NCBI GenBank assembly: GCA_018648225.1
Contig: JABGRQ010000104.1
Coordinates: forward strand, 1-46,559
Reading direction: 5' to 3'
Origin: Chloroflexota bacterium
Lineage (GTDB): Bacteria > Chloroflexota > Anaerolineae > Anaerolineales > UBA11858
DNA length: 46,559 nucleotides
Shown here: positions 1 to 46,559 of the stretch, one piece after another
How the letters are laid out: each line of letters opens with the position of its first letter
Position numbering within the stretch: position 1 is the stretch's first letter
Notes under the pieces: generated by a model
Databases searched by the model: none
Seen by the model: the letters and a program-made list of their open reading frames with translations, nothing else
Told to the model about the DNA's origin: nothing
Made by a program: the position numbers and the translations under genes

Positions 1-63
1 CCCGAACTTTTTTCACTTGTCTGTTTTCGGTTTTCAACTGACTGAACGAATACATTAATCCTT

Positions 64-324
64 TCAGAATTTATTGGGATATAGTATTACTTTCAAGCCT
101 TCGCGCGCTTGTGCAACTTTGAAGGCCTGCTCAAAGTTTAATAATGGATAACGGTGTGTGACGATGGAGCATACATCGACCAGTCTTTTTTCGACCAGCC
201 CAATCGCCCGCGGGCAGGTATGTTTCATTCGCCGCGCCGCCAATGTCGAAAACATTGACGATCCAATTCCAGCTTTCGACGAGTACTTCATCCATTTTTT
301 GCACAGATGAAAAAGGGCGCTCAC
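64..324 (-). pseudogene. Remnant of zinc-dependent alcohol/polyol dehydrogenase (C-terminus)
   Basis: The 86-residue reading frame ends like the C-terminus of medium-chain zinc dehydrogenases (sorbitol/threonine dehydrogenase type): RRMKHTCPRAIGLVE, then IVTHRYPLLNFEQAFKVA, then GLKVILYPNKF. In that family these segments form the last part of the NAD-binding fold and the closing catalytic strands. The catalytic domain with its zinc ligands and the GxGxxG nucleotide loop are absent, and the first 25 or so residues do not fit the family, so the frame is broken there. Upstream DNA on this strand (325-390) shows no continuing frame. I call it a decayed fragment; a short real protein is very unlikely. 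Confidence 0.6.
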
Positions 325-391
325 AATATCAAATCACATTAGCGTGTCCAAAATGAGTATCAGCGGTGAACCAAGCCTTTATATTCTATCC

Positions 392-580
392 TCATTCAGG
401 CAAAATAGAGTCAAACCGATTTATGGGAGCGTAATATCCTAAAGAAATCATGGTTTCCAATAGCACATCGGCTTCTGCTAGAGTGCATAACTGCTCTACA
501 ACTGCGAGAATCAAGATGCCAATCGTTCCCGTAACAGGTACGCTCCCCAGCGCCAAGATGAAAAAATTGTCCCAAAGCAT
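392..580 (-). pseudogene. Possible remnant of a DUF3368 (PIN-like toxin) C-terminus
   Basis: The 62-residue frame contains VTGTIGILILAVVEQLC followed by ADVLLETMISLGYYAPINRF. This resembles the C-terminus of DUF3368 PIN-domain proteins, where a V-T-G-T-x-G-x-L segment is followed by a helix with LLxxLxxxGF. The acidic PIN active-site residues would lie upstream on this strand, but that DNA (580-700) holds the rarA promoter and shows no PIN frame. No antitoxin gene is visible. It is best read as a truncated toxin relic next to the dehydrogenase relic, marking a decayed junction at the left edge of the window. The family assignment is from memory of the motif. Confidence 0.4.
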
Positions 581-692
581 CTTCTATTTCTCCAATTGTC
601 AACTTGACGATTGTTAGATCGCCCCAATTATTCGACGAGCTCTTCCCAAGGGAATGCCGCGTTGATACTCCCTTTTCACCGCAGGAGTGCTG

Positions 693-698
693 TATAAT
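693..698 (+). promoter_or_regulatory. -10 element of rarA, leaderless spacing
   Basis: A perfect TATAAT lies exactly seven bases before the ATG at 706. With a standard sigma-70 geometry transcription would begin at or next to the start codon, giving a leaderless mRNA. I see no convincing -35 hexamer 16-18 bases upstream and no Shine-Dalgarno at usual spacing. Confidence 0.5.
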
Positions 699-705
699 AA
701 CTCTC

Positions 706-2112
706 ATGACCGATCTCTTCGACCACGCCATGCAGCAACAGATGAAACACGAAGCCCCGCTGGCAGCGCGCTTACGACCGCGCAACCTCGACGAATACGT
801 TGGGCAGGAGCATATCATCGGTGAAGGCAAGCTAATGCGGCGCGCCATCATTGCCGATCGGTTGTTCGCTTCTATCATTTTATGGGGACCTCCAGGGACA
901 GGCAAAACCACCCTCGCAATGGTCATCGCCAATCAGACCAAAGCACACTTCGAGACGCTTTCCGCAGTGCTGGATGGCAAACCACGCCTGCGTGAAGTTG
1001 TGGATGAAGCCATTGAGCGCAGACGGCTCTATCAGAAGAAGACGATTCTCTTCGTCGATGAAGTTCACCGCTGGAACAAGGCCCAGCAAGACGCTCTGCT
1101 ACCGCATGTAGAAAACGGCACCCTGACGTTGATTGGCGCGACAACCGAGAATCCCTATTTTGAAGTGATCGGCGCGCTGGTCTCGCGCTCGCGCGTTTTC
1201 CAGTTGCGGACATTGGGCGATGAGCATGTGCGTATTCTGCTGGAACGCGCCCTGCGCGACCCCGAGCGCGGCTACGGCAACCGCAAGGTTGATCTCGCCC
1301 CAGAAGCGCGTGACCACCTTATTCATGTCTCTGGCGGCGATGCGCGTAATGCCCTCAACGCCCTGGAACTAGCCGTCGAGTCCACGCCGCCGGATGATGC
1401 TGGGGTTATTCGCATCACGCTCGATGTTGCTCAGGAATCAATCCAGCGCCGGGCGGTGCTCTACGACAAAGATGGCGATTCGCACTACGATACAATTTCG
1501 GCTTTCATCAAATCCGTGCGCGGCTCAGACCCCGATGCAGCGCTCTACTGGTTGGCGAAGATGCTCTACGCCGGGGAAGACCCGCGTTTTATCGTCCGCC
1601 GCCTGCTCATTTTAGCTGGTGAAGATATTGGTCTGGCCGATCCACTGGGGTTGGTTGTTGCCAATGCTGCTGCACAGGCTTTTGAATTTGTGGGTATGCC
1701 GGAGGGGATTTACTCGATTGTAGAGGCCACACTCTATTTAGCAACCGCCCCCAAGTCAAATTCCGCTACACATTATTTCAAAGCTTTTCAATTAATAGAA
1801 AAAGACGGCGTCGGCGAAGTCCCTAATCACATCAAAGATGCCAACCGCGATGCAGTTGCCTTAGGTCACGGCCAGGGCTACAAATATTCCCACGCAGGTC
1901 CCGGTCATTTCATTCCTCAGCAATATCTTCCCCAAAAAGTTTTAGGTACGTATTTTTATCGCCCATCAGATCAGGGCTACGAGACTGAAGTCAGCGAGCG
2001 CCTGGAACGCTGGCGGGTGGCGCAGCGCAAGGCTCTGGGCATTGACAAGGCCGAAACCCTGCCCGAACTCACCGAAGATACCATCACCAATATCAAACGC
2101 AAGCACAAATAA
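706..2112 (+). CDS. rarA: Replication-associated recombination protein A (AAA+ ATPase RarA/MgsA)
   Basis: RarA is a clamp-loader-like AAA+ ATPase acting at stalled replication forks. From the ATG at 706 the protein has 468 residues. It shows the family opening PLAARLRPRNLDEYVGQEHI (about 18-37), Walker A GPPGTGKTT (61-69), Walker B ILFVDE followed by HRWNKAQQDALL (114-132), sensor 1 GATTENP (144-150) and the arginine-finger segment SRSR (160-163). The C-terminal half carries the tetramerisation region (KSVRGSDPDAALYWLAKML, then EDIGLADP). The open frame extends back to 604, but those 34 codons lie over the promoter and do not look like RarA, so the ATG at 706 is chosen. The tryptophan in HRWNK replaces the commoner phenylalanine. 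The gene stands alone. Confidence 0.95.
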   Translation: MTDLFDHAMQQQMKHEAPLAARLRPRNLDEYVGQEHIIGEGKLMRRAIIADRLFASIILWGPPGTGKTTLAMVIANQTKAHFETLSAVLDGKPRLREVVDEAIERRRLYQKKTILFVDEVHRWNKAQQDALLPHVENGTLTLIGATTENPYFEVIGALVSRSRVFQLRTLGDEHVRILLERALRDPERGYGNRKVDLAPEARDHLIHVSGGDARNALNALELAVESTPPDDAGVIRITLDVAQESIQRRAVLYDKDGDSHYDTISAFIKSVRGSDPDAALYWLAKMLYAGEDPRFIVRRLLILAGEDIGLADPLGLVVANAAAQAFEFVGMPEGIYSIVEATLYLATAPKSNSATHYFKAFQLIEKDGVGEVPNHIKDANRDAVALGHGQGYKYSHAGPGHFIPQQYLPQKVLGTYFYRPSDQGYETEVSERLERWRVAQRKALGIDKAETLPELTEDTITNIKRKHK

Positions 2113-2117
2113 AAAAA

Positions 2118-2179
2118 TAACCGCAGATGAACGCAGATTTATAGTTTTTATCCGCGTGTATTTATGTTCATTTACGGTA
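2118..2179. repeat. Dispersed imperfect palindrome (CCGCAGATGAACGCAG family)
   Basis: The gap between the convergent rarA and M20 genes is an imperfect palindrome: the left arm begins CCGCAGATGAACGCAGATTT and the right arm ends with ATGTTCATTTACGG. Related elements occur at 22117-22176 and, as a fragment, around 12717-12760. It could act as a bidirectional stem-loop between the convergent genes, but no T-run follows. Confidence 0.6.
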
Positions 2180-2187
2180 AAAGAATG

Positions 2188-3348
2188 CTACCCGCAATAC
2201 GCCAGCGCCGCGTCGGCCAGCACATAGGCCAGATCAATCGTGGATTGAATATCCACCCATTCTTCGGCGCTGTGCAAGCCATAGCCGATTGGCCCTAGCA
2301 GCACCGTTTCCATTCCGGCATCGGCAAACAAGGCTGCGTCTGTCCAGAAGGTTTGCCCGCTATGGGCCGATGATTTCCCCAGGCGGGATTCCAGCACCCG
2401 GTCGAGAATCTGCACAATGGCGGCATCCGGGGCGACCACGAAGGGGGCGCGCTCGAAAGTAGGCCTGATCGTCGCCCGGAAAGTTTCATCTTGCGCGGCC
2501 AGTTTGTCGATGATGGTCTGCAATTCAGCGGTGGCCTGCTCAACCGTTTCTCCGGGGGCGGTACGACGTTCGAGTTGCAGCAAACAACTCGCCGCGTAGA
2601 TACTGACCTCCTTGCCCCCTTGCAGCCGCGCCGCATGGAGCGAGGGCGGCCCGGTTAGGGCGTGTCCCTCTCGTTTGAGCAAATCCTGTTCCAGCTTGTC
2701 CAACTCCCCCAGAAAACGCCCCATGCGCATATTGGCATCGATTCCCTCGGCGTAGCGGCTGCCATGCGCGGCGCGGCCAATCGTCTCGACATCGTACCAG
2801 ATGAACCCGCGGTGCGCCCGGCAGACGTGCATATCGGTGGGCTCGGTGACAATGGCGGCATCGGCCTGCACTTGTTGAACAAGCGCCTCGGTGCCAATGC
2901 TGGCGTATTCTTCGTCGGCCACAGCAGTGATGATCAGATCGCCCGCCAGCGATATTCCAGCATCCACAAAGGCTTTGGCGACTGCCAGCATGGCGGCCAG
3001 ACTGGCTTTCATATCTTGTGAACCGCGCCCGTAAAGCCGCCCTTCACGAATTTCTGCACCGAAGGGATCCATCGTCATGCCCTCCACACCGACGGTATCC
3101 ATGTGGGCATTGAGCAGTAGCGAACGTCCTTGCCCGCGGCCTTTGAGAATGCCGACTACATTCACGCGCCCCGGCTCAATTTCGTGCAATGTGGTTTCCA
3201 GTCCCAATTTTTTTAGAGCATCGGCGACATACGCGCCCAGTTCGGCTTCGCCCTGGCCCTCCGGTGTCAGCGAGGGGTTAACCGAGTTGATTCGCACCAG
3301 GTCTTTCAGTGTTTCGATCAGATACGTTTCATCAAGCGTAATTTTCAT
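2188..3348 (-). CDS. M20 family metallopeptidase (ArgE/DapE-like deacylase)
   Basis: This is a 386-residue cytoplasmic zinc hydrolase of the M20 family, which removes acyl groups or N-terminal residues from small substrates. The di-zinc ligands are all visible: H82 and D84 in NAHMDTV, D112 in GRGSQDMKAS, the catalytic E146 and ligand E147 in ADEEYAS, E169 in VTEPTD, and H359 in GYGLHSAEEW. The dimerisation lid lies between about 180 and 290. Length matches acetylornithine deacetylase and succinyl-diaminopimelate desuccinylase, but the motifs do not separate these from peptidases, so no symbol is given. The start is supported by AAGGAG eight bases upstream and a TATAAT at 3376-3371. No arg or dap genes adjoin it, so a scavenging peptidase is equally likely. 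Confidence 0.9.
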   Translation of the reverse strand: MKITLDETYLIETLKDLVRINSVNPSLTPEGQGEAELGAYVADALKKLGLETTLHEIEPGRVNVVGILKGRGQGRSLLLNAHMDTVGVEGMTMDPFGAEIREGRLYGRGSQDMKASLAAMLAVAKAFVDAGISLAGDLIITAVADEEYASIGTEALVQQVQADAAIVTEPTDMHVCRAHRGFIWYDVETIGRAAHGSRYAEGIDANMRMGRFLGELDKLEQDLLKREGHALTGPPSLHAARLQGGKEVSIYAASCLLQLERRTAPGETVEQATAELQTIIDKLAAQDETFRATIRPTFERAPFVVAPDAAIVQILDRVLESRLGKSSAHSGQTFWTDAALFADAGMETVLLGPIGYGLHSAEEWVDIQSTIDLAYVLADAALAYCG

Positions 3349-3476
3349 AGATACTCCTTGGCTCCGAGGTATTATACGCTGTCAACCGTCGGACGTCAGG
3401 ATGTCTGACGCCAAAAATAGAGTATCATATAGCACTAAACTTTCTGTCTTCAACTTTCAACCTATAACGTGCAAAT
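3349..3476. promoter_or_regulatory. Divergent promoter region between M20 peptidase and phosphatase
   Basis: For the reverse gene there is TATAAT (3376-3371) with CTGACG (3399-3394) 17 bases upstream. For the forward gene TATAAC (3463-3468) sits eight bases before the ATG at 3477, a near-leaderless layout. Between them a short inverted repeat, CGTCAG-GATGT-CTGACG (about 3394-3410), overlaps the reverse -35 and could be an operator. A heptamer-like TTCAACTTTCAACC tract precedes the forward -10. Confidence 0.5.
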
Positions 3477-4097
3477 ATGCCAACTATTTTACTGATTCGC
3501 CACGCTGAAAATGAATACGTCAAGAAGGGCCGCCTGGCCGGACGCCTCCCGGGTGTGCAGCTTAATAAGAAGGGGCGGCAACAAGCCCAGGCATTGGCCG
3601 AGACCCTCAAGGATGCGCCGATTAAAGCCATCTACGTCAGCCCGCTGGAGCGCACGCTGGAGACTGCCGCGCCTATCGCGGCCGCCCTCAACCTAGACGT
3701 GATCCCAAATTCGGGTTTGCTGGAAATTGACTTTGGCGACTGGCAAGATAAAACGCTCAAGGAATTGCGCCGTCGAAAATTATGGCGTACCGTTCAGCAA
3801 GCCCCCTCACGCATGTGTTTCCCCGGCGGGGAGAGTTTTGCCGCCGCGCAGGCGCGAATTATAACTGCCCTCGAAGCGCTCTGTCAGAAACATAGCCCCA
3901 AAGAAATGCTTATTTGCGTTTCGCACAGCGACAGCATCAAACTGGCCGTAGCCTACTACCTGGGGATGCATATTGACCACTTCCAACGGCTAATGATTGC
4001 GCCTGCGTCGATCACAACCCTGTTTCTTGGCGAAGGGCAGACGCGGGTTATTAATGTGAATATGGATGCAGGCCACAAGTTGCAGGCTGAACATTAA
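3477..4097 (+). CDS. Histidine phosphatase family protein (MSMEG_4193-like)
   Basis: The 206-residue protein belongs to the histidine phosphatase (phosphoglycerate mutase-like) superfamily. It has the phosphohistidine motif LLIRHAEN with catalytic H9 (Ala in place of the usual Gly after it), the arginine/glutamate segment SPLERTLETA, and the second histidine in CVSHSDSIKLAVAYYLGM. The run DSIKLAVAYYLGMHIDHFQRL and the gene order point to the 'probable phosphomutase, MSMEG_4193' subfamily (TIGR03848 as I recall it). It is followed by DUF3090 and SCO1664-type genes on the same strand, the order expected for this conserved trio. The substrate is unknown. The ATG at 3477 has a -10 box eight bases away and no clear Shine-Dalgarno. 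Confidence 0.9.
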   Translation: MPTILLIRHAENEYVKKGRLAGRLPGVQLNKKGRQQAQALAETLKDAPIKAIYVSPLERTLETAAPIAAALNLDVIPNSGLLEIDFGDWQDKTLKELRRRKLWRTVQQAPSRMCFPGGESFAAAQARIITALEALCQKHSPKEMLICVSHSDSIKLAVAYYLGMHIDHFQRLMIAPASITTLFLGEGQTRVINVNMDAGHKLQAEH

Positions 4098-4129
4098 CGT
4101 AAACGTGTAACCTTCAACCCGCAAAATGG

Positions 4130-4135
4130 TATACT
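4130..4135 (+). promoter_or_regulatory. Possible -10 element before the DUF3090 gene
   Basis: TATACT occurs in the 72-base gap between the phosphatase and DUF3090 genes, 34 bases before the ATG at 4170. No good -35 is seen. It could give the last two genes of the cassette their own transcript; read-through from upstream is also possible. Confidence 0.3.
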
Positions 4136-4169
4136 TCTCAAACAAATTATTAACCCATCGGAATAAATC

Positions 4170-4751
4170 ATGCCAAACCAAGAATTTGATCTTAACCCCG
4201 TTGACCATATCACCGTAGACGCGCTTGGAGCCGCCGGACAGCGCGTTTTTTATATTCAGGCTCAAAAAGGCGCTCAAACGATCACGCTGATCGCCGAAAA
4301 ATTCCAGTTACAATCGCTCGCCATTGGTATCGAGCGCTTTTTGGCCGAAATCGCCGAGAAATTCCCTGATCTACCTGCTCCCGTAGCCGAGTTTTCTGAA
4401 ACCCAGATGCACATTCACCCGCCGGTTGACCCGCTCTGCCGCATTGCCAATATCGGGCTGGGATTTGACATTGAAGCCGATCTGGCTGTACTGGTCATCC
4501 ACGAATTGCTGCCCGAAGGCGATATCATGGAGGAAATCGAGGATGCGATCCAATCCAATGACGATACCATCGAAGGGGATGTACCCAACGTGGTGCGTCT
4601 CTGGTGCAGCCGCGATCAACTGCTGGCGCTCAGCCGCTGGAGCATCGAAGTTGCATCCCGTGGTCGGCCCATTTGCCCCCAATGCAACGAACCAATGGAG
4701 CCTGAAGGCCACTTCTGCGTCAAGAAAAACGGCGGACACGCGCGCAAATGA
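4170..4751 (+). CDS. DUF3090 family protein with C-terminal zinc ribbon
   Basis: The 193-residue protein matches what I know of DUF3090 (TIGR03847): an N-terminal domain opening NPVDHITVDALGAAGQRVFY and continuing GAQTITLIAEKFQLQSLA, and a C-terminal ribbon ICPQCNEPMEPEGHFC whose C169, C172, H181 and C183 could bind zinc. The middle part contains a conserved run around 100-130 (RIANIGLGFDIEADLAVLVI). No enzymatic motif is visible and the function is not known. The gene sits between the histidine phosphatase (72 bases upstream) and the kinase-like SCO1664 gene (36 bases downstream). The context suggests a structural or substrate-presenting partner for a phosphorylation/dephosphorylation pair; this is inference. 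Confidence 0.88.
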   Translation: MPNQEFDLNPVDHITVDALGAAGQRVFYIQAQKGAQTITLIAEKFQLQSLAIGIERFLAEIAEKFPDLPAPVAEFSETQMHIHPPVDPLCRIANIGLGFDIEADLAVLVIHELLPEGDIMEEIEDAIQSNDDTIEGDVPNVVRLWCSRDQLLALSRWSIEVASRGRPICPQCNEPMEPEGHFCVKKNGGHARK

Positions 4752-4787
4752 ATGCATGGCGAATAGCAAATCGCCATCCGTCTTCCC

Positions 4788-5504
4788 ATGCACGAGCCAA
4801 TTCTCACCGCGCTAAACTCTGGCACGTTCTCCCTCGAGGGGGAATTCATCCACGGGGCAAATTACTCCTTTCTCGTCCAGATTCAGCACCAGGGCGAAAT
4901 CACGCGCGCGGTCTACAAACCCGAGCAAGGCGAACGCCCGTTGTGGGATTTCCCCGACAATACCCTGGCGCACCGCGAAACCGCCGCTTATCTCGTCAGC
5001 CAGAGCCTCGGCTGGGAGTTAGTACCCCCCACGGTTTATCGCAGCGATGGCCCCTACGGCCCCGGCTCACTGCAATATTTCGTTCCTCACGACCCCAATT
5101 ATCACTATTTCAATCTCAGCGAAGCGCATTTTCAGTGCATGCCGCCCGTGATTCTCTTTGATCTGCTGGTCAACAATGCCGACCGTAAAGGCAGTCACCT
5201 GGTCTTTGATGCCGACGACCATCTCTGGCTGATCGACCACGGCCTCTGTTTTCATGTGGAGGACAAACTGCGCACCGTAATCTGGGATTTTGCCGGAGAG
5301 CCGGTGCCGCCTGAATTTTTGGTCGATTTACAAACCCTGAACGGGAACCTCGCGCTTGGCTCCGAGTTGGTTGCCGCACTCGCAGCGCATCTCGCCCCCG
5401 AAGAGATCGCCGCCCTGCACGCCCGCGCCGAAAGATTGCAAACTTTAGAGAATTTCCCGCATCCGCCCAACGACCGGAGAGCGTATCCATACCCGCCGTT
5501 ATAA
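4788..5504 (+). CDS. SCO1664 family protein, PI3K/HipA-like kinase fold candidate
   Basis: The 238-residue protein has the hallmarks of the SCO1664 family (TIGR03843 as I recall): VYKPEQGERPLWDFP (42-56) with a candidate ATP-binding lysine K44, AHRETAAYLVSQSLGWELVP (61-80), a catalytic-loop-like NNADRKGSHLVF (129-140) and a DFG-like IDHGLCFH (149-156). This order of lysine, N-x-D-R-K-x-x-H loop and D-H-G motif is that of phosphatidylinositol-kinase/HipA-like folds, so the protein probably binds a nucleotide and a metal. The target is unknown. It is the third gene of the cassette; the ATG at 4788 is the first plausible start after DUF3090. The gene ends directly before a palindromic repeat at 5506. 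Confidence 0.87.
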   Translation: MHEPILTALNSGTFSLEGEFIHGANYSFLVQIQHQGEITRAVYKPEQGERPLWDFPDNTLAHRETAAYLVSQSLGWELVPPTVYRSDGPYGPGSLQYFVPHDPNYHYFNLSEAHFQCMPPVILFDLLVNNADRKGSHLVFDADDHLWLIDHGLCFHVEDKLRTVIWDFAGEPVPPEFLVDLQTLNGNLALGSELVAALAAHLAPEEIAALHARAERLQTLENFPHPPNDRRAYPYPPL

Positions 5505-5505
5505 C

Positions 5506-5573
5506 CCCTCACCCACCCTCCGCTACGCTTCGGATTTCCCTCTCCCTTAGGGAGAGGGGCCAGGGGTGAGGGA
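5506..5573. repeat. Dispersed nested palindrome (CCCTCACCC/CCCTCTCCC family)
   Basis: Outer arms CCCCTCACCC (5506-5515) and GGGGTGAGGG (5564-5573) enclose an inner perfect hairpin CCCTCTCCC-TTA-GGGAGAGGG (5539-5559). The same nested design recurs at 32724-32795. It lies immediately before the ribosome-binding site of hom, so a folded copy in the mRNA could affect hom translation or stop transcription from the upstream cassette. Confidence 0.75.
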
Positions 5574-5586
5574 AATAGGAGAACCA

Positions 5587-6612
5587 ATGCCTCATTATAA
5601 TCTCGCCTTCCTCGGTTTTGGCAACGTCGGCAAAGCCTTAGCCGAATTATTGCTGCGTAAAGCCGCCGATATTGTAGCCCAGCGCGGCGTAACCTTCAGC
5701 GTAACCGGCATTGCCACCGGCAGCCGCGGCATCGCCATTGACCCCAACGGCATTGACCTTGCCAAAGCCCTCGAACTCGTCAAAAGCGGTCAATCTATCA
5801 ACGAACTCAACCTTCAACCTTCAACCTTCAATTCACAAACTTTCATCGAAAACTGCGGCGCCGATGTACTCTTTGAAACCATCCCCGTGAACTACGAAAG
5901 CGGCCAGCCCGCCATTGACTATATCCGCGCTGCCCTCGAACTAGGCATGCACGTTACCACTGCCAACAAAGGCCCGGTGGTGCATGGCTATCACGAACTA
6001 ACCGCTCTCGCTAAATCCAAAGGGCGCAAATTCTATTTCGAATCTGCCGTGATGGATGGCGCGCCGGTCTTTGGTCTGTTCCGCGAGACGCTACCCGCCG
6101 CCAATCTCAACGCCCTGCGCGGCGTGCTCAACTCGACGACCAATCTTCTGCTCACGCGCATGGAAGCTGGCGAGAGTTTCGAAGATGCCGTGGCCTACGC
6201 CCAATCGATTGGCATTGCTGAAACCGACCCCAGCGGCGATGTCGATGGCTGGGATGCGGCGATCAAAGTTTGTGCGCTGGTATCGGTGATGATGGGTGTG
6301 CCGCTCAAACCGCACGATGTAGACCGCACGGGCATCGGCGGTATCTCGGTTGACGATGTGGCGCAGGCCAAATCCGAGGGCAAACGCTGGAAACTGGTCT
6401 GCGAAGCGCTTCGGGATGGGGATCAGGTGCGGGCACGCGTGGCACCCCAAAAGGTCGGTGTCGAATCGCCCCTCTATGGGGTCATGGGCACCACCTCCAT
6501 CGTCGAGTTTGAATCCGATGTGCTGGGCAAACTCTCGCTCATCGAGGCCGATCCCGGCCCCCACACCACGGCTTACGGTCTGCTGGCCGATTTCCTCAAC
6601 GCCGTCGCCTGA
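5587..6612 (+). CDS. hom: Homoserine dehydrogenase
   Basis: The enzyme reduces aspartate semialdehyde to homoserine on the way to threonine and methionine. From the ATG at 5587 (AGGAGA ten bases upstream) it has 341 residues: a Rossmann start with GFGNVG (10-15), the TTANKGP segment with K128, the catalytic domain beginning YFESAVMDGAP (150-160), GVLNSTTNLLLT (179-190), and AETDPSGDVDGWDAAIK (211-227), which carries the acidic residues and lysine of the active site. It has no ACT domain, so it is the short, feedback-insensitive type. The frame also opens seven codons earlier inside the repeat; that start is rejected. A TCAACCT heptanucleotide tandem repeat (5807-5830) encodes residues near 74-82 between two Rossmann elements. 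No thrB or thrC is adjacent. Confidence 0.93.
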   Translation: MPHYNLAFLGFGNVGKALAELLLRKAADIVAQRGVTFSVTGIATGSRGIAIDPNGIDLAKALELVKSGQSINELNLQPSTFNSQTFIENCGADVLFETIPVNYESGQPAIDYIRAALELGMHVTTANKGPVVHGYHELTALAKSKGRKFYFESAVMDGAPVFGLFRETLPAANLNALRGVLNSTTNLLLTRMEAGESFEDAVAYAQSIGIAETDPSGDVDGWDAAIKVCALVSVMMGVPLKPHDVDRTGIGGISVDDVAQAKSEGKRWKLVCEALRDGDQVRARVAPQKVGVESPLYGVMGTTSIVEFESDVLGKLSLIEADPGPHTTAYGLLADFLNAVA

Positions 6613-6627
6613 ACGACACAAATCCCC

Positions 6628-7914
6628 ATGACTGATTTAACGCCTGCTTTGCTGCCCGCTATTGAAAAACATCGCCTGCCCGGTTTGGATTTGGACGCTG
6701 ATTTTATTTACCCCAAATATGATGGGGATTCGATCCTCAACATTCCCAGTTCGATCTGCCGCTGGCTGAACGTGCCCGGCCTGGGGGCTGGCGCGCTGCG
6801 CCCGGAGATTTTACAACCCCCGGGGGAGGGTATCCGCAAAGTACTCCTGATCCTCATGGATGCGCTGGCCCTGCATCGTTTTCAACGCTGGCTGGATGAA
6901 AACCGCAACCCGGTGTGGAATACTTTGCTGCAAAGCGGCAACCTGGCCCCGCTGACCTCGATCAGCCCCAGCACAACTTGCGCGGCGACAACCTCGTTAT
7001 GGACGGGTGCTAGCGCGGCCGAGCATGGGATCGCAGGCTACGAACTCTGGCTCAAGGAATACGGCATGGTCGCCAATATGATCTTGCACACCCCGATGGC
7101 TTTCCGCCGCGGGGTAGGTGAACTTGCCAAAGCCGGATTCAACGCATCGGAATACCTGCCGATGACCACGCTGGGCGAACATCTCAGCACGCACGGCGTA
7201 CAGCCGTATGCTTTTTTGCATCACAGTATTGCCCACTCCGGGCTTTCGACGATGCAAATGCGCGCTGTTGAAGTAGCGCCCTTCAGCACGCCGGTTGATT
7301 TGTGGGTGACGATGCGAGAATTATTTGAAGAAAAAGCCCGGCAACGCCTGTATACCTGGGCTTATTGGGGTGTGGTGGATGGTTTTTCGCATCAGTACCA
7401 ACCCGAAGACGAGCGCGTTTCTGCTGAATTTACACAGTTTAGCGAGGCTTTTGAGCGTCATTTTCTTAATCAACTTAGCGCCGCGGCGCGGCAAGATACG
7501 CTGGTGCTGCTGACTGCCGATCACGGGCAGATTCGCACCTTCGATCAGGGCCGTTATCACCTCAAGAACCACCCCGAACTGGATGCTATGCTGCATATCC
7601 GTCCAACGGGTGAAAACCGGCTAATCTATCTCTATGCCAAACCCGGGCAAAAAGAGGCCATCCGGCAATATTTCGAAGCGGCCTGGCCGGACGAGTTCGC
7701 TGTTTTCACCCCGGAGCAGGCTTTGGCCGCCGGTTTATTCGGCCCGGGGCTGGAGCACCCGCTTTTGCGCGACCGTCTGGGCGACCTGATTGTAATCCCG
7801 CGCGACAACGCCTACTTGTGGTGGGCAGACAAGCCCAATCCGCTGATTGGGCGACATGGCGGTCTGCACCGTGAGGAGATGTTGGTGCCATTTTTGGCAG
7901 CCCGATTAGGGTAA
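6628..7914 (+). CDS. Alkaline phosphatase superfamily phosphodiesterase/pyrophosphatase
   Basis: The 428-residue protein has the metal-binding layout of the type I phosphodiesterase/nucleotide pyrophosphatase branch: D78 in LLILMDAL, a candidate nucleophile T116/T117 in SISPSTTCAATTSLWTG, D251 and H255 in WGVVDGFSHQY, D298 and H299 in LLTADHGQ, and a late histidine in GRHGGLHREEMLVPF (about 408-422). There is no signal peptide, so it is cytoplasmic. The substrate cannot be deduced. It follows hom by 15 bases, so the two are probably co-transcribed, without an obvious metabolic link. Confidence 0.88.
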   Translation: MTDLTPALLPAIEKHRLPGLDLDADFIYPKYDGDSILNIPSSICRWLNVPGLGAGALRPEILQPPGEGIRKVLLILMDALALHRFQRWLDENRNPVWNTLLQSGNLAPLTSISPSTTCAATTSLWTGASAAEHGIAGYELWLKEYGMVANMILHTPMAFRRGVGELAKAGFNASEYLPMTTLGEHLSTHGVQPYAFLHHSIAHSGLSTMQMRAVEVAPFSTPVDLWVTMRELFEEKARQRLYTWAYWGVVDGFSHQYQPEDERVSAEFTQFSEAFERHFLNQLSAAARQDTLVLLTADHGQIRTFDQGRYHLKNHPELDAMLHIRPTGENRLIYLYAKPGQKEAIRQYFEAAWPDEFAVFTPEQALAAGLFGPGLEHPLLRDRLGDLIVIPRDNAYLWWADKPNPLIGRHGGLHREEMLVPFLAARLG

Positions 7915-7953
7915 ATACGCTCAAAGAACCATTTTCATAAATAAGGATTCGCC

Positions 7954-8466
7954 ATGACCCAACCACTCAGTGAAAAAATATCCCAGATCATGCTTTATAC
8001 CCGCCAAAGCCTGGTCTGGGGGAAAGTGCGTACCAAACCTGCCATCCGCATCAACACCTGGCTGCGTACAGACATGGCCCCAACATATATGAAACTCTTT
8101 GACGCTCAAATGTTGCCGCTTACCGGCGCGCAAAAGCCGCTAAAATTTCCCCAAATGTTTTTCCATACCGATCAAATTATCGCCTACCATATTTTGCCCC
8201 CCACCGAAGAACCGCTCGACTACGATCCCGGCGAACCCAACCGCAAACGGATACCAATGACTGCCATTGTCGGCGGCTTTCGCTTCGATGGTTTTTTACG
8301 CATGGCGCAACAAACCAAGATTGAGAGCTTTCTAAGCGTATCCAAGGCGAATTATCTTTCATTTTATGATGCGACCATGTCGTGTCCGGCGCTGCCCGCC
8401 ATTAAGGGGGTGAGCGCTGCGCTGATGCTGATTCGCCAAAGTGATGCCAGTTTTATCCCAGGATAA
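7954..8466 (+). CDS. Conserved hypothetical protein, function unknown
   Basis: I do not recognise this 170-residue protein. It has no signal peptide or membrane segment. A basic N-terminal half (TRQSLVWGKVRTKPAIRINT, then LRTDMAPTYMKLFDAQM) leads to PMTAIVGGFRFDGFLRMAQQ (near 106-125) and SVSKANYLSFYDATMSCP (near 132-149). The glycine- and phenylalanine-rich centre suggests a small beta-barrel, PilZ-like in look only. It begins 39 bases after the phosphodiesterase on the same strand, with TAAGGA about 11 bases before the ATG. Codon use matches the neighbours, which argues for a real gene. Confidence 0.7.
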   Translation: MTQPLSEKISQIMLYTRQSLVWGKVRTKPAIRINTWLRTDMAPTYMKLFDAQMLPLTGAQKPLKFPQMFFHTDQIIAYHILPPTEEPLDYDPGEPNRKRIPMTAIVGGFRFDGFLRMAQQTKIESFLSVSKANYLSFYDATMSCPALPAIKGVSAALMLIRQSDASFIPG

Positions 8467-8469
8467 GCG

Positions 8470-8518
8470 AAACGCCTGCGCGGCGCTAGACCCTTCGCTA
8501 CCGCTCAGGGTGACAACG
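8470..8518. repeat. Dispersed repeat (GCTAGACCCTTCG...CTCAGGGTGACA family)
   Basis: The sequence GCGCTAGACCCTTCGCTACC followed by GCTCAGGGTGACAACGAAT is shared, with small changes, with 17925-17950. Only one arm of the palindromic element is present here. It fills the gap between the unknown protein and the GNAT gene. Confidence 0.6.
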
Positions 8519-8584
8519 AATATCCCGCTCACTTTCTACATACTCAGCGGTGAAATAATTCCAATTGTAGTTGGAGAGTGCAAT

Positions 8585-8989
8585 ATGCAGTGGCAGCGCG
8601 AAAATTTTATCATCAGCGATGCACATAGCGCCGTAGACCTGGATTTTGTCGAGGCGATGTTGCGCAGCAATTATTGGGCGCCTGATCGTCCGCGCCCGGT
8701 GATTGAAGCGGCTATTCGAGGCTCGATCCCCTTCTCGCTTTTCGATGGTGAGCAGTCCGTTGGCTTTGCGCGTGCCGTCACCGACCGCGCCACCTTCGCC
8801 TGGATCGCCGACGTGATGATTGCCCCAGCATACCGCGGCCAGGGCCTGGGGAAATGGCTGATCCAATGCGTCTTGGAACACCCGGCAATCGCATCGACTG
8901 CGACGCAATTATTGCGCACGCGCGATGCCCACGGGCTGTATACCAAATTTGGATTTGAAGTTGTTGAAAGTATGGGGCGTAAACCCTGA
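8585..8989 (+). CDS. GNAT family N-acetyltransferase
   Basis: This is a small 134-residue GNAT-fold protein. Motif A, which holds the acetyl-CoA pyrophosphate, is VMIAPAYRGQGLGKWLIQCV, with the R/Q-x-x-G-x-G/A loop as RGQGLG. It is preceded by the strand FAWIADV, and the C-terminus has the usual DAHGLYTKFGFEVVESM ending. The open frame extends 48 codons upstream through a dispersed repeat, but the ATG at 8585 has GGAGAG nine bases before it and starts the recognisable domain. The acceptor is unknown; this short branch is often annotated only as acetyltransferase. Its stop is two bases from the end of the convergent VanW gene. Confidence 0.88.
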   Translation: MQWQRENFIISDAHSAVDLDFVEAMLRSNYWAPDRPRPVIEAAIRGSIPFSLFDGEQSVGFARAVTDRATFAWIADVMIAPAYRGQGLGKWLIQCVLEHPAIASTATQLLRTRDAHGLYTKFGFEVVESMGRKP

Positions 8990-8991
8990 TG

Positions 8992-10857
8992 CTAATCGGC
9001 CCGGCAGGGGTTATCGGGATCGGGGTCGTTAGGAGGCATTCCGTCGGTGCCGGGGCCATATTCGCAGACCGCACGCCAGGGGATATAGTTGGTCGTAAAT
9101 ACATCTTCATTAATCACATCGCCGCCGCGTGTAACGGTGCGGGTTACAGTTACAGCCGCCCCCTCTACTGCCCAATCGACCTGATGAATTTCACCCGTGC
9201 CCAATTCTTCGTTTTCCTCATAGCGCGGTTCTGGTGCGTCTTGCTTGTTGGTCAGGCCGCTGGTGGACCAATCGACCGTGCGCCCATCGGAAGTAGAGTA
9301 GAACTTCCAGGTCAGATAATATTCCCCAATATACGTCTCCATTAGCAGCCAGTAACCAGTATCATTGGTGAATTTAAAATCCACCACGGGCACATAAACA
9401 GTGGCATCCAGCCCGGCCCAATCGGAATCGTGCCCGCCGCCGTAGGTCTGCTCGTAGTAGTAGACGCGGTAGGCGTGCGGATAACGTTCTACGATAGAGA
9501 AGCCGCCAAAAAACACGGTTCGGAATAGCGTGGTGCTGACCTGACACACACCACCGCCCACGCCCTTGATCGTGCGGTCGCCGAAAATAATCCAGGCTTC
9601 AGCATAGCCAGTATCCAAACTGACATCGCCCAAAATCCGAGCCATCGAAAAGGTTTCGCCGGGGGCTACCAGCAAGCCGTGGAACCGCGAAGCTGCCGTG
9701 CGGATATTTTGTTTGCGCGAGGCGCTGGAGCCATAAAAATAGGTCGTGTGTGAATTGACCAGTTCGGTAATACCCAATTCGGCAGCGGTGGCATCATCAT
9801 TGACTTGCGGGGCTTCGTAGTCCATGTCCAGGTTGATGTCGTGCTCGCCCGCCAGCACTTTACTTTGCACCGCCAAAATAGTGGCTTCAATATCCAGCGA
9901 TTGGCCCTGGGTAGCATGGGCAATCGCTTCTAGTTCGCGCGTATCATCATCAAAAATAAAGCGCGCGTTTTCGGGTCTGCGCTCCAGGCCGGGGGCAATT
10001 TGCTCTAAAAAGCTGCGCAAACGCGCTTCGTCCAGGCCAATTTGGTATTCTTCCCCCTCGGGGGTGGGTACGCGCTCGAAAACCAGCATCCCGCCCAAGT
10101 CTTCGCGGGCGAATCCCCACGGGCCGGGGCCATCTTCTCCCGCTCCGGGCATGCGCAGCGTCAACGGGGCGCTCAAAATCTGGCGGGCAATCTGCGCCTG
10201 GGCCTCCACATCCATAATCACTGGCGGGTCTTCATCCACCACCAGATCAATTTCGCCATCGATCAACGCCCGCGTCAGGGTTTCAATTTGAGCAAGATTG
10301 GCGGCGATCTCCAGCCTGCGCCCAATTTGACCGCGCTGAACAACCACATCGGCGGCCTCAACCCGCAGCGAGGCCTCAATGGTGGGTACATTAATTTGAT
10401 TGGCAATATTGGTAAGTTGATAGTGGGCGATGCGCTGATCGAAGGTCATGCGCGGCGGCAGGGTGAGGCCCTGAAACCAGCCCTGAAAACGTTCGCCCAG
10501 ACGTGTGGGCAACGGCCCTGTGCGGCCCAATTCAAAAGCCATTTGTGCATTTTCAGCGGGATCAATAAAAACGCCCAGTTCCTGGGGAGTCGCCATCCAG
10601 AGATTTTCGCCATCTCGCAGCAGGATTTGCCCGCGCTGGGGATAATCGTACGCCGCTCGTAGCTGATCGGTGGCCTCGAGGGAAGTCAACCCCGAGAGAT
10701 CAACCCAGCCCACGCGCACCCCGGGGAAGATGCGCCCCGAATAGCGCAGGCCATAACCGAGGCCGAGCAGCATCAGCGCCAGCCCAAAGAGAAACAGGCC
10801 GCCGATGAAGGCGATGATGATGCGTTGCAGGGGAGATGGGGCATTTGAGCGTTGCAT
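8992..10857 (-). CDS. VanW family protein with repeated peptidoglycan-binding-like domains
   Basis: The 621-residue protein is anchored by one N-terminal membrane segment (IIIAFIGGLFLFGLALMLLG). It has two YoaR/PG-binding-4-like repeats (around LTSLEATDQLRAAYDYP and a second near DEARLRSFLEQIAPGLE), the VanW domain (SSASRKQNIRTAASRFHGLL, APGETFSM, GGGVCQVSTTLFRTVFFGG) and a G5-like tail (EIHQVDWAVEGAAVTVTRTV). VanW proteins occur at the cell surface and are linked to wall or vancomycin-resistance loci, but their activity is not established. Starts are possible at 10884 (TTG), 10869 and 10857; I choose the ATG at 10857 because TACAAT (10873-10868) overlaps the earlier ones. It is transcribed away from the lipoprotein genes. 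Confidence 0.88.
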   Translation of the reverse strand: MQRSNAPSPLQRIIIAFIGGLFLFGLALMLLGLGYGLRYSGRIFPGVRVGWVDLSGLTSLEATDQLRAAYDYPQRGQILLRDGENLWMATPQELGVFIDPAENAQMAFELGRTGPLPTRLGERFQGWFQGLTLPPRMTFDQRIAHYQLTNIANQINVPTIEASLRVEAADVVVQRGQIGRRLEIAANLAQIETLTRALIDGEIDLVVDEDPPVIMDVEAQAQIARQILSAPLTLRMPGAGEDGPGPWGFAREDLGGMLVFERVPTPEGEEYQIGLDEARLRSFLEQIAPGLERRPENARFIFDDDTRELEAIAHATQGQSLDIEATILAVQSKVLAGEHDINLDMDYEAPQVNDDATAAELGITELVNSHTTYFYGSSASRKQNIRTAASRFHGLLVAPGETFSMARILGDVSLDTGYAEAWIIFGDRTIKGVGGGVCQVSTTLFRTVFFGGFSIVERYPHAYRVYYYEQTYGGGHDSDWAGLDATVYVPVVDFKFTNDTGYWLLMETYIGEYYLTWKFYSTSDGRTVDWSTSGLTNKQDAPEPRYEENEELGTGEIHQVDWAVEGAAVTVTRTVTRGGDVINEDVFTTNYIPWRAVCEYGPGTDGMPPNDPDPDNPCRAD

Positions 10858-10867
10858 ACTGGGAAGC

Positions 10868-10873
10868 ATTGTA
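10868..10873 (-). promoter_or_regulatory. -10 element of the VanW gene
   Basis: TACAAT on the reverse strand lies ten bases before the chosen ATG at 10857, which implies an untranslated leader of only a few bases. The rest of the gap (10885-11056) holds no gene; it contains AT-rich DNA, a short GGCGC direct repeat near 10993-11012 and a CAGGAG ribosome-binding site before 11057. Confidence 0.45.
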
Positions 10874-11056
10874 CCAAATAACAAGCCCCAAAGGTTTGGC
10901 TATGCGGCAGCAGGTCGCTTTCTGAACCAAATCCCAAAGCAATCTAAATAAGTTCTGAATATCTTCCGGGTAAGATAGGGGTCAGGTAATCAGGCGCATA
11001 GGTAATAGGCGCCCAATTGCCCAATCAACGAATACACCCGAATCCAGGAGTACATC

Positions 11057-12706
11057 ATGAATACTAAAAAATTCATTCCCATCATCTTTATCGTAATTGC
11101 ATCACTGGCTTGCAGCCTTTTTCAGGGAACGATACCCGAAGCGCAGGCAGCGGGAGATTCGCCCGCGAGTGAAGCGAGTGAAGCGAGTGCAACGAGTGCA
11201 ACGAGTGCAGAATCCGCACCGGAAACAGAACCAGCCCTTCAATCCGTTCGGGACGAATCCCAAATCGCTTTTGATGAAGCGCTGCCCGATGATCTGCCCT
11301 ATCCCATTGTCGACACGGGACAGGTTTATTGTTACGACGACAGCGGCGGCAGCCAACCCTGTCCCACGGCAGGCGAAACTTTTTACGGTCAGGATGCCCA
11401 ATACAGCGGCTATGCCCCCAGCTACAGCGATAATGGCGATGGGACGATCAGCGACAATATCACCGGGCTGATGTGGCAGCAAGACCCCGGCGAGAAGATA
11501 AGCTACGCCCAGGCCGTGACCGGGGCTGATAACTTTACCTTGGCCGGATACGACGACTGGCGGCTGCCGACGATCAAAGAACTGTACTCGCTGATTTTGT
11601 TCAGCGGCTACGATGTGAGCGGCTGGAATAGTGGGGACACCTCGGGGTTGACCCCGTTCATTGACGCTGTCTTTGCCTTTGAGTATGGCGACACCACCAA
11701 CGGCGAGCGCATCATCGACTCGCAATGGGCCACCAACAGCAAATACTTTAGCACCACCATGAACGGCACAGAAACCATATTTGGGGTCAACTTTGCCGAC
11801 GGGCGCATTAAAGGTTATGGCACGCAAGACATGCGAGGGAACGGTGAGAAAACCTTCTTCGTAATCTACGTGCGCGGCAACCCCGATTACGGCATTAACG
11901 ACTTCACCGATAATGGCAATGGCACGATCAGCGACAACACTACCGGCCTGACGTGGATGCAAAACGACAGCGGTAATGGCTTGGATTGGGAAGGTGCGAT
12001 CAACTACTGCGAAAGCCTCGACTACGCCGGAAGCAGCGATTGGCGTTTGCCCAACGTAAAAGAACTGCAAAGTATCCTCGATTACAGCCGCTCACCGGAT
12101 GCCACCAACTCCGCGGCAATTGACCCGCTTTTCAATGTCACTTCCATCACTAACGAGGCCGGGCAAGTTGATTACCCCTTCTACTGGAGCAGCACCACGC
12201 ATGCCAATATGAAGAATGGTTCGGGGGGCGCGTATGTCGCCTTCGGCAGGGGCCTGGGATATATGAATAATCAGTGGATAGATGTCCACGGGGCGGGCAC
12301 GCAGCGCAGCGACCCCAAAAGCGGTGATCCAGCCGATTGGCCCACCGGCCACGGGCCGCAGGGTGATGCCATTCGCATCAATAACTACGCCCGTTGTGTG
12401 ACCGGCGGCGTGAGCAGCGAAGTCGCCACTGGCGGCGCAGCAGACCCGCAAATTGGCGCGGGCGCAGCATTCCCCGGCGGGAACGGCGCGCAAAACAGTC
12501 AGGGTCAGCAAGCACAAGGCCCCGGACTGGGCAGTCCCCCGCAGGAAGCCATCGATGCCTGCTCTGGCCTGAGCGCGGGCGCGGCTTGCTCGTTTAGTGT
12601 ACCCGCCGTTGGCACCATCAGCGGAACCTGCACACAAGTTCAAACCGAACTGGCCTGTGTCCCGGAAGGCGGGCCTCCGCAGAGTGGCGGGGGACAACAA
12701 CCATAG
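11057..12706 (+). CDS. Lipoprotein with two DUF1566 (Lcl C-terminal) domains
   Basis: The 549-residue protein has a lipoprotein signal peptide with SLAC and acylated C19. A Ser/Ala/Glu linker follows, encoded by a degenerate GCGAGTGAA tandem repeat (residues 38-53). Two DUF1566 units follow: one starts at YSDNGDGTISDN (residue 124) with GLMWQQ and DDWRLPTIKELYSLI, the other at FTDNGNGTISDN (about 286) with GLTWMQN and SDWRLPNVKELQSIL. The C-terminal 45 residues form a four-cysteine module that recurs at the end of the next gene's product. DUF1566 occurs in secreted, often adhesive proteins; no enzymatic role is known to me. The protein should be exposed on the outer face of the membrane. Confidence 0.87.
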   Translation: MNTKKFIPIIFIVIASLACSLFQGTIPEAQAAGDSPASEASEASATSATSAESAPETEPALQSVRDESQIAFDEALPDDLPYPIVDTGQVYCYDDSGGSQPCPTAGETFYGQDAQYSGYAPSYSDNGDGTISDNITGLMWQQDPGEKISYAQAVTGADNFTLAGYDDWRLPTIKELYSLILFSGYDVSGWNSGDTSGLTPFIDAVFAFEYGDTTNGERIIDSQWATNSKYFSTTMNGTETIFGVNFADGRIKGYGTQDMRGNGEKTFFVIYVRGNPDYGINDFTDNGNGTISDNTTGLTWMQNDSGNGLDWEGAINYCESLDYAGSSDWRLPNVKELQSILDYSRSPDATNSAAIDPLFNVTSITNEAGQVDYPFYWSSTTHANMKNGSGGAYVAFGRGLGYMNNQWIDVHGAGTQRSDPKSGDPADWPTGHGPQGDAIRINNYARCVTGGVSSEVATGGAADPQIGAGAAFPGGNGAQNSQGQQAQGPGLGSPPQEAIDACSGLSAGAACSFSVPAVGTISGTCTQVQTELACVPEGGPPQSGGGQQP

Positions 12707-12777
12707 CGTTGATGAAAGCGCAAACCACAAAAATTCATCCGTGTTTATCTTGGGCCGTTGAAAAAAGGAAAAGCAGC

Positions 12778-14223
12778 GTGAAAACCCCAAAATACCTGAA
12801 CTTGCTCACATTAATCCTGTTGACACTGGTCTGCTCGCTGGTCGGCAGCGCAAATGCCGCCGAAGAGCCAGAAGCGCTCTATCTCTTCGCCCCTATCCAA
12901 TCCACCGAAACCTACCTGATGAACCGCGCGGGCGCCGCCCTCTACACCTGGACAAGCAACTACACCCCCGGCAACGCGGTTTATCTGTTGGAAAACGGCA
13001 ATTTGCTGCGCACCGGCATGGTTCGCAACGGCGCATTCGATGTCGGGGGCGCGGGCGGGGTTGTGCAAGAAATTGCCCCCGATAGCTCAATCGTTTGGGA
13101 ATACCGCCTGGCCGACGAGAACGCCCAACTACATCACGACATTGAACCGCTGCCCAACGGCAATATTCTAATGATCGCCTGGGAGCGCAAAACCCAGGCC
13201 GAGGCCATCGCCGCCGGGCGTGACCCCAGCCTGCTGCAAGATGGCGAACTCTGGCCGGGTTATATTTTTGAAGTTGATCCTGCCGCCAACGAGATCGTTT
13301 GGGAGTGGCACGCCTGGGATCATCTGGTTCAGGACTACGCCCCGGCGCAGGCCAACTACGGCGTGGTGAACGAGCATACCGAAAAAATAGACCTCAACTT
13401 CACCAGCGCCCAGGCCAACGCCGACTGGCTGCATATCAACAGCATTGACTACAACGCCGAACTCGACCAAATTTCACTCAGCGTGCATAATTTCAGCGAA
13501 GTTTGGGTCATAGACCACGGCGCAGCCCCCGCACAGGCCGATCTGCTTTACCGTTGGGGCAATCCTCAAACCCACGGGGCTGGAACAACTGCCGATCAGC
13601 AGCTTTTTGCTCAGCACGATGCCCAATGGATTGCAGCCGGACTCCCCGGCGCGGGCAATATGCTCATCTTCAACAACGGCGCACGGCGCACACGGCCCTA
13701 TTCTTCAGTGGAGGAGATCACCCCGCCCCTCAACGCCAACGGCTCATACACGCTCGAAGCAGGCACAGCCTACACGCCCGCTGCACCCGCGTGGAACTTC
13801 ACCGGCGACTTTTTTGCTCAGAATATCTCTGGCGCGCAGCGGCTGGCAAATGGCAACACCCTCATTTGCAACGGCCCAGACGGAATTTTCTACGAAGTTA
13901 CATCGCAGGGCGAAATTGTTTGGGAATACAACTATGGCGGGGGTGTTTTTCGGGTGACGAAAATTTCCGCTGATGATCCCCGTCTGTCGGGGTTGAATTT
14001 GATACCCGGCGAAACTCTCATCGCCGAGGCGGGCGCAGCAGGACAGACCCCAGGGGTGGTGCCAGCCTCCGGGCAGGGCGGCCCACCCCAAAGGGCGCTA
14101 GACGCGTGCACTGGCTTGGCCGCAGACGCGTCTTGCTCGTTTGAAGGACAAAAAGGCACAGTCAGCGGCTCTTGTAAAAATCAGCAAAATCAGTTGGTGT
14201 GCGCGCCGCAAAACAAACCATAG
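12778..14223 (+). CDS. Secreted arylsulfotransferase (ASST)-like beta-propeller protein
   Basis: The chosen GTG start at 12778 follows AAGGAA by eight bases and gives a classic signal peptide (KTPKYLNLLTLILLTLVCSL, cleavage near SANA-AEE). The earlier ATG at 12712 would add 22 residues encoded by a dispersed-repeat fragment and bury the signal. The mature part has repeated propeller blades such as VVQEIAPDSSIVWEYRL, HHDIEPLPNGNILMIAWE and GEIVWEYNYGGGVFRV, typical of the arylsulfotransferase/PQQ-like family. Known family members transfer sulfate between phenols using an active-site histidine; I cannot place that residue with certainty, so activity is open. The last 45 residues are the same four-cysteine module as in the upstream lipoprotein, 71 bases away. 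Confidence 0.8.
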   Translation: MKTPKYLNLLTLILLTLVCSLVGSANAAEEPEALYLFAPIQSTETYLMNRAGAALYTWTSNYTPGNAVYLLENGNLLRTGMVRNGAFDVGGAGGVVQEIAPDSSIVWEYRLADENAQLHHDIEPLPNGNILMIAWERKTQAEAIAAGRDPSLLQDGELWPGYIFEVDPAANEIVWEWHAWDHLVQDYAPAQANYGVVNEHTEKIDLNFTSAQANADWLHINSIDYNAELDQISLSVHNFSEVWVIDHGAAPAQADLLYRWGNPQTHGAGTTADQQLFAQHDAQWIAAGLPGAGNMLIFNNGARRTRPYSSVEEITPPLNANGSYTLEAGTAYTPAAPAWNFTGDFFAQNISGAQRLANGNTLICNGPDGIFYEVTSQGEIVWEYNYGGGVFRVTKISADDPRLSGLNLIPGETLIAEAGAAGQTPGVVPASGQGGPPQRALDACTGLAADASCSFEGQKGTVSGSCKNQQNQLVCAPQNKP

Positions 14224-14226
14224 CGG

Positions 14227-14232
14227 TACAAT
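14227..14232 (+). promoter_or_regulatory. -10 element of the MFS gene, leaderless spacing
   Basis: TACAAT is exactly seven bases from the ATG at 14240, the same spacing as before rarA. No -35 of quality and no Shine-Dalgarno are visible, so a leaderless transcript is likely. Confidence 0.45.
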
Positions 14233-14239
14233 TGGGTAC

Positions 14240-15481
14240 ATGAGTACAGTGATTTCTACTATCCAATGGCCGCGCGCCCTGAGCGCCATGCGGCATCGCA
14301 ATTTCCGTTTGTTTTTCGTGGGACAGCTCGTTTCGGTGGTAGGCACGTGGATGCAATCCACAGCGCAGCAATGGCTAGTGTATCGTATCACCGGCTCACA
14401 AACCAGCCTGGGCATGGTGACCTTTATCGGTTTTCTGCCGGTGCTGCTGCTTTCGCTGTTCATGGGCGTGTTGGTTGATCGAGTCTCCCGCCGTCGTTTG
14501 CTGGTCTTCACGCAAAGCTGGTTTATGCTGTTGGCCGTGGCGATGGCTGTACTAACCGCCACCGGCGTGGTGCAATACTGGCATATCCTGATTTTAGCCG
14601 GATTATTGGGCATCGGTAACGCCCTGGATATGCCCGCACGGCAAACTTTTGTTGTCGAGCTGGTCGATCAGGATAAAGGCGATGTGATGAACGCGATTGG
14701 CCTGAACTCATCTCTGTTCAATTTGGCGCGTATTGTTGGCCCCGCTATTGGTGGAGCCGTGGTGGCAGCCCTGGGTGAAGCCCCGGCTTTTGCCATTAAC
14801 GCGGTCACGTTTCTGGCGGTGATCGCGGCATTATTGCTCATGCGCCTGCCAACTGTAGCAACAGAGACCAATCAACACCGCCCGTGGGAAAATTTGCTGT
14901 ATGGCTTCCGCTATATGAAGCGCACTCGCCGGGTGTTGGGATTGGTGGTCATGGTAGCTGCCTTTAGCATGGTGGGCTTCGGCGCACTAACTTTGCTGCC
15001 GGTCTTTGCCAAAGATATTCTCAATATTGGCGTAACCGGCTTCGGGCAACTGCTTTCTGTTCAGGGTGTAGGGGCCTTGATCGGCGCGCTGTTGCTGGTT
15101 GTCGCTGAAGAACGCTTTCACAAAGGGCGTACCCTGCTTTTTAGCCGCGCCCTCATCGGGTTGGCGATCGCCGGTTTGGCGCTCTCGCGCATCCCCTGGG
15201 TGAGTATGCTCATCCTGGGAATCGCCGGATACGCCTTCATCACGCAGCTAATCATCACCAACACGCTCATCCAAACCATCGTCCCCGATGACTTGCGCGG
15301 GCGCGTGCTCAGCACCTACACCTGGGCGTTGGGCGGTTTTTACCCTTTGGGGTCGCTGCTGATGGGATTTTTGGGCGATCAACTGGGCGCGCCCAGCGCG
15401 GCGATGATTGCCGCCACAGGATGTCTGGTTTTGGTCGTCATCAATCTGCTGGCGTTCCCCAAGATGCAGCAACTGCGATGA
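14240..15481 (+). CDS. MFS transporter, DHA3/EntS-like exporter
   Basis: The 413-residue integral membrane protein has about 12 hydrophobic segments. It opens with the DHA3-type signature MRHRNFRLFFVGQLVSVVGT, has the cytoplasmic loop 2-3 motif GVLVDRVSRRRLL and the segment DMPARQTFVVELVDQDKGDV, and ends shortly after the last helix (LVLVVINLLAFPKM). This subfamily exports siderophores, macrolides or unknown small molecules by proton antiport; nothing here identifies the cargo. The ATG at 14240 is preferred over the upstream frame at 14141, which overlaps the previous gene. A two-component pair follows 84 bases downstream, with a palindromic repeat between them. Confidence 0.9.
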   Translation: MSTVISTIQWPRALSAMRHRNFRLFFVGQLVSVVGTWMQSTAQQWLVYRITGSQTSLGMVTFIGFLPVLLLSLFMGVLVDRVSRRRLLVFTQSWFMLLAVAMAVLTATGVVQYWHILILAGLLGIGNALDMPARQTFVVELVDQDKGDVMNAIGLNSSLFNLARIVGPAIGGAVVAALGEAPAFAINAVTFLAVIAALLLMRLPTVATETNQHRPWENLLYGFRYMKRTRRVLGLVVMVAAFSMVGFGALTLLPVFAKDILNIGVTGFGQLLSVQGVGALIGALLLVVAEERFHKGRTLLFSRALIGLAIAGLALSRIPWVSMLILGIAGYAFITQLIITNTLIQTIVPDDLRGRVLSTYTWALGGFYPLGSLLMGFLGDQLGAPSAAMIAATGCLVLVVINLLAFPKMQQLR

Positions 15482-15494
15482 GTGCGCGAAAAAT

Positions 15495-15534
15495 TACCAC
15501 GGAGCCACAGAGAACACAGAGATTCCCTGTGGTT
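15495..15534. repeat. Dispersed palindrome (ACCACGGAGCCACAGAG family)
   Basis: The gap between the MFS and response regulator genes contains ACCACGGAGCCACAGAGAAC and closes with CCCTGTGGT, an imperfect palindrome. It is a different sequence family from the CCGCAGATG and CCCTCTCCC elements. Confidence 0.6.
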
Positions 15535-15565
15535 TAACTTGCCTCTGAAAACTTTGGATGGAGCG

Positions 15566-16246
15566 ATGAACAAAACGATTCTGGTTGTAGATGATAAAGC
15601 CAACGTGCGCACATTGCTGCGCGAGTATCTCAGCGAAGAGGGCTTCCGCGTGGCAACCGCCGAGAACGGGCAGCAAGCCCTGTATGTCGCCCGCGACGAA
15701 AAGCCCGATCTGATTATTCTCGATATTATGATGCCCGAAATGGGCGGTTATGATTTTTTGCGCGCTTACCGCAAAGAGTCGCAAACGCCGGTGATTTTGC
15801 TGACAGCCCGTCTGGAAGAGACCGACAAGGTGCTCGGCCTGGAATTGGGCGCCGACGATTATGTCACCAAACCGTTTGGGATGCGGGAGATCGTAGCGCG
15901 CATTCGGGCCGTGTTGCGCCGCACCGGGCAGATTGCGCCCCCCGCAGAGATTCTGCGCGGCGGGGATATTACCCTCGACATCGACGGGCATACCGTGCGC
16001 GTGGGAGGCGAGTATGTGGACCTAACGCCCTCGGAGTTTGATCTACTGGCAATTTTGATGCAAGCCTCCGGGCGGGTACTCTCGCGCATGGATTTGCTCG
16101 AAAAATTGCAGGGCGCGGCCTTCGAGGGCGTAGCGCGCACGATTGACGTGCATATTCGCAATCTGCGAACCAAAGTCGAGGCCGACCCCGCCAACCCGCG
16201 CCACATCGAGACCGTGTTTGGGGTGGGATACCGCTTTAGAGAATAA
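15566..16246 (+). CDS. OmpR/PhoB-family response regulator
   Basis: The 226-residue protein has a receiver domain with acidic residues D9/D10, phosphoacceptor D53 in LIILDIMMPEMGG, the switch threonine in VILLTARLE and the lysine in DDYVTKPFG. The C-terminal winged helix has LTPSEFDLLAILMQASGRVL and the recognition region ARTIDVHIRNLRTKVEADP with VFGVGYRF. The frame opens at 15482, but the first 28 codons lie in the palindromic repeat; the ATG at 15566 starts the domain. The kinase gene begins 10 bases after the stop, so the two form an operon. The regulated genes are not shown; the neighbouring MFS and secreted-protein genes are candidates. Confidence 0.94.
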   Translation: MNKTILVVDDKANVRTLLREYLSEEGFRVATAENGQQALYVARDEKPDLIILDIMMPEMGGYDFLRAYRKESQTPVILLTARLEETDKVLGLELGADDYVTKPFGMREIVARIRAVLRRTGQIAPPAEILRGGDITLDIDGHTVRVGGEYVDLTPSEFDLLAILMQASGRVLSRMDLLEKLQGAAFEGVARTIDVHIRNLRTKVEADPANPRHIETVFGVGYRFRE

Positions 16247-16256
16247 AACCAGCATC

Positions 16257-17654
16257 ATGCGTTCACTTACCTTCAAACTCCTTTTGGCCTTTATCGCCGT
16301 CAGCCTGACAGTAGCGTTGTTGGGCGCAGCGATGATCCACTATACTACCCAGCGTGAATTTGCTGAACTGGCACTCAATAATGCCCAGCGCACTTTCATT
16401 AATCGCGCCCTGACCTATTATCAACTCAACGGTTCGTGGCAAGGGTTCAATCGGGCTTTGTTCCAGCAACTCGCTCCGCAGCAACAACTTCAGAATCCCC
16501 CCCCCCAGCAGCCGCAACAGCAATCCGTGCCTCCCGATCCGCAAAACTCGGCCTATATCTTCATGCTGGCCGATGCCGATGGCAAGGTGATTGTGCAGGT
16601 CAAGCCTTATCGCACCGGTGAAATTCTGCCTGCTGATGTGCTGGTCGATGGCACTCCCATTTATCTTGAAGGGCAGTTGATCGGCACGGTTATCATCAGC
16701 GGCAACGCGCCATCATTGGCTCCACGCGAACAGCAATATCTCGAAAGTGCCAACCTGGCTCTGTTTTATGCATCGCTGGGGGCGTTAGCCGTGGCAATTT
16801 TTATGAGCTTGCTGCTCACCAATAGCCTGACGCGTCCGCTGCGCGAATTAACCCAAGCCATGCGCCTCACCGCGCGTGGCGAATTTGGGCATCAGGCTGT
16901 GGTGCGCTCGAAAGATGAAATCGGTCAACTGGCACAAGATTTCAATCAGATGAGCGCCGAACTGGCGCGTCTCAACGAGCAACGCAAGCAAATGACCGCC
17001 GATATCGCCCACGATCTGCGTAGCCCGCTGACGGTGATTGCCGGCTACGTCGAATCGATGCACGATGGTGTACTCAAGCCAACCCCGGAGCGCCTGAAGG
17101 CCATTCAGGACGAAGTGCGTCATCTGGAGCGTCTGGTGGAAGATTTGCGCACGCTCTCTCTGGCTGATGCGGGTGAACTCTCGCTCAATCTCGCTCCGGT
17201 TGCTTCCGATGGGCTATTAGAACAGGTTTACGCGGCTTATAATCACGCTGCGGAACGCGTCGGGGTGGCACTCACCACTCAGGCCGAGTCCGAACTTCCC
17301 CACATTCAGGTTGATCCCGACCGCATGATGCAAGTTTTGGGAAATCTGGTCAGTAATGCTATTCGCCACACGCCGCAGGGTGGAATGGTCAGTGTACAAT
17401 CTGCCATCCGTCGTCCGTCATCCATCATCTTCACTGTTACCGACACCGGCCCGGGAATTCCTGTCAAAGATTTACCGCGGATTTTCGACCGCTTCTACCG
17501 CGGGGATGATTCTCGTCAAAGCAGCAGCGAATCGGGCCTGGGGTTGGCGATTGCCAAATCGATTGTCGAAGCGCATGGGGGGAAAATTAGCGTTGAGAGC
17601 AAAATTGGCGAGGGGACTACGTTCAGAATCGTGTTGCCGATTTCAATTGCCTAA
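16257..17654 (+). CDS. Sensor histidine kinase (BaeS/PhoR-like)
   Basis: The 465-residue kinase has a first membrane helix (LTFKLLLAFIAVSLTVALLG), an extracytoplasmic sensor region (about 30-165) with a Gln/Pro-rich stretch, a second helix (about 167-188), a HAMP domain (NSLTRPLRELTQAMRLTARG), the HisKA box ADIAHDLRSPLTVIAGY with H252, and the ATPase lobe with NLVSNAIRHT, DTGPGIP and GLGLAIAKSIVEAHGG. The Gln/Pro stretch contains ten consecutive C bases (16497-16506). In the ATPase lobe, TCRTCCR-type heptamer repeats (about 17404-17429) encode the loop AIRRPSS before IIFTVTDTG. It pairs with the regulator 10 bases upstream. Confidence 0.94.
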   Translation: MRSLTFKLLLAFIAVSLTVALLGAAMIHYTTQREFAELALNNAQRTFINRALTYYQLNGSWQGFNRALFQQLAPQQQLQNPPPQQPQQQSVPPDPQNSAYIFMLADADGKVIVQVKPYRTGEILPADVLVDGTPIYLEGQLIGTVIISGNAPSLAPREQQYLESANLALFYASLGALAVAIFMSLLLTNSLTRPLRELTQAMRLTARGEFGHQAVVRSKDEIGQLAQDFNQMSAELARLNEQRKQMTADIAHDLRSPLTVIAGYVESMHDGVLKPTPERLKAIQDEVRHLERLVEDLRTLSLADAGELSLNLAPVASDGLLEQVYAAYNHAAERVGVALTTQAESELPHIQVDPDRMMQVLGNLVSNAIRHTPQGGMVSVQSAIRRPSSIIFTVTDTGPGIPVKDLPRIFDRFYRGDDSRQSSSESGLGLAIAKSIVEAHGGKISVESKIGEGTTFRIVLPISIA

Positions 17655-17663
17655 AGAACGATT

Positions 17664-17800
17664 AGATTCACATAGGTGCAACGCACTTTAGCGAGCGTAT
17701 TGTAGCCACTGCTCTGGTTACAGAAAAAATTGTGGCGATATACCCGTGCATTTGCGGAAGTGCGTCGCACCTGCTAACGAGTATATCGATATTATGTTTG
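17664..17800. repeat. Intergenic inverted repeats, unknown element
   Basis: Two 15-base arms, AGGTGCAACGCACTT (17674-17688) and AAGTGCGTCGCACCT (17758-17772), are inverted copies with one mismatch. A second overlapping pair, CGATATAC (about 17736-17743) and GTATATCG, flanks the right arm. No coding frame, transposase or target duplication is seen. The larger gap 17655-18225 holds no gene. Confidence 0.5.
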
Positions 17801-17846
17801 CCCTGGCCTGAGTCGTTGGCGCACGGTTTTCTTAAAGTCGAAAAAG

Positions 17847-17955
17847 GGTCATGCTGAGATCGCAGGTCGAAGCATCTAGCGAAGCGAAAAGTTCCATCTT
17901 CATCGAAAATCACGCTGCGCTAGACCCTTCGGCTCCGCCTCAGGGTGACAAACAG
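17847..17955. repeat. Dispersed palindromic repeat (CTAGACCCTTCGGCT family)
   Basis: The element runs from GGGTCATGCTGAGATCGCAG to GCCTCAGGGTGACAAACAG. Its outer ends are partly complementary, as are CATCTAGCGAAGCG and CGCTAGACCCTTCG. Its right half matches the repeat at 8470-8518. It resembles a REP-type element more than a gene. Confidence 0.6.
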
Positions 17956-17999
17956 CATTTTCGAATAAACACGGTGCGACTTCATGAAAGCCGCACCCG

Positions 18000-18023
18000 T
18001 TGGCGGGTTGGCGGGTTGGCGGG
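18000..18023. repeat. Three perfect tandem copies of TTGGCGGG
   Basis: Three 8-bp units lie head to tail and end one base before the -35 hexamer of the peptide-transporter promoter. The position suits an activator or repressor binding array, or a slippage-prone tract that tunes the promoter. The tract lies upstream of the promoter, so it would not change the spacer. Confidence 0.8.
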
Positions 18024-18024
18024 T

Positions 18025-18052
18025 TTGACATTGCTCAAGAGTAGCGTATAAT
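18025..18052 (+). promoter_or_regulatory. Consensus sigma-70 promoter of the peptide ABC operon
   Basis: TTGACA (18025-18030) and TATAAT (18047-18052) are both perfect consensus hexamers with a 16-base spacer. Transcription should start near 18059, leaving a leader of about 165 bases before the ATG at 18226. Confidence 0.85.
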
Positions 18053-18068
18053 TCAGAGTGCGAATAAT

Positions 18069-18133
18069 ATCATTTGGCTTTATGAAAACCCCGCAAAATA
18101 TCGGGGAAGCAACGAAACTAGCCAAAGAATGAT
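18069..18133 (+). other. Structured 5' leader of the peptide ABC operon
   Basis: ATCATTTGGCT (18069-18079) can pair with AGCCAAAGAATGAT (18120-18133), leaving a three-base AAG bulge, and encloses a second hairpin CCCCG (18089-18093) with CGGGG (18102-18106). The fold begins about ten bases after the predicted transcription start. AAAGGAGG at 18135-18142 looks like a ribosome-binding site but has no start codon after it; the true site AAGGAGG lies just before 18226. It does not match any riboswitch class I can recall. Confidence 0.5.
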
Positions 18134-18225
18134 GAAAGGAGGATTACAATTCAGTATATTTTCCCTTATATTCCATCCACCCAAGTTTCTATTTCGCTTG
18201 AACCCCTTCTAAGGAGGAAGATTTC

Positions 18226-19908
18226 ATGAAAAGTAAGACCCTATATATTGTACTGGCTTTGCTCCTGGTCGCCAGCGTTGTTTTAGCGGCATGCCAGCCC
18301 AAGGCTGAAGACGTTGCCGTTGTTGAGCGTGCCTATGAGGAAATTGCCTATGGCGAACCCCTCTCGGTGGCCGCACCTGATTGTGAATATGGCGGAAAGA
18401 TCGCCTCGATTGCAGCGGTTGATGAACTCACCGTTGAATTCACCATGTGTAAACCCGATCCGGCGTTCCCCACCAAAGCCGCCTTCACGCCCTTTGGCAT
18501 TTATCCGCAGGAATGGTTGAACACCTACGCCAATGCCGAAGGTCAGGAAACCCTGCTTTCCCACCCCGTTGGTACCGGCCCCTTCTATCTGGATACCTGG
18601 GCACGTGGCGACAGCATTACCTTCAAGAAATTTGACGGTTACTGGGGCGAAAAGTCTGCCTATGATACCTTGGTCTTCCGCTGGGCAACTGAAGGCGCGG
18701 CCCGCTTGCTCGAACTGCAATCTGGAACCGTGGATCAGATCACCAATCTTAGCCCCGATGACTACGCGACTGTACAAGAGGATGCAAATCTGACCTTCTT
18801 GCCGGTTACCAACCCCAATGTCCTGTATCTGGCAATGACCAATACCTTTGAGCCGTTTAACGACGTCAAGGTTCGTCAGGCAATTGCTATGGGCATTGAC
18901 CGCCAGCGCATCGTAGACAACTTCTACGCCGAAGGTTCCGTCGTTCCCTCGCACTTCACCCCCTGCAGCCTGCCTAATGGTTGTGTTGGTGATGCCTGGT
19001 ACGATTTCGATGCCGCAGCCGCCAAGGCTCTGTTGGCCGAAGCTGGTTATCCCGATGGCTTCGCAACCACCATCTACTATCGCGATGTTTTCCGCGGCTA
19101 CCTGCCCGAACCCGGATTGGTTGCTGTTGAATTCCAGACCCAGTTGCGCGACAACCTGGGCATCGAAGCTGATGTTGTTGTGATGGAATCGGGCGAGTTC
19201 ATCGACGAATCCACCAATGGCCGCCTGGATGGCCTTTACCTGCTCGGCTGGGGTGCTGACTATCCTCACGTGACCAACTTCCTGGACTTCCACTTTGCGG
19301 CCTCTAACCCGCAGTTTGGCGATCCGCATCCCGAAGTCTACGAAGTGCTTGAAAAAGCTTCCCAGATTGGTGACCCGGCTGAAGCCGAGGCTCTCTATGT
19401 TGAAGCCAATAATGCGATCCGCGAACTCGTTCCGATGGTTCCGATTGCCAACGGCGCTTCTGCATCTGCAGCTCTGAACACGCTTGAGAACGCCCACTTC
19501 CGCCCCTTCGGCGCTCCGCTGATGGCGAAAGTAAATCCGGGCAAAGACACCTTCGTCTTCATGCAGAATGCTGAACCGATCAGCTTGTTCTGCCAGGATG
19601 AGACCGATGGCGAATCACTAGCTCCTTGCCAGCAAGTTGTGGAAACCCTCTTGGGCTACGCAATTGACTCTGGTAATGTTGTGCCTGAATTGGCCACCGG
19701 CTGCACAGCCAATGCAGACTCCACTGTGTGGACCTGCACCCTGCGCGAAGGCGTTACGTTCCACGATGGCACCAAGCTGGACGCCAACGATGTAGTCGCC
19801 TCCTGGGCTGCTGGTATTGACGCGGCGAATGCCAATCATATTGGTAACACCGGTGCGTTTGAATACTACTCATACCTGTTTGACGGCTTGATGAACATCG
19901 AAGAGTAA
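18226..19908 (+). CDS. Peptide ABC transporter substrate-binding lipoprotein, apparently circularly permuted
   Basis: The 560-residue SBP_bac_5-type lipoprotein has lipobox LAAC (C23). Family landmarks are present but in rotated order. After the signal it starts in what is normally mid-domain (IAAVDELTVEFTMCKPDPAF, 62-81), continues through PVGTGPFYLDTW (114-125), ELQSGTVD and VRQAIAMGIDRQRIV (216-230), reaches the usual last strands near 425-435, then adds about 120 residues that match the normal N-terminus: TFVFMQNAEPISL (442-454), VVPELATG and WTCTLREGVTFHDGTKLDANDVV (502-524). The full domain is thus present once, rotated. A strong AAGGAGG precedes the ATG. Four importer genes follow. I believe similar proteins exist in other Anaerolineae, but could not check. 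Ligand unknown; oligopeptide likely. Confidence 0.88.
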   Translation: MKSKTLYIVLALLLVASVVLAACQPKAEDVAVVERAYEEIAYGEPLSVAAPDCEYGGKIASIAAVDELTVEFTMCKPDPAFPTKAAFTPFGIYPQEWLNTYANAEGQETLLSHPVGTGPFYLDTWARGDSITFKKFDGYWGEKSAYDTLVFRWATEGAARLLELQSGTVDQITNLSPDDYATVQEDANLTFLPVTNPNVLYLAMTNTFEPFNDVKVRQAIAMGIDRQRIVDNFYAEGSVVPSHFTPCSLPNGCVGDAWYDFDAAAAKALLAEAGYPDGFATTIYYRDVFRGYLPEPGLVAVEFQTQLRDNLGIEADVVVMESGEFIDESTNGRLDGLYLLGWGADYPHVTNFLDFHFAASNPQFGDPHPEVYEVLEKASQIGDPAEAEALYVEANNAIRELVPMVPIANGASASAALNTLENAHFRPFGAPLMAKVNPGKDTFVFMQNAEPISLFCQDETDGESLAPCQQVVETLLGYAIDSGNVVPELATGCTANADSTVWTCTLREGVTFHDGTKLDANDVVASWAAGIDAANANHIGNTGAFEYYSYLFDGLMNIEE

Positions 19909-19947
19909 AATCTTCGTTGCCATCTAGCTCGATCTAACTAACTCAAT

Positions 19948-19989
19948 GCGGGATGGTACAATGGCCTTTCGAGGCATATACCATCCCGT
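19948..19989 (+). other. Intergenic hairpin between binding protein and permease genes
   Basis: GCGGGATGGTA (19948-19958) pairs with TACCATCCCGT (19979-19989), and the loop contains a smaller ATGGCCT-TTCG-AGGCAT stem. No T-run follows, so it is more likely an RNA-stabilising or partial-termination structure that keeps the binding protein more abundant than the permeases. Confidence 0.65.
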
Positions 19990-20042
19990 ATTGTCCTTAA
20001 AAACTCAATCCGTGCCCCATACACTACTCGACGACAAAGCCT

Positions 20043-21122
20043 ATGATTCAGTACACAATTCGACGCCTCTTGTTAGCAATACCAGTAATATTTGGTATTC
20101 TCCTGGTCACTTTTGTCCTGGCGCGCTCGATTCCCGGCGACCCCTGTAAAGCGATGCTGGGAGAAAAAGCCTCGGCAGAAGTCTGCGAACGCTTTACCCG
20201 CGAACGTGGTCTGGACAAGCCTATTCCGGTGCAATTCGTGATTTATATGAAAGAAATTGCACAAGGTGATTTTGGCAAATCCATTCGCTTTAGTCGCCCT
20301 GTGATGCAAATTCTGATCGAGCGGTTACCAACAACGATCGAACTAGGCTTGATTGCACTTATCATCGCCATTGTTGTGGGCATCCCGATGGGGGTCATCT
20401 CTGCGGTACGCAGAAACTCTGTCATTGATGTCACTACGATGATCATCGCCAATACTGGGGTTTCTATGCCGGTTTATTGGCTGGGGCTGATGCTGGCGTA
20501 TGCCTTCGCGCTGCTGCTGAGGGGTACTCCTTTTTGGCTGCCTCCATCAGGGCGGCTTTCATCCGGTCTGGCATCCATTCCTTTTTTTGAAGCATTTGGC
20601 TGGAATTTGACACAAGGCACATTTGGCTATCAGTTTGCGGATTTCTTCTCGAATATGCTCATATTCAACTCACTCATCACTGGCGACTGGGTAATTCTGG
20701 GGGATGCGGTAAAACACCTGATTCTGCCTTCAATTGCATTGAGCACGATTTCGCTATCCATTATTGCCCGTATGACGCGCTCGAGTATGCTGGAAGTACT
20801 GCGGCAGGACTATATCCGCACGGCGCGCGCAAAAGGGCTTACCGAGCGCCTGGTGATCTTGCGGCATGGTTTTCGAAATGCGCTGCTGCCCATCGTCACA
20901 ATCATTGGTTTGCAGGTTGGCACCCTTTTCGCCGGTGCCGTATTGACCGAATCGATCTTTAGCCTGGCGGGCGTGGGACGTATGCTCTTCGAAGCGATTA
21001 CGGCGCGCGATTTTCCCATCGTCCAGGCTTTTACGGTGGTGATTGCCGTTGGGTATGTTCTCGTAAACCTGTTGGTAGACCTGTCATACGTATTTATCGA
21101 TCCGCGCATCAAGCTGGAGTAA
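20043..21122 (+). CDS. Peptide-type ABC transporter permease (DppB/OppB-like)
   Basis: The 359-residue inner-membrane protein starts with the typical MIQYTIRRLLLAIPVIFGIL helix and RSIPGDPC loop. It has a periplasmic segment with RERGLDKPIPVQFVIYM, several further helices and the EAA loop DYIRTARAKGLTERLVILRHG that docks with the ATPase. It ends with YVLVNLLVDLSYVFIDPRIK, the standard C-terminus. It is about 20-40 residues longer than DppB because of a loop near 155-220 (GRLSSGLASIPFFEAFGWNL). It follows the binding protein across a hairpin-bearing gap of 134 bases and precedes the partner permease by 16 bases. Confidence 0.93.
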   Translation: MIQYTIRRLLLAIPVIFGILLVTFVLARSIPGDPCKAMLGEKASAEVCERFTRERGLDKPIPVQFVIYMKEIAQGDFGKSIRFSRPVMQILIERLPTTIELGLIALIIAIVVGIPMGVISAVRRNSVIDVTTMIIANTGVSMPVYWLGLMLAYAFALLLRGTPFWLPPSGRLSSGLASIPFFEAFGWNLTQGTFGYQFADFFSNMLIFNSLITGDWVILGDAVKHLILPSIALSTISLSIIARMTRSSMLEVLRQDYIRTARAKGLTERLVILRHGFRNALLPIVTIIGLQVGTLFAGAVLTESIFSLAGVGRMLFEAITARDFPIVQAFTVVIAVGYVLVNLLVDLSYVFIDPRIKLE

Positions 21123-21138
21123 GGAAGAAGCAATTATC

Positions 21139-22074
21139 ATGGCCGTAAAAACTGAAACAACTTCAAACGATGCTCAGAACGATTATCGTTCAAACAGCCT
21201 GGCTCGCCTAACTTTGCGACGCATCTTTCGGCAGCGCTCCGCAATTATTGGCGGCACGATCCTACTATTGCTGGTTTTGGTGACCATCTTTGCCCCCATT
21301 CTGGCGCCCTACGATCCCGAAGAAGTCCTCATCGGCAAGGAAGATATTACCCGGCGCTCTGCGCCCTGTATCCATTTATTGGGTTGTCCCGAAGACCAGC
21401 CCCAACATATTTTGGGGACAGACGGCAATGTGCGCGATGTTTTTAGCCGAGTTATTTTTGGGACGCGCGTCTCTTTGTTCATTGGCTTTTCAACCGTCGG
21501 CTTCGCCATCATCATCGGCACATTTTTGGGATCGATTGGTGGCTATATGGGGGGATGGGTTGACAACCTGATTATGCGCTTCATGGATGTGCTCTTGGCC
21601 TTCCCTTCGCTATTATTAGCGATCGCCATTGTCTCAGTGTTGGGACGCGGTCTACAGAACGCACTTTTGGCGATTGCGATTGTCACCATCCCCGTGTACG
21701 CGCGCGTGGTGCGTGGCAGCGTGCTCTCGGTAAAAGAACAGCCTTATGTCGATGCCTCCCGTGCGCTGGGTGGCAGCCATTTCCACATTCTTTTCAAACG
21801 GATATTGCCTAACGCAATCCCCCCGTTGATCGTTCAGGGCACCCTGGGGATCGCTACTGCCATCCTCGATGCGGCTGCGCTTTCTTTCCTGGGGCTAGGC
21901 GCGCAACCGCCCACGCCTGAGTGGGGCACAATGCTCGGCTCGGAACGCAATCAGGTGTTCACCGCCCCGCATCTGGTATTCTTCCCTGGGCTGGCAATTA
22001 TGATTACTGTGCTGGCTTTCAACTTGTTGGGCGATGGGCTGCGCGATGCCATTGATCCGCGCTTAAAGCAATAA
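21139..22074 (+). CDS. Peptide-type ABC transporter permease (DppC/OppC-like)
   Basis: The 311-residue partner permease has the N-terminal cytoplasmic stretch RLTLRRIFRQRSAIIGGTIL of OppC-N and the periplasmic HILGTDGNVRDVFSRVIFGT, close to the family's LGTDxxGRDxxSRxxxGxR. Further helices lead to the EAA loop QPYVDASRALGGSHFHILFK. The end GDGLRDAIDPRLKQ is typical of the family. A cysteine-containing insertion (SAPCIHLLGCPEDQ, about 72-85) precedes the conserved loop. It is in an operon with the DppB-like gene. Confidence 0.93.
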   Translation: MAVKTETTSNDAQNDYRSNSLARLTLRRIFRQRSAIIGGTILLLLVLVTIFAPILAPYDPEEVLIGKEDITRRSAPCIHLLGCPEDQPQHILGTDGNVRDVFSRVIFGTRVSLFIGFSTVGFAIIIGTFLGSIGGYMGGWVDNLIMRFMDVLLAFPSLLLAIAIVSVLGRGLQNALLAIAIVTIPVYARVVRGSVLSVKEQPYVDASRALGGSHFHILFKRILPNAIPPLIVQGTLGIATAILDAAALSFLGLGAQPPTPEWGTMLGSERNQVFTAPHLVFFPGLAIMITVLAFNLLGDGLRDAIDPRLKQ

Positions 22075-22116
22075 CTGAATTTCCAATGTATCTGATGCTC
22101 AATAACACAATCCTCA

Positions 22117-22176
22117 GCCACAGATGAACACAGATACTCACGGATGAAAAAATAATCAGCGTTGATCTGTGGTTCT
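22117..22176. repeat. Dispersed imperfect palindrome inside the ABC operon
   Basis: Left arm AGCCACAGATGAACACAGAT and right arm GTTGATCTGTGGTTC fill the 120-base gap between the second permease and the first ATPase gene. It is related to the element at 2118-2179. A fold here could process or attenuate the operon transcript. Confidence 0.65.
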
Positions 22177-22194
22177 TGAAGTCATAAAAAAATT

Positions 22195-23241
22195 ATGCCT
22201 GAAAACAACTCTCAACCTTTACTAGAAGTCAAAAACCTGAAAACCTACTTCTTCACCGAAGATGGCGTGGTACAAGCCGTGGATGGTGTCGATTTCGAGA
22301 TCAAACCCGGTGAAATCCTCGGGCTGGTCGGCGAATCGGGTTGTGGCAAAAGCGTTACTTCTTTCTCTATTCTGCGCCTGGTGGATGATCCGGGGCGCAT
22401 CGTGGAAGGCGAAGTATTCTTTGAAGGGCGCAATCTGTTGGAACTGAGCCAGGATGAGATGGTGGATATGCGCGGCAATCGCATCTCAATGATTTTCCAA
22501 CAGCCGCACACCAGCCTCAACCCGGTGCATCCGGTTGGCAAACAAATTGCCGAGGTTTTCCACATTCATGACAAGCAAATTTCAAAAGAAGCTGCCTGGG
22601 AAAACGCGGTGGAGTTGCTGGGGCTGGTGGGGATTGCCGATCCTGAGAGCAAAGCGAAAGCTTATCCACATGAAATGTCGGGCGGGCAAGCGCAGCGCGT
22701 GATGATTGCGATGGCGCTGGCGCTGAAACCAAAGCTGCTCATCGCCGACGAACCCACCACGGCGCTGGATGTCACCATCCAGGCGCAGATTCTGGATTTG
22801 ATGCTCGATCTTCGGAACAAAATGGATACCTCGGTCATTTTGATCACCCACGATCTGGGTCTGATCGCCGAAATGGCTGACCGCGTGGCTGTGATGTACG
22901 CCGGTCGGATTGTCGAGCAAAGCGATGTCTATACACTTTTCAAGGAACCGGTTCATCCCTACACACAGGGGTTGATCGCTTCTGTCCCGGTGTTGAGACA
23001 GGTTAAAGATGAACTGGCTGTAATCCCGGGGTCGGTACCCAACCTGATCGATTTGCCCCAGGTTTGCCGTTTTGCCGCCCGTTGCGAGGCCAGCATTGAG
23101 TACAATCTGAAGATTTGTGAGCAGGCCGAACCGGATTTGGTTGAAATACGCCCTGGGCACACCGTGCGCTGCTGGTTGTATCAAGATCACGAAGACCATC
23201 AGGCTCCGCTGAAAAATACGTTGAACGGCAAGAGTAAGTGA
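22195..23241 (+). CDS. Peptide-type ABC transporter ATP-binding protein (DppD/OppD-like)
   Basis: The 348-residue ATPase has Walker [15 protein letters not shown]-loop [15 protein letters not shown], signature [12 protein letters not shown], Walker [13 protein letters not shown] and switch histidine ILITHDLG. The C-terminal oligopeptide-ABC domain carries [19 protein letters not shown], whose three cysteines resemble the iron-sulfur or structural cysteine motif of OppD/DppD. It forms a heterodimer with the next ATPase, four bases downstream. The ATG has no strong ribosome-binding site. Confidence 0.95.
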
Positions 23242-23245
23242 CATT

Positions 23246-24241
23246 ATGACAGCATTTACAGAGACGAACAAAAATACCAACAACGATTTGGTACAGGTCA
23301 AAAATTTGGTAAAATATTACCCCGTGCGCGGTGGCGTTTTTCGCCGCGTGGTCGCCTGGGTTAAGGCCGTGGACAATATCAGTTTCACGATTAAAAAAGG
23401 CGAAACGCTGGGCCTGGTTGGCGAATCGGGCTGCGGAAAAACTACCGCCGGGCATACCCTGTTGCAACTTGTCCCGCATACCAGCGGTTCCGTGACCTTT
23501 GGTGACGTAGATGTCTTTCAACTGAAAGGCACTGCGCTCAAAGAAATGCGCCGCAAAATGCAGATCGTTTTTCAAGACCCCTACGCTTCGCTGGACCCGC
23601 GCCTGCCGATTGGCGAATCGGTGGGGGAGGGTTTGAAAATTCATGGTATTGGCAACGCCAATGCACGCGTCAATCAGGTCATGGCTATGCTGAAGCGCGT
23701 CGGGCTGGAAGATTATCATGCTAACCGTTACCCGCATGAATTTTCGGGTGGGCAACGACAGCGCATCGGGATCGCCCGCGCCCTCACCTTGCAACCTGAA
23801 TTCATCGTCCTCGATGAACCGGTTTCGGCGCTGGATGTTTCCATTCAGGCGCAGGTACTCAATTTGCTCAAAGAACTACAAAACGAATTTGGGCTGACCT
23901 ATCTCTTTGTGGCGCATAATCTCGCTGTGGTTGAGCATATCTCCGACCGGGTGGCGGTGATGTATCTGGGCAAAATTGCCGAAATGGCGCCCCGCGACGA
24001 TCTGTTTGGCAAACCGCTGCACCCCTATACCAAAGCCCTGATGTCAGCCATCCCGATTCCCGATCCGGAGATCAAGCGCGAGCGCATCATCCTCGAGGGC
24101 GATGTTCCCAGTCCGCTGAATCCCCCCTCGGGCTGCCGTTTCCATCCGCGCTGCCCCATTGCACAGACCAACTGCGCAGTAGACGAACCTGAGTTGCTCG
24201 AATTACATCCAGAACATTTAGTGGCCTGTCACTACGTATAG
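23246..24241 (+). CDS. Peptide-type ABC transporter ATP-binding protein (DppF/OppF-like)
   Basis: The 331-residue second ATPase starts with the family's [20 protein letters not shown]. It shows Walker [16 protein letters not shown]-loop [17 protein letters not shown], signature [12 protein letters not shown], Walker [12 protein letters not shown], switch histidine LFVAHNL and the C-terminal [15 protein letters not shown] cysteine motif. It is the last gene of the importer operon and is followed at once by a strong terminator. Confidence 0.95.
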
Positions 24242-24254
24242 ATTTTTTAACAGT

Positions 24255-24295
24255 AAACAAAAAGCGGGGCGCGCTGCGCCCCGCTTTTTGTTTTT
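24255..24295 (+). terminator. Rho-independent terminator of the peptide ABC operon
   Basis: The hairpin arms are AAACAAAAAGCGGGGCGC and GCGCCCCGCTTTTTGTTT, followed by further T residues. The stem is GC-rich next to a T-run, and it should work in both directions. Confidence 0.95.
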
Positions 24296-24307
24296 CGCTT
24301 CTCTCCT

Positions 24308-24336
24308 TTGACATTCTGACAACCCCCGGCTACAAT
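24308..24336 (+). promoter_or_regulatory. Sigma-70 promoter of coaE
   Basis: TTGACA (24308-24313) and TACAAT (24331-24336) are separated by 17 bases. The leader of about 33 bases contains AAGGAA eight bases before the ATG at 24376. Confidence 0.85.
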
Positions 24337-24375
24337 GGGGGGGATAAAATCCACCCGATTTATTAAGGAAATTGT

Positions 24376-24984
24376 ATGAGCAGCACATGGCCCGATAAAT
24401 TCGTGATTGGGGTAACCGGTAATATTGCCACCGGGAAAAGCGTTGTGCGAAAAATGCTGGAACACCTGGGCGCCTATGGGATTGATGCCGATGCATTGAG
24501 TCATCGCGTGATGTTGAAAGGTGCGCCGGGATACCAACCGATCGTGGCAACCTTTGGAAAATGGATTTTATCTCCGGAGGGGCAAATCGATCGAAAAAAA
24601 CTGGGTGATCTGGTTTTTCCGAACCCCGAAGCGTTGGCGATGCTCGAAAAGATTTTGCACCCGCTCATACGCCAGTCCATCGATATCCTGATCCGTCGAT
24701 CCACACAGCCGGTGATTGTCATCGAAGCCATCAAATTATTCGAAGGCGACTTGCACCAACATTGCGACACGGTCTGGGTTTCGGACGCGGATGAGAAAAC
24801 TCAGTTTAAACGTCTGGTGGACAAACGCGGCATGTCCCATAACATAGCGCAGCAACGGGTTACCATGCAAGACCCCCAGGCTAAAAAACTGGCTGCCGCC
24901 AAAGTTATTATTCGTAACGATGAGTCTTTTGAAAAAACCTGGGAACAAGTTTCACAAGCCTGGGAAAAATATATCCCCAAATAG
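24376..24984 (+). CDS. coaE: Dephospho-CoA kinase
   Basis: CoaE phosphorylates dephospho-CoA in the last step of CoA synthesis. The 202-residue protein has the P-loop GVTGNIATGKSVV (12-24), the substrate aspartate in YGIDADALSHRV, the helix segment FPNPEALAMLEKILHPLI and the lid arginines in KRLVDKRGMS. Instead of the common D-x-P-L-L-F motif it has VIEAIKLFEGDL. Its TAG stop (24982-24984) is followed in the same frame, without another stop, by the acetyltransferase-like ORF at 25030. A good promoter and ribosome-binding site precede it. Confidence 0.93.
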   Translation: MSSTWPDKFVIGVTGNIATGKSVVRKMLEHLGAYGIDADALSHRVMLKGAPGYQPIVATFGKWILSPEGQIDRKKLGDLVFPNPEALAMLEKILHPLIRQSIDILIRRSTQPVIVIEAIKLFEGDLHQHCDTVWVSDADEKTQFKRLVDKRGMSHNIAQQRVTMQDPQAKKLAAAKVIIRNDESFEKTWEQVSQAWEKYIPK

Positions 24985-25029
24985 GCGCATCCGGCCCCCT
25001 CAAAACAGGTTGAAGCTGGTAAACTCGGT

Positions 25030-25509
25030 GTGCATCGTGCCGGGCCAAAAGAAGCCCAGAAAATCGCTGACTTTATTACCCGCACCAGTCAGGGCGCTCG
25101 ACGCCTGACGCGTACTGATATTATGGCCGACTTCGGTGAAAAGGCTTTTCTGTTGCTCGAATCTGGCGATACGATAGCCGGGCTGGTGGGTTGGAAAGTG
25201 GAAAATTTGGTTGCCCGTGTGGATGATTTTATGCTCGCGAAAAACATCTCCATCAACGAAGCCATTCGCACCATGATGAACGAGATCGAAAGCGCCTCAA
25301 GCGAGCTGCTCTGTGAAGCGTTGCTGTTGTTCTTGCCGCCAAACCTGGCGCAACATACCCAGATTTGGACAACTTTAGGCTACACCCCCCGCACGGTGAA
25401 AGATTTAAGTGTGCGCGCCTGGCAAGAAGCTGCCATGGAGTCAATGACACCGGGCAGCGTATTGTATTTCAAGCAACTTCGCAAGGATCGAGTATTGCGA
25501 CCGATTTAA
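25030..25509 (+). CDS. GNAT-like domain protein, in frame after coaE
   Basis: The 159-residue frame starts with GTG at 25030 and reads like a degenerate GNAT domain: KEAQKIADFITRTSQG, LTRTDIMADFGEKAFLLLES, TIAGLVGWKVENLVARVDDF, LLFLPPNLAQHTQIWTTLGY and the end GSVLYFKQLRKDRVLRPI. The acetyl-CoA loop R/QxxGxG/A is not evident, so activity is doubtful. There is no good ribosome-binding site before the GTG. The frame is open back to the coaE stop, reading 15 linker codons, so the domain may be, or once have been, a C-terminal extension of CoaE. Translational coupling or stop-codon read-through would explain the missing start signals. Confidence 0.7.
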   Translation: MHRAGPKEAQKIADFITRTSQGARRLTRTDIMADFGEKAFLLLESGDTIAGLVGWKVENLVARVDDFMLAKNISINEAIRTMMNEIESASSELLCEALLLFLPPNLAQHTQIWTTLGYTPRTVKDLSVRAWQEAAMESMTPGSVLYFKQLRKDRVLRPI

Positions 25510-25551
25510 TTTGGCCCCATCCCTGAGGGAGCCTGCTTCCCCCTTACAAAA

Positions 25552-26409
25552 ATGGACTATATTCTTTTTATCTTCGAGCGTCTGGACTGGTTTGGTGTTG
25601 TTGATATTTTACTGGTCACGGCGGTTTTTTTTATTATTTTATTGCTGCTGCGTGATACGCAAGCCATCGTGCTGTTGCGCGGCGGATTGATTTTGATAGC
25701 TATTCTTGGCATTCTCACCAGCCTCAAAGTCTTGCCTGCGTTTTCATGGTTGGTGGGCAATACCCTTCCCGGACTTTTGTTAGCGATCCCTGTAATTTTT
25801 GCGCCCGAAATACGCCGCGCCCTCGAGCGCCTGGGACACACCGGCTCTCTGGTCACGGCCAATTTGGGCGAGAATGGCAACACCATCGATGAATTAGCCA
25901 ATGCTGTTACCCGCCTCTCAGACCGCAAACACGGCGCACTGATTGTTTTGCAACGCAGCGATAATTTGCAAGAATATGTGCAAACCGGTGTGCCGCTTGG
26001 CGCTATAGCCACCGCTGAATTATTGTTGCAAGTGTTTTACCCTAACACACCCTTGCACGATGGCGCCGTTATTATTAGAGCCAATACAGCGCTGGCAGCC
26101 TCCTGTGTGATGCCGCTTTCGACCAGCGGAAGCCTGATCACCACCCCCGAGCGCAAAATGGGTTTGCGCCACCGCGCCGCCCTGGGCACCTCCGAAGTCA
26201 GCGATGCGGTCTCTGTGGTTGTTTCCGAAGAGACGGGTACAATTTCCATCACACACCGCGGGCGCATGATTAGCAACCTGACAACCGAGCGTCTGAAAAC
26301 CATTTTGCACACATTCTTCCAGCCCCCGAAGCCTAAAAATTTCTTTCAGGCAACTCTCGAACGCGTTTTTCCGGAATTATCATCATCTCGTTGGGAGGGA
26401 CGCCCATGA
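25552..26409 (+). CDS. cdaA: Diadenylate cyclase CdaA (c-di-AMP synthase)
   Basis: CdaA makes the second messenger c-di-AMP from two ATP at the membrane. The 285-residue protein has three N-terminal helices (about 15-34, 38-57 and 67-83) and the DAC domain with its two hallmark motifs, DGA (170-172, in TPLHDGAVII) and RHR (206-208, in MGLRHRAALGTSE). The catalytic residues are intact. The stop overlaps the start of the next gene as ATGA. The usual partner glmM is not next in line; der follows the regulator instead. c-di-AMP commonly controls potassium and osmolyte transport, but no such transporter lies in this window. Confidence 0.95.
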   Translation: MDYILFIFERLDWFGVVDILLVTAVFFIILLLLRDTQAIVLLRGGLILIAILGILTSLKVLPAFSWLVGNTLPGLLLAIPVIFAPEIRRALERLGHTGSLVTANLGENGNTIDELANAVTRLSDRKHGALIVLQRSDNLQEYVQTGVPLGAIATAELLLQVFYPNTPLHDGAVIIRANTALAASCVMPLSTSGSLITTPERKMGLRHRAALGTSEVSDAVSVVVSEETGTISITHRGRMISNLTTERLKTILHTFFQPPKPKNFFQATLERVFPELSSSRWEGRP

Positions 26410-27656
26410 CCCAGCGTTTTCCCCGCTGGCTGGGGCGCAATATCAGTACGTTATTGCTGGCTTTCATTTTAGCTGTCATCGTTTGGGTTTCAGCCGTTAC
26501 CTCGGCAGACCCAAACCAGGAGCAAACATACCTCATCCCGATCGAAATCATCGGGTTAGCATCTAACCAGGAGATCATTAACGAAGTTCCCGAACACTTC
26601 AGCCTGACGATTGGAGCGCCAATCACTATTCTGGAGCAAATCAACAAAGATGCCGCCACCGTGCTGCAAGCCTGGGTTGATCTAACCGGATTGACAAGCG
26701 GAACGCATAATCTCGAAATTCAATACCAAATCGCCTCCGGATACCGTCCGGTGCGCGTGAACAAATCCAGCCCCGAGAATATCGAGATCGCCCTGGAGGA
26801 GTTGATCGCCCGCACCTTCGCGATCAAAACCGGCATCCAGGGTGAACCCAGCCTCGGGTACCAGGCTGGCACTCCAATCTGGAGCGATAGCGAAGTCGTC
26901 ATTACCGGACGCGCCTCCCTGGTGGATAAAGTCGCGGTTGTAGAGGCCACACTCGACATCAGCGATGCGAGCGAAACGCTGGATGAGACGATTGGCCTGA
27001 TCCCTCGTGACCAGGCCGGGAATGTGACAGGCAATATCACCCTCACTCCGGCGCAAATCGCGGTTACGCAGCCCATCACGCTGCGCGGCGGCTACCGCAA
27101 CATGGTTGTAAAAGTAGTCACGACCGGACAGGTCGCTTCTGGCTATCGCCAGACCAGCATCTCGGTCAACCCGCCCAATGTGATGGTATTTTCTACCGAT
27201 CCAGCATTGATCGACCAACTCCCCGGTTATGTCGAAACTATCGCGCTAGACCTAACCGAGGCCACCGACGATCTTGAAACCAGCCTCAGCCTGAGCCTGC
27301 CCGCGGGCATCTCGGTGATTGGCGACCCCAACGTGCTGGTAAAAGCAGGCATTGCGGCTATGGAAGGTAACCTTAAAATCATCCGCGTAGTCGAAGTGAT
27401 TGGCCTGCCGCCCGAATTCAAAGCCGCAGTAGCGCCAGATACCGTCGATGTGATATTATTCGGCCCCTTGCCGTTATTGGATGAACTTGCCGAAAGCGAT
27501 GTGCGCGTTGTATTAGATTTAACCGATCTAGAAGCAGGCGTGTACCAACTCACCCCGGAGGTGATCATCCTCCCTGAGCGGATTCAAGCCGAAGCGCTTT
27601 CGCCCAGCACCCTCGATGTGGAAATTTCTCCCATCGAGGCCGAATCGACCCCTTGA
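26406..27656 (+). CDS. cdaR: YbbR-domain protein, CdaR-like regulator of CdaA
   Basis: The 416-residue protein starts at the ATG overlapping the cdaA stop by four bases, which indicates coupled translation. It has one N-terminal membrane helix (NISTLLLAFILAVIVWVSAV) and then an extracytoplasmic chain of about four YbbR repeats, beginning around YLIPIEIIGL, RTFAIKTGIQGEPSLGY, RGGYRNMVVKV and LKIIRVVEVIGL. In Firmicutes CdaR binds CdaA and alters its activity; the same role is expected here from the gene pair. The protein ends with a short acidic tail. Confidence 0.9.
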   Translation: MTQRFPRWLGRNISTLLLAFILAVIVWVSAVTSADPNQEQTYLIPIEIIGLASNQEIINEVPEHFSLTIGAPITILEQINKDAATVLQAWVDLTGLTSGTHNLEIQYQIASGYRPVRVNKSSPENIEIALEELIARTFAIKTGIQGEPSLGYQAGTPIWSDSEVVITGRASLVDKVAVVEATLDISDASETLDETIGLIPRDQAGNVTGNITLTPAQIAVTQPITLRGGYRNMVVKVVTTGQVASGYRQTSISVNPPNVMVFSTDPALIDQLPGYVETIALDLTEATDDLETSLSLSLPAGISVIGDPNVLVKAGIAAMEGNLKIIRVVEVIGLPPEFKAAVAPDTVDVILFGPLPLLDELAESDVRVVLDLTDLEAGVYQLTPEVIILPERIQAEALSPSTLDVEISPIEAESTP

Positions 27657-27670
27657 GAAATGAGAATTAA

Positions 27671-27704
27671 AGGTGGGGTACACTTTCACAGATGCACCCC
27701 ACCT
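27671..27704 (+). other. Hairpin in the der leader
   Basis: AGGTGGGGT (27671-27679) pairs with ACCCCACCT (27696-27704), and TACACT in the loop region could serve as a -10. The hairpin ends nine bases before the der ATG and is followed by AAAAAA, so it is not a forward terminator; it may affect der translation. Confidence 0.45.
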
Positions 27705-27712
27705 AAAAAACG

Positions 27713-29098
27713 ATGAACAAACCCATTGTCGCCCTGGTAGGACGCCCCAACGTGGGCAAAAGCACGCTCTTCAACCGTCTGGCGCAAGCTCGCCTGGCGG
27801 TTGTCGATGATATTCCTGGCACCACACGCGACCGCCTGATGGCGGAAGCCGACTGGATCGGGTATCTCTTCGATATTATTGATACCGGCGGCATTGACCC
27901 CACGCAGGTCAGCGCGGGTAAACAGGTTGCCCCGCTTTCCATTGGTTCAGCCGATTTCATTAAAGAAATTCGCACACAGGCCGAGATTGCCATCGAAGAA
28001 GCCGATGCCATCTTGTTCGTCACCGATGTGCAAAGCGGAGTCACGCCTGCCGATCAGGAAATTGCCCAAATATTGCGCCAAAAACAGCGCCAACACGAAG
28101 GGCAGCCCTGGCCGCCGGTGATTCTGGTAGTAAATAAATGCGAAACCCAAAATAGTTGGGCCGAGGCCTATCAATTTTACGAACTGGGCATCGGCGAGCC
28201 ATACCCAATCTCGGCTTTGCACGGCCGCGGCACCGGCGATATGCTCGATGCGCTGGTAGAGACATTTAAAACCTGGGTTGAAGATGTAGAAGAAGACGAT
28301 TCGGTCAAAATTTCGATTGTTGGCAAACCCAATGTTGGCAAAAGCACCCTGCTCAACCGCCTCACCGGCAAAGAACGCGCCATTGTAAGCCCAATTGCCG
28401 GAACCACACGCGATGCGATTGATACGCGCCTTACCTTTCACGAAAAAGAAATTACGTTGATCGATACGGCCGGAATTCGGCGGCGCGGCAAAATTGACCC
28501 CGGCGTGGAAAAATACAGCGTGATCCGCTCGATACAAGCCATTAGGCGCAGCGACGTAGCCTTGCTAATGATTGATGCAGTAAATGGTATCACCGCGCAA
28601 GATACCCATGTGGCCGGGTACATTCTCGACGAATGGAAAAGTGCCGTCGTTATCGTCAATAAGTGGGATGCCATCGAAAAAGACACCTACACCATTGAAG
28701 ATTACACCTGGCATGTGCGCAACCAACTCAATTTTATGGACTACGTGCCTGTGCTATTCATCTCGGCTCAAACAGGCCGCCGGGTAGACCAGGTTTTGCC
28801 CACTGCGTTGACCGTGCAGGCAGAGCGTCTGGTGCGGCTTTCAACGGGGAAATTGAATCGCCTGCTCCGTAATGCACTCGATCAGCACCCAGCGCCTTCC
28901 AAACATGGGCGGCATCTTAAAATCTATTATGGCGCGCAAGTGACGAATAGCCCGCCCACCTTTGTGCTGCATGTCAACGATCCGGAACTGGTGCACTTTA
29001 CCTATATGCGCTATCTCGAAAACCAGCTCCGCGCCGAATACCCCTTTGTGGGGACTCCCCTTCGGATTATGCTGCGCGGGCGCAAAGAACCAGAATAA
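27713..29098 (+). CDS. der: Ribosome-assembly GTPase Der (EngA)
   Basis: Der has two tandem G domains and a KH-like C-terminus and acts in 50S subunit maturation. In this 461-residue copy domain 1 has GRPNVGKST, the PGTTRD switch and DTGG; domain 2 has GKPNVGKST, AGTTRDAIDTR, DTAGIRRRG and NKWD. The C-terminus has the KH region with KHGRHLKIYYGAQVTNSPPT. In domain 1 the G4 motif reads NKCE instead of NKxD. Domain 1 also carries an insertion after DTGG (VSAGKQVAPLSIGSADFI). The gene lies 56 bases after cdaR. Confidence 0.96.
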   Translation: MNKPIVALVGRPNVGKSTLFNRLAQARLAVVDDIPGTTRDRLMAEADWIGYLFDIIDTGGIDPTQVSAGKQVAPLSIGSADFIKEIRTQAEIAIEEADAILFVTDVQSGVTPADQEIAQILRQKQRQHEGQPWPPVILVVNKCETQNSWAEAYQFYELGIGEPYPISALHGRGTGDMLDALVETFKTWVEDVEEDDSVKISIVGKPNVGKSTLLNRLTGKERAIVSPIAGTTRDAIDTRLTFHEKEITLIDTAGIRRRGKIDPGVEKYSVIRSIQAIRRSDVALLMIDAVNGITAQDTHVAGYILDEWKSAVVIVNKWDAIEKDTYTIEDYTWHVRNQLNFMDYVPVLFISAQTGRRVDQVLPTALTVQAERLVRLSTGKLNRLLRNALDQHPAPSKHGRHLKIYYGAQVTNSPPTFVLHVNDPELVHFTYMRYLENQLRAEYPFVGTPLRIMLRGRKEPE

Positions 29099-29127
29099 AC
29101 CTAATATTTCGATAATGGCTAAACTCC

Positions 29128-29156
29128 TTGCCGGAGTTTGCATGCGGTCTTATAAT
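29128..29156 (+). promoter_or_regulatory. Promoter of lepB
   Basis: TTGCCG (29128-29133) and TATAAT (29151-29156) are 17 bases apart. The predicted start near 29163 lies downstream of the two possible ATG codons at 29115 and 29142, which supports the TTG start at 29202. Confidence 0.7.
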
Positions 29157-29201
29157 CTGCGCACTGGCGGGTTTTTAGCAGAATCCGCTTCGGAGGCAAA
29201 T

Positions 29202-29807
29202 TTGGAATTTCCGGGCCAGGCACCCATCCCAGAGCTAGATCACGATACTCCCCCATCCGAAGAAGCCGGGACATCTAACTTCAAACGCTTTTTCCTGGAT
29301 ATTATCGAAACGCTGCTGTTGTCAGCGATTTTATTTATTGTAATCAATGCCGTCACGGCGCGCGTGCGCGTGGATGGTTATAGTATGGTGCCCACTTTTC
29401 AGGGGGGCGAGTTTATCATTGTCTCCAAAATGACCTACAAATTTGGCGAACTTTCTCGCGGCGATATTCTTGTTTTTCACCAGCCGCGCGACCCTGATCA
29501 GGATTATATTAAACGCGTAATCGGCCTGCCGGGAGAGACTGTGCGGGTGAATAACGAGCAGGTGCTGATTGATGGCCAGGTGCTGGATGAACCCTATATC
29601 AACGAAGCGCCGCGCTACACCGGAAGTTGGGTTGTGCCCGAGGGGATGGTTTTTGTGCTCGGTGATAATCGTAATAATTCATCCGATTCGCATAGCTGGG
29701 GGCCGCTCTCGATGAATAATGTCATCGGGAGGGCAATATTTGTGTATTGGCCGTTCTCATCCCTGGGTAAAATTGAACATCCCGAGGTGGTATTGGCGGC
29801 TCCATAG
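29202..29807 (+). CDS. lepB: Type I signal peptidase
   Basis: LepB removes signal peptides from exported proteins at the outer face of the membrane. It has one membrane helix (DIIETLLLSAILFIVINAV), the catalytic serine in VDGYSMVPTF, the catalytic lysine in DYIKRVIGLPGE, and box E GDNRNNSSDSHSWGPL. I choose a TTG start at 29202 because GGAGG lies five bases upstream and the promoter's -10 (29151-29156) excludes the ATGs at 29115 and 29142; this gives 201 residues. If the promoter is wrong, the ATG at 29115 would add 29 residues. Many secreted lipoproteins and binding proteins in this window would depend on the general export pathway. Confidence 0.93.
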   Translation: MEFPGQAPIPELDHDTPPSEEAGTSNFKRFFLDIIETLLLSAILFIVINAVTARVRVDGYSMVPTFQGGEFIIVSKMTYKFGELSRGDILVFHQPRDPDQDYIKRVIGLPGETVRVNNEQVLIDGQVLDEPYINEAPRYTGSWVVPEGMVFVLGDNRNNSSDSHSWGPLSMNNVIGRAIFVYWPFSSLGKIEHPEVVLAAP

Positions 29808-29820
29808 CGCGCACTGAATT

Positions 29821-30123
29821 ATGATGACTGAAGATTCTACCACCAACGAAACCACGCTATATACTTGCCCCGAGTGTCAGGTGGGTGTTTTCCGACTGAA
29901 GCATATTACTTATTTCACGCGCATGAGGGATGAATTGCTGACTGTTCCGGAGTTCCCTGCCTGGGTGTGCGATATGTGCGGCAGGCGTGAATTTGATCAG
30001 CGGGCGCTCAACTGGCTCTCGGTATTGCTCGATTCGCAACGCGCCCTGAACTCATCGGCGCGCCGCCGAGCGCAACACAACGCTCCTGCCGATGAACCAC
30101 CTCACTCAACAATATCAGAATGA
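29821..30123 (+). CDS. YgiT-type zinc-finger protein
   Basis: This 100-residue protein has two Cys-x-x-Cys pairs, CPECQVG and CDMCG, around LTVPEFPAWVCDMCGRREFD. That arrangement is the YgiT/MqsA-N zinc-finger type. The C-terminal part is a basic, probably helical tail (SARRRAQHN). In toxin-antitoxin systems such a domain is found in antitoxins, but no toxin gene adjoins it here, and the helix-turn-helix half of MqsA is missing. It begins 13 bases after lepB and is probably co-transcribed with it. Function unknown; a DNA- or protein-binding role is possible. Confidence 0.8.
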   Translation: MMTEDSTTNETTLYTCPECQVGVFRLKHITYFTRMRDELLTVPEFPAWVCDMCGRREFDQRALNWLSVLLDSQRALNSSARRRAQHNAPADEPPHSTISE

Positions 30124-30126
30124 TGC

Positions 30127-30155
30127 TTGACCCCCTTGCTAGGGTCTGGTAGAAT
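30127..30155 (+). promoter_or_regulatory. Promoter of the tRNA-Glu gene
   Basis: TTGACC (30127-30132) and TAGAAT (30150-30155) are separated by 17 bases, and the tRNA begins 31 bases after the -10. Confidence 0.8.
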
Positions 30156-30186
30156 TTTGCCCGTTGCGCGCGTACAAGCGCAGCAC

Positions 30187-30262
30187 GCCCCCATCGTCTA
30201 GGGGACCAGGACGTAGCCCTTTCAAGGCTAAGACCGGAGTTCGAATCTCCGTGGGGGCACCA
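30187..30262 (+). tRNA. tRNA-Glu (anticodon TTC)
   Basis: The 76-base gene has the acceptor stem GCCCCCA pairing with TGGGGGC, a D-arm with CGTCTAGGGGACCAGGACG, the anticodon stem TAGCC/GGCTA around the loop CTTTCAA (anticodon TTC, glutamate), and the T-arm CGGAG-TTCGAAT-CTCCG. Discriminator A and CCA are encoded. It stands alone between its own promoter and terminator. Confidence 0.97.
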
Positions 30263-30264
30263 TC

Positions 30265-30296
30265 AAAAAGCCATCTCTCTTGAGGTGGCTTTTTTG
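30265..30296 (+). terminator. Rho-independent terminator of tRNA-Glu
   Basis: AAAAAGCCATCTC pairs with GAGGTGGCTTTTT across a four-base loop, with one G·T pair, and ends in a T-run. It begins within a few bases of the tRNA 3' end. Confidence 0.92.
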
Positions 30297-30413
30297 ATTC
30301 TTTTTGACTCTGTGGGAACTGCCGTGAACAACCCCGTATTTGGGGGATTTGAGTTCAACGATGATGATAAAATCTACTCAAGACTTGGATACAGCCGAGT
30401 AAAGGAGCCGCCC

Positions 30414-30977
30414 ATGACCCTGTCCCCCTTTCACGGTGAGCGCGTTTACCTGCGCGCTTTCGAACCGGATGACGCACCCAATTTGCAACGCGATCTCAAT
30501 CGCCCGGAATTGATCGGGCGGCGTTGTATTCCCTGGCGTTTTCCCGCCGAATTGCCGCTCTCGCTGAAACAGGCCCAGGCGATTATTGAACGTTGGGCGG
30601 AGGGCGAAAACCAGTTTCATCTGGCGGTGGTGTTGGCCCGCGATGAAAAACAGATCGGGCACGTCAACGGCGAATGGGGCTGGGATGCCCACTGCCCGGA
30701 GATTGAAATCCGCATCGCACCCGATTACCAACGTCAGGGCTATGGCAGCGAAGTCATGCAATTACTGCTGGACTACTTTTTCGAGCGCACACCGGCATAT
30801 AATCTTGGCAGCGGCATGGCCGACTGGAATCAGGCGGCGCGCAAATTTGCCCAAAAATTTGGCTTCACCGAAACCGGCAAAATGCGCCGGGCAGGTTTGC
30901 GTGATGGCGCTTATTTCGACTGGATCGGCGTCGATATTTTGCGCCCCGAATGGCTGGCACAGAAAGGAGCCGCGTGA
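30414..30977 (+). CDS. GNAT acetyltransferase (RimJ/RimL-like)
   Basis: The 187-residue protein shows the RimJ/RimL-type opening GERVYLRAFEPDDAPNLQRD and the acetyl-CoA loop in EIRIAPDYQRQGYGSEVMQL (R/Q-x-x-G-x-G as RQGYG). It ends with the DWNQAARKFAQKFGFTETGK and GAYFDWIGVDIL segments typical of the group. The open frame extends to 30285, over the tRNA terminator; the ATG at 30414 has AAAGGAG seven bases upstream. Its stop overlaps the start of a second GNAT gene by one base. The substrate is unknown: ribosomal-protein N-termini, antibiotics or small metabolites are all known for this group. Confidence 0.9.
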   Translation: MTLSPFHGERVYLRAFEPDDAPNLQRDLNRPELIGRRCIPWRFPAELPLSLKQAQAIIERWAEGENQFHLAVVLARDEKQIGHVNGEWGWDAHCPEIEIRIAPDYQRQGYGSEVMQLLLDYFFERTPAYNLGSGMADWNQAARKFAQKFGFTETGKMRRAGLRDGAYFDWIGVDILRPEWLAQKGAA

Positions 30978-31564
30978 TGGCTTTAGTTGGAAAAAACATC
31001 CTCCTGCGCGCGCAGCGCCCCGAAGATTTGCCCTTTCTGGCCGAATTGCGCAACGATCTCGAAACCCAGGCCTGGAGCAAAACCCTGCCCCCAGACTATA
31101 CGGAATTAATGTTCACGAAGCAATTTGAAGCCCGTGAGTTTTCCTATGACCCGAAAGCTGCCCGTTTTATCATCGAGAGCAAAGAAAACGCCGAACGCAT
31201 CGGCCACATCGGCTACAATGGCCTTGAATCGCGTTGGGATGTGACCATCGGGATTATGATGGCGAAAAAATTCTGGGGCGGCGGAACGGCAATGGACGCG
31301 CTGGAAACGCTACTGCGCTTTCTTTTTGAAGAACTCGGTGTGCGCGTGGTGCGCCTGTGGACGCATTCAGGCAACCCGCGCGCCGTTGGCTCGGCGGAAA
31401 AACTGGGCTTCCAGCAGTCCTACCGCCGCCGCGAATCCATTTTCAAGAGCGGCGAATGCTACGACAACCTCAGCATGGATTTGCTGCGCGAGGAATACTA
31501 CGCCCTGCACCCCGAACTCCCAAACAACCTGCCGCCGCTCGAATTCGATTTGTCAGCCCCCTGA
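30977..31564 (+). CDS. GNAT acetyltransferase, second of a coupled pair
   Basis: The 195-residue protein opens MALVGKNILLRAQRPEDLPF and carries the fold-defining GIMMAKKFWGGGTAMDALET (Gly-rich acetyl-CoA loop) and SGNPRAVGSAEKLGFQQSYR. It is related to the preceding GNAT but not a recent duplicate. Start and stop overlap as TGATG, and AAAGGAG lies eight bases before the ATG, so the two are translated together. The loop reads GGGTA instead of the canonical Q/R-GxG, a common variation. Acceptor unknown. Confidence 0.88.
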   Translation: MALVGKNILLRAQRPEDLPFLAELRNDLETQAWSKTLPPDYTELMFTKQFEAREFSYDPKAARFIIESKENAERIGHIGYNGLESRWDVTIGIMMAKKFWGGGTAMDALETLLRFLFEELGVRVVRLWTHSGNPRAVGSAEKLGFQQSYRRRESIFKSGECYDNLSMDLLREEYYALHPELPNNLPPLEFDLSAP

Positions 31565-31577
31565 AATGCGGTACAAT
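31550..31577 (+). promoter_or_regulatory. Promoter of ychF
   Basis: TTGTCA (31550-31555) and TACAAT (31572-31577) have a 16-base spacer. The -35 lies in the end of the upstream GNAT gene. A leader of about 65 bases results, containing the perfect hairpin at 31596-31628. Confidence 0.75.
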
Positions 31578-31595
31578 CTGCCCCCGTGTCAAATC

Positions 31596-31628
31596 AGGTG
31601 ACTGTCACTGGATATGTGACAGTCACCT
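31596..31628 (+). other. Perfect 13-bp inverted repeat in the ychF leader
   Basis: AGGTGACTGTCAC (31596-31608) and GTGACAGTCACCT (31616-31628) are exact inverted copies around TGGATAT. Each arm is itself an odd palindrome (GTGAC-N-GTCAC), so the DNA could bind two protein dimers, or the RNA could fold into one long stem. It is followed by TTTATG, too few T for a clear terminator, and AAGGAA precedes the start codon. Confidence 0.8.
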
Positions 31629-31649
31629 TTATGCGTAAGGAAACAAAAA

Positions 31650-32720
31650 ATGAAACTCGGAATTATCGGCCTTCCTCAGGCAGGAAAAACAACTATTTTT
31701 AACGCCCTCACCCGCGGCGACCGCCCTACCTCCATGGGTGGGGGGCGATTCGATGTGCATACCGCGGTGGTGGATGTCCCCGATCCGCGCGTCGACGCAC
31801 TCTCGGAGATGTTCCAGCCTAAAAAGACGACCTACGCCAAAGTGACGTATGCGGACATTGCCGGATTAGAGGGTTCTGCCAGTGGGGACCTTTCTGGCCC
31901 GTTGTTGAATCAACTCTCGCAGATGGATGGCTTCATCCATGTGGTGCGCTGCTTTGAAGATGAGAATATGCCCCACCCAGCGGGTAACATTGACCCCTTG
32001 CGCGACGTGGCCGCGATGGATACGGAATTTTTGCTCAATGATATGCTCGCCGTTGAACGCAAACTGGAAAAACTGGCCGAAGAGCGCAAAAAAGGCGCGG
32101 GGCGCGACAAAGCCGTCATCGAACGTGAATCAACCCTGTTTGAACGTCTGCGCAGCGCCCTTGAGGCCGAGAAACCCCTGCGGGAGTTGGAACTCTCCAA
32201 AGATGAGCGCAATATCATCGCCGGGTTTGGCTTCCTGACCCGCAAATATACATTATTGGTACTCAATCTCGCCGAAGGGCAAGCCCCACCTGAAATTGAC
32301 TATCCCTGCGGAAAACGCATTTGCACGATCCCCCTGCAAGGCCAGTTGGAAATGGAGATTTCGAAACTCTCCGCCGAAGAAGCCGCCGTATTCATGGAGG
32401 AGTACAACATTTCAGAGCCGATCCTGAAACGCATGATTCAGGCCTCATATGAATTGCTCGATCTACAATCGTTCTTCACCGTGGGTGAAGACGAAGTGCG
32501 CGCCTGGACGGTGCGACGCGGCGCATTGGCCCCCGAAGCAGCGGGCACGATCCACAGCGACCTGGAGAAAGGCTTCATCCGCGCCGAAGTGGTGCCCTAT
32601 GAAGACCTGGTAGAACTGGGCGGGATGGCCGAAGCGCGCAACAAGGGCAAATTACGACTGGAAGGCAAACAATATCTGGTGCAAGATGGCGATATTATGC
32701 ACGTAAGGTTTAATGTCTGA
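31650..32720 (+). CDS. ychF: Obg-family nucleotide hydrolase YchF
   Basis: The 356-residue protein is a YchF/OLA1-type P-loop protein, which hydrolyses ATP as well as GTP, associates with ribosomes and affects stress responses. It has the P-loop IGLPQAGKTTIFN, switch/G3 region VTYADIAGLEGSA, and the YchF-type G4 N-x-x-E (NLAE in LLVLNLAEGQ) that explains its relaxed base preference. A helical coiled-coil (NDMLAVERKLEKLAEERKKG) and a C-terminal TGS domain follow (SFFTVGEDEVRAWTVRRG, then VQDGDIMHVRFNV). The second residue of the usual GxPN loop is altered (PQAGKTT for PNVGKST). The leader hairpin suggests regulation. Confidence 0.95.
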   Translation: MKLGIIGLPQAGKTTIFNALTRGDRPTSMGGGRFDVHTAVVDVPDPRVDALSEMFQPKKTTYAKVTYADIAGLEGSASGDLSGPLLNQLSQMDGFIHVVRCFEDENMPHPAGNIDPLRDVAAMDTEFLLNDMLAVERKLEKLAEERKKGAGRDKAVIERESTLFERLRSALEAEKPLRELELSKDERNIIAGFGFLTRKYTLLVLNLAEGQAPPEIDYPCGKRICTIPLQGQLEMEISKLSAEEAAVFMEEYNISEPILKRMIQASYELLDLQSFFTVGEDEVRAWTVRRGALAPEAAGTIHSDLEKGFIRAEVVPYEDLVELGGMAEARNKGKLRLEGKQYLVQDGDIMHVRFNV

Positions 32721-32723
32721 TAA

Positions 32724-32795
32724 CCCTCACCCCCGACCCCTCTCCCGAAATCGGGAGAGGGACAGACCTGAGTGAAACGAAGGTCAGGGTGAGGG
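32724..32795. repeat. Dispersed nested palindrome (second copy)
   Basis: Outer arms CCCTCACCC (32724-32732) and GGGTGAGGG (32787-32795) enclose the hairpin CTCTCCCGA-AA-TCGGGAGAG. This is the same design as at 5506-5573, with a different spacer sequence. It follows the ychF stop at once. Confidence 0.75.
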
Positions 32796-32819
32796 CTTAT
32801 GGGGGTAAATTGAATCGAG

Positions 32820-32825
32820 TATAAT
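32820..32825 (+). promoter_or_regulatory. -10 element of pepF
   Basis: A perfect TATAAT lies 45 bases before the ATG; a -35 is not evident at the right distance. AAGGAA precedes the start codon by 13 bases. Confidence 0.5.
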
Positions 32826-32870
32826 GTACAAACATTTTTCACCCATTGAACAAAAGGAAGCATAAAGAAA

Positions 32871-34643
32871 ATGACCGCATATCAACTATCACCCTGGTGT
32901 CTGAACGATCTTTATCCCGCCATCGACGCGCCGGAAGTAGAAGCGTCTTTCAAAAAATTGGAAGAAAAAGCCGCCGCGTTTGAAGTGCGCCGCGCCGCGC
33001 TGACCGAGGAGATTGATTTCGAAGATTTCATGGATGTGATTAAAGAAATCGAAGTGCTGACCCTCGAGGGCAGCCGTCTGGCGACGTACCCGGGGTTGTT
33101 GTTTGCTGCCGATACGCAAGATCAGGACGTGCAGTCGCTCTATGCGCGCGTGCAACAATTTGTTGCTAAAGTGCAAAACCTGACCCTGTTCTTCTCGCTA
33201 TGGTGGAAAGAGTTGAACAACGCAAAAGCCAACGAACTGATGTCGCTCTCAGATGGCTACCGCTATTGGTTGGAGGAGATGCGCCACTTTAAACCCCACA
33301 CTCTCACCGAACCCGAAGAGAAAATCATCAATATCAAAGATGTTACCGGCGCGCAGGCGTTGGTCACACTATATGATTCGATCACCAATCGTTATGCTTT
33401 CAAGGTTGAGGTGGACGGCGAAGTGCAGGAATTTACCCGCGGGCAGCTGATTCCGCTGATTCAGGGCGGTGATCCCGATTTGCGCGCCGCAGCCTATCAG
33501 GAACAGTATCGCGTCTATGAGGATGACGGCCCAATTTTGGGGCAAATGTACCAAAACCTGATCCGCGATTGGCAGGCCGAAAATGTGGAGTTGCGCAACT
33601 ATGCCACGCCGATCTCGGCCCGCAATCTGGTCAACGATCTGCCCGACGATGTCGTTAATATTCTGCTGGATGTGTGCGAAAAGAACGCCGATATTTTCCA
33701 GCGTTATTTCAAACTCAAAGCCAAATGGCTGGGTGTGGAAAAATTGCGCCGCTACGATGTCTATGCCCCCGTAGCCGAGGCTGACAAAACCTACGCTTTC
33801 AACACTGGCGTAGAACTCACCCTGGAAGCGTTTGCAGAGTTTGATCCGCGCGTGGCGGAGTTGGCCGCAAAGGTCTTTGAAGACGGCCATATTGACAGCG
33901 AAGTGCGCAAGGGCAAACAAGATGGCGCCTTCTGCGCCTCGGTAGTGCCGGGGCATACGCCCTATGTCAAAGTGAATTACCAGGGCAAAGCCAATGACGT
34001 CGCTACGCTGGCGCACGAGTTGGGTCACGCCATTCATGCCATGCTGGCCTTTGATCATAATGTATTCACGTTCCACTCTGCGCTGCCGATGGCTGAGAAT
34101 GCCTCCACCTTCGCCGAGATGCTGCTAGTAGACCGTCTGCTCGAAGTGGAAGAAGACCCCGCCGTGCGGCGCGATATTCTCTTCCGCCAGGTGGATGATG
34201 CCTACGCCACAATTATTCGCCAGGCATTTTTCGCCATGTTCGAAGTCACCGCGCACGATATGGTCGCCGAGGGCGCCACGGTGGATAAACTCTCTGAAGC
34301 TTATATGGAAAATCTCCGCAAGCAGTTTGGCGATGCGATTGAACTCAGCGATGAATTCAAATGGGAATGGGTCTCGATCCCCCATTTTTTCCATGTGCCG
34401 TTCTATGTTTATGCCTACAGCTTTGGGCAATTGCTGGTGCTCTCGCTTTACAAACAGTTTAAGGCCGAAGGTGAGGCCTTCAAGCCGCGCTATATCAAAA
34501 TTCTCGAAGCGGGTGGCTCTGCATCCCCGACGGATATTTGTGCCGCGGCTGGCCTGGATATTACTAAAGCCGAATTCTGGCAGGGCGGTTTCGATGTGAT
34601 TGCCGAGATGGTGGCACAGTTAGAAGCTATTCCGGTGGAGTAA
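32871..34643 (+). CDS. pepF: M3 family oligoendopeptidase F
   Basis: PepF is a cytoplasmic zinc endopeptidase that degrades short peptides. The 590-residue protein has the N-terminal helical PepF domain, the HExxH motif as HELGH (382-386), the third ligand region ENASTFAEMLLVDRLL about 25 residues later, and the C-terminal HDMVAEGAT, FKWEWVSIPHFFHVPFYVYAY and SFGQLLVLSLY segments typical of the family. Length is normal. The enzyme fits functionally with the peptide ABC importer of this window, though it is in a separate transcription unit. Confidence 0.95.
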   Translation: MTAYQLSPWCLNDLYPAIDAPEVEASFKKLEEKAAAFEVRRAALTEEIDFEDFMDVIKEIEVLTLEGSRLATYPGLLFAADTQDQDVQSLYARVQQFVAKVQNLTLFFSLWWKELNNAKANELMSLSDGYRYWLEEMRHFKPHTLTEPEEKIINIKDVTGAQALVTLYDSITNRYAFKVEVDGEVQEFTRGQLIPLIQGGDPDLRAAAYQEQYRVYEDDGPILGQMYQNLIRDWQAENVELRNYATPISARNLVNDLPDDVVNILLDVCEKNADIFQRYFKLKAKWLGVEKLRRYDVYAPVAEADKTYAFNTGVELTLEAFAEFDPRVAELAAKVFEDGHIDSEVRKGKQDGAFCASVVPGHTPYVKVNYQGKANDVATLAHELGHAIHAMLAFDHNVFTFHSALPMAENASTFAEMLLVDRLLEVEEDPAVRRDILFRQVDDAYATIIRQAFFAMFEVTAHDMVAEGATVDKLSEAYMENLRKQFGDAIELSDEFKWEWVSIPHFFHVPFYVYAYSFGQLLVLSLYKQFKAEGEAFKPRYIKILEAGGSASPTDICAAAGLDITKAEFWQGGFDVIAEMVAQLEAIPVE

Positions 34644-34667
34644 TTTCCCCCACCCCTTGCCCATCTG

Positions 34668-34717
34668 CGCCAAAAAAGATACGGGGCTGCGAATGCAGCC
34701 CCGTATCTTTTTTGGCG
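34668..34717. terminator. Bidirectional terminator between convergent genes
   Basis: CGCCAAAAAAGATACGGGG with CTGC pairs with GCAG and CCCCGTATCTTTTTTGGCG across a GAAT loop. The 23-bp stem has an A-run on one side and a T-run on the other, so it serves pepF and the reverse gene. Confidence 0.95.
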
Positions 34718-34718
34718 A

Positions 34719-35597
34719 TTATTTTAACCCATCCGCCAGCATTTTCAGTAAATTCCCCAGGGCTTGCAGGTCTTCTTCTTCGAGGCAATTCCACGGGGGC
34801 AGGAAATACTCATTGGTTTTATCTTCCGCTTGTTGACGAAGTTCCAGCCCCTCGGGAGTCAGGTAATATTCCCCGGATTTACTTTTTGCCAACCCGCGTT
34901 CCACAATCTCGCGCAACGCATTCTCATATACCTTTCGGCTTTGCCGCCGATGATGCAGCTTTTTATGCAAATTGTCCAATGAGATGGATTTCTCGCGCCA
35001 GATCAGAGTGTAGGCTTCCCAGGCGGGGCCTTCAAAACCCAGCGATCCCCAGGCAGCCAGATGGGCGTCGTCGTGGTAGGCGGCCAGGTCGCTGAGGCAT
35101 TGATCCACCTGAATGAGCAAGGGGGCATTTTCGCCGGGATCAAAGCGGCGGCTGTGGGTAATTGCCCATTTCGCGGGCGGTTCTGGCGAGGTGTGGCTGG
35201 CCTTGACCAGGCGGCGCAATAAAACGGTCAGATAATGCAAATCGGAGGGGCGCATGGGATTGAGATTTTCCATGCGGGCATAGGCGGTCAGGATGATCTG
35301 CTGCACCAGTTCTTGCCCTGTTTCAGTGAGCACATATTCGTTTGGGTGTACGGTTGCCAGCAATCCTTGCGCGGAGGTTTCCTCCAGGCGTTTGCTGAAT
35401 TCCTGGCAGGGCGTGCGTTTTTGGAGCATTTTGGCGGTTACCGGTTCGGGATCGAAACTCATGATACTGAGCAACAACACCCAGGTGCCGCGATCTACCC
35501 CCATTTTTGACGCGACTTCATCCATCGCCGGGATGTAGTGATTGCCCAGCGTAGTCAAAGCATCTAATACCAGTTGCCAGAATTGGGGATCGCTCAT
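34719..35597 (-). CDS. Winged-helix (MarR-like) domain protein
   Basis: The 292-residue protein appears to contain two winged-helix units: one near 15-115 (WVLLLSIMSFDPEPVTAKML, SKRLEETSAQGLLATVHPNE, YVLTETGQELVQQ) and one near 185-270 (AWEAYTLIWREKSISLDNLH, ALREIVERGLAKSKSGEYYL, TPEGLELRQQAEDKTN). Each ends with the L-T-x-x-G-x-E/L segment of MarR-like wings. Between them lie histidine-containing helices (HYLTVLLRRLVKASHT, AAYHDDAHLAAW). Members of this kind are listed only as helix-turn-helix proteins. It could be a transcription factor or a DinB-like ligand-binding sensor. AAGGAGGAGGG precedes the ATG, a very strong ribosome-binding site. Confidence 0.75.
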   Translation of the reverse strand: MSDPQFWQLVLDALTTLGNHYIPAMDEVASKMGVDRGTWVLLLSIMSFDPEPVTAKMLQKRTPCQEFSKRLEETSAQGLLATVHPNEYVLTETGQELVQQIILTAYARMENLNPMRPSDLHYLTVLLRRLVKASHTSPEPPAKWAITHSRRFDPGENAPLLIQVDQCLSDLAAYHDDAHLAAWGSLGFEGPAWEAYTLIWREKSISLDNLHKKLHHRRQSRKVYENALREIVERGLAKSKSGEYYLTPEGLELRQQAEDKTNEYFLPPWNCLEEEDLQALGNLLKMLADGLK

Positions 35598-35647
35598 GAC
35601 GCCCTCCTCCTTACTTGAGGGTACTTACGCCAAAAAACTCTAGTCCT

Positions 35648-35719
35648 ATTGTACCGCATTTGGAATCGGGCAAAGTTTGGACGGTGAGGTACCTTCTCGA
35701 ATACGCCGCGTGTTATAAT
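35648..35719. promoter_or_regulatory. Divergent -10 elements for the winged-helix and sugar permease genes
   Basis: Reverse: TACAAT at 35653-35648, 51 bases before the ATG at 35597. Forward: TATAAT at 35714-35719, 38 bases before the GTG at 35758. Neither has a convincing -35. The winged-helix protein could regulate this shared region. Confidence 0.5.
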
Positions 35720-35757
35720 GACGCCGCATTGATGAGCCGACATTGTGGAGGTCGCAT

Positions 35758-37419
35758 GTGAATATTGCTTTCTTTTCCGGACGACGGTTACGATTATGGC
35801 GGGAATATATCACCGCATATTTAATGATCGCACCGGCATCGATTCTCATCTTTACGTTTGGAATTTTTCCAGTGGGGTTTGCGTTATTTGTGAGTATGCA
35901 CAAATGGCGGCTGAAACGGGGTGCTTTTTTGGGGGCCGAGAACTATATTCGAGCGTTGGAAAATTTAGCTTATATTGCCTTCTTTATCCTGGCAATTGGT
36001 CTTGTAGCCTGGGCTGTGATCAGCCTCCGGCGCGCATATCGTCAGACACAGGAATTTGACGACAAGCCCTGGGCGTTGTTGTTCCCTGCCGTTTTGCTGG
36101 CGTTAACATTCTTGAGTCTGGTGTATTGGGCTTTCCGCGTGCTGCCCGGCGCTTTGGATATTGCCGACAAAATCATTGGCGTGACCAAGACGCGGGAACT
36201 ATTCATGCAGCTTTTGGCGGAAGCTTTTTATCTGCCACAAGCCTATACGCCATGGCTGGTTTTTCTGGCGCTGGGGCTTGCTGTGCTGATCGTACTGGTT
36301 GTCTATACATACGTACGCATGTTTGCCAATCCGCGCCATCTGGGGTATCTATTTCAATTTACTGGAGCCGTTTTGGGATTAATAATCGGCGGCTGGCTTT
36401 TATGGGTCAATTTTACACTGGTGAAAGCTGCCTACTCACTGGCGCTTGAAACCGGCCAGGATGCTGGAATCTGGCCACAAGTGATTACAGTGGCTTCGGG
36501 CGTGATCTTGCTCTACGCAGGTTGGAAAGTCTGGCAACGCGGCCTTGCACAAGCCAACAATATTTCGTTTTTTATCCATGTTTTGGGGGCAATGACAATG
36601 CTAGTTGGGGCCTGGCTGCTGATTGGCGAGTTGCCTACATTGATTGCCTCTGGCGATAAAGATATTTGGGTCGGGCTGAAAGTTACCATCTTCTACTCGT
36701 TGGGAACAGTCCCCTTTCAGTTAACCTTCTCGCTCTTTCTGGCGATATTGCTCTTCCAAAAATTATGGGGTTCTGAAGTATTCCGCATGTTGTATTTCTT
36801 GCCCTATGTCACGCCCACTGTCGCCAGCGCAGCGATTTTCCGGCAATTATTCTCTAATCGTTATCAGGCGCCAATAAATCAATTATTACTAAATCTGGGG
36901 ATTGCCCCCCAGCAATGGATTCGCGAACCGCGCGGTATTTTCACACTTTTAGCAGAGGGCTTGAATATTGCCTGGCCGGAATGGGCTGCCGGGCCAAGTA
37001 TGGCTTTGCTGGTAATTATGATCTACTCAATCTGGACGTATATTGGCTATGACACAGTGATTTACCTGGCCGGATTGGGGAATATTTCCACCGAGTTGAT
37101 TGAAGCCGCCCAAATTGACGGCGCCGGGCGCTGGGAAACCTTCCGGCATATCACCCTGCCGCTGCTCTCGCCGACCACCTACTTTCTCTCGCTGTTGGCA
37201 ATTATTGGCACGTTTAAGGCCTTCAATCATATCTGGGTCATGCGGCAAGGTTTGGCGCTTGGCACAACCGATACATTCAGTGTGGTCATCTTTGCTGAAT
37301 TTTTTGAGAAACTACGCTATGGCTACGCCTCGGCGCTGGCGTTTGTGCTATTTGCTGTCATTCTTAGCCTGACGTATATCAATAATAAAATTCAGGGCGC
37401 GCGCGTATTTTATGGGTAA
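35758..37419 (+). CDS. Sugar-type ABC permease (MalF/UgpA-like) with a large membrane insertion
   Basis: The GTG at 35758 (GGAGG six bases upstream) starts a 553-residue protein, nearly twice the usual 290-310 residues. The first helix ([20 protein letters not shown], 19-38) and [11 protein letters not shown] (58-67) are normal. An insert of about 230 residues (about 70-300) contains roughly six hydrophobic segments (72-90, 105-125, 164-187, 199-219, 240-258, 271-293) and no known motif. The canonical permease then resumes at [20 protein letters not shown], with the EAA loop [20 protein letters not shown] (449-468) and a normal end. The insert is unlike the soluble P2 loop of E. coli MalF. 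The partner permease and two binding proteins follow; no ATPase is in the cluster. Confidence 0.9.
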
Positions 37420-37424
37420 TATTT

Positions 37425-37515
37425 AACGCCAAGGCGCCAAGATGCAAGGGCGCAAAGATTTTATATGTTTTTCTTTGCGACTTTATTCCCTTGCGCTGCC
37501 TGTGTCCTTTAGGGT
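37425..37515. repeat. Dispersed palindrome (CGCCAAGGCGCCAAGATGCA family)
   Basis: The gap between the two permeases contains AACGCCAAGGCGCCAAGATG, GGGCGCAAAG and, inverted, CTTTGCGAC and CCCTTGCGCTGCC. It is a fourth sequence family of intergenic palindromes in this window and lies inside an operon. Confidence 0.6.
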
Positions 37516-37538
37516 ATAACGTTGAGGAAAATCGTTTT

Positions 37539-38402
37539 ATGAACAACGGACAACATTTCTGGAATCTATCTCGCAAAGTAGCGAAAAATATTTCGGTTTA
37601 CTCATTTCTTATTTTGGGCATTGTGATTTCAATTACGCCCTTTATATGGATGATAATGACCTCTTTCATGTCGCTGGGGGAAGCCCAGGGCATCCGCTGG
37701 ATTCCATCGGAACTGCACTTTGAAAACTATGTCAACGCCTGGAAAGAAGCCGCCTTCTCCGAATATTTCGTCAACAGTGTAGCGATTACCCTCATTACGC
37801 TGTCCGGTGAACTGACTTTCAGTATAATGGCGGCCTACGCGTTTGCCCGCATTAAATTCCCCGGGCGTGATGCCATCTTTGGGCTGTTGCTCAGCACGAT
37901 TATGATCCCGGCGATGGTTAATATCATCCCCAATTTCCTCACCGTCACCTGGTTGGGGCGTATCGGCCCCATCAAATGGATCAACAACTGGCCCGCGCTG
38001 ACCATCCCCTTCATGGGCAGTATCTTCTCCATTTTCCTGTTGCGCCAATTCTTTGCCCAAATCCCCGATGAACTTTTTGACGCCGCCCGCATCGATGGGG
38101 CCGGGCATTTGCGTTTCCTGGCACAGGTAGTGCTGCCGCTTTCCAAAGCGCCGGTGATGGTCATCATTGTACTTTCGTTCATCGGTTCGTGGAACGCGCT
38201 GGCCTGGCCGATGCTGGTCACAAACTCTCCGGAGTGGCGGCCTATCGCCGTGGGCTTATATAACTTTGTCGAAGAAGCCGGGCAAATGTTGCACCTGATG
38301 ATGGCTGGCGCATTCATCACCATCATCCCCATTTTGGTGCTGTACTTCTTCACGCAAAAACAATTCACTGAGAGTATCGCCCGCAGCGGTCTGAAGGGTT
38401 AG
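37539..38402 (+). CDS. Sugar-type ABC permease (MalG/UgpE-like)
   Basis: The 287-residue membrane protein has the standard size and six helices. Landmarks are ISITPFIWMIMTSFMSLGEA, ENYVNAWKEAAFSEYFVNSV, AYAFARIKFPGRDAIF, the EAA loop ELFDAARIDGAGHLRFLAQV and the end FFTQKQFTESIARSGLKG. The open frame starts at 37491 within a palindromic repeat; the ATG at 37539 has GAGGAAA ten bases upstream. It pairs with the oversized permease 119 bases before it. The ATP-binding subunit must be encoded elsewhere, as is common for carbohydrate importers that share one ATPase. Confidence 0.94.
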   Translation: MNNGQHFWNLSRKVAKNISVYSFLILGIVISITPFIWMIMTSFMSLGEAQGIRWIPSELHFENYVNAWKEAAFSEYFVNSVAITLITLSGELTFSIMAAYAFARIKFPGRDAIFGLLLSTIMIPAMVNIIPNFLTVTWLGRIGPIKWINNWPALTIPFMGSIFSIFLLRQFFAQIPDELFDAARIDGAGHLRFLAQVVLPLSKAPVMVIIVLSFIGSWNALAWPMLVTNSPEWRPIAVGLYNFVEEAGQMLHLMMAGAFITIIPILVLYFFTQKQFTESIARSGLKG

Positions 38403-38617
38403 GGATGGATTTTTAAGATAACCACCGATTAACTTATGATAAACTAATTTTGCATGAAGACCAGCTACAAGTATGTTCAATCACCTATTGCGGCAGAGCG
38501 AACGCCCCCTGTGTGGGTTGCCATAGTGGAGGGAATTCTGCCTCAATAGATGTTCGGGGGCCATCTCCCCGAATTGATTTAATTCCTATTCATTTCCCAA
38601 ATTTCAAGGAGAGAAGA
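38403..38617 (+). promoter_or_regulatory. Promoter and leader of the first sugar-binding lipoprotein gene
   Basis: TATGATAAACT at 38435-38445 includes a TATGAT -10 candidate; the same 11-mer precedes the paralogous gene at 40091. The leader of about 170 bases holds a hairpin TTCGGGG (38553-38559) with CCCCGAA (38567-38573). AAGGAGAG precedes the ATG at 38618. No gene is seen in this gap. Confidence 0.5.
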
Positions 38618-40006
38618 ATGACGAAAAAATCTTTACCCATTTTGCTGATGCTAATACTAATGCTCTCATTGGCCTTAGTAGCCTGCAAGCCCGCGGCAGA
38701 AGAACCCGCTGCCGAAGAGCCTGTTGTTGAAGATCCGGTTGCCGCCGATGAAGCCATGGGCGTAAGTCTGGCCGATCTGGCAGGCACCACCGTGACCTTC
38801 TGGCATGTGTGGGGCACGGGCGATCCCGCCGAAGGCATGACCGCCATCGTGGATGAGTTCAATGCCAGCAACGAATGGGGCATCACCGTCGAAGCTGTTG
38901 ACCAAGGTCACTACCGCGACGCTGAAGACGCCATGAACGCCGCCATCCAGTCGGGCGATGTGCCCAATGCCGTGGTTGGCTATGCCAATGCGCTGGCTGG
39001 TTGGTACTCGGTTGGCACCATTGCAGACATCCAGCCCTATGTGGATGACGCAGTAGTCGGCTTTACCGCCGAAGAGATTGCCGATTTCTACCCCGGAGCT
39101 TTCAATGGCAGTGTCATCGCCGATGGCTCTCGCATTGCGTTGCCACTCAGCCAGTCTGCCAATGTGATGTTCTACAACCAGACTTGGGCGCAGGAACTCG
39201 GTTTCGAGAATGCTCCCACTAATGCCGCCGAATTCAAAGAGCAAGCTTGTGCCGCGGCTGCGGCCAATGCTGCCGATGATGATCCCGACAATGATGGTAT
39301 GGGTGGTTTGGTGATGTACACAGGCGCTTCCAATGTTTTCTCCTGGCTGTATGCCTTTGGCGATGACGGTCTTGCCGAAGATGGCGCTAGCTACGATCTA
39401 GGCTCACAGGCCATGCAAGATGTGGCTGCCTTTGTGAAAGAACTCTGGGACGAAGGCTGTGCTTTCCCCACCGAGAGTTACCCCAATCCTGAATTCGCTA
39501 CCCGCAAAGCGCTCTTTACCATGAGTTCCTCCGTGGGTATCCCCTATCAGGTAGCCGCCTTCGAAGAAGCCGGTGTCGCTGATGAGTGGGTCTTTATTCC
39601 CTTTGTAGGACCTGAAGGCGAGCAGGCCGTGAATGCTTTTGGTCAATATGTTGCTCTGGTCAACACCAATCCTGTTGAAAACCTGGCGACCTGGTTGTTC
39701 CTGAAATCCTTCACCACGCCCGAAGCTCAGGCCACCTGGATTAGCGCTAGCGCCTACTACCCTGTGCGCATGAGTACTGAACCGTTGGTATCAGAATATA
39801 GCGCTGCACATCCGCAGTGGCAAACTGGCCTGGAATTCTTGTCCAATGGATACTCTGAACCGACCATGGCTTCGTGGGGTTCTGTGCGCCGCGCAGTGCA
39901 AGATTCCTTCGATGTAATTATCCAGGGTTCAGCCGATGAAATTCCAGCTTACCTTGAAGAACTCAACAATAATGCGGCTGAGTTAGTCGCAGAAATTGAC
40001 GGGTAA
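38618..40006 (+). CDS. Sugar ABC transporter substrate-binding lipoprotein (first paralog)
   Basis: The 462-residue SBP_bac_1-type lipoprotein has lipobox LVAC (C23), an acidic AEEPAAEEPVVEDPVA linker and the fold opening TTVTFWHVWGTGDPAEGM, AIVDEFNASNEWGITVEAVD. Other landmarks are GDVPNAVVGYANALAGWYS, GSRIALPLSQSANVMFYNQ, an Asp-rich segment DDDPDNDGMGG that resembles a calcium-binding loop, and YYPVRMSTEPLV. It probably binds a carbohydrate or glycerophosphodiester, as UgpB-like proteins do; the ligand is not deducible. A near-identical paralog follows after a terminator, and the permeases lie upstream on the same strand. Confidence 0.92.
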   Translation: MTKKSLPILLMLILMLSLALVACKPAAEEPAAEEPVVEDPVAADEAMGVSLADLAGTTVTFWHVWGTGDPAEGMTAIVDEFNASNEWGITVEAVDQGHYRDAEDAMNAAIQSGDVPNAVVGYANALAGWYSVGTIADIQPYVDDAVVGFTAEEIADFYPGAFNGSVIADGSRIALPLSQSANVMFYNQTWAQELGFENAPTNAAEFKEQACAAAAANAADDDPDNDGMGGLVMYTGASNVFSWLYAFGDDGLAEDGASYDLGSQAMQDVAAFVKELWDEGCAFPTESYPNPEFATRKALFTMSSSVGIPYQVAAFEEAGVADEWVFIPFVGPEGEQAVNAFGQYVALVNTNPVENLATWLFLKSFTTPEAQATWISASAYYPVRMSTEPLVSEYSAAHPQWQTGLEFLSNGYSEPTMASWGSVRRAVQDSFDVIIQGSADEIPAYLEELNNNAAELVAEIDG

Positions 40007-40040
40007 ATATAATGTATCCAGCCCTCCAAGGGTCTTAATT

Positions 40041-40084
40041 ACACAAAAAGAGTTGCAACCGCATGGTTGCAACTCTTTTTGTGT
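40041..40084 (+). terminator. Rho-independent terminator after the first binding protein
   Basis: ACACAAAAAGAGTTGCAACC pairs with GGTTGCAACTCTTTTTGTGT across GCAT. It is a perfect 20-bp stem with a T-run and can work in both directions. Confidence 0.95.
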
Positions 40085-40090
40085 GGGCAA

Positions 40091-40101
40091 TATGATAAAC
40101 T
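40091..40101 (+). promoter_or_regulatory. Promoter of the second sugar-binding lipoprotein gene
   Basis: TATGATAAACT is identical to 38435-38445. TTGCAA (40067-40072) in the terminator arm could be the -35, with an 18-base spacer. The gene thus has its own promoter despite following the cluster. Confidence 0.5.
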
Positions 40102-40144
40102 GTAATTGAACGATCGAAAACAACAACACGGTGGAAAAACAGCT

Positions 40145-41578
40145 ATGAAACTCAAACTCACTTTCTTCCTCGCCCTGGTTCTCATTTTTTCAGTTGCGCT
40201 AATCGCTTGCCGTTCTAATCCAGAAACGATTGATAGCGAAACTTCGGCGGCTGTTACAGAGCCGTTGGAAAATGAAATTGTCGCTACAGAAACCATCGCA
40301 CAACCGACCATCGCACAGCCAACTCCGGAAGCCATCACTGAAGTCCCCGCGCCAATCTCGTTGCCAGATTTATCAGACGAGACGGTCACATTCTGGCATA
40401 TCTGGGGTAACGGTGCGCGCGGCGAAGCCATGACAGCCATCATAGATGAATTCAATGCTGCCAATCAATGGGGCATCACAGTTGAGTCGGTCGATATGGG
40501 CTTCTACCCGCAAATCGAAGACGCTATGTACACGGGTATGCAATCGGGCGAGTTGCCCGATGCCGTTATCGGATATGCTAATGCGCTGGCAAGTTGGCAT
40601 AATATGGGAATTATGGCCGACCTGAATGCTTATTTTATAGATGAGCTTGTCGGTTTTACCTCACAAGAGCAGGAAGATTTTTTTCCAGGCACTTTATCGG
40701 GGGCTATCAATCCCACCGGAGAACGGATTGGTTTACCGTTGAGCCAGTCGAGTTATGTTCTATTCTATAATCTGAGTTGGGCGCAAGCATTGGGTTTCGA
40801 CCAGCCGCCGCAAAATACCCAGGAGCTGCGCCAGCAGGCTTGTGCCGCCGCGGCAGCCACCGCGGGCGACACGGGTGGCATGGTCTTATATTCTGGCGCT
40901 TCGTATGTTATGCCCTGGATTTATGCTTTCGGCGATGATGGCCTCACCGAAGATGGCCTGGACTATGATTTCACAACCACCACGCTCCATGAGGTAGCCC
41001 AATTCTGGAAAACTTTATGGGATGAAGATTGCGCCTTTGCCACCGAGACTTACCCCAACCCGGAGTTTGCCACCCGGCAAGCCCTTTTTGTGATGAGTTC
41101 ATCCGCCGGATTGCCGCATCAGACAGAGGCAATGGTTGCCGCCGGGAGTCCTGATGTGTGGACGGTGCTGCCTTTCCTGGGACCGGATGGTACGCGGGCT
41201 GTCAACGCGGCCAGCCAATACGCTGCGGTGGTGAATAACACACCGGAGCGGTCGCTGGCGGCTTGGCTCTTTTTGCGTTACTTCACCACGCCCGAAGTTC
41301 AGGCACGCTGGGTCGCCGCGGGAGATTATTACCCGGTACGCATGAGCGCCGTCGATTTGCTCAAGAGCTACGCCAAGGAACATCCCCAATGGCTCACCGG
41401 TTTGGAACTGCTTGATTACGGACATGCCGAGCCTGCCATGCCCTCCTGGGGAGCCGTGCGCAGCGCCGTTCAAGATGCTTTTGACGCCATCCTCACAGGC
41501 GCTCCCGAAGAAATTCCGGTGCATTTGATCCAACTCAATGATCTGGCGACGGAAATTAAAGCACAAGCCGGGCCATAA
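40145..41578 (+). CDS. Sugar ABC transporter substrate-binding lipoprotein (second paralog)
   Basis: The 477-residue protein is a clear paralog of the preceding one, aligning along its full length: [75 protein letters not shown] and [13 protein letters not shown]. Lipobox IAC gives C22, and the linker is Thr/Glu-rich (about 30-75). It lacks the Asp-rich segment DDDPDNDG of the first copy, having [10 protein letters not shown] instead. The start ATG at 40145 is chosen because it begins the signal peptide; the frame opens 13 codons earlier. Two paralogs with separate promoters suggest different ligands or conditions for the same permease pair. Confidence 0.92.
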
Positions 41579-41585
41579 TCCCCCC

Positions 41586-42026
41586 ATGCCCTTTCCTCAC
41601 GTTACGATCTACACCGACGGCGCTTGTTCTGGTAATCCTGGCCCTGGGGGCTGGGGCGTGTTGCTGCGTTTTGGCAGTCGTGAAAAAGAACTCAGCGGCG
41701 GCGCTGGTGACACCACCAACAATCGCATGGAACTGACCGCTGCACTCGAAGCCTTACGCGCGCTCACCAAACCCTGTCAGATTGATTTTTATACCGATTC
41801 GGAATATCTCAAAAATGGCATTACCCGCTGGCTGGCTGGCTGGAAACGCAAGGGGTGGAAAACCAGCGCAAAAAAACCGGTCAAAAACCAGGATTTATGG
41901 CAGGCGCTCGATGAAGCCGTGCAGGGTCACCAAATTAGCTGGCATTGGGTGCGCGGGCATGCTGGTCAGCGTGAAAATGAGCGCGTCGACCAATTGGCGC
42001 GCAATGCAATCGGATCGCAAAAATGA
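41586..42026 (+). CDS. rnhA: Ribonuclease HI
   Basis: RNase HI cuts the RNA strand of RNA-DNA hybrids. The 146-residue protein has all catalytic acids: D11 in [18 protein letters not shown]49 in [14 protein letters not shown]71 in [12 protein letters not shown] and D135 in [13 protein letters not shown], plus H125 in [10 protein letters not shown]. The basic handle region is present ([20 protein letters not shown]). The ATG at 41586 lies seven bases after the stop of the binding-protein gene; CATAAT overlaps that stop six bases before the ATG and could be a leaderless-type -10, but this is weak. Confidence 0.96.
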
Positions 42027-42053
42027 AATTTTTATACGAAAAACAAACCGAAC

Positions 42054-43526
42054 ATGTCTCGCCGATATTTAGATAGCCTCACCACGCGCCTGATGCTGAC
42101 ATTTGTGCTTGTTATGCTCGCAACGCTGGTTGCAGCAGGTGGCCTGGCATACTGGTTCTTGCGTACCCAACTCAAAAACGAAACCTGGCGCGAAGTTGCC
42201 GCGCAAATCGGCTATCTCATCATCACCCGGCCAAGCCCGGTGATCGCGTTGATCGGGGGGGCAATTCTGGTTGTGCTGGCGGGTTCGGTTTTGGGTGGGT
42301 TCACCGCCAGCCGTCTGACCCAACCACTCAGCCGCCTGAACGAAGCTGCCCTCGATATTAGCTCTGGTAACCTCGAAAAACCAGTGCCTATTCCCGAAAG
42401 TCCCTATGAAATTTCAGCACTGGCAACCGCCTTTGAAGTCAGCCGCCGCAATATGCGCCAGGCTATCGAAGACCTTTCACGCGCCAAAGCCTGGGCCGAA
42501 ACCCTCATCCAATCGGTGGTGGAGGGCATTGTCACCATTGACGAACAGGGGCGCATCACCTCGTTTAGCGATGGAGCCGAGCAAATCACCGCCTGGCAGC
42601 GCAGCGAAGTTTTGGCACAATCGATTGATGAAATTTTTAAACTGCCCGGCAGCGGCACATTCACCCGGCAAATTTCCGCTGTGGGGGTAATGCACCAGGT
42701 TGGCATTCTCAATCGCTACGGGCAAGAGATTACTTTGGCTGTCACAGGTGCGCGCATGCGCTCACCTGAATCTGCCGAAACGCAAACCGCTCTGGTGCTA
42801 CGCAATATCACCGATGAAGAAGCTGCCCAACAACTGCGTTCCTATTTTCTGGCAAATATTTCGCATGAATTCCGCACACCACTGGCCGCGCTAAACGCCT
42901 CGGTAGAATTGCTGCTCGAAGAGCTTCACGATCTCTCGCGTGACGAAATCACTGAATTGCTGGAATCGGTGCATTACAGCCTGATAGCCTTGCAAACCCT
43001 GATCGACAATCTATTGGAGAGTACCAGCATCGAGGCTGGGCAATTCCGCATTCACAGCCGACCCACACAGGTTAAGTCCGTCATCGGCGAAGCCGTCCGT
43101 GTGATGAAACCCCTCCTCGAACGGCGCGATCAGGCGCTTCGGTTGCAACAGCCCGATCACATCCCCACTATAAAAGCGGATCCCACTCGCCTCACGCAAG
43201 TATTGGTCAACCTGCTTTCCAACGCCAGTAAATACAGCTCGATGGGCGATCAAATTGCGCTGCGTGTTGAACTGCCCGCGGCCAATATGTTGCGCATCAG
43301 CGTAGCCGATCAAGGGCCGGGTGTTCCAACTGGAGATCAGGGAAACTTGTTCCGCCGATTTGTGCGCCTGGATGAGCGCGGCAAAGCCCAATATGGCGTG
43401 GGGCTGGGGTTATCGGTTGTGAAGGCCATCGTGGAAGAGCACGGCGGTTACGTGGGCCTGGATGAACGCGGGGGCGGCGGGTCGATATTCTGGTTTGAAA
43501 TTCCGATGGATGGAGAGTTGCTATGA
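42054..43526 (+). CDS. PAS-containing sensor histidine kinase
   Basis: The 490-residue kinase has two membrane helices (about 12-36 and 63-83) with only about 26 residues between them, so it has almost no external sensor. A HAMP domain follows ([20 protein letters not shown]), a PAS domain (about 145-255, [20 protein letters not shown]), the HisKA box [18 protein letters not shown] with H271, and the ATPase lobe with [17 protein letters not shown] and [18 protein letters not shown]. The likely signal is intracellular or membrane-borne, sensed by PAS. The stop overlaps the start of the regulator gene as ATGA, so the order here is kinase then regulator, opposite to the pair at 15.5 kb. Confidence 0.95.
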
Positions 43527-44203
43527 AGGCTCTGGTTGTGGATGATGATTTGGCGCTGGCCGATGTGGTTTCGTTTACGCTGCGGCGCGGGGGGTATGAG
43601 GTGGTCGCAGCGCATGATGGTTTGACCGCCCTCGAACGCTGGGAGAGCGAATCGCCCGATATCATTGTTCTGGACCTGAACCTGCCCAAGCTCGATGGCT
43701 GGGAAGTTTGCCGCCGCATACGCTTACAAGACAACACCCCCATCATCATGCTCACCGTGCGCGGCGGTGAAGACGATATTGTGCAAGGCCTCAAACTGGG
43801 CGCCGATGATTATATTGTCAAACCGTTTAGCCCGCGGCAATTGCTGGCGCGTGTCGAGGCGGTGTTGCGCCGGTCGAGCATCGCGGCGCTCACCCCAGGG
43901 CCATTATCGGCTGGCAGTCTCACATTGGATATATCTCGCCATCAAATCACCCGCGATGATGAACTGCTCGCCAAACTTACCCCACTGGAAAACCGCCTGC
44001 TCGAAGTGCTGATGATAAACCAGGGTCAGGTGCTCACAGCCGAATCTCTAATTGATCACGTTTGGGGGCCAGGCATGGCCGATAAAGCCATGCTGAAACA
44101 ATTGATCTACCGTTTGCGCAACAAAATCGAGTTTGATTCTTCTGCACCGCGCTGCCTGGAAACGGTGCCAGGCGTGGGATATTCGCTGACAGAGCATTGC
44201 TAG
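43523..44203 (+). CDS. OmpR/PhoB-family response regulator
   Basis: The 226-residue regulator has a receiver domain with DDD at 7-9, phosphoacceptor D51 in [15 protein letters not shown], the switch threonine in [12 protein letters not shown] and the lysine in [12 protein letters not shown]. The winged helix follows ([48 protein letters not shown]). It is translated with the kinase through the four-base overlap. The pentapeptide-repeat and NuoCD-like genes, which start 158 bases downstream, may be targets; this is a guess from position. Confidence 0.95.
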
Positions 44204-44263
44204 GGGCGTTTTCTGTTACCACTTTGTGACCAGTGCGCGACCGGACTTGTTACTTATTTCACA

Positions 44264-44269
44264 TATACT
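44264..44269 (+). promoter_or_regulatory. -10 element before the pentapeptide-repeat gene
   Basis: TATACT lies about 92 bases before the ATG at 44362. The leader includes a small GCGAA-TAC-TTCGC hairpin and ends with CAGGAG. A -35 is not clear, which would fit a regulated promoter. Confidence 0.4.
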
Positions 44270-44361
44270 CCTATTAAGGCTGGCTCAGGCCGCCCTTTCC
44301 AATAAATATTGGCGAATACTTCGCTAAGTGATTTTTTGAAGTAGCTGCTACAGGAGTAAAT

Positions 44362-44910
44362 ATGAATACAAAGTTGGATATTCTCAATCGGGTACGCAGT
44401 CTGGATAATAAAACGGTATTGCTGGCTATCGAAGAACTCCGCGCCCGCGGCTTGTTAGCCGATGGCGCGCTGAGTGGCGCTACCCTGTGCTATGCGCAAC
44501 TGCAAGATGCCGATTTGATGAGCGCAGATTTATGTTCGGTAGATTTTCATCAGGCTCATTTGGAGTATGCCAATTTAAGCGGGGTAAATTTACACCAGGC
44601 GAAGTTGACACGCACCAACCTGCATGGCGCCAACCTCGATCAGGCCAATTTGAGTGAGGCAGATTTCTATAAGACAAATTTGCGGCGAGTTCGCAATCTC
44701 ACCGATAAACAATTGGCGAAGGCAAAACGCCTGTGGGGTTCCATTATGCCCGATGGCGAACCCTACGATGGGCGTTATCACCTCGGTGGCGATCTGGAAC
44801 TGGCGCAATGGGCTAATGTAGATATTTACGACCCGGAAGCAATGGCGAAATTCTACGGTGTTTCGGTAGAAACCTATCAAGCTCACAACCCATCTATTGA
44901 AGTAGCCTAA
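44362..44910 (+). CDS. Pentapeptide-repeat protein
   Basis: The 182-residue protein has a short helical N-terminus (DNKTVLLAIEELRARGLLAD) and then about 13 A(D/N)LXX repeats (about 35-112; for example GALSGATLCYAQLQDADLMS and GANLDQANLSEADFYKTNL), which would form a right-handed quadrilateral helix. A C-terminal region of about 70 residues follows (LTDKQLAKAKRLWGSIMPDG, GGDLELAQWANVDIYDPEAM). The repeat block is too short for a Qnr/MfpA-like DNA mimic dimer, and no such role is implied. The NuoCD-like gene begins nine bases after the stop, so the two are probably one operon. Confidence 0.9.
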   Translation: MNTKLDILNRVRSLDNKTVLLAIEELRARGLLADGALSGATLCYAQLQDADLMSADLCSVDFHQAHLEYANLSGVNLHQAKLTRTNLHGANLDQANLSEADFYKTNLRRVRNLTDKQLAKAKRLWGSIMPDGEPYDGRYHLGGDLELAQWANVDIYDPEAMAKFYGVSVETYQAHNPSIEVA

Positions 44911-44919
44911 GGTTATTTT

Positions 44920-46416
44920 GTGGATAAAACGAACGCAATACTCAAATTAGCCCGCGATATCGCCACTGCCTGGGATTGGACCGCGGAGTTTGAACAGCCC
45001 GCCACAAATCGTCTGGATATCTATCTTCCCTCGGTTGAGCAAGTTGTCAATGTGGCCGCGGGTTTCGTTGTAAAGCAATTAGGGTATTTGACCGCCATCA
45101 CCGGGCTGAGTTGCGCCCATGAGAATCAGGCTCCAGAGGCGCTTTACCATTTTTGCCGCGACAATGCCATTATCACCCTGCGAGCGCAGATTTCCCCCCC
45201 GCTAAACGGCCTGCCCTCCCTCGGTCAGATGATCCCTAACGCCAAAAATCTGGAGCGACACCTGCATCAGATGTGCGCTGCCAGCGCGGAAAATCCCTGG
45301 CGCTATTATTTCCCCATAGATGAATTTCACCTGGAATTGAAAACTGAAAATGAAAAAATTACCGCTTTTACTTTGGCTGCTGATGCTGCGCCCGTCGCCA
45401 ATCCATCGCTCGACTGGCAACAGACGCTGGCGATTCTAACCCAAATTTATCAGGCCAGTCCGCAAGCGCATCGTTTGGCTTATTGTTTAGGGCTGGAGCA
45501 ACTTGCCGAGGTGGACGCTCCGCCGCGTGCGCAGGCATTGCGACTTGTGCTGGCAGAATTGGAGCGCATTGCCGAAACGATCCAGATGTTGGGCGAGATA
45601 GAGAAAACCGCGGGATTCGCCCCCTTGGCTGTGACACAGCCCGAGGGTGCAGCCCCTTTTTTGCACTGGATCAACCAGATGGGCAGCACGCAGGCCATCA
45701 TTCCCGGCGGTGTCATTGCAGAGCTTTCTGTCTCTCAAGCCGACGATATTTTAGCCGCCCTCCATACGCTGGATACACAATTACGCCGCGCGCTCGATCA
45801 AATTACCAACGACTCCCAATATCAACAGCGTTTACAGGGCAAAAATAAACGCTCGGCACGCCAAACCGATTTGATGGGCGTAACCGGCCCCCTGGCGCGG
45901 GCTGCCGGTGTGCCGCGCGATCTGCGCGGGGATGCCCCCTATGCAGGTTACCTGAATTATTCAGCAAATCTCGTATTGGAAAGCACCGGTGATCTTTTTG
46001 CCGGATTGATGGTGCAGTTGGTTGAATTGGGCGAGAGTATTCAACTCATCCGTCAGGTGCTGCATAACCTGCCCGCAGGCAGCCTTGCCGCGCAAATGCC
46101 TGCGACTATTCCGGCTGGCGAAGCGATCAGCAGGGTCGAAGCGCCGCAGGGCGAATTATTCTATTTCCTTAAAAGTGATGGCAGCGCCACCCCCCAGAAA
46201 GTTTCAGTTTACACTCCAACCGCCTGTAATTTTAATAGCGTGCTCAAATTCGCTGTGGATGCTCCCCTGAGTGATTTGCCGTTGGTGATGTCCGGATGCC
46301 TGCCTGCATCTATTTTGAAAAATCTATCCCTGCATATTCAGAGCTTGGCAAACGACCATGATGAAATTACCCGCTGGGAGCAATTATTGGCCTATTGCTC
46401 GCCAGATGTTGTTTAG
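44920..46416 (+). CDS. NuoC/NuoD (HycE-like) fusion protein with lost metal-ligand motifs
   Basis: The 498-residue protein (GTG start) aligns by eye with the hydrogenase-3/4 large subunit or NuoCD. The NuoC-like N-terminus has GYLTAITGLSCAHENQAPEA and SLGQMIPNAKNLERHLHQM. The NuoD/HycE-like part has AHRLAYCLGLEQLAEVDAPP, RALQL-type helices (ALRLVLAELERIAETIQMLG), GVTGPLARAAGVPRDLRGDA and GEAISRVEAPQGELFYFLKS. The nickel- or quinone-site motifs are missing: RxCGxC is replaced by LTQIYQASPQAH, and the late DPCxxC by VMSGCLPASI. Residues around E-R-E/H-D of NuoC are also altered. It stands alone, without other hydrogenase or complex I genes. It is probably a non-catalytic homologue; its partner is unknown. 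Confidence 0.82.
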   Translation: MDKTNAILKLARDIATAWDWTAEFEQPATNRLDIYLPSVEQVVNVAAGFVVKQLGYLTAITGLSCAHENQAPEALYHFCRDNAIITLRAQISPPLNGLPSLGQMIPNAKNLERHLHQMCAASAENPWRYYFPIDEFHLELKTENEKITAFTLAADAAPVANPSLDWQQTLAILTQIYQASPQAHRLAYCLGLEQLAEVDAPPRAQALRLVLAELERIAETIQMLGEIEKTAGFAPLAVTQPEGAAPFLHWINQMGSTQAIIPGGVIAELSVSQADDILAALHTLDTQLRRALDQITNDSQYQQRLQGKNKRSARQTDLMGVTGPLARAAGVPRDLRGDAPYAGYLNYSANLVLESTGDLFAGLMVQLVELGESIQLIRQVLHNLPAGSLAAQMPATIPAGEAISRVEAPQGELFYFLKSDGSATPQKVSVYTPTACNFNSVLKFAVDAPLSDLPLVMSGCLPASILKNLSLHIQSLANDHDEITRWEQLLAYCSPDVV

Positions 46417-46454
46417 TATCTATCCGAAAAATATTTGATAGGCTTCATGGGCCT

Positions 46455-46552
46455 GTCATTCTGAGGAGCAAAGCGACGAAGAATCCCTAAAAATGGTTGC
46501 GAATAATCCACATAGTAGGGATTCTTCACCCCCTTCGGGGGTTCAGAATGAC
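46455..46552. repeat. Dispersed palindromic repeat (GTCATTCTGA...TCAGAATGAC family)
   Basis: Outer arms GTCATTCTGA and TCAGAATGAC, inner arms GAAGAATCCCTA and TAGGGATTCTTC, and a CCCCCTTCGGGGG hairpin form a nested structure. The final T-run could make it a terminator for the NuoCD-like gene. The element is related in style to 17847-17955. Confidence 0.7.
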
Positions 46553-46559
46553 ATTTTTT

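Follow-up and report, generated by a model that had tools for sequence, protein, structure and literature searches.

Gene organization and family assignment

The window, the whole stretch of 46,559 nucleotides of a Chloroflexota bacterium analyzed here, carries three ORFs on the same strand, encoding a histidine phosphatase (P), a DUF3090 protein (D), and a kinase-like protein (K), in the order P-D-K and with intergenic gaps of 72 nt (P-D) and 36 nt (D-K) (Table 1). The family assignments are supported by profile scores, including (i) P against TIGR03848, a narrow pass at 208.8 bits (curated NCBIfam cut-off, 203.85), and against PF00300 at 170.8 bits; (ii) D against TIGR03847 at 127.3 bits (curated NCBIfam cut-off, 117.25) and against PF11290 at 133 bits (cut-off, 27); and (iii) K against TIGR03843 at 264.5 bits (curated NCBIfam cut-off, 172.4). 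The sequences display the RHA motif in P, the YKP, N-A-D-R-K-G-S-H, and D-H-G motifs in K, and, near the C-terminal end of D, a C-x-x-C...H-x-C segment, CPQCNEPMEPEGHFC. The three same-strand genes and motifs described in a previous sequence-only reading of this DNA are therefore all found where that reading had placed them. It had also likened K to PI3K/HipA kinases: the first half holds by a marginal pass against PF00454 (PI3_PI4_kinase; 27.3 bits, gathering cut-off 27.1), whereas the HipA_2 Pfam score of K, 14.3 bits, lies below its cut-off of 27.

Table 1. Features of the P-D-K locus, in window coordinates.
Feature	Position	Strand	Evidence
P: histidine phosphatase (branch 1), MSMEG_4193/TIGR03848 family, 206 aa	3477..4097	+	TIGR03848 and PF00300 scores
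Arg8-His9 of P, catalytic RH motif	3498..3503	+	71/73 rows, the remaining 2 gapped at the site
D: DUF3090/TIGR03847 protein, 193 aa	4170..4751	+	family scores, model, fold comparison, internal repeat, pI
D: C-x-x-C...H-x-C zinc-ribbon-like segment, Cys169 to Cys183	4674..4718	+	sequence
K: SCO1664/TIGR03843 kinase-like protein, 238 aa	4788..5504	+	family score, model, fold matches
Lys44 of K (YKP), predicted nucleotide-binding lysine	4917..4919	+	134/134 sequences
K predicted catalytic loop NNADRKGSH (Asp132 catalytic; His137)	5172..5198	+	Asp132 134/134, His137 132/134
K DHG (Asp150), predicted metal-binding aspartate, DFG-like	5235..5243	+	Asp150 134/134

The trio is flanked upstream by an M20 peptidase gene on the opposite strand, with RarA beyond, and downstream by genes encoding homoserine dehydrogenase and a PF01663 phosphodiesterase-family protein. 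A promoter/terminator scan gave nothing informative, and PADLOC returned one weak match for K and none for P or D.

Co-occurrence of K, D, and P in two phyla

The distribution of the families was determined in 201 Chloroflexota and 149 Actinomycetota genomes, as selected by the search tool. In Chloroflexota, K is present in 111 genomes and D in 129, so that both, K only, D only, and neither are found in 104, 7, 25, and 65 genomes, respectively (Fisher p = 1e-23 at the genome level, which ignores relatedness); counted by family, the corresponding numbers are 37, 2, 5, and 24 (p = 2e-11), which reduces relatedness without removing it. In Actinomycetota, K and D occur in an identical set of 68 genomes (68/0/0/81). 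The phylogenetic profile proposed in the sequence-only reading thus reveals co-occurrence far above chance in both phyla for which that reading had claimed it.

The linkage of K and D is also extensive. The two genes are adjacent in 69 of the 104 Chloroflexota genomes encoding both (68 by script, plus G098) and apart in the other 35, indicating that their co-retention needs no linkage; where they lie apart, no recurring partner gene is seen beside either. In Actinomycetota, K and D adjoin in 66 of 68 genomes, both exceptions lying at a contig edge, and P and D in all 68. Among 80 named GTDB loci, picked by similarity to K, D is encoded within 1.5 kb of K on the same strand in 77 and P within 2.5 kb in 55.

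P, counted as present at E <= 1e-40, occurs in all 68 Actinomycetota genomes encoding K and D, and in five more that score under the P cut-off. In Chloroflexota it is looser than the K-D pair, being often elsewhere or not recognizable: it is found in 58 of 201 genomes, 44 of them among the 104 with K and D, and it adjoins D in 29 of these 104. The curated cut-off is exceeded by P in 30 of the 201 Chloroflexota and 55 of the 149 Actinomycetota genomes. The earlier view of the three families as a linked set is supported, with the qualification that P is often unlinked or not recognizable in Chloroflexota.

The 25 Chloroflexota genomes with D only fall into five families (f17, f18, f26, f42, and f44), whereas the seven with K only comprise five f14 genomes with a divergent K, one of which (G063) matches merely as a generic relative, and two genomes whose completeness is only 80-83%; relaxed thresholds brought up no divergent D next to K in these seven. 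In the control genome of Corynebacterium glutamicum, K and P were matched and D was not. Given the D-only and K-only genomes and C. glutamicum, the association of K with D, although strong, has exceptions. The following observations also speak against a single module: 25 of the 201 Chloroflexota have D but no K, 7 have K but no detectable D, and in many genomes of that phylum P is absent or unlinked.

Predicted structure of K

The model of K, calculated from a 78-row alignment that leaves out three of the 80 loci because their domains are partial (L144, L168, and L170), shows a mean pLDDT of 96.3. When compared with solved structures, nine PI4KII entries rank on top (best Z 19.2, rmsd 3.6 over 224 residues), followed by Fam20 (Z 15), CtkA (Z 14), and HipA (Z 10.4 over 197 residues), and Foldseek relates the model to PI4KII with an E value of 2e-7. 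A profile search matched FAM20A (E 2e-4) and, weakly, PI4KII-beta (E 8e-4); single-sequence searches of K, and likewise of D, against solved structures returned noise only. Lys44, Glu64, Asp132, and Asp150 are each invariant in all 134 distinct K sequences, and where many kinases carry Asn, 132 of them have a His (His137). No secretion signal is visible by eye in K.

K is thus predicted to adopt a PI4KII/Fam20-type kinase fold, and since this fold is accompanied by invariant catalytic residues, K is probably an active kinase, one of the PI4KII/Fam20/HipA side of the fold. The structure prediction suggested in the earlier reading accordingly yields a kinase fold, and the kinase-like character assigned to K there gains a complete set of putative catalytic residues.

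Predicted structure of D

The model of D (mean pLDDT 91.2; 78-row alignment, one of 78 loci, the truncated L111, left out) comprises four β-strands and an α-helix, then a strand-strand-(helix)-strand-helix arrangement, and finally the ribbon. In the fold comparison, the top five matches are PUR-domain entries, with Z between 8.7 and 9.4 and PURA repeats I-II as the best (Z 9.4, rmsd 3.0, 110 residues aligned), and a Synechococcus protein (Z 6.6) and Whirly (Z 5.4) score lower; in Foldseek, the match to PUR is not significant (E 0.03). Each PUR repeat is built of four strands plus one helix, and a pair of repeats forms a domain, according to the accessible text of the structural reports (PMC3764826, PMC2954813). 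An internal repeat in D is detected by profile comparison in local mode (probability 78%, P 1.9e-5 for a single comparison) but finds no support in global mode (probability 3.6%). No Pfam PurA match was obtained for D, and a search with its profile gave one unrelated weak match.

Sequence homology between D and PUR was considered and is not claimed: the PUR profile scores 12.85 on the first repeat of D, more than on any of 38 background windows (maximum 11.3), yet column-shuffled controls, 120 in all, reach 16.8. Furthermore, D is acidic, with a pI of 4.6 in the window, a median of 4.97, and values below 6 in 136 of 141 proteins, compared to a basic PURA repeat (9.7). Given the lack of a sequence link and the acidic pI, D is best described as PUR-like in shape only, as judged from the model, and as probably internally duplicated, and nucleic acid binding is not deduced from the fold.

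The C-terminal ribbon noted previously is present in the window D; however, its cysteines are missing from 15 of the 78 D rows, three of which retain the segment but carry other residues in their place, and on this alignment the zinc ribbon is dispensable. Positions that stay conserved include G20, G23, R25, F27, E43, G165-R166, and N187. The 129 D sequences of genomes that also encode K share no invariant Ser/Thr/Tyr column, the best column being T or S in 116 of them and S in 4 of 12 D from K-less genomes.

We take Rv2134c to be D, MSMEG_4192 to be the D gene, and Rv2135c to be the P orthologue of Mycobacterium. A literature search on SCO1664, MSMEG_4193, Rv2133c-Rv2135c, and the TIGR families, in which subscription journals are little covered, turned up no study assigning a function to K or D. 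For DUF3090, the accessible text of two reports mentions a putative metal-binding motif and otherwise no function (PMC9425974, PMC13118837), and MSMEG_4192 is listed among the ClpC1 interactome and in a transposon screen with dibucaine, with no function given in the parts available (PMC10433963, PMC10127668). According to the accessible part of a BCG transposon screen, Rv2134c, rnhC, and uvrA mutants are all sensitized to rifampicin, with log2 changes of -1.42 for Rv2134c and -1.41 for rnhC (PMC11329110). The available portions of an aminoacyl-tRNA-synthetase paper (PMC2922099) make no mention of the trio, and those of a Legionella kinome study (PMC9758233) and of PMC11754781 add nothing on it.

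P and the putative phosphatase partners of D

The accessible text on Rv2135c describes a tetrameric acid phosphatase without phosphoglycerate mutase activity, weak on small molecules (0.23 umol/min/mg on pNPP; none on ADP, 3-PGA, or G6P), its metabolite activity showing Km values in the mM range (PMC3866925). The catalytic Arg, His, Arg, Glu, and His of P are near-invariant over 73 sequences. The RH motif is catalytic in the histidine phosphatase superfamily. The nearest NCBIfam neighbors of P include alpha-ribazole phosphatase and phosphoserine phosphatase, and its fourth-best match is a bifunctional RNase H/acid phosphatase model. The pI of P is at least 6 in 54 of 73 sequences, and the combination of an acidic D with a mostly non-acidic P is compatible with a complex.

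Two loci, L157 and L149, encode P followed by D in one ORF, of 393 and 373 aa, respectively, with both Pfam domains above cut-off in each. In L157 a Met occupies the usual start of D and a lost stop codon in this MAG is possible, and in L149 the fusion is followed by a second, degenerate, ribbon-less D and then by K, two features that also speak against a single module. In the K-less family f17, a DSP/PTP-type phosphatase gene, unrelated to P, lies tens of bases 3' of D in all five D genomes, and a second D copy in one of these (G065) likewise has such a gene directly downstream; the protein family was confirmed for three of the six phosphatases and the rest were assigned by tblastn. Among the loci of the other K-less families that were read by eye, no recognizable phosphatase is found beside D. 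The P-D fusions and the D-DSP gene pairs of f17 are the main ground for placing D as a phosphatase partner, which would bind the phosphatase directly.

Gene neighbors beyond the trio

Neighbors were counted only with family search or tblastn support, the gene caller having produced some antisense ORFs at GC-rich loci. Homoserine dehydrogenase is the next gene in many Chloroflexota loci (24 loci with a match) and in this phylum only, eight Chloroflexota loci carry RarA no more than 200 nt away from the trio, and uracil-DNA glycosylase adjoins P in four Actinomycetota loci and K in four f14 genomes. Among the clustered loci, no pathway gene recurs in both phyla. These recurrences are taken as leads only and could be due to chance.

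Proposed mechanism and alternative explanations

We tentatively favor, at a little less than even confidence, a model in which K and P form a kinase/phosphatase pair sharing D as an adaptor, the three proteins constituting one cytosolic reversible-phosphorylation module whose substrate is most likely a protein. According to this model, K, a minimal kinase as judged from its residues, would phosphorylate the substrate; P, whose pairing with K is suggested by gene linkage, would be the opposing phosphatase; and D would be a shared, non-catalytic, acidic, PUR-like subunit that binds the phosphatase directly and brings both enzymes to their common substrate, by elimination most likely a protein and neither inositol nor mycothiol. 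D looks like an adaptor rather than a substrate because no Ser/Thr/Tyr column is conserved throughout. The adaptor role proposed in the sequence-only reading fits this absence, the P-D fusions, and the D-DSP pairs, and the dedicated phosphorylation/dephosphorylation system proposed there is partly supported, by the linked gene set and by the fold and residues of K, whereas its inositol-like substrate is not.

The inositol-like substrate leads to the least credible of the alternatives, a mycothiol- or inositol-linked function, which appears highly improbable. A review, in its accessible text, describes SCO1664 as invariably closely linked to mshC (PMC4255298), and MshC, found above cut-off in 12 of 149 Actinomycetota genomes, all of them trio genomes, is encoded on the strand of K and no more than 5 kb away from it in 11 of the 12; moreover, the fold of K resembles phosphoinositide kinases. 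Intermediate MshC-like matches, in a band of 340-450 bits chosen by the analysts, add 17 Actinomycetota genomes, 16 of them with the trio; nevertheless, 40 of the 68 trio genomes have neither, in line with the earlier suggestion that the role is not mycothiol-specific, and no MshC is seen among the ORFs of the window. Inositol-phosphate synthase (PF07994) occurs in 8 of 201 Chloroflexota genomes, only 3 of them among the 111 with K, and was not found in the genome of the window. These counts make a mycothiol-specific or inositol-based role unlikely, the use of scavenged inositol being possible. An action on a small metabolite, by a metabolite kinase and phosphatase or by a damage-repair pair with D as regulator or carrier, is less remote, although still unlikely. 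Histidine phosphatases often act on metabolites, the alpha-ribazole and phosphoserine phosphatases stand close to P, and a metabolic gene, homoserine dehydrogenase, comes next in 24 loci. Yet that neighbor matches in Chloroflexota only, no pathway gene is common to both phyla among the clustered loci, and the weak metabolite activity of Rv2135c, with its mM Km, points away from it in the accessible text (PMC3866925).

Two further alternatives center on D. It might itself be the substrate, phosphorylated by K and dephosphorylated by P or by the DSP of f17, and its position as the common partner of all three enzymes accords with this; the lack of an invariant Ser/Thr/Tyr column (at best T/S in 116 of 129, and S in 4 of 12 K-less D) and the persistence of D in 25 genomes without K render it distinctly unlikely. 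An action on nucleic acid or nucleoprotein, in which D would bind RNA or ssDNA via the PUR-like fold and the ribbon while K and P modify the ligand or its partner, is hard to reconcile with an acidic D, with a PUR profile that does not rise above column-shuffled controls, with ribbon cysteines lost in 15 of 78 D, and with neighbors that could be chance. It seems very unlikely, even with PURA repeats I-II heading the fold matches, uracil-DNA glycosylase and RarA near the trio in several loci, the RNase H/acid phosphatase model among the best matches of P, and, in the accessible part of the BCG screen, the shared rifampicin sensitization of Rv2134c, rnhC, and uvrA mutants (PMC11329110).

Returning to the adaptor-sharing pair of K and P, a broader proposal, which we consider speculative and rather doubtful, is that, next to Hanks kinases and HipA toxins, the trio represents a further kind of protein-phosphorylation switch in bacteria, in which a PI4KII/Fam20-type kinase and a phosphatase share an acidic PUR-like D that can exist without the kinase and swap phosphatases. 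As to such a swap, D is accompanied by a histidine phosphatase in most lineages and by a dual-specificity-type enzyme in another.

The families themselves were already known; they are conserved across Chloroflexota and in a large part of Actinomycetota, to which Mycobacterium and Streptomyces belong. What is added here comprises the kinase class, a D that is PUR-like yet acidic, a ribbon that can be lost, the fusion of D to one phosphatase and its pairing with another, and the mycothiol and inositol counts. The results name the fold of K and the residues to mutate, set the trio apart from mycothiol and inositol, and point to a D-P complex; in addition, they offer two natural experiments, the P-D fusions and the D accompanied by a different phosphatase in the absence of the kinase.

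Comparison with known systems

Among solved structures, PI4KII comes nearest to K in fold (Z 19.2); nevertheless, the identity does not exceed 20%, and K, of only 238 aa, carries His137 in place of the catalytic-loop Asn. PI4KII enzymes possess a CCPCC-type cysteine-rich palmitoylation motif, a cluster missing in K, which has two separate cysteines only, and, in contrast to a PI4KII-type setting, inositol-phosphate synthase is absent from most K hosts. Fam20 (Z 15) and the bacterial CtkA (Z 14) resemble K in fold, and FAM20A shares with it an E-x-A-A...VPPT..R stretch, whereas K differs from both in having no secretion signal visible by eye and in sitting within a phosphatase/DUF3090 gene set. 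HipA shows a similar kinase fold (Z 10.4 over 197 residues), but K scores under the HipA_2 cut-off and the gene preceding it is D, not a HipB-like antitoxin.

As for D, its model resembles PURA and Borrelia Bpur in two putative four-strand-plus-helix-like repeats within one chain, although D departs from them in being acidic, in giving no significant profile match, and in its extra helix and zinc ribbon. Finally, at the level of gene organization, no mshC is seen alongside the trio among the ORFs of the window, whereas the SCO1664/DUF3090/MSMEG_4193 cluster of Actinomycetota otherwise presents the same three families, in the same P-D-K order and strand arrangement as the window trio.

Variation in the DUF3090 protein and the phosphatase genes linked to it

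In the K-less Chloroflexota family f17, a DSP/PTP-type phosphatase gene lies directly 3' of the DUF3090 gene (D), on the same strand. An f17-like D also occurs in genome G065 (contig C87, locus L043) as an extra copy, in addition to a normal D and a normal SCO1664-type kinase-like protein (K) elsewhere in that genome; the contig is short, and contamination may be its source. A Brevefilum-like lineage retains the C-terminal zinc-ribbon-like segment of D but has W, T, E and S at the positions of its cysteines and histidine. In addition, D is fused to the histidine phosphatase (P) at two loci, of which L149 comprises, in order, a fusion ORF with a degenerate D, a separate ribbon-less D and K.

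Genomic neighbourhood and control genome

A uracil-DNA glycosylase superfamily gene adjoins the P, D and K trio in two separate lineages, and several Chloroflexota carry a RarA/MgsA-type AAA+ ATPase gene 5' of P, the two being separated in the window by an M20 peptidase. In the control genome, Corynebacterium glutamicum, the K and P families match and DUF3090 does not, an apparent case of K and P without D.

Loci and coordinates of trio variants and neighbouring genes
Feature	Locus	Coordinates
P-D fusion ORF	L157	8702-9883
P-D fusion ORF, then the separate ribbon-less D	L149	8236-9354; 9356-9838
D, ribbon residues substituted (Brevefilum-like)	L095	6781-7320
Same	L104	9426-9968
Same	L120	6042-6581
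D then DSP/PTP-type phosphatase (f17 pattern)	L037	7113-7712
Same	L038	6095-6640
Same	L039	3663-4172
Same	L185	3410-3973
Same	L186	2429-2953
Same	L043	3598-4158
RarA/MgsA-type ATPase upstream of P	window	706-2112
Same	L091, L093, L100, L103, L105, L109, L110, L117	
Uracil-DNA glycosylase superfamily gene adjoining P	L135, L136, L158, L161	
Uracil-DNA glycosylase superfamily gene adjoining K	L173-L176

Follow-up and report, generated by a model that had tools for sequence, protein, structure and literature searches.

The DNA analysed in our study (the window) is a stretch of 46,559 nucleotides from a Chloroflexota bacterium. The plus strand was found to contain a gene for a circularly permuted binding protein of the SBP_bac_5 family, followed by four genes resembling those of the Dpp peptide importer (Table 1). 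A Shine-Dalgarno sequence, aaggagg, was read directly at 18211-18217, ahead of the binding-protein gene. The open reading frame, its coordinates and the two landmark blocks quoted in a preliminary description of the locus were correct as given. The blocks of a canonical protein are named here in the order B-A1-A2 (in short, B-A), and the order in the 18226-19908 protein is A1-A2-B (A-B). An inverted repeat, gggatggta...taccatccc, was present at 19909-20042, between the binding-protein gene and dppB, and is perhaps an attenuator or a processing site. Two cysteines in the scoop region of the DppB-like permease (PGDPC...VC), also found in the DppB of locus L135, may form a disulfide in the segment inserted into the cleft of the binding protein.

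Table 1. Features of the binding-protein locus and positions of the second permutant in related genomes.
Feature	Position	Strand	Basis
Circularly permuted SBP_bac_5 lipoprotein gene, 560 aa	18226..19908	+	ORF list, Pfam, rotation, AlphaFold2
Signal peptide, lipobox LAAC at its end (Cys23)	18226..18294	+	read from sequence
Linker, residues 24-45; model confidence low at 24-31	18295..18360	+	predicted model
Block A1, residues 46-210; from about DppA residue 124 onward; new N-terminus of the fold; predicted disulfide Cys53-Cys75	18361..18855	+	
Block A2, residues 211-435; C-lobe and canonical C-terminus; carries R290 and D345	18856..19530	+	
Block B, residues 436-560; canonical N-terminal part, now C-terminal	19531..19905	+	
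DppB-like permease; E41-K42 at the scoop-loop position	20043..21122	+	
DppC-like permease	21139..22074	+	
DppD-like ATPase	22195..23241	+	sequence motifs; homologues in related loci
DppF-like ATPase	23246..24241	+	sequence motifs; homologues in related loci
A2-B-A1 permutant, genome G109	L135:1164-2927		
A2-B-A1 permutant, genome G085	L136:1866-3602		

Order of the blocks and predicted fold

The nearest protein of solved structure, as found by phmmer, was E. coli DppA, and the two matches were swapped; residues 59-409 corresponded to DppA 124-477 and residues 473-549 to DppA 34-116. SBP_bac_5 was the only Pfam family matched. The unrotated protein scored 261.8 bits, above the cut-off of 32.4 and sufficient for family membership; the match fell into two stretches, the best of which placed residues 56-361 on profile positions 62-365. 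The last 125 amino acids alone matched profile positions 1-55 (E 5e-15). When the sequence was rotated in silico, a single contiguous stretch covered positions 1-365 of the 368 in the profile, with 270.9 bits. The rotation was scanned in steps of 5 residues by global alignment to three canonical proteins; the best cut was found at residues 426-441, and the scores rose from 319.5 to 492, from 152 to 347 and from 267.5 to 562.5, respectively. As judged from these alignments, the gain of 170 to 295 score units over the unrotated order is far beyond chance. The linear canonical order, in which the start of the N-lobe comes first, was not found, and the match became contiguous only once residues 436-560 were put in front. 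Because the order is rotated, the protein was classed as a permuted variant and not as an ordinary SBP_bac_5 protein.

The rotated order of landmarks proposed in the preliminary description was therefore borne out by the swapped DppA matches and by the single Pfam match after rotation. The moved block does lie at the C-terminus, with limits of about 436-560 instead of the proposed 440-560, and A does precede B, although the mature protein opens with the short linker and not, as proposed, directly in the middle of the domain. The statement that every part occurs once, without truncation, also held. All blocks were present, and codon comparison with four relatives gave dN/dS values of 0.07-0.09 for A and 0.03-0.08 for B, so that both blocks are under purifying selection. 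A truncated gene or a pseudogene was ruled out by the presence of all blocks together with these values (0.03-0.09 overall).

The AlphaFold2 model, made from an alignment of 45 family members, had a mean pLDDT of 93 and a pTM of 0.87, and residues 441-560 had pLDDT values of 89-98 in ten-residue blocks. Residues 32-440 of the model aligned to GbpA, HbpA2 and DppA with Z scores of 28-29 (maximum 29.5) over about 390 residues. The structure aligners follow chain order only, and the moved block B was excluded from this superposition by design. Block B could be judged solely through the model of a second permutant, described below, in which B precedes A1 again (pLDDT 85, pTM 0.80); its residues 304-577 were superposed on DppA 1-264 with a Z score of 27.4 at 1.8 Å. 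The structural check suggested in the preliminary description was thus passed for the SBP_bac_5 fold and for residues 32-440, whereas block B is supported only through the homologous block of the second permutant.

A natural circular permutant has each block once, in rotated order, with the old ends joined, and has canonical homologues; all of this was satisfied, only a few residues linking the former C-terminus to the former N-terminus. Since the blocks occur once each, become contiguous after rotation, give a confident single-chain model and keep their order in more than 100 genomes, it is supported that the product is a complete, DppA-type, cluster C SBP_bac_5 protein that is truly circularly permuted. 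Such proteins give two partial SBP_bac_5 profile matches in an odd order, and permutants are therefore easily taken for fragments.

Likely peptide capture and anchoring

The importer genes expected downstream were found, and the dppBCDF set of a DppA-type operon is complete at this locus; transport itself is inferred. In most loci with a permuted gene, dppB and dppC were also downstream, and dppD and dppF were found in many of the loci whose DNA extends far enough. R290 and D345 were aligned by phmmer with R383 and D436 of DppA (precursor numbering), which contact the carboxyl and amino groups of the dipeptide, respectively (PMC12136057). Both residues were at least 90% conserved. Because these contact residues are conserved, the capture of dipeptides or short peptides for a Dpp importer appears to be the likeliest function, an inference from sequence without binding or transport data. 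E. coli DppA (PDB 1dpe, 1dpp; cluster C) is homologous over both blocks, has the same predicted fold and shares the peptide-terminus contacts and the DppBCDF partners with the permuted protein (PMC12136057). It differs from the permuted protein, in which the blocks are rotated, the new termini lie in the loop at about DppA 117-123 and four clade-specific disulfides are predicted.

The permuted protein would fold into the usual two-lobed flytrap, bind the peptide termini with R290 and D345, and dock on DppBC in the manner of DppA, with the tether on the side where the N-terminus is now located. Alternatively, it could chiefly be a receptor for sensing or scavenging rather than the delivery subunit of a transporter; some relatives are fused to other binding-protein families or to a caspase-FHA protein, and dppBC is not directly downstream at some loci, but this is unlikely, as the unfused form at 18226-19908 and most relatives precede dppB and dppC. 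We consider it very probable that the protein arose when an ordinary SBP_bac_5 protein was circularly permuted, and that it is the working binding protein of a Dpp-type ABC importer, with binding and transport inferred. Our results suggest that a binding protein anchored from a different side can still be accommodated by a peptide importer, and that evolution can re-cut a protein, apparently without loss of working.

Most permuted proteins had eight cysteines (53, 75, 247, 253, 456, 468, 493 and 504), each of which occurred in no more than one of 24 canonical proteins. The pairs 247/253 and 493/504 were always lost jointly, and 456/468 and 53/75 nearly always. The eight cysteines are predicted to form four disulfides, of which Cys53-Cys75, located at the new N-terminus, may pin this end down. 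The placing of the lipid anchor on a different part of the fold, as preliminarily described, holds for the 18226-19908 gene and not in general. The signal peptides of the two alphaproteobacterial members examined, from Devosia (L044) and Pseudooceanicola (L051), have no lipobox; the permutation therefore does not entail lipid anchoring in general. About one-fifth of the permuted proteins examined carry another domain at this place.

Inferred origin of the rotated order and a second permutation

In genus g76, a single open reading frame was found to encode a signal peptide, a linker and the blocks A2, B and A1 (Table 1). The gene was followed by dppBCD, and in L135 by dppF too. In genome G129, from the same family as g76, the order is A1-A2-B (L173:7424-9205, minus strand). 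Its protein is 65% identical to the second permutant over A2-B and 66% over A1 and has a comparable signal and linker; the DNA is also similar on either side of the gene, and the two loci are syntenic. The second permutant was nested inside the A1-A2-B clade in the tree (SH-aLRT 96-100 at the nearest branches). In an alignment anchored on the B-A1 segments, its B-A1 junction, FLEVPPATATDTKYEAPNCDYGG, exceeded canonical junctions by about 18 residues and resembled the C-terminal tail plus the N-terminal leader of the first permutant. Since the junction appears to hold the earlier termini and the sequence is nested in the tree, a path from canonical (B-A1-A2) through A1-A2-B to A2-B-A1 is indicated, from two draft assemblies of one genus.

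The first rotation is inferred to have arisen by an in-frame tandem duplication, giving B-A-B-A, followed by the loss of the outer halves, and a signal peptide with a lipobox would have been placed ahead of A. This route remains an inference, and it is supported because the second permutant keeps a fossil junction. Tandem intermediates with repeated blocks (B-A-B or A-B-A) were not found among the open reading frames of the relatives examined. The genome carrying the 18226-19908 gene also contained canonical SBP_bac_5 paralogues. The protein might have been formed by fusion of parts of two different paralogues, with A from one SBP_bac_5 gene and the N-terminal part from another. One related genome (L126) has canonical and permuted SBP_bac_5 fusions side by side on one strand, and the authors of the study on TpMglB-2 raise the same option for their own protein (PMC4990184). 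We regard such a fusion as quite improbable, because A and B join into a single contiguous match whose ends lie close together, selection on B is equally strong, and the nested second permutant shows that true rotation occurs in the family. Tandem duplicates are, however, paralogues themselves, and there is no sharp line between the two routes.

All permuted sequences formed one clade once long branches were removed (SH-aLRT 86). The fuller trees preferred two to three changes, and a single clade was not rejected (AU p = 0.43). In the full tree, the divergent permuted L126_87 paired with the canonical L141_73, and more than one origin is therefore possible; the trees fall short of proving that all permuted sequences arose once.

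TpMglB-2 (Tp0684) of Treponema pallidum, for which "Cluster Bc" was proposed, is also a natural circular permutant, lipidated and with the start of the N-lobe at the C-terminus; it has retained ligand binding, accompanied by a conformational change, and its authors connect the permutation to tethering (PMC4990184). It belongs to cluster B (sugar, Type I), whereas the protein studied here belongs to cluster C and had no Pfam match beyond SBP_bac_5 that would point to homology with cluster B or MglB. In the open-access literature, we found no permuted cluster C or SBP_bac_5 protein and no successive permutation, and TpMglB-2 was the sole precedent. The surprising part beyond this precedent is the large clade and the nested second event. 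As the permuted clade has canonical sisters and a nested permutant with a fossil junction, the direction and route of permutation become testable on real sequences, and the family allows tests linking chain topology, anchoring and domain fusion.

Distribution and fusions at the new N-terminus

A scan of genome contigs gave more than 50 relatives that were colinear over most or all of the protein, with 53-99% identity. They belonged to Chloroflexota or to records with other labels, including Alphaproteobacteria and Actinomycetota; the taxon labels of some metagenome records may be wrong. The rotated order was present in the named alphaproteobacterial strain Pseudooceanicola endophyticus CBS1P-1 (L051), on a Devosia chromosome assembled from a metagenome, and in the single-contig genomes G010, G027 and G228. 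A strong match (E < 1e-60) was found in 127 of 298 sampled genomes of the class, which verified the earlier guess that other Anaerolineae have the same arrangement. Among close relatives, 26 of 41 genomes had a strong match. The phylum sample gave a match in 44 of 251 genomes (1e-50), where the weaker matches inspected were canonical. The plasmid collection gave no match at E 1e-60. Among the relatives examined that had all three blocks, 116 proteins were A1-A2-B and 21 canonical; the latter were mostly fetched on purpose. Short relatives or those lacking A1 (L149, L152, L153 and L154-L156) were rejected as further variants, being contig ends, masked stretches or apparent frameshifts.

An artefact of assembly or gene calling, with two adjacent genes merged (the refutation foreseen in the preliminary description) or the start codon misplaced, is practically excluded in spite of the fragmented source assembly (226 contigs), because the same order is conserved in more than 100 proteins from many independent assemblies, some of them single-contig, at 29-99% identity, with a signal peptide or fused exported domain ahead of A and a stop right after B in the relatives, and because the Shine-Dalgarno sequence and the lipobox fit the start codon used.

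About 25 of the 116 permuted proteins contained extra N-terminal domains; in these relatives, the new N-terminus is also the site at which other exported domains are fused. The partners were SBP_bac_3, one or two Peripla_BP_6, Peripla_BP_6 with SBP_bac_3, a haem-binding-like domain with SBP_bac_3, and caspase with FHA. GlnPQ likewise has several binding domains per chain, two of which are attached to the transporter's membrane domain; the fused relatives differ in combining domains of different SBP families, and the abstract on GlnPQ mentions no permutation (PMC8025302). The SBP_bac_3 domains of a canonical-order fusion (L137) and a permuted-order fusion of the same genus (L104) shared 88% identity, and the SBP_bac_5 blocks of L137 were merely 28-40% identical to those of the 18226-19908 protein. 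These identities suggest that canonical and permuted SBP_bac_5 forms were exchanged behind one SBP_bac_3 partner, as a putative module swap.

We are slightly inclined to see here a widespread clade of cluster C permutants, probably of single origin. In it, permutation would have opened an N-terminal fusion point, allowing the module to be placed by recombination behind a variety of exported domains as multi-ligand receptors, and renewed permutation at one locus (B-A1-A2, then A1-A2-B, then A2-B-A1) would have formed a natural series of successive permutations.

Several fusions were observed individually. Peripla_BP_6, SBP_bac_3 and SBP_bac_5 were mixed in one exported chain, with up to three kinds per chain, in L117:6266-10276, L121:4122-7541, L122:4613-7405, L118, L119 and L108. 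Across one genus, the SBP_bac_3 domains of L137 and L138, which precede a canonical SBP_bac_5, had 85-88% identity to that of L104, which precedes a permuted one. L126 contained SBP_bac_3 with a canonical SBP_bac_5 at 2354-4780 and, adjacent on the same strand, SBP_bac_3 with a permuted SBP_bac_5 at 5133-7652. The protein at L120:1409-4666 (1086 aa) contained caspase-like peptidase, HEAT-like and FHA domains, together with a likely membrane segment (read by eye), before the permuted SBP_bac_5, and no dppBC lay directly downstream. An open frame of 1852 aa at L141:3-5558 (minus strand) contained a canonical SBP_bac_5 in the middle, preceded by a long, repetitive-looking N-terminal region and followed by a long C-terminal region.
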